From Chitinophaga pinensis (lineage in GTDB: Bacteria; Bacteroidota; Bacteroidia; UKL13-3): a stretch of DNA of 33,059 nucleotides. Shown here one piece after another: positions 1 through 33,059 of this stretch; within the stretch, counting starts at the first letter, position 1; the number at the start of each line of letters is the position of its first letter. A program made the position numbers and the translations under genes. Where the stretch lies: contig CAMCEM010000017.1 of NCBI GenBank assembly GCA_945873755.1, positions 1 through 33,059 on the forward strand, written 5' to 3'. Below the pieces are notes generated by a model. It was given only the letters and a program-made list of their open reading frames with translations, was not told the origin of the DNA and searched no databases.

Positions 1-427
1 CGAGATAAGAAAAGGTATAACTAGCATTTCACATTGGTAATAAAATGTATTTAAAAGGTTATTTTAATTTTTCAATTTTGTTTATTATTAATTCAATATT
101 TACTAATTATTATTTTAATTAGTTGGTATTAAATTTATAGTTTTTAGCATATATTATAATAGTTTTTAACTTATTTATTCAATCAATTATTATCATTTTT
201 TAATAAAAATGATCAAAAATTACTTGAGCAATTGTAAAATTTTTAGCAAATAATAGTTTTTTTTTTATTTACAAAATATTGAAATATAATTAATTACTTA
301 ATTATTTAAACACCATTTAAAATATTTTACAATTCAAAGCTTAAGAATTATTTTTTTTATTGTTGATAATACATAATTTGCCCTTGGAAAAATTCTTAAA
401 ATAAATTAATAATTAAACAAAAAACGT
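1..427. other. AT-rich intergenic region, no gene seen
   Basis: No convincing reading frame is present on either strand. The stretch is very AT-rich with long T and A runs and is presumably the 5' leader and promoter region of the large secreted protein at 428. A 7-base TAATTTG at 374-380 is close to, but does not match, the TAnnTTTG element and has no TTG at the right distance, so I do not call a promoter. The first 14 bases resemble the outer arm of the inverted-repeat element at 7804-7988, so the window may begin at the edge of another copy. Confidence 0.6.
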
Positions 428-3400
428 ATGACAAAAATCTACAAAAAACCACGATTAGGACGTTCGTTATTGAACTTACTAATTACAGGCTTGTGTTTGA
501 TGGCATTTAATTATGCCAACGCGCAAGTTTCAACGCTCGATTACTCTACATCCGTGCAGAGCTACACTTCTTTAGCCATAACTGGCGGTACATTGGTTAG
601 CGGTACATCATCAACCGATGATGATACCAACTGGCCTACTAGAAACATCGGATTTACTTTTAACCATGCAGGAACAAATTATACCACTATTGGTATTAGT
701 TCAAATGGTTACATTGTATTTGGTGGTTCTACTACTACTAACTACACTCCCCTTGGTGGCATGTCTAATTGCGTTGCTGCAATAGGTATGGATTTACAAG
801 GAAAAGGATTGACAAATAGTGATATTAGATGGGATACTGTTGGAACTGCGCCTAACCGTGTTTGCGTTATTCAGTGGAGAGATTGGGGAAGATATGGAAC
901 TACTTCTGAAACATATAATTTCCAAATAAGACTTACTGAAACAACCAATGCTATTAATATAGTATACGGACCTGGTATTTATGTAAATTCATATACTCCT
1001 CAAATGGGTATGACTGGTGCTACTACTGCTGATTATAAAATTAGAACTTCAAATACTACTTGGGCAAATAATGCTGCTGCAACTGCCAATAATGCAACTA
1101 TGACTTTATCTTCTACTAACTTTCCTGATACTGGACGTACATTTACTTTTGCAAATTTACCAATGGTATTTAATGGTGTTACTACTTTTCAAACAATTGG
1201 TAATGCTTCATCAGGTTTAAATAATAACCCAATTTTAGCTGCAGTTGCTACTACTACTGGTAACTTAAACCCAAAAGTAGTTTATGCAATGGATTTTAAT
1301 ACTGCTGGTTCAAATAATATTACAACAAACGTTACAGCAGCTAGGGTATTATATACTGGAAACACAAGTACTTTTTCAATGGGTGCAGTAATACGCCAAT
1401 TTGGAGCTGACATTACATCTCCTAGCGGAACATTAGCTTTTACTTCTGCTGGTGATACTTTACGTTCTGGTGCTAACTATTATTGGTTAGTTTACGATAT
1501 TCCTACTACTGCTAATTTAGGCGATACATTAGATGGAACTTGTACAAGTTTTACTGATAGTATCACAAGAACTCCAACTGTAGTTTCTCCTGCTGGTTAT
1601 AGAATTATTTCTGGTCCTTTAAGTGGTGTTTATACCATTGGTGGTTCGGGTTCAAGAAACTATCCTACAATTGCGGCTGCTGTTAGTGATTTAGTAAACG
1701 TTGGTGTGGCTGGTCCTGTTACTTTTAACGTAGCTGCAGGAACTTATACAGGCCAAGTAGTTATTCCTAATAATGTAATTACTGGTGCTTCGGCAGTTAA
1801 TAATATTACTTTTGATGGTGGAAATGGAAATGCTACAACTCGTACTTTAACTTCATCTACAACAAGTGGTGCTACTTTATTATTAAACGGTTGTAAATAT
1901 TATACGTTTAAAAACTTAACCATAACCAATACAGTAAGCGGAGGTGGAAGTGGTGTTGCCATTGTTGGTACTGCTACAAATAATAATGGTTCAAGCAATT
2001 CAATTAGAAATTGTAGAATTTTATTACCAAATGTTGGAACAAGCACTGCTTACGGAATTGTTGTAACTGCTTCTGCTAATGGAAACGGAACTACAGCAAT
2101 GCGTTGCGATTCAATAGTTTTAGATAGTAATACCATTACTGGTGGTACAACTACCAATGGTATTTATTATGGTATAGCTATTTATGGTTCACAAAATAGT
2201 TTATATAACAGAGGAATTGAAGTAACCAATAATACTTTAACTATGGGTTATTATATGGGTTTCCAAATTCAATATATTTATAACCCAATGAAAATTAACT
2301 ATAATAATATTACTATGAGTACTTCATATGGGTATTATGGTATGTACAATTATTATAACCAAAGTACAAATACAACAGTTCCAAATGAGTTTATAGGTAA
2401 TACAATTACTAATTTTGGTGGTTATGGTGCTTATTTATATTTCAATGGTTCTGGAGGAACAACTACTGCTCCATTAAGAATATATAATAATTTTATAAAC
2501 AATGGTACAACTACTTACGGTGGTTTCTATGGTATTTATTTATATTCTACTGGAGTAAGCGAAGTATATCATAACACTACAAGAATGACTTATTCTGGAA
2601 CATCTACAACTTATACAGGTTTTTATTACACAGGAGGAACAAACTGCCAAGTTAAAAATAATTTATTTGCAGTTATGCCAGGAGCAGGTTCAACTGTTCC
2701 TGCATATTTTGCTACAAATCCTACTGGTAACGTAGTAAACTATAACTTATACTATAATGGTGCTAATGCAACTTTACTAAGAAGAGTTAATGCACTAACA
2801 TCTTCAAATTTTAAAACTACTACGGGTGGAGGAGACAGCTCATTCTTTACTACTACTTCTCCTTTTGTAAGTACTACTAATTTTAGCTTACAAAACGGTT
2901 GTTTCGGAAAAGGTGTTGATTTAACTTCATTAGTTCCTGCAGACATTACTCGTTTTACACGTAATGTTCCGCCAGATTTAGGAGCATTTGAATTTCAAGG
3001 TGGAGGGTTAAATGATTTATCAATGGATAGATTAATTACTCCAGCTGCCCCTATTACTTTAGGTTCTCAAGATTTAGTATTTAGAGTAAAAAATATTGGA
3101 ACAAATGCAATTTCATCATTTGATGCTAATTATACTTTAAATTCAGGAACACCAGTTAACCAAACTTGGAGTGGAACTTTAGCCTCTTGCGATACTGTTT
3201 CAGTTACCTTTACAGGAGGTCAACAAATTACTTTAGGTTCTACAAATGCTATTAAAGCATACACTGCTAATCCTAATTCATCATTAGATCCAAACAGAGG
3301 AAACGATACTATTAGTGTAACTTACTTAGCTCCAATGAGCGGTGCTTACACAATTAATCCAGGTGCTGCAGCTAGTGCAACTAACTTCCAATCGTTTGGT

Positions 3401-6400
3401 GCTGCCGATACTGCTTTACAAGCTGGTATTGCTGGTCCAATATACTTTACAGTTGCTGCAGGAACTTATACAGGACAAGTAAGAATTAGAGGTAATATTG
3501 TTGGAGCTTCTGCAATCAATAATATTGTGTTTGATGGTGTTTCATCTTCAACCAGAACTTTAACTGCATCTATAAATCAAGGAGCTACTTTATTATTAGA
3601 CAAATGTAAGTATGTAACTTTCCGTAACTTTACTATTACCAATACTATTTCTGGAAACGGAACTGGTGCTGCTATTATAAGTACTGGAACAGGATACGAA
3701 GGAACTGGATGTGGTTTAGTTAATAATATAATTAACTTACCTAACGTTGGTACTAACACAAGTTATGGTATCAATGTAACAAGTACTGCAAGTGGTTTTG
3801 GCCAAGCAGTTATATCTACCGATTCGTTAGTTATTGATAGTAATACTATTAATAATGGTTATTACGGTATTAACTTATACAACTGTTGTTCAGCTTCTGC
3901 TCTTTATGTTCGTGGAACTAAAATTAGAAACAATACATTAAACAACATCTCATACATGGGTATGTATATTTATTATGTGTACAATGCTATGGATATTTTA
4001 AATAATACCATTAACATGAGCACTACTGGTACAACAGGATATGGATTGTATTATTTTTACAACCAAAATGCATCATCAATTCCAACAAGAATAAATGGTA
4101 ACAAAATTAGCAATGCATTAAATTATGGTATGTATGTTTATTATCCTATTAGTGGTTCTGGTACATTACAATTGTATAACAATGCTATTTTAAATACTCG
4201 TGGAGCAACTGGCTATTCTTGCTATTTATACATGGGAACTGGAACAACTGAAGTATACAACAACTCTTTTGTAAACACTGGTAATACTACCAATGCGCAA
4301 TATGCTGCTTTCTATTACGCAGGTACTTCAGCAAACGTAAATGTTAAAAATAATATTTTTGCAATGACAGGTTCTGGTTCAGGTTTACCAGCTTACTTTG
4401 GAACTAATCCAACTGGAACTAATATTAATTACAATACATATTACAATGCTGCTAGCACTAATTTACTTTACAGAGGTACTACTCTTACTAATTTAAACTA
4501 TAAAACAACTACTGGTGGTGGAGATTCATCTTTCACTAGAACTACATCTCCATTTACTAGCTTAACAAATTTAGCTTTAACTAATGGATGTAGTGGAAAA
4601 GGGGTAACATTATCGAGTATTACTACCGATATATTAGGAAATACTAGAAACACACCTCCAGATATGGGAGCTTATGAGTTTAACGGTAGTTCAAATAACG
4701 ATATAGCAATTGATGCTTTATTAAGTCCTTCTTTCCCAGTAGTAGCTGGAACAAACGATGTAATATTAAGAATAAGAAATGTTGGTGCTAATACAGTATC
4801 TTCATTCGATGCTGCTTACACTATTAATGGTGGAACTCCAGCTTCTTCAACTTGGAGCGGAACTTTAGCAGCTTGCGATACAGTTAGTTTTAATATCGGT
4901 ACTTCATTTACTGTTGTAAATAATGTACAATATGCATTAAAAGCTTACACTTCAAATCCTAACTCTTCATTAGATCCAAACAGAGGAAATGATACAACTA
5001 CTTCAACTGTAGCTACTCCAATGAGTGGAACTTATACAATTGGAGCTACTGCATCTGATTATACTACGTTTAACAATGCTGTTGCAGCATTACAATTACG
5101 TGGTGTTGCTGGTCCTATAACATTTAACGTAAGAACAGGTGTGTATACTGAATCGGTTAATTTACCAACAGTAACAGGTATGTCGGCTACTAATACAGTA
5201 ACTTTCACTTCGTTGGCTAACAACAGAGATTCAGTTAGAATGGAATGGAATTCGACTGCAGGAAATCCGTTTGTATTACAATTTGCTGGTAATTTTTATA
5301 CTGTAAATGCAATGACAATTCGTTCTACTGTGGGAATTACCAATGGTGTTAATATTGCTGGTAATGCTTCGTTCGATACTTTAAGCAATTGTCATGTAAG
5401 AATGCCGGTTTATCTTTCAACTTTTGCTTTCTGTCAATATTCAATTAACGCAAATGGAGTAGGTGGAACAGGTATGGCATTTGTTAATAACAATGTTACA
5501 GGTTCTTATTATGGTGTTTACTATTTTGGAAACAGTGCTAACCGTCCTAGTTATACCTACTTTAAAAACAATACGTTCGATAGTTGTAATTATTCACCAT
5601 TCTATTACATGTATTATACTAAATATACTACTTTTGATGGCAACAACTTTATAGCTAGAGGAACATCTGTTTCAAGTACCAACAATTACATGTATTTCTA
5701 TTACAACGATTCGGCTTATACATTTACTAATAATAAAATTGATTTTGCTAGTGGTGTAACAGCACAGTGGTATAATTACTATAACGCAAGTACTACATTA
5801 AGAAGAGGATTAGTTGCTAATAACAGTGTTGTTGCCGCTACTTCATTAATTTGGTATTGGGGTAATAATGTTACTTCAAATATTGATTTCTATAACAATA
5901 GTTTTAACACGGGTAATGGTTATTTTTATATGGCTAATACTGGTTTAACAAATGTTAGAATTAGAAATAACATATTTGCTTCTACTGGTGCTTATGCTTA
6001 TTACATAACTGCAGCGCCAAATATTGCAACTTTAAATTGCGATTACAACAATTATTTCTCTACTACATCTTTAACACCAATTTATTCTGCAGCAGCAAGA
6101 AGTTTGAATACGCATAGATCACTTTATCCTTTATTTGATAGAATGTCTATTAGTTACAGACCTGCTTATACATCTGCAACGAATTTAACACCTAATGTTA
6201 ACGATACAGCGGTATGGTTAATGAATGGTAGAGGTGATATAGAAGCTAGAGTAACAACTGATATAAATGGAACTGCACGTCCTGCTTCAGTTGTTGATGG
6301 TGCTCCTGATTTAGGTGCTTACAATGTAACTCCAGCTGCAAATACATTAGCTCCAAGAGCTGTTGCTAATCCATTAGCTCCAACTGCTGGAACTAGCCAA

Positions 6401-7357
6401 GTATTTACTTTAGGCTTTGATACTGTTGCTACCATTACTTGGGATGCGTTCACTACTCCTCCTGCTTCTATTGCAGTTCGTCAATATGCTGGTAGAGCTC
6501 CTCAATTAATTGGAACTGTAGCTAATTACATGAATTTTTATACTGATATTCAAGCTCCAACTGGAACTTACTTATACGATATCAAATTAAATTATCGTGA
6601 TAATTGGATGGGAACTATGGGTACTACATTTGGATTTACTGAAGCAGACTTACGTTTAGCTAAGAAAGATGCTGCTACAGCTTGGAGTACAAATACAGGT
6701 AGTGTTGTTGATTCATCATTAAATACTTTAACTGGATCTGGATACACTGAGTTCTCTTGGTTTACTGGTTCTGATTTATTTAACCAATTACCTGTTAAGT
6801 TAACTACTTTCAATGGTAAATTAGTAAATGCTGATGCAATTTTAAATTGGAATACTGCTAGTGAAATAAATTCAAATTCATTTGTAGTAGAACGCTCTAT
6901 TGATGGTGTTAACTTTGAAGGATTAGGAAAAGTGAAAGCTGCTGGTAATTCATCATCGTTAAAATCGTACAAATATGCTGATGTTAATGCTTTGGCTTTA
7001 GTAAATAAATTTAGTGTTGTTTACTACCGTTTAAAAATGGTTGACAACGATGGTTCATTTGAATATTCAAAAACTATTGAAGTTAAAACTGATGCTGATA
7101 CTAAAGAAAGTGTTAAGGTTAATCCAAATCCGTTTACTAACGAGTTAACTGTATCTATTGAAACTTTAGTTGATTCTAAAGCTACATTAGAAGTAGTTGA
7201 TATTAATGGTAAAGTAACATTAACTCAAAACGTAAATGTAACAAAAGGTACATCGGCAATTAATGTTGATGGAATTGAAAAATTAAAGCAAGGTGTTTAC
7301 TTTGTAAGAGTTTCAACTGATTTAGGTACTCAAGTATTTAAAATGGTTAAAAACTAA
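428..7357 (+). CDS. Giant T9SS-secreted beta-helix surface protein
   Basis: A 2309-residue secreted protein, likely delivered to the cell surface or medium by the type IX secretion system. Residues 1-33 form a signal peptide ending near ANAQ. Residues about 34-245 look like a beta-sandwich, followed by a second beta-rich domain to about 395. Three homologous modules then start at residues 399, 971 and 1533, each opening with a SG-x-YTI segment and continuing as Asn/Thr/Tyr/Gly-rich strands with repeated NN-type turns, as in right-handed parallel beta-helices. The first two modules end in PPDLGAFEF and PPDMGAYEF motifs followed by a beta-sandwich linker with SSLDPNRGNDT. Residues from about 2121 (LPVKLTTFNG) form a fibronectin-like domain, and from about 2231 (VNPNPFTNEL) a type A T9SS sorting domain ending KMVKN. 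It stands alone and is followed by a strong terminator. Adhesin or polysaccharide-binding roles are possible; no catalytic residues are identifiable. Confidence 0.93.
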   Translation: MTKIYKKPRLGRSLLNLLITGLCLMAFNYANAQVSTLDYSTSVQSYTSLAITGGTLVSGTSSTDDDTNWPTRNIGFTFNHAGTNYTTIGISSNGYIVFGGSTTTNYTPLGGMSNCVAAIGMDLQGKGLTNSDIRWDTVGTAPNRVCVIQWRDWGRYGTTSETYNFQIRLTETTNAINIVYGPGIYVNSYTPQMGMTGATTADYKIRTSNTTWANNAAATANNATMTLSSTNFPDTGRTFTFANLPMVFNGVTTFQTIGNASSGLNNNPILAAVATTTGNLNPKVVYAMDFNTAGSNNITTNVTAARVLYTGNTSTFSMGAVIRQFGADITSPSGTLAFTSAGDTLRSGANYYWLVYDIPTTANLGDTLDGTCTSFTDSITRTPTVVSPAGYRIISGPLSGVYTIGGSGSRNYPTIAAAVSDLVNVGVAGPVTFNVAAGTYTGQVVIPNNVITGASAVNNITFDGGNGNATTRTLTSSTTSGATLLLNGCKYYTFKNLTITNTVSGGGSGVAIVGTATNNNGSSNSIRNCRILLPNVGTSTAYGIVVTASANGNGTTAMRCDSIVLDSNTITGGTTTNGIYYGIAIYGSQNSLYNRGIEVTNNTLTMGYYMGFQIQYIYNPMKINYNNITMSTSYGYYGMYNYYNQSTNTTVPNEFIGNTITNFGGYGAYLYFNGSGGTTTAPLRIYNNFINNGTTTYGGFYGIYLYSTGVSEVYHNTTRMTYSGTSTTYTGFYYTGGTNCQVKNNLFAVMPGAGSTVPAYFATNPTGNVVNYNLYYNGANATLLRRVNALTSSNFKTTTGGGDSSFFTTTSPFVSTTNFSLQNGCFGKGVDLTSLVPADITRFTRNVPPDLGAFEFQGGGLNDLSMDRLITPAAPITLGSQDLVFRVKNIGTNAISSFDANYTLNSGTPVNQTWSGTLASCDTVSVTFTGGQQITLGSTNAIKAYTANPNSSLDPNRGNDTISVTYLAPMSGAYTINPGAAASATNFQSFGAADTALQAGIAGPIYFTVAAGTYTGQVRIRGNIVGASAINNIVFDGVSSSTRTLTASINQGATLLLDKCKYVTFRNFTITNTISGNGTGAAIISTGTGYEGTGCGLVNNIINLPNVGTNTSYGINVTSTASGFGQAVISTDSLVIDSNTINNGYYGINLYNCCSASALYVRGTKIRNNTLNNISYMGMYIYYVYNAMDILNNTINMSTTGTTGYGLYYFYNQNASSIPTRINGNKISNALNYGMYVYYPISGSGTLQLYNNAILNTRGATGYSCYLYMGTGTTEVYNNSFVNTGNTTNAQYAAFYYAGTSANVNVKNNIFAMTGSGSGLPAYFGTNPTGTNINYNTYYNAASTNLLYRGTTLTNLNYKTTTGGGDSSFTRTTSPFTSLTNLALTNGCSGKGVTLSSITTDILGNTRNTPPDMGAYEFNGSSNNDIAIDALLSPSFPVVAGTNDVILRIRNVGANTVSSFDAAYTINGGTPASSTWSGTLAACDTVSFNIGTSFTVVNNVQYALKAYTSNPNSSLDPNRGNDTTTSTVATPMSGTYTIGATASDYTTFNNAVAALQLRGVAGPITFNVRTGVYTESVNLPTVTGMSATNTVTFTSLANNRDSVRMEWNSTAGNPFVLQFAGNFYTVNAMTIRSTVGITNGVNIAGNASFDTLSNCHVRMPVYLSTFAFCQYSINANGVGGTGMAFVNNNVTGSYYGVYYFGNSANRPSYTYFKNNTFDSCNYSPFYYMYYTKYTTFDGNNFIARGTSVSSTNNYMYFYYNDSAYTFTNNKIDFASGVTAQWYNYYNASTTLRRGLVANNSVVAATSLIWYWGNNVTSNIDFYNNSFNTGNGYFYMANTGLTNVRIRNNIFASTGAYAYYITAAPNIATLNCDYNNYFSTTSLTPIYSAAARSLNTHRSLYPLFDRMSISYRPAYTSATNLTPNVNDTAVWLMNGRGDIEARVTTDINGTARPASVVDGAPDLGAYNVTPAANTLAPRAVANPLAPTAGTSQVFTLGFDTVATITWDAFTTPPASIAVRQYAGRAPQLIGTVANYMNFYTDIQAPTGTYLYDIKLNYRDNWMGTMGTTFGFTEADLRLAKKDAATAWSTNTGSVVDSSLNTLTGSGYTEFSWFTGSDLFNQLPVKLTTFNGKLVNADAILNWNTASEINSNSFVVERSIDGVNFEGLGKVKAAGNSSSLKSYKYADVNALALVNKFSVVYYRLKMVDNDGSFEYSKTIEVKTDADTKESVKVNPNPFTNELTVSIETLVDSKATLEVVDINGKVTLTQNVNVTKGTSAINVDGIEKLKQGVYFVRVSTDLGTQVFKMVKN
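1622..6300 (+). repeat. Three tandem ~570-residue coding modules within the surface protein
   Basis: Modules begin at about 1622, 3338 and 5024, giving periods of 1716 and 1686 bp. Modules 1 and 2 share the segments AAGTYTGQV, TTTGGGDSSF and the SSLDPNRGNDT linker. Module 3 keeps the opening but has diverged in the helix part and ends near 6300 with a PDLGAYNV variant. This is a protein-level duplication; the DNA copies have drifted, so it is not a recent tandem duplication. Confidence 0.8.
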
Positions 7358-7380
7358 AATAAGTATAATAACTTAAACCA

Positions 7381-7419
7381 AAAAAGGCTGCTGTAGTAAT
7401 ACAGCAGCCTTTTTGTTTT
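7381..7419 (+). terminator. Rho-independent terminator of the surface-protein gene
   Basis: A perfect inverted repeat: arm 7381-7394 (AAAAAGGCTGCTGT) pairs with 7401-7414 (ACAGCAGCCTTTTT) around a 6-base loop, which can close further by one A-T pair. It is followed by more T residues. It lies 24 bp after the stop codon at 7357. The A-run on the other side would also let it work in the minus direction, but no minus-strand gene reaches it. Confidence 0.9.
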
Positions 7420-7453
7420 TTAGAGGTTTGGGAAGGGCTTTTGGCAACTGGAC

Positions 7454-7602
7454 GATAGCAACTGGACCATGGACCATAGAAAAAAAATACGAACTTTGCA
7501 AAAGCAGGTTCATGCTGAAAGCATCTGGATGATAGCAACTGGACCATGGACCATAGAAAAACAATACGAACCCTGCAAAAGCAGGTTCATGCTGTAAGCA
7601 TC
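7454..7602. repeat. Tandem 72-bp direct repeat, two copies at 77-bp spacing
   Basis: Copy 1 is 7454-7525 and copy 2 is 7531-7602. Both begin GATAGCAACTGGACCATGGA and end with GCATC, with only about five differences. Each copy contains the self-complementary core GGACCATGGACC and a small hairpin ATGCT(GAA or GTA)AGCAT. A shorter related fragment, CAACTGGACGATAGCAACTGG, precedes copy 1. There are no terminal features of an insertion sequence. Confidence 0.85.
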
Positions 7603-7803
7603 TTCTTGGCTATAAATGATTGCATTCCATTAGCTAACCTTGCTGAATAAAAATTACAAAAAAACGTTTTGCATCAAGTGTCTTCTTTAAACATTAGTCA
7701 ATCGTTTAATTCAATGTTGGTATCCAAGGAAAGGGTAGCGCTAGAGCGGTATTTCTGAATTACCCGTTGTTTGGATAAAGATTATATCTATAGATTATTA
7801 TCC

Positions 7804-7988
7804 AACCTGAGTTCGAGATAAGGAAAGATGGAAATTTGGCTAAAGCCTTCTAATTTTGGGACTATTTTTTTTCTTGGCTAAAGCCAAAGGGCAATTGATA
7901 GGCTGTATTGCCCTCAGCTTTAGCTGAGGGTTTATAAAATCGTTGTATTTACTGGGCTTTAGCCAAATTCTTATCCCGAACATAGGTT
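7804..7988. repeat. 185-bp nested inverted-repeat element (MITE/REP-like)
   Basis: The outer arms 7804-7822 and 7970-7988 are inverted copies with about 3 mismatches in 19. Inside them a perfect 14-bp inverted repeat, ATTTGGCTAAAGCC at 7834-7847, pairs with GGCTTTAGCCAAAT at 7955-7968. The interior holds three more palindromes: TTGGCTAAAGCCAA (7874-7887), GGGCAAT/ATTGCCC (7889-7895 with 7907-7913) and CCCTCAGCTTTAGCTGAGGG (7911-7930). There is no coding capacity. The structure is that of a non-autonomous, palindrome-rich element of the MITE or REP kind; mobility is inferred, and no target duplication is obvious. Confidence 0.6.
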
Positions 7989-7995
7989 AACCAAT

Positions 7996-8107
7996 AATAA
8001 CCAACTCGAAATAACCAACTCGAAATAACCAACCCGAAATAATCAACCCGAAATAATCAACCCGAAATAATCAACCCGTAATAATCAACCCGTAATAATC
8101 AACCCGA
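7996..8107. repeat. 14-bp minisatellite, 8 copies
   Basis: Eight consecutive 14-bp units occur without interruption, of consensus AATAA[C/T]CAAC[C/T]CG[A/T]. Units 1-2 carry CAACTCG, units 3-8 CAACCCG, and units 6-7 end in T rather than A, so variants are clustered as expected from local duplication. The array lies directly 3' of queA, 9 bp from its stop codon, so it would be transcribed as queA 3' UTR. No hairpin terminator is visible between them. Confidence 0.92.
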
Positions 8108-8116
8108 AATAAAAAA

Positions 8117-9349
8117 TCAATCTCTAAACAAAATAGAACTATCGCCATAGCTTAAAAACCTAAAATTATTGTTTAAAGCATAATAATATAAATCTTTCCA
8201 ATCTTCACCTACAAAAGCTGAAACTAAAAGTAAAAGTGTACTTTCTGGCTGATGAAAATTGGTAATTAATACATCGGCAATTTTTATTTTATAAGGTGGT
8301 GCTATTATTATTTGTGTGTTTCCAGCAATTGAATTTATTTTTTTAAACTCCATCCATTTCATAATATTATTTAAAACTTCTTTTTTTGAAGGTAAATTTT
8401 TTGTGGTTTCATAAGGTTCCCATTGGCTTATTTCAAGTGAGTTAATATTATCCCAATTGTTTTTATTTTCAATTAATTTAACTCCAAACCAATACAAACT
8501 TTCTATTGTTCTTAACGAGGTGGTGCCTACTACAATAATATTTGCTTTGTTTTCAACTGTTTTAAGCAATGTATGAAGCAACTTCTTTTCAATTACTACA
8601 TTTTCCTCATGCATTAAATGATTGGCCATTCTTTCGGCTTTTACAGGTTTAAATGTTCCTGCACCCACATGAAGTGTTACATAATCAACATTGATATTTT
8701 TTTTAAGCAATTTTTCAAAAACTTGTTTAGTAAAATGTAAACCAGCAGTTGGTGCAGCAACCGAACCTTCAAATTTTGCATAAATGGTTTGGTATCTATT
8801 TTCATCTTCTTCATCGGCTTCCCTATTCATGTATGGAGGCAACGGAAGTAAACCAGCATGGTATATTACATCGGCAAAAGCAAAGTTTCCATTCCACGAA
8901 AATTTTACAATGAATGAATCTAAATATTGTTTTTTTCGTTCGGCAATTAAAGTTACTTCAGTATTATTTATTAAAAATGTTTTATTTAATATACCTTCTT
9001 TCCATTTTTTATTGTTACCAATTAATGCAGCCCATTCGCAACTTTCCGTTTGCGTAAAACTTAAAACTGCTTCAGCAGGATTTATAGGCTCTAAACACAT
9101 TATTTCTATTTTTGCACCACTTTCTTTTTGAAATAAAATGCGTGCATGTATAACTTTGGTATCGTTAAAAATAAAAGCATCGTTTTCATTTACTAAATTA
9201 CTTATTTTATTAAAAATGGTTTCAGTTATTTGTCCATTTTTGTATATTAATAATTTACTTTTATCTCTTTCTTTTAATGGATGTTGGGCAATTTTTTCTT
9301 CGGGTAAATGGTAACTGAAATCTTTTATTTTTAATTCTTTTGGATCCAT
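8117..9349 (-). CDS. queA: S-adenosylmethionine:tRNA ribosyltransferase-isomerase
   Basis: QueA transfers and isomerises the ribosyl part of S-adenosylmethionine onto preQ1 in the tRNA wobble base, giving epoxyqueuosine in the cytoplasm. The 410-residue product begins MDPKELKIKDFSYHLPEE and carries family hallmarks: YHLPEEKIAQHP near the N-terminus, FNDTKVIHARI around residue 60, EGSVAAPTAGLHFT around 195, YVTLHVGAGTFKPV around 220, GTTSLRTIES around 255 and TNFHQPESTLLLLVSAF near the C-terminus. The length is typical of Bacteroidota QueA, which is longer than the ~350-residue enterobacterial enzyme. The start is the ATG at 9349. It lies downstream of ssb on the same strand but is separated from it by a terminator-like hairpin that ends about 14 bp before this start. 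No other queuosine gene is in the window. Confidence 0.95.
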   Translation of the reverse strand: MDPKELKIKDFSYHLPEEKIAQHPLKERDKSKLLIYKNGQITETIFNKISNLVNENDAFIFNDTKVIHARILFQKESGAKIEIMCLEPINPAEAVLSFTQTESCEWAALIGNNKKWKEGILNKTFLINNTEVTLIAERKKQYLDSFIVKFSWNGNFAFADVIYHAGLLPLPPYMNREADEEDENRYQTIYAKFEGSVAAPTAGLHFTKQVFEKLLKKNINVDYVTLHVGAGTFKPVKAERMANHLMHEENVVIEKKLLHTLLKTVENKANIIVVGTTSLRTIESLYWFGVKLIENKNNWDNINSLEISQWEPYETTKNLPSKKEVLNNIMKWMEFKKINSIAGNTQIIIAPPYKIKIADVLITNFHQPESTLLLLVSAFVGEDWKDLYYYALNNNFRFLSYGDSSILFRD

Positions 9350-9357
9350 ATTTTTAA

Positions 9358-9387
9358 ATAAAAAAAGCAGAGCTATAACTCTGCTTT
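9358..9387 (-). terminator. Hairpin terminator after ssb, in the queA leader
   Basis: On the minus strand, AAAGCAGAG (9387-9379) pairs with CTCTGCTTT (9372-9364) around a 6-base loop, and the 3' arm runs into a T-rich tract toward 9358. It lies between ssb (stop at 9409) and the queA start at 9349, so it should end most mutY-ssb transcripts. Confidence 0.75.
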
Positions 9388-9408
9388 ATGAATAATATAT
9401 TTAGTATT

Positions 9409-9828
9409 TTAAAAAGGTAAATCGTCATTCATTACATCACTAGGAGTAGGATTTGAATTTGTAGTTGTAGGAGGAACAGTTGGCGAAGAATCGTTTGGGT
9501 TTTTACCACCTAATAAAGTAAAGTTTTGAACCCTTACTTTAATTCTTGTTTTTTCAACACCTTCTTTATCTTTCCAAGTTTCAGTTTTTAATTTCCCTTC
9601 AACATAAACTTGATTTCCTTTTTTTAAATACTTTTCGGCTACTTTAGCTTGGTTATCCCACATTTCAATATTGAACCATTCAGTTTCTGATCTTCGTTCA
9701 CCGTTTTTATCTGTAATGGTTTCATTTGTTGCCAACGAAAATGTAGCCACTACTTTTTGGTTGTCTAGGTATTTTAATTCAGGATCTCGGCCTAAATTTC
9801 CAATTAAAATAATTTTGTTGTACGACAT
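9409..9828 (-). CDS. ssb: Single-stranded DNA-binding protein
   Basis: SSB coats single-stranded DNA during replication, recombination and repair. The 139-residue protein has the OB-fold start MSYNKIILIGNLGRDPELKY, the WFNIEMWDNQAKVAEKYLKKG core and VYVEGKLKTETWKDKEG, a short disordered Asn/Pro/Thr-rich linker from about residue 112, and the acidic tip MNDDLPF that recruits partner proteins in this family. It starts 17 bp after mutY on the same strand, so the two are probably co-transcribed; in many Bacteroidota mutY and ssb are neighbours. A hairpin follows the gene. Confidence 0.96.
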   Translation of the reverse strand: MSYNKIILIGNLGRDPELKYLDNQKVVATFSLATNETITDKNGERRSETEWFNIEMWDNQAKVAEKYLKKGNQVYVEGKLKTETWKDKEGVEKTRIKVRVQNFTLLGGKNPNDSSPTVPPTTTNSNPTPSDVMNDDLPF

Positions 9829-9845
9829 AATTGTAAGGGTTTAAA

Positions 9846-10904
9846 TTAAAATATTTGATGTTGCAATTTATCATTTGTAATCAATTTTTCAAGCAATCGA
9901 GGAACAGCATATTTTTTTATTTCACTTATTGGCACTTCAATATAGTTTGCAGCTAATTTAGGTTTTAAACTGCAAGTAATTTTCCAAAATGAAGCATTTA
10001 AAGTTTGGTGAGTTAAAATATGTTTGTATTTAGTAATAAATTTAATGTTTAATTTAGCTTTTTTATCAAAAATTTTTTTTTCTATTAAATAATTGAAAAC
10101 CTCGTTTTCGTTTTCAAACAAAATGTTTTCAAGTAATGGAAATTCAAAAAGTCCTTCCCATATATCGTTTGGCCCTCGCTGAGTGATATAAGTTGTATTA
10201 TTATATTCAAATATAAAATAATTGAATAACCTAGTTTTATTTTTTACTTTTTTTATTTTAATGGGTAAATTTTTTTGTTCATTATTTTCAAAAGCAAAGC
10301 AATTGTTTTGTAAAGGACAATTATAACAATCTGGATTAAGTGGTTTACAAATTAAAGCACCTAATTCCATCATTGCTTGGTTATGAATTGCAGCATTGTT
10401 TTCTAATAAAAAGTCTTGTGCAATTTTCGAAAACTCGTTTTTACCTGAATTAGAATTTGTATCGGTATAAGTTCCCGTTAACCTGGCTAATACCCTAAAT
10501 ACATTGCCATCAACCACAGCTTTTTTTTCATTGTTCGAAAATGATGCAATGGCAGCTGCAGTATAAGGGCCAATTCCTTTTAATATAATTAATTCGGAGT
10601 ATGAATTTGGGAAAACACCATTTAAATTATCTCTAATAAATTGTGCAGTATAATGCATGTTTCTTGCTCTGCTGTAATATCCTAATCCTTGCCATAGTTT
10701 TAAAATATCGTTTAAATTAGCATTGGCAAACTCATTTATATTATTAAAGTTTTGAGTAAATTTAATATAATAAGGTAAACCCTGCTCTACTCTTGTTTGT
10801 TGTAATATTATTTCGCTCAGCCAAATTTTAAAAGGATCTTTGGTATTTCGCCAAGGCAAATCTCTTTTATTAATATTATACCAATTGTACAGGCTTTTAT
10901 GCAT
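9846..10904 (-). CDS. mutY: A/G-specific adenine glycosylase
   Basis: MutY removes adenine mispaired with 8-oxoguanine in base-excision repair. The 352-residue protein shows the full catalytic domain: LSEIILQQTRVE with the catalytic Glu at residue 31, a helix-hairpin-helix around LKGIGPYTAAAIASF (108-122), the catalytic Asp in VDGNV (132), and the Fe-S loop C186-x6-C193-x2-C196-x5-C202. The C-terminal half (from about residue 215) is the NUDIX-like 8-oxoG recognition domain, with ITQRGPNDIWEGLFEFPL and a HILTHQTLNASFW segment. It is the first gene of the mutY-ssb unit and is divergent from the HU gene at 11170. Confidence 0.96.
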   Translation of the reverse strand: MHKSLYNWYNINKRDLPWRNTKDPFKIWLSEIILQQTRVEQGLPYYIKFTQNFNNINEFANANLNDILKLWQGLGYYSRARNMHYTAQFIRDNLNGVFPNSYSELIILKGIGPYTAAAIASFSNNEKKAVVDGNVFRVLARLTGTYTDTNSNSGKNEFSKIAQDFLLENNAAIHNQAMMELGALICKPLNPDCYNCPLQNNCFAFENNEQKNLPIKIKKVKNKTRLFNYFIFEYNNTTYITQRGPNDIWEGLFEFPLLENILFENENEVFNYLIEKKIFDKKAKLNIKFITKYKHILTHQTLNASFWKITCSLKPKLAANYIEVPISEIKKYAVPRLLEKLITNDKLQHQIF

Positions 10905-11103
10905 TTATTTTTGTTATTTATTTTTAAGAAAAAACGACTACAAAATAACCATAAATTTTAGTTACATGATTAATAATTGTTAAAGGTTAAATAAAAAACA
11001 TTAAATTCGCTTTTGTAATAATATAGTATTCAGTAAAATAGAGCATAAAACAAGTAAATAAAAAAAAAATAATTTTTTTTCAATAAATTAAATATCAATT
11101 TTA

Positions 11104-11111
11104 TACATTTG
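11104..11111 (+). promoter_or_regulatory. Bacteroidota -7 element upstream of HU
   Basis: TACATTTG is an exact TAnnTTTG match 58 bp before the HU start codon at 11170. No clear TTG lies about 19 bp upstream; that segment is a run of T and A. It is therefore a -7 element only, in the mutY-HU divergent intergenic region. Confidence 0.55.
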
Positions 11112-11169
11112 CAACCCTTGTTTAATTAAGTAAACTTATAAAATTCATTAAATCAATAGTATAAATAAC

Positions 11170-11511
11170 ATGACAAAAGCAGAAATTATCACAGAGATTT
11201 CAACAAAAACGGGAATTGACAAATTGCAAGTACAAGAGTCAGTAGAATCATTTTTTAAAGTAGTACGTAACAACATGATAGAAGGTAAAAACGTGTATTT
11301 CCGCGGTTTTGGCTCTTTTATATTAAAAAAGCGTGCTAAGAAAATTGCTCGTAATATTTCTAAAAATACTGCAATGGTAATTGACGAGCATTATATCCCT
11401 GCTTTCAAACCTGCTAAAAGTTTTACCGATAAAATAAAGAAAAGCGAAGCTGTTAAAGTAAACGCAGTAAAGCGTGAAAGAGAAGCTAAGTTAGCAATGA
11501 AAGAAGACTAA
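11170..11511 (+). CDS. HU/IHF-family DNA-binding protein with basic tail
   Basis: A nucleoid-associated DNA-bending protein. Residues 1-90 have the HU fold: MTKAEIITEISTKTGI (helix 1), a second helix to about residue 40, the GKNVYFRGFGSF strand motif and the DNA-gripping arm around AKKIARNISKNTAMVIDEHYIPAF. In the arm the usual R-N-P motif is replaced by RNISKNTA. The C-terminal extension of about 20 residues, lysine- and arginine-rich (VKREREAKLAMKED), is absent from the second HU of this window (29937). It starts a likely operon with the TPR gene (12-bp gap), a 29-codon gene and possibly rng. It differs enough from 29937 to be a functionally separate paralogue. Confidence 0.92.
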   Translation: MTKAEIITEISTKTGIDKLQVQESVESFFKVVRNNMIEGKNVYFRGFGSFILKKRAKKIARNISKNTAMVIDEHYIPAFKPAKSFTDKIKKSEAVKVNAVKREREAKLAMKED

Positions 11512-11523
11512 ATTTAATTAAAA

Positions 11524-12369
11524 ATGCAAACCAAAAAATCGTATTTAGTTATTATTATTTCGCTAATTGTATTAGCGTCAGGGCTTGCATATTTAAACTT
11601 TAGTTCTCCTGGTAATGAATTACCAATTGAAATAAGCGATTCCACAACTGTAATTTCAAAACCTTTCGATTACGATGAATATTACATAGCCGTAAGAGAT
11701 ACAATAGCACCTGAGTTTAAAGGTAAAATTGATAGTTTAGAAAGATTAATTAAAGTTGATACTGGAAATTACCAAGCTAATATTTTCTTGGTTAGGTTAT
11801 ATGAACAAGCAGGTTTAGGTTTAATAGCCGCACATTATGCAACAGATATTGCCACAAAATTAAATGATGAACGTTCATGGTTTAATTCAGGCTTTAAGTT
11901 TTATGATTTTGCAGCAAATACTTCTGATACAAGCGCTCAGCTTTACGCATCTAAAAAAGCCATTGCATCATTTGAAAAAGTTATTGCAATAAATGACCTT
12001 AATTTAGAAGCTAAAAATGCTATGGCTATATGCTATGTTCAAAACGACTTAGATGTAATGGCTGGTGTTCAACTTTTAAAAGATGTAATTAAACGCGATT
12101 CTAATAATGTGCAAGCTAATTACACGTTGGGCATGCTAAGCAGAAGAAGTGGACAATGGGAAAAAGCTAAAATACGCTTTGAAAAATTGGCTCAGCTAGA
12201 TCCTTTAAATAGTGAAGCATATTTTTACTTGGGTGAAGCTTACAGTAGTTTAAACATGAAAAAAGAAGCAATAATTGCTTACGAAACATGTATGAATTTG
12301 ATTCCTAACGAAGAGTCAAAAAATGAAATAAAAAAATTAATAGAAAATCTTAAACAAACAAATAAATAA
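11524..12369 (+). CDS. Membrane-anchored tetratricopeptide-repeat protein
   Basis: A 281-residue protein with one N-terminal membrane segment (about residues 5-25, YLVIIISLIVLASGLAYLNF) and no clear cleavage site, so it is probably anchored with its body in the periplasm. From about residue 70 to the end it is TPR-like; the clearest repeats are NVQANYTLGMLSRRSGQWEK and SEAYFYLGEAYSSLNMKKEA, with the usual small-aromatic pattern. It sits between HU and the tiny basic gene at 12371 and upstream of rng, a neighbourhood seen in other Bacteroidota; its partner is unknown. Confidence 0.88.
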   Translation: MQTKKSYLVIIISLIVLASGLAYLNFSSPGNELPIEISDSTTVISKPFDYDEYYIAVRDTIAPEFKGKIDSLERLIKVDTGNYQANIFLVRLYEQAGLGLIAAHYATDIATKLNDERSWFNSGFKFYDFAANTSDTSAQLYASKKAIASFEKVIAINDLNLEAKNAMAICYVQNDLDVMAGVQLLKDVIKRDSNNVQANYTLGMLSRRSGQWEKAKIRFEKLAQLDPLNSEAYFYLGEAYSSLNMKKEAIIAYETCMNLIPNEESKNEIKKLIENLKQTNK

Positions 12370-12370
12370 T

Positions 12371-12460
12371 ATGCCAAGCGGTAAAAAAAGAAAAAGACAT
12401 AAGATTGCAACGCACAAACGTAAAAAACGTCTAAGAAAAAATAGACATAAGAAAAAATAA
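12371..12460 (+). CDS. 29-residue basic protein, AURKAIP1/COX24 (mS38/bS22-like)
   Basis: A very small gene that length cut-offs normally miss. It begins at an ATG one base after the TPR stop codon and encodes a 29-residue protein starting MPSGKKRKRHKIATHKRKK and ending RKNRHKKK. Of its residues 18 are Lys or Arg. The KxRRHKM-x-x-HKxKKRxRKxR pattern is that of the AURKAIP1/COX24 domain, found at the C-terminus of mitochondrial small-subunit protein mS38 and in short bacterial ribosomal proteins of the bS22 type. I infer a small ribosome-associated protein. Tight coupling to the TPR gene suggests co-translation; a hairpin terminator follows at 12532. Confidence 0.85.
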   Translation: MPSGKKRKRHKIATHKRKKRLRKNRHKKK

Positions 12461-12531
12461 TTGATTTTATTTTTTTGTAATCTTAATGGCCAACCGCTTT
12501 CGGGTAAACCGGTTAATGGCTTCAAACTATT

Positions 12532-12577
12532 AAAACTTAATCAAATGTGTATTTTTACCTTTGATTAAGTTTTATTG
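12532..12577 (+). terminator. Terminator of the HU-TPR-micro-gene unit
   Basis: A perfect 14-bp stem: AAAACTTAATCAAA (12532-12545) pairs with TTTGATTAAGTTTT (12560-12573) around a 14-base loop, ending in T residues. It separates the micro-gene from rng, so rng may have its own promoter between 12578 and 12700. A weaker hairpin (GCCAACCG with CCGGTTAATGGC) lies just upstream at about 12488-12520. Confidence 0.75.
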
Positions 12578-12700
12578 TTTTAAATAGTAAGTTTAACTTT
12601 ATTATTTATTAAACAAATCTTCCCAATCAATTACCAACTAACTATCGAAAAAATCTCAACCTAAGTAATTGAATTTATTAAAAAGGGAACAAATTAAAAA

Positions 12701-14254
12701 GTGAGTAACGAAATAATAATAAACGCAGACCAAACAGGCAATGTTCATATTGCCTTAATGCGTGATAAGAAATTAATAGAACTTCACCACGAAAAAGCAG
12801 ACAATGCTTACTTGGTAGGTGATATATATTTTGGAACAGTAAATAAAATAATGACTGGGTTAAACTCAGCATTTATTGATGTAGGGCACGAAAAAGATGC
12901 TTTTTTACATTACCATGATTTAGGACCACAAATTCAGTCGCTTCAAAAATGGATTAAGCTTGTAAGAAATGGCAAGCAAACATCTGGTATTGAAAACGAT
13001 GTAATGGAACCTGATATAGAAAAGCATGGTAAAATTGGTACTTTACTTAACAGATTTCAGCAAGTTGTTGTTCAAGTAGTAAAAGAACCAATATCAAATA
13101 AAGGTCCTCGTTTATCGAGCGAGTTAAGTTTACCTGGACGATTTATTGTATTGATACCTTTCGATAACAATATTTCTATTTCCAAAAAAATTGTAAAGCA
13201 CGATGAACGCAATAGACTTAAAAAGCTGATGCAAACCATTAAGCAACCTAACTTTGGTGTAATTATAAGAACCAATGCAGAGGGTGTAAGTGTTGAAGAA
13301 TTACAGAAAGATTTAGAGGAGTTAATGGCTAAATGGGAAGTGGTTTTTGTACAATTAAAAAATGCAAGCCCTCCACAAAAACTTTTAGGTGAAAGTGAAA
13401 GAACTTTGACTTTAATAAGAGATTTAGTAAATGAAGATTTTACAGGAATTCATGTTAATGATAGCTATTTATATGGTGAAATTAAAAACTATATTAAATC
13501 TAAAAGTCCTCAATTAGAAAAAATTGTAAAACACTATACAGGCAAAAACTCCATTTTCGATCATTTTGATGTAGAAAAACAAATTAAAGCAAGCTTTGGA
13601 AAAGAAGCTAATTTTATGGGTGGCTGCTACTTAATTATAGAGCATACTGAAGCTATGCACGTAATAGATGTTAATAGTGGAAACACAAGTGCGCGCAATG
13701 AAGCCCAAGAAGACAATGCTTTAAGAATAAACTTGGAAGCGGCTACCGAAGTTGCTCGCCAATTAAGGTTGCGAGATTTAGGTGGGATAGTTGTTGTTGA
13801 TTTTATTGACCAAAGAACTGCGGGTAACCGAAAATTGGTTTACGAAAAGCTGAAAGAGGAAATGAGAAGCGATAGAGCAAAACATAAAATTTTGCCTATG
13901 AGTCCTTTTGGTTTGGTTGAAATTACTCGACAACGTGTTAGACCTGAAATGAATGTAGTGACCACTGAAAAATGCCCAACTTGTAATGGAACAGGCGAAA
14001 TTCAAAACAGTGTAGTATTATTGGATGAAATAGAAAATCAAGTGAAATATTTGATTGAAAATGTACGTCATAAAGGATTTAGCTTGGAGTTAAATCCATA
14101 CTTAGCTGCCTATTTTATTCATGGTGGTTTAAAATCGCCACGGATGAAATGGTTCATTAAATATAAACGTTGGATAAAAATAAACAAAGTAAATACCCTT
14201 TCTATGGTTGATTACCGATTTATTGATAAAGACGGTGAAGCAGTAGTATTTTAA
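12701..14254 (+). CDS. rng: Ribonuclease E/G family endoribonuclease
   Basis: RNase G/E cleaves single-stranded RNA in rRNA maturation and mRNA decay. The 517-residue length fits RNase G rather than long RNase E. It starts at GTG (MSNEIIINADQTGNVHIALM). An S1-like RNA-binding domain spans about residues 38-125 (VGDIYFGTVNKIMTGLNSAF). The metal-site region is seen in MHVIDVNSGN (Asp near 323) and VVVDFID (Asp near 366), and the zinc-link CPTC is near residue 425 within EKCPTCNGTGEI. No long disordered C-terminal scaffold is present. It lies downstream of the HU-TPR-micro-gene unit, from which a hairpin separates it, and has its own terminator at 14324. Confidence 0.95.
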   Translation: MSNEIIINADQTGNVHIALMRDKKLIELHHEKADNAYLVGDIYFGTVNKIMTGLNSAFIDVGHEKDAFLHYHDLGPQIQSLQKWIKLVRNGKQTSGIENDVMEPDIEKHGKIGTLLNRFQQVVVQVVKEPISNKGPRLSSELSLPGRFIVLIPFDNNISISKKIVKHDERNRLKKLMQTIKQPNFGVIIRTNAEGVSVEELQKDLEELMAKWEVVFVQLKNASPPQKLLGESERTLTLIRDLVNEDFTGIHVNDSYLYGEIKNYIKSKSPQLEKIVKHYTGKNSIFDHFDVEKQIKASFGKEANFMGGCYLIIEHTEAMHVIDVNSGNTSARNEAQEDNALRINLEAATEVARQLRLRDLGGIVVVDFIDQRTAGNRKLVYEKLKEEMRSDRAKHKILPMSPFGLVEITRQRVRPEMNVVTTEKCPTCNGTGEIQNSVVLLDEIENQVKYLIENVRHKGFSLELNPYLAAYFIHGGLKSPRMKWFIKYKRWIKINKVNTLSMVDYRFIDKDGEAVVF

Positions 14255-14261
14255 ATATTTG

Positions 14262-14295
14262 ATTGTTGGTGTCGCTCCGCTTAAACACCAACAAT
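14262..14295. repeat. Palindromic hairpin after rng
   Basis: ATTGTTGGTGT (14262-14272) is inverted as ACACCAACAAT (14285-14295) around a 12-base loop with CGCTCCGC. There is no T-tract, so it is not a classical terminator. A related CCGCC/GTTGGTGG palindrome occurs at 19978-20000, suggesting a dispersed REP-like hairpin or an mRNA 3'-end protector. Confidence 0.55.
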
Positions 14296-14323
14296 GGCAT
14301 CAATAATTTGAAATTAAAAATAT

Positions 14324-14358
14324 AAAATCCGTAAAGTTCAGGCTTTACGGATTTTTTT
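14324..14358 (+). terminator. Terminator of rng
   Basis: AAAATCCGTAAAG (14324-14336) pairs perfectly with CTTTACGGATTTT (14343-14355) around a 6-base loop and is followed by a run of T. It lies 69 bp after the rng stop codon. Confidence 0.88.
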
Positions 14359-14603
14359 TGTTGATGTTATTAATTTTAGTGTTAATTTTTTTCAAAAAAA
14401 ACGTTTTAAAATGAAGTGTAATGCTATGAGTCCTTGTTAAAAAACAAATCTTGAACCAAATAGGCACATAGTAAACATAGCCTTTAAACTATGTAATCTA
14501 TGTATCTATGTGGTTTTTTTCTCTTAAAATTAGTTGTTTGCATAAATAGTCATTGTTAGTGTAGCTAAGAACCTACTTTGTTCTCGACTAAGTTCGAACT
14601 GAC
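14359..14603. other. Intergenic region between rng and the helicase-nuclease gene
   Basis: No gene is seen. The segment has repeated CATAG/CTATG motifs: CACATAG 14465-14471 pairs with CTATGTG 14506-14512, and CATAG 14476-14480 with CTATG 14489-14493. This folded segment ends in a T-run in the plus direction. Bases 14393-14418 resemble 7656-7680, so it also contains part of a dispersed repeat. No clear terminator for the converging minus-strand gene is visible. Confidence 0.5.
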
Positions 14604-17600
14604 TTATTCTTCCTCCTCTCCAACTTTTTCCATTTCAATTTTAAAATCGGCGCTGGCATAATAGTTTTTGGTAAACTCACACCAATGGCAATCGGCTTTG
14701 CCACAACCATTGCTAAATTCTTTGGCTTTTATTTTAGCATAAGCAAAATCTATTTGTCCTAAAACTGTTTCAATATCTAATGGCGAAATTGGCACTTTTA
14801 CTTTATTGAAATTATTGGTTTTTTTATCGGGTTCTACAAAGTCAAACTCGCAAGTACGCATTTCCCAATTTTGTGTTTTTGGGTCTTTATCGTAATCCAT
14901 CAATATTTTATAAAATACAGCTTGTCGCCAATAATCACCGCCAAATTTATCTTCAAATTTTGGTTCTTTATTTTCTGCTTCGTCCTTTATTACATTTTCA
15001 GGATTTGGTGATTTAAACTTTTCTCTAGCATTGTCAATATTGCCTGTTTTGTAATCAACTACATTTACAACATTCCCTGCAAATTCTAATTTATCTAACT
15101 TTCCATTTAATGGAACATTTTTTACCACTACATTTTTTAAACTACGTTCTACACTGGTAATTTTATTCCATTCATTGATGTATTTAGTATAATATTTTGG
15201 CAAAAACAGATTGCCATATTCCATGCGAAGTTTAAATTCCTGCGGAGTGAAATTTTGTTCATTTCTGCGCATAAACCATGCAAAATCCTTTAACATTTCT
15301 TCAGCAGTAGCAAAGGTTTTCTCGTCATTGCTGTTCATATTTCGAAACAATTTTTCTAATGCATAATGAACAGCGCTACCAAAAGTCATGCTGGCACTTA
15401 AAGGCGCAGGTACTTTTATTAAACTATTAAAGTAAAACGCAGTAGGGCATTTTAAATACGAACTTAAATGCGTTACACTCAACGTATATTTTTCCAATAA
15501 TTCATTTACAAAATCATTGTTAAATAACTGGTCGGCAGCTTGGTGTTTTTGACTTTGCCAAACTATTAATTCAAAGTTTGTTAAATCATTATCATTAACA
15601 GCGTATTCGCTAGATTTTATTCCTGCAAACTCTTCTAGTTCGGCTAAAAACTGACTTTTTTCTAGCTCTTTGCTATTGTTATCGTGTGTTAAATAACTTA
15701 AGTTCAATTGTTTTTTAGCACGTGTCATTCCTACATAAAACAACCTGCGTTTTTCCTCTAAATCATTTTCCTTATTGATTTCAAATAAAGTATCAGGCAA
15801 TGAATAACTGCTGTGTTTACGTGCTTTTTCCCACACATTGGCATTAATACCAATGATAAAAACATGCTCAAATTCTAATCCTTTTGATGAATGTGTAGTA
15901 ATAAAATTTACACCATCCAAATTATAAATCAAGCGCTGTGATGGCAATTGAATTTTTTCTTTTTCCATGGTGTCAATCGTATTTACCAAATGCTTTAAAG
16001 CAGTTTTGGTATTGCGCACGCATTCACTTTTTACAAAATCGAAAAAAGTATGAAGCAACTGCATATTATAAGTCCGCTCATCACTTTGCAAAGCTTCAAA
16101 AAGCAAACCGCTATCGTTTATTATTTCTTTAATTAAATGCTGTAAAGTTAAATTTGCAGCATTACTTATCCATTTTTCAATCAGTGTAGAAGCATTTACA
16201 AAAAGCTCATTTACTTTTTTATCTTCAATAAAAATGCTTGGTTTAGGGTCAATAAAGTTTTGTTTTAAACCTTGTCGCCAACCAGTTTTTTCCCAAACCA
16301 CATCTTTTTGATTATTCAAATCGTTCATTTTATTAGCAAACCTTGCTAATTCAATGGTTGGTAAACGAAAGAAGTTATAATGCAAAATCTCGAACAACAA
16401 ATATTCGCCACTGTGCGCTTTTGTTAGTTCATGATTGATATAACGTAAAATAGTAACCAATTTTTTGATCAACATTTCATCAAAAGCATTGGCTCTTTTT
16501 CGGGTGTTAATTTGAATATTGTGGTGCTGTAACCAAGCAATTAAATCTTCGGCTTGCTTGTGGTTATGGAACAACACAGCAATTTCATTTAAAGGAACAC
16601 CTTGCTCTTTTAAAGCCAATATTTGCATGGCAATATGCGTACTTTGATGTGTTTCGTTTTGATATGCAAATATGTTTGGTTGTGATGTTAAAGATGCAAA
16701 TTTCTCATTGCTTGCCAGTAATGTTTTATCAGGATTTATCCTTGTTCCATTCTGACTAATTAACGCTTTGCTTGCATCTAAAATTACTTGACTACTCCGG
16801 TAATTTTGCACCAACGAAATGGTTTTTAAATCTTGCGCAGCATATTTATTAATGTAAAAATTGATGTTCTCTACGTTTGCACCTTGAAACCTATAAATAG
16901 ATTGATCATCATCGCCAACGGCAAATACATTGGGTTTTTCGTTGTTCTTTAATAGTTGAAACAACAAATCATTTTGCGCACCACTGGTATCTTGGTATTC
17001 ATCTACCAAAAAGTACAAATACTTTTCTTGGTATTGCGCTAGCATTTCTGGTTTTTGGGTAAATGCTTCAATCACCCATAAAATCATATCAGCAAAATCG
17101 TAACGATTGGTGTGTTTTAACTTGGCTTGATAGGTTTCAAAAGTGGCAGAAGCAGCTCGTAAAACTTGCATTTTCTGAACTTCTTTATCGTAAGCGGCTT
17201 GCTTTAAATCGCCTGCGTTAAACTCTTTGTATTTGCGCTTGTACACAAACTCATCGCGGGTTTTGATGTCTTCTAAATAAGTATCTATTTTGCTACTAAT
17301 TAAAGCTGCGCTCCAGTTTTCGCGCTTCATGGCTTGATACAAATTCAACAGTCTATTTGTTTCATAATAGATATCGCCTGTATAACGTTTCAGCGGATTT
17401 TCAGCGTCAAACTTTTCAATGATTTCATGCACCAAATTTATTTGTTCTAACTCACTAATGGCATCCAAACTTCTTATTCCAAAATAGTCTAAGTTTTCTT
17501 GAATAACGGCATTGCTAAAAGCATGAAAAGTAAAAATATCAATTCTATACGCATCAGTTCCAATAATATCAATGAGGCGTTTGCGCATGGCAATGGTTCC

Positions 17601-17810
17601 TGCATCGGTATAAGTTAAACACAAAATACTTTCGGCTGTGGTGTCGGTTTGGGTTAAAATATTGGCAATTCTACTTGCTAATATTTGTGTTTTTCCTGTT
17701 CCAGGACCTGCTATCACCAGCATAGGACCATCAATTTGTTCTACAGCATTGCGTTGCTCTGCATTCAATTGATTTAATAAATCGGTAAAAGGGATTTTAG
17801 TTTGTGCCAT
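14604..17810 (-). CDS. UvrD/PcrA-family helicase fused to Fe-S PD-(D/E)XK nuclease
   Basis: A DNA helicase-nuclease of about 1068 residues, probably acting in double-strand-break or replication repair. The superfamily 1A helicase motifs are all visible: GPGTGKT near residue 35-41, DEYQDT near 270, GDDDQSIYRFQGAN near 300, THSSKGLEFEHVFI near 640 and FYVGMTRAKKQ near 688. A RecB-type nuclease domain follows from about 770, with the first cysteine in LSSYLKCPTAFYFN (near 785), GKLDKLEF and VVDYKTG (near 917), DYWRQAVFYK, and a terminal C-x4-C-x2-C (CGKADCHWC, near 1035). Four cysteines in this arrangement bind a 4Fe-4S cluster in AddB and Cas4 nucleases. The start is the ATG at 17810; a TTG two codons earlier is possible but not needed. 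It stands alone; no AddB partner is nearby. Confidence 0.93.
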   Translation of the reverse strand: MAQTKIPFTDLLNQLNAEQRNAVEQIDGPMLVIAGPGTGKTQILASRIANILTQTDTTAESILCLTYTDAGTIAMRKRLIDIIGTDAYRIDIFTFHAFSNAVIQENLDYFGIRSLDAISELEQINLVHEIIEKFDAENPLKRYTGDIYYETNRLLNLYQAMKRENWSAALISSKIDTYLEDIKTRDEFVYKRKYKEFNAGDLKQAAYDKEVQKMQVLRAASATFETYQAKLKHTNRYDFADMILWVIEAFTQKPEMLAQYQEKYLYFLVDEYQDTSGAQNDLLFQLLKNNEKPNVFAVGDDDQSIYRFQGANVENINFYINKYAAQDLKTISLVQNYRSSQVILDASKALISQNGTRINPDKTLLASNEKFASLTSQPNIFAYQNETHQSTHIAMQILALKEQGVPLNEIAVLFHNHKQAEDLIAWLQHHNIQINTRKRANAFDEMLIKKLVTILRYINHELTKAHSGEYLLFEILHYNFFRLPTIELARFANKMNDLNNQKDVVWEKTGWRQGLKQNFIDPKPSIFIEDKKVNELFVNASTLIEKWISNAANLTLQHLIKEIINDSGLLFEALQSDERTYNMQLLHTFFDFVKSECVRNTKTALKHLVNTIDTMEKEKIQLPSQRLIYNLDGVNFITTHSSKGLEFEHVFIIGINANVWEKARKHSSYSLPDTLFEINKENDLEEKRRLFYVGMTRAKKQLNLSYLTHDNNSKELEKSQFLAELEEFAGIKSSEYAVNDNDLTNFELIVWQSQKHQAADQLFNNDFVNELLEKYTLSVTHLSSYLKCPTAFYFNSLIKVPAPLSASMTFGSAVHYALEKLFRNMNSNDEKTFATAEEMLKDFAWFMRRNEQNFTPQEFKLRMEYGNLFLPKYYTKYINEWNKITSVERSLKNVVVKNVPLNGKLDKLEFAGNVVNVVDYKTGNIDNAREKFKSPNPENVIKDEAENKEPKFEDKFGGDYWRQAVFYKILMDYDKDPKTQNWEMRTCEFDFVEPDKKTNNFNKVKVPISPLDIETVLGQIDFAYAKIKAKEFSNGCGKADCHWCEFTKNYYASADFKIEMEKVGEEEE

Positions 17811-18279
17811 GTGCAATAATAAATAGGAATGTTGGATTTTGGATGTTGAATTTTGGATAAAAAAATAGCCACAGATTGCACAGAATACACAGATTAATTA
17901 ACCACGGAGTTCACAGAGGTTTTTCACAGAGCACACAATGAAAAGTTGCCACAGATTGCACTGATTACGCTGAATATTTAACCACAGAGTTCACAGAGGT
18001 TTTTCACAGAGAACACAAAGAAAAGTTGCCACAGATTGCACTGATTACACTGAAAAAGTAACCGCAAAGTTCGCAAAGGTATGCGCAAAGAACACAAAGA
18101 AATTTGTCACAGATTGCACTGATTACACTAAAAAATTAAACGCAAAGGTCACTAAGGTTTGCGCAAAGAACACAAAGAAATTTGCTACAGATTGCACTGA
18201 AAAGGTAACCGCAAAGGTCACTAAGGTTTGCGCAAAGAACACAAAGAAAAGTTGCCACAGTTTTAAGAGAAAACAAAGA
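17811..18279. other. Gene-free region dominated by a direct-repeat array
   Basis: Apart from about 57 bp upstream of the helicase-nuclease gene, which contain the short near-repeat GTTGGATTTTGGATGTTGAA, the region is filled by the 70-80 bp repeat array at 17868-18260. Reading frames through the array give Leu/Cys-rich peptides and are artefacts. No promoter with both Bacteroidota elements is seen. Confidence 0.7.
17868..18260. repeat. Tandem array of 70-80 bp direct repeats, five copies plus a remnant
   Basis: Units begin with G[C/T][C/T]ACAGATTGCAC at 17868, 17948, 18028, 18106 and 18184, with a 7-base remnant at 18254; lengths are 80, 80, 78, 78 and 70 bp. Within each unit shorter direct motifs recur (ACAGAG, CACAGA, GCAAAG), giving a nested near-periodic texture. 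The first two units have ACCACGGAGTTCACAGAGG or a close variant, and the later three the ACCGCAAAGGTCAC type. The same repeat recurs in the same orientation at 19807-19966. Similar ACAGAG/GCAAAG intergenic repeats are familiar from many environmental genomes; their function is not known to me. Confidence 0.9.
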
Positions 18280-18795
18280 TTATTTTACAGATAAAGAGTA
18301 TTTAATATAATTATATTTTGGTGGTAAATTTGCAATTGAAATAATACTTAAACTAATACTTATTAGTGCAACGGGAAAAGTAATAAATGCAGCAAACTGG
18401 GTTGCTTCGTTATTAGGAGTATTTTTTTTACTAATGGCATAAATATTAATTGCAGTTGAAAATACAGCAATGGCAGTTGAAAAACGAGCAAATAAATGTT
18501 TTGAATGGTATGAGTTATTATGAAATTGAATAAATTTTAAATCACTGAATAAACAGTTGTTTTCATTTGTTTGATTCAATTGAGATTCAAAAATTAATGA
18601 ATCTTCATTTACTCTTTCTAAAACCAATGTTTTGGAGCTTTTATTTTTAATTTTACAAGTAACTTTTATTGGCAATTTGAACAATTGAACATTAGATATT
18701 TCACCGATTGTATTTTTTGTTAACAGAATACTTTGTTGAGAATTGGAAAGCAGTGAAAGTAATAAAAATGAGAAAAAATAAATTGCTGATTTCAT
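18280..18795 (-). CDS. Unknown small exported/membrane protein, copy 3 of a paralogue cluster
   Basis: I do not recognise this 171-residue protein. It begins with a signal peptide or membrane segment (MKSAIYFFSFLLLSLLSNSQQ), continues as a polar segment of about 90 residues with a SSKTLVLERVNEDSLIF motif, then has two hydrophobic stretches (about FSTAIAVFSTAINIYAI and FAAFITFPVALISISLSII), and ends with a basic tail containing LPPKYNYIKYSLSVK. The same plan and the LLLERVNNDSFFF / LPKNFSTKKWRIYVK motifs occur in the gene at 19254. The start is the ATG at 18795, one base after the upstream gene's stop; a longer frame from 18843 would overlap that gene and destroy the signal peptide. Its 3' end meets the repeat array. 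Confidence 0.75.
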   Translation of the reverse strand: MKSAIYFFSFLLLSLLSNSQQSILLTKNTIGEISNVQLFKLPIKVTCKIKNKSSKTLVLERVNEDSLIFESQLNQTNENNCLFSDLKFIQFHNNSYHSKHLFARFSTAIAVFSTAINIYAISKKNTPNNEATQFAAFITFPVALISISLSIISIANLPPKYNYIKYSLSVK

Positions 18796-18796
18796 A

Positions 18797-19264
18797 TTAA
18801 TAAAAGCTCCATTTGGTTTTGGTGTTGTATATTTTATTAACACTTTTTAACTGATAACTAGTTAATTTTCCAAAAGTAGCACTGGCAATTAAGTAAACTA
18901 ATACATCTCCAGATTGTCCAGCATCCATAAAAAATGCAAAAGAAAGTAAACTTGTTACAAAAGAACCAGTATATAATAATGAGGTTGTATAATTAGAATG
19001 AATTTTAACCAACGAAATACTTTTCACATCAATTTTCAAAGTATCATTTTTTTTTAAAACTGTTAAATAAGGAAATTGATACTTTAAAACATTACCTTTG
19101 ATTTTTATTAATCCACTGTCTGTTTGATATTTAAATATTAATTTTTTGGGTATTTTTATTTCAATTTTATCTAAAGAATTATTCTTTTCTAAAGTAATTG
19201 TTTGTCCATTTAAAATAAAACAATTAGAGGTAAAAAGTATAAAAAAAAGCAATTTATTTAACAT
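18797..19264 (-). CDS. Unknown small exported/membrane protein, copy 2 of the cluster
   Basis: An unrecognised 155-residue protein with an N-terminal signal peptide (MLNKLLFFILFTSNCFILNGQ), a beta-rich polar part with PKKLIFKYQTDSGLIKIKG and LKIDVKSISLVKI, one or two hydrophobic stretches (about LLYTGSFVTSLLSFAFFM and VLVYLIASATFG), and a short end KIYNTKTKWSFY. It overlaps the upstream gene by 11 bp and is one base from the downstream gene, so the three are one transcription unit. Sequence similarity to its neighbours is weak, but size and domain order match; it could be a diverged member or an independent family with the same topology. Confidence 0.72.
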   Translation of the reverse strand: MLNKLLFFILFTSNCFILNGQTITLEKNNSLDKIEIKIPKKLIFKYQTDSGLIKIKGNVLKYQFPYLTVLKKNDTLKIDVKSISLVKIHSNYTTSLLYTGSFVTSLLSFAFFMDAGQSGDVLVYLIASATFGKLTSYQLKSVNKIYNTKTKWSFY

Positions 19265-19763
19265 AAATCCTCCATTTTTTTGTGCTAAAATTTTTTGGTA
19301 GTTTATTTATTAATGATACCGAAGTTATAATAGAAATTGCACTTATCGGGACACCAAAGATAATAGCTAAAAATTTAGTTGGATCACCTGCATCAGTTGA
19401 TTGGTGAAAAAAACCACCAATAGTTAGTGGTGTTACATACACTGCCATGAAAGTAAAAAATGTGAATGCTGATTGAACTATAAAATCACTTTTTTTAGGA
19501 AAATTAATTACTGAAATATCACTTAAAGTGCAATCATAATTTTGTGGTTGATTGTAATATTTTTTGAAGAAAAAACTGTCATTATTTACTCTTTCAAGTA
19601 ATAGTTTTTTAAATCCTACATTTTTAAAATTGATGTTAACAACAGCAGGTAATTTAATTGACTTTAAATTTCCATTACTAATTTTTTCTATGATTAGTGT
19701 TTGCTGCCCATTGCAAAGCAAAAGAAAAACGGAAAAAACACATGATGAAAATAGTTTTAACAT
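19254..19763 (-). CDS. Unknown small exported/membrane protein, copy 1 of the cluster
   Basis: An unrecognised 169-residue protein: signal peptide (MLKLFSSCVFSVFLLLCNGQQ), a polar beta-rich segment with GFKKLLLERVNNDSFFFKKY, then two hydrophobic segments (about FTFFTFMAVYVTPLTIGGFF and FLAIIFGVPISAISIITSVSLI), and a basic C-terminus LPKNFSTKKWRIYVK. It is the first gene of the three-gene unit. The LERVN-x-DS motif is shared with 18280 and, as LNAVKNDTFYF, with the broken copy at 23507. The predicted topology places the beta segment outside the cytoplasmic membrane; whether the C-terminal helices are retained in the membrane is inference. It lies about 40 bp from the second repeat array. Confidence 0.75.
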   Translation of the reverse strand: MLKLFSSCVFSVFLLLCNGQQTLIIEKISNGNLKSIKLPAVVNINFKNVGFKKLLLERVNNDSFFFKKYYNQPQNYDCTLSDISVINFPKKSDFIVQSAFTFFTFMAVYVTPLTIGGFFHQSTDAGDPTKFLAIIFGVPISAISIITSVSLINKLPKNFSTKKWRIYVK

Positions 19764-19806
19764 AATTCAAATATAATTATGTATTGGATAAAACCTAACA
19801 AAAGTT

Positions 19807-19966
19807 GCCACATATTACACAGAAAAAGTTTCCGCAAAGTTCGCAAAGGTTTGCGCAAAGTACACAAAGGAAAGTTGCTACAGATTGCACTAAAAAGGTA
19901 ACCGCAAAGATCACAAAGGTTTTCGCAAAGCTCGCAAAGAAGAGCTGCCACTGATTTCACAGATTT
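19807..19966. repeat. Second copy of the 70-bp direct-repeat array, two units plus a partial
   Basis: Units begin at 19807 and 19877 (70 bp each) with a partial unit at 19947-19966. They match the later units of the 17868-18260 array, with CCGCAAAG, TTCGCAAAGGTTTGCGCAAA and a terminal CACAAAG. The orientation is the same as the first array, so the three-gene cassette is bracketed by direct repeats. Confidence 0.88.
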
Positions 19967-19977
19967 GTTTTAACGCC

Positions 19978-20000
19978 TCCGCCAACATCTTGTTGGTGGA
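19978..20000. repeat. Short palindrome beside the repeat array
   Basis: TCCGCCAACA (19978-19987) pairs with TGTTGGTGGA (19991-20000) around a 3-base loop, with one G-U pair. It lies downstream of the minus-strand lipoprotein gene (stop at 20049) but lacks a T-tract in that direction. It shares the GTTGGTG core with the hairpin at 14262. Confidence 0.5.
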
Positions 20001-20048
20001 TACTATTAACGAGCTTCTAGCTTGGATTTTATTTAAACTTTAAAACAC

Positions 20049-20633
20049 TTACTCAATAAATTCAATTAATGGAGTTTTATCAATATATGTTTCTCCATTT
20101 GTTTGCTTGTAAACAATTGTAAATTGATGTTTTAAAGATGAAGTAGGTTTTGCATTTAACTTTAACCTTAAATAAAACAGTGAAGGATTAGGTTTTGATT
20201 GCATGTATTCAATCAAATTTACTTGGCTACCAACATTAGTTACTACTGTAAAATACTTTGAAATACTTTCATTAATACCTATTGAACTATCAAATAAATA
20301 AGAACTGAAAATTTGAATACTATCTATTTTTTCTGAAGAGCCATAACTACCATCTATTGCACATTTGCATGCATAAGCATTGGTGAAAAATAAGTTCGAA
20401 AAATCAAATTGTTGTTTACATTCACTGTAGTATGTTTTGTTAAATGTTAAATCTATGTAATATTCCTCTAAATTTACTTTTGCAGTAGAATCTAATGAAC
20501 CAGTTTGACCCATTTTGTAACCTTTAGCAGAAAATCCATTTACATCAAAATATTTTTTTACCTCATCACAATTACAACAACTGTATATGTTTAGGGCGAT
20601 GGAAACTGCAAAAATCCAAAATACTTTTTTCAT
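20049..20633 (-). CDS. Probable lipoprotein of unknown function
   Basis: An unrecognised 194-residue protein. The chosen start, ATG at 20633, gives a clean lipoprotein signal (MKKVFWIFAVSIALNIYSCC) with Cys at residue 19 or 20; a longer frame from 20711 adds 26 residues that contain a second hydrophobic run and looks wrong. The mature part is mostly beta-rich and polar, with ISKYFTVVTNVGSQVNL and a C-terminal HQFTIVYKQTNGETYI segment. Several cysteines (FFTNAYACKCAIDGS) may form disulfides. It is divergent from hrpB with 87 bp between the starts. Confidence 0.75.
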   Translation of the reverse strand: MKKVFWIFAVSIALNIYSCCNCDEVKKYFDVNGFSAKGYKMGQTGSLDSTAKVNLEEYYIDLTFNKTYYSECKQQFDFSNLFFTNAYACKCAIDGSYGSSEKIDSIQIFSSYLFDSSIGINESISKYFTVVTNVGSQVNLIEYMQSKPNPSLFYLRLKLNAKPTSSLKHQFTIVYKQTNGETYIDKTPLIEFIE

Positions 20634-20720
20634 ATTTAATTTATTAAAAACAATATAAACAAATTCAAGTATAATAAATAAATCAGTTTTCATTTCGTTA
20701 TTCTTGCACAAAATTTAAAA

Positions 20721-23210
20721 TTGAACTTCAATGCATTCCAATATCAGTTACCCGTTGCGGATATTATAGACGAGGTAAAAAACCATTTAGCTAATAATAA
20801 TACTTTAATAGTAAATGCGCCACCTGGCGCGGGAAAAAGTACGCTTTTGCCTTTGACTTTATTGGATGAAAATTGGTTAGCTGACAAAAAAATTATTATG
20901 TTGGAACCACGAAGGTTAGCTGCTAAAACCATTGCCACCCGCATGGCAGAACTTTGGGGCGATAAAGTGGGTGAAACCATTGGTTACCGCATCAGGTTTG
21001 AAAATAGAGTAAGCGCACAAACAAAAATTGAAGTAGTAACTGAGGGTATTTTAACTCGCATGTTACATACCGATAATGCGCTAGAAAATGTGGGTTTGGT
21101 AATTTTTGACGAATTCCATGAACGCAGTTTATTTGCCGATGTAGCCATGGCTTTATGCCGAGAAGCACAACAAGTTTTAAGGCCTGACTTGCGCATGATG
21201 GTGATGTCGGCTACGCTGAACATGCCACAATTAACAGCTTTGTTAAATTGCCCTGTGGCAGTAAGTGAAGGAAAACAATATCCTGTTGAAGTAAAATATG
21301 TAGGCGAAGGAGATGCTTTTTTATTGCCCGAAACTACTGCTCAAGTAATAGTAAAAGCAGTAAAAGAAAATGAAGGCGATGTATTGGTATTTTTGCCTGG
21401 CGAAGGTGAAATACGCAAATGTGCTGAATTATTGAAAGGTAAATTATTGGACTTTGCCATTCATCCGTTATACGGACAATTACCTCAACGGGAGCAATTT
21501 GCAGCCATTATGCCTAATAAAAATGGCAAAAGAAAAGTAGTTTTAGCCACTTCCATTGCCGAAACCAGTTTAACTATTGAAGGGGTGAAAATAGTAATTG
21601 ATTCAGGATTTGCACGTGTTTCGAAGTTTGATCCTAAGTCGGGATTATCACGATTAGAAACCGTTCAAATTACCAAAGATTCAGCTGACCAACGGGCTGG
21701 ACGAGCAGGAAGGTTAAGTGCTGGAGTTTGTTATAGAATGTGGACCAAAGCCAATCAGGAACGAATGATTGAGCACCGAATTCCTGAAATAATGGAAGCT
21801 GATTTAGCTGCTTTGGTGCTCGACATGGCTAAGTGGGGAATTAGTAATTTGAACCAACTCACTTGGTTAAGTCCGCCTCCAAAAGCAGCGGTAATGCAAG
21901 CTGTAGATGTGTTGACTAATTTGAATGCTTTGGACATGAACAATCGCATTACAGAACATGGAAAAGAAATTCATCAGCTACCCTGTCACCCCAGAATAGC
22001 GCACATGCTTTTAAAAGCAAAACAAGACAATGCCATTGCACTAGCAACTGACATAGCAGCCATTTTAGAAGAACGAGATCCATTGCCAAAAGACAGTGGA
22101 ATAGATATTAATTTACGCATAGAAGCATTGAGGCGAAGCCGCCAAAATAATAGTGCAGGCAATAGATTTGGAAGAATAGAAAAGGTAGCAGAATCGTACC
22201 GAAAAATGCTGAACCAAGAAGCCGAAAACGGTCCGGTTGATGACCATGAAACAGGTTTGTTATTGGCTTATACATATCCGGAACGCATTGCTTTTGCAAG
22301 GCCAGGAAATAATGCACAGTTTCAATTAGCAAACGGAAAAATAGCAGCCATTGGGCATAGAGATAATTTGGCAAATGAACCTTGGCTTGCTGTGGCTCAT
22401 ATTGATACCAGAGATGGTTTGGGTAAAATATTTATGGCATCGCCATTGAATCCAAAAGATTTATTGCCATTGGTAAAAGAGCGTGAAGTAATTACTTGGG
22501 ATACCCGAAAAGGTGGTTTAATTGCTACTAAAGATTTAAGAATTGGCAGCATTGTTTTGCAATCGAAACCATTGGCAGCGCCAAGCGAAGAACATTTGGT
22601 TGCAGCTATTTGCACAGCAATAAAAAATGAAGGCGAAGCATTATTGAATTTTGATGAGGCTTTTACCCAATTACAAAATAGAATTTTGTGTGTATGCAAA
22701 TGGAATCAATACAAGGATTGGCCAGACGTTAGCACCGATGAATTATTATTAAACAACATGGATTGGTTAGGTTTTTATTTGCCCAAAGTAAAACGACCTG
22801 ATGATTTAAAGAAAATAAATTTGAGTGAAGCATTGCTTCAATATTTAACTTGGGATCAGCAGCAAACTTTAAACGCGTTAGCACCTTCAAAAATAAATGT
22901 GCCTAGTGGTTCTAATATTGGCATTGAATATTTGGCAAATGGAGAAACACCAATCCTATCTGTACGCTTGCAAGAAGTATTTGGAATGGCTGATACGCCA
23001 ACGATTAATAACAGTAAAATACCTTTGGTGTTGCACTTATTATCGCCAGGATTTAAACCAGTGCAAGTAACTTCCGACTTAAGAAGTTTTTGGAACAATA
23101 CTTATTTTGAAGTAAAAAAAGAATTGAAGCGAAGGTATCCAAAACACGCTTGGCCTGATGATCCGTGGACGGAAAAAGCGGTGGCAAAGGGCGGCCCGAG
23201 GAGGTTTTAG
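20721..23210 (+). CDS. hrpB: ATP-dependent RNA helicase HrpB
   Basis: A DEAH/RHA-type helicase of 829 residues, close to the ~810-820 typical of HrpB; its cellular role is poorly defined. Motifs: PPGAGKST at residues 34-41, FDEFHERS near 130, MSATLN near 160, FLPGEGEI near 225, TSIAETSLTIEGV near 280 and QRAGRAGR near 323, then the helicase-associated domain and the HrpB-specific C-terminus ending KRRYPKHAWPDDPW and GGPRRF. No ATG lies near the N-terminus; translation most likely starts at TTG 20721 (NFNAFQYQLPVADII), because the upstream frame contains no NTG codon before a stop at 20679. A near-consensus TATTCTTG at 20699-20706 would leave a very short leader. It converges on the broken gene at 23219. 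Confidence 0.93.
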   Translation: MNFNAFQYQLPVADIIDEVKNHLANNNTLIVNAPPGAGKSTLLPLTLLDENWLADKKIIMLEPRRLAAKTIATRMAELWGDKVGETIGYRIRFENRVSAQTKIEVVTEGILTRMLHTDNALENVGLVIFDEFHERSLFADVAMALCREAQQVLRPDLRMMVMSATLNMPQLTALLNCPVAVSEGKQYPVEVKYVGEGDAFLLPETTAQVIVKAVKENEGDVLVFLPGEGEIRKCAELLKGKLLDFAIHPLYGQLPQREQFAAIMPNKNGKRKVVLATSIAETSLTIEGVKIVIDSGFARVSKFDPKSGLSRLETVQITKDSADQRAGRAGRLSAGVCYRMWTKANQERMIEHRIPEIMEADLAALVLDMAKWGISNLNQLTWLSPPPKAAVMQAVDVLTNLNALDMNNRITEHGKEIHQLPCHPRIAHMLLKAKQDNAIALATDIAAILEERDPLPKDSGIDINLRIEALRRSRQNNSAGNRFGRIEKVAESYRKMLNQEAENGPVDDHETGLLLAYTYPERIAFARPGNNAQFQLANGKIAAIGHRDNLANEPWLAVAHIDTRDGLGKIFMASPLNPKDLLPLVKEREVITWDTRKGGLIATKDLRIGSIVLQSKPLAAPSEEHLVAAICTAIKNEGEALLNFDEAFTQLQNRILCVCKWNQYKDWPDVSTDELLLNNMDWLGFYLPKVKRPDDLKKINLSEALLQYLTWDQQQTLNALAPSKINVPSGSNIGIEYLANGETPILSVRLQEVFGMADTPTINNSKIPLVLHLLSPGFKPVQVTSDLRSFWNNTYFEVKKELKRRYPKHAWPDDPWTEKAVAKGGPRRF

Positions 23211-23218
23211 ATTTTAGT

Positions 23219-23722
23219 TTAATGATTAAGAGTGAAATGGAATTTTTTACTTTTTATTTTTTTAGGTAATTTGCTTTTAAAAATAGAGTAAATAATCAAT
23301 GGTGGAACGGAAAAAGCTAAACCAACTTTCCCCATTAGTTTTAATTCAGGTTCACCTGCTATCAAAAACAATAATGAATAAAATGCACTTGTAAAACCTA
23401 AAGCTCCAAATATAATGGCTCCAGCTTGATTCAAATTTTGATTATAAACATTGAATTTTAAGTAATTATTTTGGTTATAGTTTACTTTATATTTCTTTCC
23501 ATTTTTTTAATTCTCAAAGTAAAAAGTGTCATTCTTTACAGCATTTAATTTTAATTCTTTTTTGTCACCAGTGTTTAGCTTACAAAAAACTTTAATTGGA
23601 ATAAAATAATGTAAAGTGTCTTTATTGTTATTGAATGCAATTATTTGCTGAGCAATGGTTGATTGGAAACCGAACGACAATAACAAAACAATAATTAACC
23701 TTATCGTAAACAAACATATCAA
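23219..23722 (-). pseudogene. Fourth relative of the small exported/membrane family, broken by an in-frame stop
   Basis: Two open stretches, 23722-23507 and 23506-23219, are in the same frame and separated only by one TAA (23507-23509). Read through, they give 167 codons, matching the 155-171 residues of the genes at 18280-19763. The first half has a signal peptide ending STIAQQ and the motif LKLNAVKNDTFYF, equivalent to LLLERVNNDSFFF. The second half has two hydrophobic segments (about AGAIIFGALGFTSAFYSLLFLIAG and VGLAFSVPPLIIYSIF) and the basic end KLPKKIKSKKFHFTLNH, equivalent to KLPKNFSTKKWRIYVK. A single nonsense change or a sequencing error would explain it. The N-terminal half could still be made as a 71-residue secreted fragment. 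Confidence 0.78.
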
Positions 23723-23757
23723 AAAGATTTAACAAAAATTTTAAAGCAAACCATAAA

Positions 23758-23796
23758 AAAAAATAGCTCAACTGAAATTCAATTGAACTATTTTTT
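23758..23796 (-). terminator. Terminator of pdhB
   Basis: AAAAAATAGCTCAA (23758-23771) pairs with TTGAACTATTTTTT (23783-23796), with one G-U pair, around an 11-base loop. A- and T-runs on both sides let it work in either direction. It lies 50 bp after the pdhB stop codon at 23847. Confidence 0.8.
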
Positions 23797-23846
23797 AAAA
23801 AGTAATGACTATCAAATGACAACCATCAACTAATAACTATCGACAA

Positions 23847-24824
23847 CTATTTGTACATCACACTTTTTACAGCATCCATCACTTGTTTTACACTTGGTAA
23901 AAATGCTTCTACAAAAGTAGGAGCGTAGCCAAGTGGAGTATCGGCTGTGTTTATTCTTATTATTGGTGCATCTAAATAATCGAATGCACGTTTTTGAACC
24001 ATATAGGTAATTTCGGTACTAATATTTGCCAAAGGCCAAGCTTCTTCAACTATTACCAATCGATTTGTTTTTTTTACTGATTCAATGATAGCGTCATAAT
24101 CAATTGGTCTCACAGTTCTCAAATCAATAATTTCTACATTTATTCCTTCTTTTGCCAATTCATCAGCAGCGGCATAAGCTACTTTTATAATTTTACCAAA
24201 CGAAACTATAGTTACATCAGTTCCTTCGCGTTTAATTACTGCTTTTCCAATTGGAATTAAATATTCTTCTTCAGGCACTTCGCCTTTATCGCCATACATT
24301 TGTTCGCTTTCCATAAAAATAACTGGGTCGTTATCTCTAATGGCAGTTTTAAGCAAACCTTTGGCATCGTATGGATTTGACGGTACAACCACTTTTAACC
24401 CTGGGCAGTTGGCATACCAATTTTCAAAAGCTTGGCTATGTTGTGCGCCTAATTGTCCAGCACTAGCAGTTGGTCCTCTAAATACCATTGGCATGTTAAA
24501 TTGTCCACCACTCATTTGATACATTTTTGCTGCTGAGTTTATAACTTGATCAATAGCTACCAATGAAAAATTAAATGTCATAAATTCAACGATTGGTCTT
24601 AAACCATTCATGGCTGCACCAACAGCTATTCCGGCAAAACCAAGCTCAGCTATTGGAGTATCAATAATTCGTTTTTCTCCAAATTCCTCCAACATACCTT
24701 GGCTTACTTTATAAGCACCATTGTATTCGGCTACTTCTTCGCCTATTAAAAATATATCTTTGTCTCTGCGCATTTCCTCGTTCATTGCTTCGCGAAGTGC
24801 TTCTCTAAATTGAATTACTCTCAT
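23847..24824 (-). CDS. pdhB: Pyruvate dehydrogenase E1 component, beta subunit
   Basis: The beta subunit of the thiamine-diphosphate-dependent E1 enzyme that decarboxylates pyruvate for acetyl-CoA synthesis. The 325-residue length and sequence fit PdhB: MRVIQFREALREAMNEEM, LIGEEVAEYNGAYKVSQG, KRIIDTPIAELGFAGIAVGAA, VFRGPTASAGQLGAQHSQ, VVVPSNPYDAKGLLKTAI, FMESEQMYG and the C-terminal LRTVRPIDYDAI and VVEEAWP segments. A related branched-chain 2-oxoacid E1 beta is possible, but PdhB fits best. The alpha subunit, E2 and E3 are not adjacent. A good promoter lies at 24845-24874 and a terminator at 23758, so it appears monocistronic. Confidence 0.93.
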   Translation of the reverse strand: MRVIQFREALREAMNEEMRRDKDIFLIGEEVAEYNGAYKVSQGMLEEFGEKRIIDTPIAELGFAGIAVGAAMNGLRPIVEFMTFNFSLVAIDQVINSAAKMYQMSGGQFNMPMVFRGPTASAGQLGAQHSQAFENWYANCPGLKVVVPSNPYDAKGLLKTAIRDNDPVIFMESEQMYGDKGEVPEEEYLIPIGKAVIKREGTDVTIVSFGKIIKVAYAAADELAKEGINVEIIDLRTVRPIDYDAIIESVKKTNRLVIVEEAWPLANISTEITYMVQKRAFDYLDAPIIRINTADTPLGYAPTFVEAFLPSVKQVMDAVKSVMYK

Positions 24825-24844
24825 TTATTTTTTTTAAAGTGTTG

Positions 24845-24874
24845 CAAAAATAATCGGATTACTATGCTTTCAAA
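24845..24874 (-). promoter_or_regulatory. Bacteroidota-type promoter of pdhB
   Basis: On the minus strand TTTG (24874-24871), an 18-base spacer and TATTTTTG (24852-24845) match the TTTG-N18/20-TAnnTTTG promoter of this phylum. The -7 element ends 21 bp before the pdhB start codon. Confidence 0.78.
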
Positions 24875-25036
24875 TAGAAAAATAAAGTTTTTTTAAATAA
24901 TAATTATATACATAAAAAACAATAAAAACGGCATATTCACTTTTAAATAATGTTTTTGCGATTAAATATGTTTAAAATTTATTTTTATTTGCTTCGATAT
25001 AACATTTAATTTGTAATGAATTAAAAGAATAAAGAA

Positions 25037-25537
25037 GTGAAAAAAATATTATTGTTAGTTGGTTTTGTATCTATTTTGTTTGCTTGCAAATCGCCAAAAG
25101 AAGAAATGATTGCCCAAATTACTAAGCTCGAAAATAGTGACAGTTCATACAGCATTAGTAACATAACCGATTTATATAATAACTATAGTTTATTTGCCGA
25201 CAAATACCCCGATGATGAAAGAACACCTGAGTTTTTGTTTAAAGCTGCTCAGCAGTCTAATTTTATTAACAAATCGAAGGAAGGGATTGCGTTGCTAAAC
25301 AAAATAATAATTGATTACCCCAATTCTAATTTTAGCGAAAAGGCTTTATTTGCAATTGCCTTTAGTTACGAAAACAATTTAAACGATTATGAAAATGCAA
25401 AAAAGAGCTATGAAAGTTTTTTGCAAAAATATCCAAAAAGTGAGTTAAAAGATGATGCACAATTATCAATTGATAACTTAGGAAAAACAGATGAAGAATT
25501 TTTAAAAGATATTGACAATTCTAAAGAAGAAGACTAG
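25037..25537 (+). CDS. TPR lipoprotein, outer-membrane assembly type
   Basis: A 166-residue lipoprotein starting at GTG 25037. The signal MKKILLLVGFVSILFACKS has a lipobox with Cys at residue 17. The mature part has tetratricopeptide-like helices (NNYSLFADKYPDDERTPEFL, ALFAIAFSYENNLNDYENAK, FLQKYPKSELKDDAQLSID) of the BamD/YbgF type, whose members act in the periplasm at the outer membrane. It is shorter than BamD, so I do not assign it as BamD. Its stop codon is one base from the end of the converging cdaA gene. Confidence 0.85.
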   Translation: MKKILLLVGFVSILFACKSPKEEMIAQITKLENSDSSYSISNITDLYNNYSLFADKYPDDERTPEFLFKAAQQSNFINKSKEGIALLNKIIIDYPNSNFSEKALFAIAFSYENNLNDYENAKKSYESFLQKYPKSELKDDAQLSIDNLGKTDEEFLKDIDNSKEED

Positions 25538-25538
25538 T

Positions 25539-26333
25539 TTAAATTTTCTTTTTAAACTCTAAATTTAGCAAGCCAATTAACAATTCTCGGTCAATTGCCT
25601 CGGTAATTTTACCTTCTTTTACAAAACTAATTAAACCTCTTTCTTCACTAATAACTAAGCAAATGGCATCGGTTTGTTCAGTAATACCAATGGCTGCTAA
25701 ATGGCGCAAACCGAATTTATTTATCAAATCAGGATTATCGCTAACGGGTAAAACGCAGTTAGCTGCTTTAATTTTTGCTTTAGCAATAATCATTGCTCCA
25801 TCGTGCAGCGGACTACTTTTATTAAAAATAGAAAGGATTAAACGTTTGGTAACATTTGCTTCAATGCTTTCGCCACTGGCAGCTAAAAATCGCATTTCGC
25901 TGGTTTTAGGAAAAATAATTATAGCTCCAGTATTTGTTTCTGCCAATATTTGGCAAGCATCTACAATGGTTTCAAAATCTAATTCATCTGGCTCATCTAA
26001 ATTCCATTTCCAAGGAAAAATATTCCACCATTTTTTATTTTCACCTAAAAATGAGTTCCTTCCAATTATTAATAAAAAGCGCCTAATTTCTTGCTGAAAA
26101 ACAATAAGCACCGCTACCACACCAAATTTTGCAAAGCCACCTAATATGGTTTCAAGCAATGGCATTTCAAAATATTTTACCACCCACCAAAATGCATAAA
26201 GCGTAAGCAAACCAATCATAATATTAAAGGCTAAACTTCCCTTAACACGCACAAAAAGCTGCCAACCTATTAGTAAAACTAATATAAAATCAACAATGTT
26301 TATCCAACTAAAATTATATGTTAAAATTTCCAT
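25539..26333 (-). CDS. cdaA: Diadenylate cyclase, membrane-anchored CdaA type
   Basis: Makes c-di-AMP from two ATP. The 264-residue protein has three N-terminal membrane segments (about residues 12-28, 36-55 and 66-82), a linker and the DAC domain from about 118. The HDGAMI motif (DGA at 178-180) is intact. The second motif reads GLRHLAAIG (210-212): the usual R-H-R is R-H-L here, read as CGC CAT TTA. The ending ISEERGLISFVKEGKI is typical. It follows folP on the same strand with a 73-bp gap; this order is common in Bacteroidota, and the two may be co-transcribed. Activity is likely but the altered third residue deserves a check. Confidence 0.92.
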   Translation of the reverse strand: MEILTYNFSWINIVDFILVLLIGWQLFVRVKGSLAFNIMIGLLTLYAFWWVVKYFEMPLLETILGGFAKFGVVAVLIVFQQEIRRFLLIIGRNSFLGENKKWWNIFPWKWNLDEPDELDFETIVDACQILAETNTGAIIIFPKTSEMRFLAASGESIEANVTKRLILSIFNKSSPLHDGAMIIAKAKIKAANCVLPVSDNPDLINKFGLRHLAAIGITEQTDAICLVISEERGLISFVKEGKITEAIDRELLIGLLNLEFKKKI

Positions 26334-26406
26334 TTATATAAGGTCAATTGGGTTTAATTATATTCATTTGTTTTGATTTAATGGTTTGCAATTTACAATT
26401 CAACAA

Positions 26407-27297
26407 TTACAATCCAACATTCATTATTATCTTCACTGCTTCTACCGCTTCTTTTACATCGTGCACTCTTAGTATTTTTGCACCTTTCATAAGTGCAATG
26501 GTGTTAGCTACTATTGTTCCATTCAATGCGTTTTCTGCATTTACATTTAAAACATTTTGAATCATTTTTTTACGCGAAACTCCCGCTAAAATAGGCAATT
26601 CGAAAATTTTAAATCGATCCATTTTATTTAATAATTCGTAATTGTGTTCATTATTTTTTCCAAATCCAAAACCCAAATCTAAAATGATATCAGCTACTCC
26701 ATTTTGTTTTAAATATTCAACTTTTGGAATAAAATAAATCATAACATCGCTAACCACATTTTGATAGGTTGGGTTATGATGCATGGTTTTATAATCGCCT
26801 TGTTTGTGCATTAAAATATATGGCACTTTAAGTTTTATTACAGTTTCAAACATTTGTGGGTCGTCTTGCCCACCCGATACATCATTAATAATTGCTGCTC
26901 CAGCTTCAATAGCTTGTTTGGCTACTTCGGCCCTGAAAGTATCAATAGAAATTATGATTTCAGGAAATTTTTCAACTAATTTTTCAATTATTGGAATAGC
27001 AACCTTTAGCTCCGCTTCTTGTCCTATCATGTCGGCACCAGGCCTTGTACTTTGTGCACCAATATCAATAAAAGTTGCACCTTCATTTAACATTTTTTCA
27101 GCTTGAAAAAGTGCGTTATCAACTGAATTGTATTTACCCCCATCAAAAAAACTATCGTTAGTAATATTTAAAATTCCCATTACAGTGGGTTTTTCAAGGC
27201 TTAACAATTTTCCTTTACAATTAATATTTTTTTTAGATTTAAATGTTTGCAATGTGAAAATGAGGTTTAATTTTGCGCAATATAAAAAACCTTTCAT
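26407..27297 (-). CDS. folP: Dihydropteroate synthase
   Basis: Condenses p-aminobenzoate with a pterin diphosphate to give dihydropteroate in folate synthesis. The 296-residue protein has VMGILNITNDSFFDGG, FIDIGAQSTRPGA, ISIDTFRAEVAKQAIEAGA, IINDVSGG, PYILMHKQG, LDLGFGFGKN, LAGVSRKKMI and LRVHDVKEA, covering the pterin and diphosphate sites. The DPGFGFGK block carries Leu for Pro. I chose the ATG at 27297; a longer frame from 27384 would run back through the divergent DUF1599 gene, and its extra 29 residues are not conserved-looking. The divergent gene starts 22 bp away. Confidence 0.95.
   Translation of the reverse strand: MKGFLYCAKLNLIFTLQTFKSKKNINCKGKLLSLEKPTVMGILNITNDSFFDGGKYNSVDNALFQAEKMLNEGATFIDIGAQSTRPGADMIGQEAELKVAIPIIEKLVEKFPEIIISIDTFRAEVAKQAIEAGAAIINDVSGGQDDPQMFETVIKLKVPYILMHKQGDYKTMHHNPTYQNVVSDVMIYFIPKVEYLKQNGVADIILDLGFGFGKNNEHNYELLNKMDRFKIFELPILAGVSRKKMIQNVLNVNAENALNGTIVANTIALMKGAKILRVHDVKEAVEAVKIIMNVGL
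27246..27275 (+). promoter_or_regulatory. Promoter of the DUF1599 gene, inside folP
   Basis: TTTG (27246-27249), an 18-base spacer and TAATTTTG (27268-27275) fit the phylum's promoter consensus. It lies within the first codons of the oppositely oriented folP gene, 44 bp before the ATG at 27320, so transcription of the two genes would overlap head to head. Confidence 0.65.
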
Positions 27298-27319
27298 AAT
27301 TAGTTTTTTTAAAAACAAA

Positions 27320-27862
27320 ATGAACAAAACTTCAGAACAATACGATACTGTAATTATTAAATGCAAAACAATTTTTTTAAACAAAAATACTGACTATGGT
27401 ACTTCGTGGCGTATAATGCGAATAAGCAGTATTATTGATCAAATTTATATTAAAGCAAACCGAATTAGAACCATTGAAGACAATGGAAATATGAAGGTAA
27501 ATGAAGGTATAGAACCTGAATTTATGGGGATAATTAATTATTGTATTATGGGCTTAATTCAGCTAGAATTAGTTGAACATAAAGAATTAAACTTAGAAAT
27601 AAATGCTGTAGAAATTTTATACGATAAATACGTTTTACAAACCAAAACACTGATGGAGGAAAAAAACCATGATTATGGCGAAGTTTGGCGCGATATGTTG
27701 GTTACAACCTTTACCGATATGCTTTTAATGCGTATTCAGCGAATGAAACAAATACTAGAAAATAGAGGTAATACTATTGACAGTGAAGGAATAGACAGTA
27801 ACTTAATGGATATGATAAATTATTCTATTTTTGCTTTAATAAAATTAGCTCCTGGCAACTAG
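27320..27862 (+). CDS. DUF1599 protein with two tandem domains
   Basis: A 180-residue protein of the DUF1599 family (nucleotide modification associated domain 1); its biochemical function is not established. Two homologous halves are plain: NTDYGTSWRIMRISSIIDQ (about residues 21-40) and NHDYGEVWRDMLVTTFTDM (about 118-136), each followed by RIRTIEDNGN or RMKQILENRGN and by INYCIMGLIQL or INYSIFALIKL. The start at 27320 gives this compact protein; a longer frame from 27128 would run through folP. It is followed 50 bp later by the DoxX-like gene; folP-DUF1599-DoxX is a conserved Bacteroidota arrangement. Confidence 0.9.
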   Translation: MNKTSEQYDTVIIKCKTIFLNKNTDYGTSWRIMRISSIIDQIYIKANRIRTIEDNGNMKVNEGIEPEFMGIINYCIMGLIQLELVEHKELNLEINAVEILYDKYVLQTKTLMEEKNHDYGEVWRDMLVTTFTDMLLMRIQRMKQILENRGNTIDSEGIDSNLMDMINYSIFALIKLAPGN

Positions 27863-27912
27863 CACAACAATCCAACCATATAACCATCCAACAATTAATC
27901 AATATAAAACAC

Positions 27913-29025
27913 ATGAAAATTTTAGTTCAAATTAGCCGTATTTTCGTAGGCATATTATTTATTATTTCGGGGTTAATTAAAGCCAACGATACAATAGGTT
28001 TTAGTTATAAGTTAGAAGAATATTTTGAGGTATTTCATATGCCATTTTTTATACCTTATGCAGTGGCAATGGCCATGTTTATTTGTATTTTCGAAATTAT
28101 TAGTGGGATAGCTTTATTATTAGGTGCTTTTAATAAATTAAACGCATGGTTATTACTTTTAATGATTGTATTTTTTACACTACTAACAGGCTATTCGGCT
28201 ATAACAAATAAAGTTACAGATTGTGGTTGTTTTGGGGATGCCATTAAACTAAAACCGGTTCAATCATTTTATAAAGATATTGTACTTTTGGTGTTTATTT
28301 TAATAATATTTATAGGCCAAAAATATATAAATCCTTTAATGAAAAAAACGTTACAAAACATTGCACTTTCAGTAGTGTTTTTGGTAGTTAGTTTTTTTAC
28401 TTTTTATACTTATATGTTTTTACCGTTAAAAGATTTTTTACCCTATAAAATTGGGAATAATATTCAAGAACAAATGGTTTGCCCTCCAGGTTCTCCAACC
28501 GATTCAATAGTTATGATGTTTATTTATGCAAAAAATGGTGTAAATGAAGAGTTTGATGTAAACCATTTGCCTTCCGATACCAATTACAAATATGTAGATA
28601 GAATAGATAAAGTAGTAAGAGAAGGTTGCAAGCCTCCAATTCACGATTTTAGTTTAGCAAATAATGACGGATTTAATTATACCGATAGTTTATTTGCTAA
28701 TAAAGGATACAAATTAATACTTGTTCAAAAATCGGTAACAGAAAGCAGAAAAGGATTAGAAAAACAAATTGCTTTATTAGGTGAAGATTGGGAAAAAAGT
28801 GGAAAAGAATTTTGGGCTTTAACTGCTACTTCTCCAGAAGTTTTAGAAGCATATCGCCACGAAAATCAATTGCCATTTAATTATTTTATTGTAGATGGAG
28901 TTCCATTAAAATCAATGGTTCGCTCTAATCCCGGATTAATATTGATGAAAGGAAGTGTAGTTGTTAAAAAATGGAGTGCTTACAATTTTCCTAATTATGA
29001 AATTGTAACTCGTTATATGAAATAG
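27913..29025 (+). CDS. BT_3928-type DoxX/MauE-like membrane protein with thioredoxin-like C-terminus
   Basis: A 370-residue inner-membrane protein. Residues 1-140 form a four-helix DoxX/MauE-like unit (FVGILFIISGLIKAND, AVAMAMFICIFEIISGIALLL, LLLLMIVFFTLLTGYSA, DIVLLVFILIIFIGQKYI) with a C104-G-C106-F-G motif as in MauE-type proteins. A further membrane helix follows at about 150-172. The rest (about 230-370) is a soluble domain with PPIHDFSL and PFNYFIVDGVPLKSM and a GLILMKGSVVVKKWSAY end, reminiscent of a thioredoxin fold without CXXC. A redox or disulfide-related role is inferred. It follows the DUF1599 gene and precedes an unusual repeat block. Confidence 0.88.
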   Translation: MKILVQISRIFVGILFIISGLIKANDTIGFSYKLEEYFEVFHMPFFIPYAVAMAMFICIFEIISGIALLLGAFNKLNAWLLLLMIVFFTLLTGYSAITNKVTDCGCFGDAIKLKPVQSFYKDIVLLVFILIIFIGQKYINPLMKKTLQNIALSVVFLVVSFFTFYTYMFLPLKDFLPYKIGNNIQEQMVCPPGSPTDSIVMMFIYAKNGVNEEFDVNHLPSDTNYKYVDRIDKVVREGCKPPIHDFSLANNDGFNYTDSLFANKGYKLILVQKSVTESRKGLEKQIALLGEDWEKSGKEFWALTATSPEVLEAYRHENQLPFNYFIVDGVPLKSMVRSNPGLILMKGSVVVKKWSAYNFPNYEIVTRYMK

Positions 29026-29041
29026 AATTCTGTAATTAAAA

Positions 29042-29117
29042 AATTAAAAGATTAAAAAATTAAAAGATTGAAAAATTAAAAGATTGAAAAATTAAAAGAT
29101 TGAAAAATTAAAAGACT
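29042..29117. repeat. 16-bp tandem repeat, five units
   Basis: AATTAAAAGATT recurs exactly every 16 bp at 29042, 29058, 29074 and 29090, and as AATTAAAAGACT at 29106. The 4-base spacers are AAAA or GAAA. A partial unit precedes at 29034. It lies 16 bp after the DoxX-like stop codon and runs straight into the heptad array. Confidence 0.92.
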
Positions 29118-29248
29118 TTAAATTTTAAACTTAAAACTTTAAACTTCATACTTAAAACTTTAAACTTCATACTTAAAACTTCATACTTCATACTTAAAAC
29201 TTTAAACTTAAAACTTTAAACTTCATACTTAAAACTTCATACTTCATA
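29116..29248. repeat. Heptanucleotide repeat array upstream of aroK, about 19 units
   Basis: From 29130 to 29248 the sequence is 17 uninterrupted 7-bp units of only three kinds: CTTAAAA, CTTTAAA and CTTCATA. Two more (CTTTAAA, TTTTAAA) precede at 29116-29129. The three words recur in higher-order blocks (CTTAAAA-CTTTAAA-CTTCATA). The array ends 26 bp before the first codon with clear shikimate-kinase homology and contains no ATG, GTG or TTG in the aroK frame. Confidence 0.93.
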
Positions 29249-29291
29249 TTTAAAAAAAGTTATTAAAAACGAGAGAATATATATAGTTGGA

Positions 29292-29789
29292 ATGCCTGGT
29301 TCAGGTAAAAGTACTTGGGGTAAAAAACTTGCAGCTGCTTTAAAATACCATTTTGTAGATTTAGATGAATTAATTGAACAATTTGAAAAGAGTTCTATTT
29401 CCGAAATATTTAATAAGAAAGGGGAAGAATATTTTAGAGAATTAGAATTCAAATGTTTAACTGATACATTAAAATTTAGTAATGTAGTAATAAGCACAGG
29501 TGGTGGTACACCTTGTTTTTTTAATAATATGGAATTAATGAATCAACATGGAATTACACTTTATTTAAATGCAAATATTGGAATAATAAAGGACAGAATT
29601 TTAAAAGGAAAAAAACAAAGACCACTATTTTTAGGGCTAAATGAAGAGCAAATTCAAAAAAAAATTGAAAAAATTTTAAGTATTAGAGAACCTTTTTATA
29701 GTAATGCATTTTATTCATTTCATATCCCTCTCCAATCGGTTCAAACCTTTGTAAACAGTGCAGTTCAGCTTATTGAACAAAACAAATAA
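29292..29789 (+). CDS. aroK: Shikimate kinase, start uncertain
   Basis: Phosphorylates shikimate in the chorismate pathway. It shows MPGSGKSTWGKKLA (Walker A), HFVDLDELIE, FNKKGEEYFRELEF, VISTGGGTPC (substrate binding) and KGKKQRPLF (lid arginine). The first standard start is the ATG at 29292, but that Met belongs to the P-loop itself. The frame upstream encodes ERIYIVG (29271-29291), exactly the first beta strand expected in this family, so translation must begin earlier to give a complete fold. In frame back to a stop at 29217 there is no NTG codon; ATT at 29262 or ATA at 29277 are the only near-cognate candidates. Possible explanations are a non-standard start, a start lost to repeat expansion, or a sequence error. 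The coordinates given are the conservative ones. Confidence 0.88.
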   Translation: MPGSGKSTWGKKLAAALKYHFVDLDELIEQFEKSSISEIFNKKGEEYFRELEFKCLTDTLKFSNVVISTGGGTPCFFNNMELMNQHGITLYLNANIGIIKDRILKGKKQRPLFLGLNEEQIQKKIEKILSIREPFYSNAFYSFHIPLQSVQTFVNSAVQLIEQNK

Positions 29790-29878
29790 AATAAGTAAAA
29801 AAAAGCGTAATTTTTTATTTTTGTTAACAATATGTGTAAATTTATTTAATTTATTTTTTATTTTTTTTAGCTCAACCC

Positions 29879-29908
29879 TTGATTTTTTCAATAGTATCGC
29901 TATTTTCG
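29879..29908 (+). promoter_or_regulatory. Promoter of the second HU gene
   Basis: TTG (29879-29881), a 19-base spacer and TATTTTCG (29901-29908), one mismatch from TAnnTTTG, sit 28 bp before the HU start codon at 29937. Confidence 0.65.
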
Positions 29909-29936
29909 TTATGTAAAATTTTTAAACAAATATAAT

Positions 29937-30209
29937 ATGAACAAATCAGACTTAATCGATTCAATGGCAAAAGCTGCCGGTATTACTAAAGTTCAAGCTG
30001 CTGCTTCTTTAGATGCATTTATGTTATCAACTCAAGGTGCATTAAAGAAAAATGACAAAGTTATTTTAGTAGGTTTTGGAACTTTTTCAGTAACTAAACG
30101 TGCTGCTCGTAAAGGACGCAATCCTCAAACTGGTAAAGAAATTAACATTCCTGCAAAAAAGGTTGTTAAATTCAAAGCAGGTACTAATTTACAAGCTAAA
30201 GTTAAATAA
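29937..30209 (+). CDS. hup: HU-family DNA-binding protein
   Basis: A 90-residue canonical HU that binds and bends DNA without strong sequence preference. It has MNKSDLIDSMAKAAGI, helix 2 to about residue 40, KVILVGFGTFSVTKRAARKG, and the DNA-arm motif RNPQTGKEINIPAKKVVKF with the intercalating Pro in RNP. It lacks the basic tail of the other HU at 11170. It stands alone between its promoter at 29879 and the strong bidirectional terminator at 30234. Confidence 0.96.
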   Translation: MNKSDLIDSMAKAAGITKVQAAASLDAFMLSTQGALKKNDKVILVGFGTFSVTKRAARKGRNPQTGKEINIPAKKVVKFKAGTNLQAKVK

Positions 30210-30233
30210 TTTAACTTCATTAAGCAAAGAAAT

Positions 30234-30270
30234 AAAAAAAGCGATTCTAATTTTAGAATCGCTTTTTTTT
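30234..30270. terminator. Bidirectional terminator between HU and the PyrR-like gene
   Basis: GCGATTCTAA (30241-30250) pairs perfectly with TTAGAATCGC (30253-30262), flanked by seven A and eight T residues that extend the stem and supply U-tracts in both directions. It serves the HU gene (plus) and, overlapping its stop codon at 30270, the PyrR-like gene (minus). Confidence 0.92.
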
Positions 30271-30767
30271 TATTGTAAATAAACTTCAAATTGCTTTTTC
30301 TTATTCAGTTCTACACTTACATGTTCCTGAAAAGTGGTATTTAATTCAATGCCTTTATAGTCTGCAAAAACAGGAAATTTTTTATGGTTTCTATCAACCA
30401 AAACAGCAATTTGTATTTTTTCTATTTTAATATTTAAAAATGGAAGTGCGGCATAAATTAAAGTTCTTCCAGTATTTAATACATCATCAACTATCACTAC
30501 GCTTCCTTTCAATTTGACCAATAAAGGCTCTATCTTTATGTTTTCTGCAGCAGGTGATACTTTATCAATTGTTAATTCAAAAAGATTAACCTTTAAATTA
30601 CTTATTTCTTCAAGTTGTAATTTTAATAATTTTGCTATTTCAAAACCCCGCGAACTAATTCCTACAAGCGTTATATTTTTATCATTAAAATTATTTTCAT
30701 AAATTTGATAAGCCATTCGCTTTAGAATACTCTCTATATCGGTATGATTTAATACTTTTGTTTTCAC
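30270..30767 (-). CDS. pyrR: PyrR-like phosphoribosyltransferase
   Basis: A type I phosphoribosyltransferase of 165 residues with the PRPP-binding loop VIVDDVLNTGRT at 91-102, an ISSRGFEIAKLL segment near 37-48 and VLVDRNHKKFPVFADYKG near the C-terminus, all matching PyrR (uracil phosphoribosyltransferase / pyr regulator). The start is a GTG at 30767; a -7 element TATATTTG is 17 bp upstream. No pyrimidine genes or PyrR-type attenuator are visible, so regulatory activity cannot be judged; another PRTase of this class is the alternative. Confidence 0.85.
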   Translation of the reverse strand: MKTKVLNHTDIESILKRMAYQIYENNFNDKNITLVGISSRGFEIAKLLKLQLEEISNLKVNLFELTIDKVSPAAENIKIEPLLVKLKGSVVIVDDVLNTGRTLIYAALPFLNIKIEKIQIAVLVDRNHKKFPVFADYKGIELNTTFQEHVSVELNKKKQFEVYLQ

Positions 30768-30784
30768 TTTGTAAATTTATAAAG

Positions 30785-30792
30785 CAAATATA
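30785..30792 (-). promoter_or_regulatory. -7 element of the PyrR-like gene
   Basis: TATATTTG on the minus strand exactly matches TAnnTTTG, 17 bp before the GTG start. The -33 region has GGTTT but no clear TTG, so only the -7 element is called. Confidence 0.5.
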
Positions 30793-30860
30793 TTTATTAT
30801 TAAACTTTATAAACCTATTTTATAGGTATTTTTAATAATAATTTTTTTTTAAATAAAACA

Positions 30861-30891
30861 TTTGCATTTATTTCAAAATAAATTACTTTTG
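30861..30891 (+). promoter_or_regulatory. Promoter of rpmE2
   Basis: TTTG (30861-30864), a 19-base spacer and TACTTTTG (30884-30891) are a full match to the Bacteroidota promoter, 21 bp before the rpmE2 start at 30913. Confidence 0.82.
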
Positions 30892-30912
30892 CACTCCAAA
30901 ATAACAAATAAA

Positions 30913-31161
30913 ATGAAAGCAGGAATACATCCAGAAAGTTATAGAAAAGTTGCATTTAAAGATATGAGTAATGGATATACTTTTGTAACTGGTTCAACAG
31001 TAGATACTAAAGATACAATTACATTAGAAGATGGAATTGAATATCCTTTATTCAAATTAGAGATTTCATATAAATCTCATCCATTCTTTACAGGTCAAAA
31101 TATGTTAATTGATACAGCAGGACGTATTGACAAGTTCAATAAACGTTACGCAAAAAAATAA
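30913..31161 (+). CDS. rpmE2: 50S ribosomal protein L31 type B
   Basis: An 82-residue L31 of type B, starting MKAGIHPESYRKVAFKDMSN and ending NKRYAKK, with the family's VTGSTVDT, KLEISYKSHPFFTGQ and GRIDKF segments. It has no cysteine, so it is the zinc-independent (C-minus) form. The start is the ATG at 30913; a longer frame from 30862 would begin inside the promoter. It has its own promoter and terminator. Confidence 0.96.
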   Translation: MKAGIHPESYRKVAFKDMSNGYTFVTGSTVDTKDTITLEDGIEYPLFKLEISYKSHPFFTGQNMLIDTAGRIDKFNKRYAKK

Positions 31162-31184
31162 TTTTTATATTTTTTATAATATTT

Positions 31185-31213
31185 AAAGCCTTCCATTTGG
31201 AAGGCTTTTTTAT
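31185..31213 (+). terminator. Terminator of rpmE2
   Basis: AAAGCCTTCC (31185-31194) pairs perfectly with GGAAGGCTTT (31199-31208) around a 4-base loop and is followed by T residues. It lies 23 bp after the rpmE2 stop. Confidence 0.92.
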
Positions 31214-31255
31214 TTTTAGCTTATTGCAGTTTTATTTTTTAAACAAATTTTTTCT

Positions 31256-32449
31256 ATGAATTATATATTATTCGACAACCCAACAGACAGACAAAACCTA
31301 TTGCCTTTAACTTTTACTAGGCCCGTTGCAAATATTAGAATAGGTATTTTAACCATTGCCGAAAAATGGGAAAAGCATTTAAAATCTACTGTTTCTTATT
31401 TAACTATGGATTATTTGCAAAACAAATTTCCCATTACTTTGCAAAATGAAAATGTTTTTATCAATGGAAGTATTTGTCCGAATGAGGTTTTAATCAACGA
31501 AATTTTGAACCTTCAAATGGGGCAAGCTTTATACAAAAATGATGTGATGCTTGCCTTTAAAAGCGCACTTGCTGTTGATTTTAAAAACATTGCCACTCAA
31601 TTTGAATTGATTGAATCAAAAGCTGAAAATTTTATACATATCAAATTCAGTTACGATATTTTTTCACTAAACGGTCAAGCCATTGAAGAAGATTTTAAGT
31701 TTTTAACTGCAGGTAGAAAATCAAATCCCATTTCACATACCAACCAAGTTATCAAACCTGAAAATGTGTTTTTGGAAGAAGGTGCAATTGTTGAATGTAG
31801 TATTTTAAATGCTACTGCTGGCCCAATTTATATAGCCAAGGATGCAGAAGTAATGGAAGGTTGTAAAATACGAGGACCTTTTTCTTTGGGCGAACATGCA
31901 GGCTTAAAAATGGATGCAAAAATTTATGGTCCAACTACAGTTGGTCCACATTGCAAAGTGGGAGGAGAGGTAAATAACGCTGTATTTTTTGCTTATAGCA
32001 ATAAAGGACACGATGGATTTGTAGGCAATGCAGTAATAGGAGAGTGGGTAAATATGGGTGCCGATACCAATAACTCCAACTTAAAAAACACTTATGACGA
32101 AGTAAAACTGTGGAGTTACGACAGACAAAAATTTGAAAAAACTGGCTTAACTTTTTGCGGCTTAATAATGGCCGATCATGCTAAATGTGGCATCAATACA
32201 ATGTTTAACACAGGAACAGTAGTAGGAGTGGGCGCAAATGTTTTTGGCGCAGGTTTTCCGCGTAATTTTATTCCCGATTTTGCTTGGGGTGGCGCACAAG
32301 GTTTTGAAACTTTTGTAATTAATAAATTTTTCAAAACTGCCGAAGCGGTTTACAAACGCAGAAACGTTGAACTAACCGAGGACGATAAAAATATTTTGAC
32401 TTTTATATTTAACGAAACCAAACAGTATCGTTTTTGGGAAACTAATTAG
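31256..32449 (+). CDS. GlmU-like putative sugar nucleotidyltransferase
   Basis: A 397-residue protein of the Bacteroidota GlmU-like family. The N-terminal half (NYILFDNPTDRQNLLPLTFT, RPVANIRIGILTIAEKW) is the nucleotidyltransferase-like domain but lacks the classical GxGTRM loop. From about residue 165 a left-handed beta-helix follows, with hexapeptide-type runs EGAIVECSILNATAGPIYIA, NAVIGEWVNMGADTNNSNL, MADHAKCGINTMFNTGTVVG and PRNFIPDFAWGG, as in the acyltransferase end of GlmU. It may act on sugar nucleotides for cell-envelope synthesis, but the substrate is unknown. It follows rpmE2 with an intervening terminator. Confidence 0.9.
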   Translation: MNYILFDNPTDRQNLLPLTFTRPVANIRIGILTIAEKWEKHLKSTVSYLTMDYLQNKFPITLQNENVFINGSICPNEVLINEILNLQMGQALYKNDVMLAFKSALAVDFKNIATQFELIESKAENFIHIKFSYDIFSLNGQAIEEDFKFLTAGRKSNPISHTNQVIKPENVFLEEGAIVECSILNATAGPIYIAKDAEVMEGCKIRGPFSLGEHAGLKMDAKIYGPTTVGPHCKVGGEVNNAVFFAYSNKGHDGFVGNAVIGEWVNMGADTNNSNLKNTYDEVKLWSYDRQKFEKTGLTFCGLIMADHAKCGINTMFNTGTVVGVGANVFGAGFPRNFIPDFAWGGAQGFETFVINKFFKTAEAVYKRRNVELTEDDKNILTFIFNETKQYRFWETN

Positions 32450-32454
32450 TTTTA

Positions 32455-32469
32455 GCCACAGATTTCATA
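32455..32469. repeat. Isolated remnant of the GCCACAGATT repeat
   Basis: GCCACAGATTTCATA directly after the GlmU-like stop codon matches the head of the repeat units at 17868 and 19947 over its first ten bases. With so short a match, chance is possible. Confidence 0.3.
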
Positions 32470-32497
32470 ATTTTACAACAATAATATTTCTTAAAAA

Positions 32498-33059
32498 ATG
32501 AAATGTTTAAATATAATAGTAGTTTTAAAAAGAAGAATATTTTCAACAATTTTTATTCTCTCGTTTTTATTTTTTGTATCATGTTCTGAGAAAAATAAAA
32601 AATTTACTTGGAAAGAATTAAATAAAGAAACAGAAGATAGTTTGTTTTCGATAATGCAAAGTATGAAAAATAGTGATAATTTAATTTTTGAAAATTATTG
32701 GTATGACATGCCAAAAGAATTAGTTGAAATTACAAATATTATTAATGTAAAAAGGAATAAACTTTTATTTGATAATTCAAATGGAATTGATAGTAATTAT
32801 TTTTACATTTTTAACTATTCGAATAAAGATAAATTAAAAACTAAAATTAATTTTTTATATGAAAATAATATTTTAAAGGGAATTTATTTTATTGATAAAA
32901 ACAAGATATCAAAAAAACTTGTATTACCCGGAGAGATTGATAATTCAAATATTGAATATGACTATGAGAAAAATATTGAAGACCAATTTCTAAAACAAAT
33001 CTCTTTTTTTAATAATATTTTTGGAGATAAAAATACTGTTTCTCATATTAAATTGGAAT
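32498..33059 (+). CDS. Probable lipoprotein, cut by the window end
   Basis: An open frame of at least 187 codons from the ATG at 32498, still open at the last base. The N-terminus (MKCLNIIVVLKRRIFSTIFI, then LSFLFFVSCSEKNKK) is a lipoprotein signal with the lipobox Cys at residue 29; a second in-frame Met is not available closer to it. The mature part is Asn/Lys/Ile-rich with no domain I recognise. The base composition is more AT-rich than the neighbours. It lies 48 bp after the GlmU-like gene with no terminator between them. Confidence 0.78.
   Translation, partial: MKCLNIIVVLKRRIFSTIFILSFLFFVSCSEKNKKFTWKELNKETEDSLFSIMQSMKNSDNLIFENYWYDMPKELVEITNIINVKRNKLLFDNSNGIDSNYFYIFNYSNKDKLKTKINFLYENNILKGIYFIDKNKISKKLVLPGEIDNSNIEYDYEKNIEDQFLKQISFFNNIFGDKNTVSHIKLE

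Follow-up and report, generated by a model that had tools for sequence, protein, structure and literature searches.

Three diverged tandem genes for putative exported barrel-and-hairpin proteins represent an unnamed membrane protein family of Bacteroidia

Introduction

Between two helicase genes of a freshwater Bacteroidota genome lie three short genes in close succession, raising the question of whether their products form one protein family and, if so, whether they work together. The DNA analysed, referred to here as the window, is the whole stretch of 33,059 nt from Chitinophaga pinensis GCA_945873755.1 (contig CAMCEM010000017.1; lineage Bacteroidota; Bacteroidia; UKL13-3). An earlier note on this DNA had described three overlapping or abutting reading frames of 155-171 residues as an unrecognised family of small exported membrane proteins; all three were present on the minus strand, at 169, 155 and 171 residues. 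The cluster and its surroundings comprise the following features.

19254-19763, minus strand: copy 1 (P0003), 169 aa; predicted signal peptide, small beta barrel, hydrophobic hairpin and C-terminal strand
18797-19264, minus strand: copy 2 (P0002), 155 aa; plan shared with copy 1, divergent orthologous group
18280-18795 (ATG at 18795), minus strand: copy 3 (P0001), 171 aa; plan shared with copy 1
19254-19264, minus strand: overlap of copy 1 stop and copy 2 start, 11 nt
14604-17816: UvrD-type helicase gene flanking the cluster, named from sequence reading
20049-20711: lipoprotein gene between the cluster and the HrpB-type gene
20721-23210: HrpB-type helicase gene beyond the lipoprotein gene, named from sequence reading
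23231-23701, minus strand: fourth copy, pseudogene, profile match E 1e-35

Results

Layout of the cluster

Copies 2 and 3 are separated by 1 nt. In each copy an N-terminal hydrophobic stretch ending in N-x-Q is followed by a polar segment, two hydrophobic segments and a basic tail, bearing out the common plan that had been proposed for the three proteins, and the motifs reported for copies 1 and 3 are present as LERVNNDS and LERVNEDS, with tails starting LPK and LPP, respectively. The description as unrecognised also held, with no recognised match in Pfam or NCBIfam; searches of these two databases and of PDB sequences gave chance-level matches only, scattered across unrelated families, and a literature search on the family returned nothing relevant.

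The fourth copy, overlooked in the earlier note, sits between the HrpB and pyruvate dehydrogenase E1 beta genes, contains one in-frame TAA (23507-23509) and lacks an in-frame ATG just upstream. Its intact counterpart in G002 is likewise located 3' of HrpB (L041:6513-7040), and similar counterparts are found in G003 and G007.

Other features of the window include imperfect direct repeats of about 70-80 nt (CACAGATTGCACTGATTACACTG.. and ACCGCAAAGTTCGCAAAGG..) on both flanks of the cluster (17861-18270 and 19797-19963), of which long copies occur only around the cluster within this genome and short fragments elsewhere, and a repetitive exported protein of 2309 residues with a C-terminal sorting-like domain (428-7357). 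The lipoprotein encoded at 20049-20711 has a sub-threshold DUF5034 match (20.9 bits against a cut-off of 25), and its gene does not adjoin the cluster in G001.

Homology among the copies

Copies 1 and 3 share 33% identity (BLASTP, E 9e-22) and are, judged by sequence, clear paralogues. Copy 2 gave nothing meaningful against copies 1 and 3 by BLASTP (E 0.02 and 0.5), in agreement with the previous description of it as alike in size and topology more than in sequence, and emerged as a homologue by profile-profile comparison, in which its profile matched the copy 1/3 profile over 150 columns (hhalign probability 96, E 3e-9). With signal peptides removed, to exclude a match due only to a shared signal peptide or hydrophobic composition, the probability was 87.5 (E 4e-6, 130 columns). 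The homology of copy 2 is thus well supported at the sequence level over the whole mature protein. The beta domain does not suffice to support it, as beta domains by themselves gave a probability of only 36 over 29 columns (column shuffles, n=30, reached at most 4.6). In a maximum-likelihood tree, whose deeper joins are in part uncertain, with long branches involved, copies 1, 2 and 3 each grouped with their own orthologues in three separate clades (support 99-100; 100/99 for the copy 2 clade).

Conservation and turnover within the genus

The cluster is kept, in the same order, in three further species of the genus (G001, G005 and G008 hold copy 1 orthologues), with orthologue identities across the three other genomes of 65-68% for copy 1, 44-46% for copy 2 and 71-72% for copy 3. 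Between orthologues, dN/dS of the three genes was 0.14-0.5 (0.14-0.31 for copy 1 and about 0.18 for copy 3), and all three are therefore protein-coding genes under purifying selection. The cluster is nevertheless dispensable within the genus, since in G002 the UvrD-HrpB gap spans about 300 bases and contains no copy, and in G009 a profile search found no match to the family. At the other extreme, G007 has at least eight matches, including a six-gene array adjoining UvrD. Pseudogenes of the family occur in the window, G003 and G027.

A family distributed through Bacteroidia

A reading of the cluster as a local or categorically odd family was not borne out. A contig scan found no match with copy 1 alone and six loci when aligned close relatives served as the query; at least two further members lie outside the window in the same genome (G000:C47:18815-19339 and G000:C45:19360-19839), and plasmids gave no match to copy 1. 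Iterated profiles at E 0.001 found matches in half of 64 genomes of the taxonomic family and in 28 of 100 sampled genera of the class Bacteroidia, some of the weak class-wide matches being partial and possibly false. None of ten distant relatives scanned reached a Pfam or NCBIfam cut-off.

The class-wide relatives have a common plan. A signal peptide ending in AQ or similar leads into a beta domain, followed by a hairpin of two hydrophobic helices and by a basic strand at the C-terminus, in which a K-x-x-K-W-x-I/L pattern recurs even in distant members (KKWRIYVK in copy 1). The Gln after the predicted cut site, which like the signal peptide was assigned by eye, is invariant in two alignments (A7 and A8) and nearly so in a third (A9), and Q20 of copy 1 is conserved without exception in 28 diverse members. 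For the beta domain, the copy 1/3 type and 18 distant relatives gave a match (hhalign 94, E 1.5e-7; column shuffles reached at most 1.4), although these relatives had been found with a profile containing the window proteins and the choice of rows was not fully independent. The beta domain of the copy 2 type alone scored 2.3 against the class-wide relatives, and is linked to them through the copy 1/3 type. Class-wide proteins such as those at L106:1501-2064, L138:1501-1965 and L132:4803-5345 resemble the window proteins in size and plan, and differ in being usually single genes with varied neighbours and 15-20% identity to them. By these profile matches, the window genes are a genus-level tandem expansion of an unnamed family spread through Bacteroidia.

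Predicted structure

An AlphaFold2 model of copy 1, built from an alignment of 11 sequences, was of moderate confidence (pLDDT 62, pTM 0.39) and placed strands at residues 22-27, 33-37, 40-46, 50-60, 63-67, 76-79, 83-87 and 164-168. Its elements are as follows.

19707-19763, minus strand: signal peptide, residues 1-19 (..LLCNG/QQ), helix 2-16 in the model
19503-19700, minus strand: beta domain, residues 22-87, Sm/Hfq/SH3-like small barrel in the AlphaFold2 model
19407-19487, minus strand: first hydrophobic helix, residues 93-119, from the model and hydropathy
19308-19382, minus strand: second hydrophobic helix, residues 128-152, from the model and hydropathy
19260-19274, minus strand: basic C-terminal strand, residues 164-168, within KKWRIYVK, from the model

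The best matches to the strand region were Hfq, LSm and a designed SH3-like barrel (Foldseek probability 0.94-0.99), at Foldseek E values that are not significant (0.1-0.5) and VIA Z of 6-7, below the level that stands out. A small-barrel fold is likely for the modelled beta domain. Hits linking the hairpin with ABC transporters, cytochrome complexes and other helix pairs were attributed to common helix packing and disregarded. Structure prediction had been suggested as a check on a fold common to the copies, and it was informative for copy 1; the copy 2 model is unreliable (pLDDT 39) and has the same order of elements.

Membrane placement

In each of the 54 members examined, Lys and Arg are commoner on the barrel side and tail taken together than in the loop of the hairpin, averaging 2.9 in 15 residues on the barrel side, 4.0 in up to 18 residues of the tail and 1.1 in about 10 residues of the loop. 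Because the flanks are longer than the loop, net charges are a better guide than these counts, and their means are +1.9, +2.9 and -0.1, respectively. The hairpin helices have mean Kyte-Doolittle values of 1.1-2.7.

For inner-membrane helices, the usual expectation is the positive-inside rule. A cut signal peptide implies that the barrel should be periplasmic, and a periplasmic barrel with an inner-membrane hairpin would therefore put the positive side outside, contrary to the rule. Three readings could account for this: an exception to the rule in this family, a hairpin placed in the outer membrane, or a first helix that does not serve as a cleaved signal peptide.

Gene coupling and operon context

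Copy-2-type genes were found directly 3' of a copy-1-like gene, with the start overlapping its stop, in all eight loci found, the overlap being 11 nt in seven of them and 4 nt in the eighth. The overlapping pair occurs in six genomes and in two unrelated chromosomal places, either beside UvrD or, in G001 and G002, beside the pyruvate dehydrogenase E1 beta gene. The strongest argument for joint function is this retention of the overlap, a circumstantial one. The complexes of non-identical subunits proposed earlier are to that extent, and no further, favoured by the three orthologous groups and the constant stop/start overlap.

Neighbours of the homologues vary across Bacteroidia, and in most cases a relative stands alone, with housekeeping genes next to it. 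A recurring arrangement, seen in L051 (G004), L052 (G006) and L133 (G000:C45), consists of a lipoprotein gene and a gene for a probable outer-membrane barrel, so labelled from sequence only, followed by one or two members; the operon at L133:4309-6015 thus encodes a lipoprotein, a probable outer-membrane barrel and a barrel-and-hairpin protein. The whole set is repeated in tandem in L090, and in L054, L085 and L092 the outer-membrane barrel gene comes first and members follow. The outer-membrane barrel proteins of these loci are mutually related (E 0.03 to 1e-68, most pairs below 1e-3), as are the lipoproteins, and the proteins of both kinds that were scanned gave no Pfam match. The loci probably share descent and count as few independent events. 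In the window no outer-membrane barrel gene adjoins the cluster, and kinship of the lipoprotein at 20049-20711 with the operon lipoproteins of the relatives was unsupported (best E 0.008 over 19 residues).

Across several genera, a single-copy member adjoins the same large gene, encoding a protein of about 400 aa (MKEELLHFIW..), as in L132:4803-6623, L097, L099, L108, L111 and L114.

Discussion

Proposed role and alternatives

The best overall explanation, to which we give an even chance, is that the cluster encodes three diverged subunits of one exported membrane protein family that form a mixed envelope complex. Its parts differ in strength: that the three belong to one family with a shared plan is very probable, and export of the barrel is probable; assembly of unlike subunits into a mixed complex falls a little short of an even bet, and partnership with an outer-membrane protein is doubtful. 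Each product would carry a Sec signal peptide cut before Gln, leaving a five-stranded small barrel of the Sm/Hfq/SH3 type in the periplasm, anchored by the hairpin of two hydrophobic helices, with the basic C-terminal strand probably packing back onto the barrel. Small barrels often assemble via edge strands, and translation of the overlapping genes together could allow unlike subunits to assemble side by side in this way. The complex would assist other proteins of the envelope. Outer-membrane barrels and lipoproteins are the probable ones, because members elsewhere share operons with genes for such proteins.

The copies could instead have three independent single-protein functions in a birth-and-death tandem family, their adjacency reflecting recent duplication and not a joint complex. 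The range of copy number, the six-gene array and the pseudogenes described above agree with this reading, which is nevertheless rather unlikely, as the overlapping pair is kept in six genomes at two unrelated places and the tree indicates orthologous groups that have long been separated and are not fresh duplicates. Toxin, defence or signalling roles had also been raised in the earlier note, and fast divergence and tandem variation could fit a conflict system, whether of exported toxins or immunity proteins or of membrane effectors in defence. PADLOC, run on seven proteins, gave no convincing match common to the copies; its weak matches, PDC-S71 (E 7e-4) and PycTM (E 0.004), are to copy 3 only, with none in the six other proteins, and coincide with or span the hydrophobic stretch. 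With no defence or toxin genes nearby, purifying selection on the genes and most relatives standing alone by housekeeping genes, a conflict role is highly improbable; a signalling role likewise lacks convincing support.

The charge distribution raises another alternative, in which the hairpin would be inserted into the outer membrane from the periplasmic side, forming rings or belts around outer-membrane proteins in a manner like that of SlyB in its working and unrelated to it by descent. This would account for positive charge on both outer flanks of the hairpin with a neutral loop, and it agrees with the exported barrel and the operons with probable outer-membrane barrel proteins. It also has a precedent in Proteobacteria, where SlyB assembles into ring-shaped transmembrane complexes enclosing outer-membrane proteins (PMC13067283). 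The helices, however, are so hydrophobic that arrest in the inner membrane would be expected, the lipobox is absent, glycine-zipper models are unmatched and the window cluster has no outer-membrane barrel gene alongside, making this placement distinctly improbable. Less probable still is a combination with the mixed complex of the preferred reading, in which co-translated non-identical small barrels would form a mixed ring whose hairpins embrace an outer-membrane barrel, as a Bacteroidota answer to SlyB with a different fold order.

Comparison with known systems

Sm, LSm and Hfq proteins are the best fold matches, resembling the predicted strand order of copy 1 residues 40-87, but the window proteins differ from them in being putatively exported and membrane-bound, and an RNA role is not expected outside the cytoplasm; LSM and Hfq profiles had no match to family members (Pfam, E 1). 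SlyB and other two-helix lipoproteins with glycine zippers likewise combine a hydrophobic hairpin with a beta domain in the envelope and have a possible link to outer-membrane proteins, whereas the window proteins are not lipoproteins and have the reverse order, with the beta domain before the hairpin. Cys is missing from the lipobox site in copies 2 and 3, the LLLC of copy 1 does not fit [LVI][ASTVI][GAS]C, and a search of 28 members against Pfam at E 1 matched no glycine-zipper model. The YgdI/YgdR (DUF903) lipoproteins are exported SH3-like small barrels and have this in common with the window proteins, with a lipid anchor in place of the hairpin; Pfam scans gave no match of family members to the DUF903 model.

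Implications for the family

The family occurs in many sampled genera of Bacteroidia; neither Pfam nor NCBIfam contains a model of it, and no function is known for it. In the window it appears in its fastest-changing form, where the coupling of tandem paralogues through gene overlap can be put to the test, and the recurring operon of a lipoprotein, a probable outer-membrane barrel and a barrel-and-hairpin protein provides a first lead to the role of the family.
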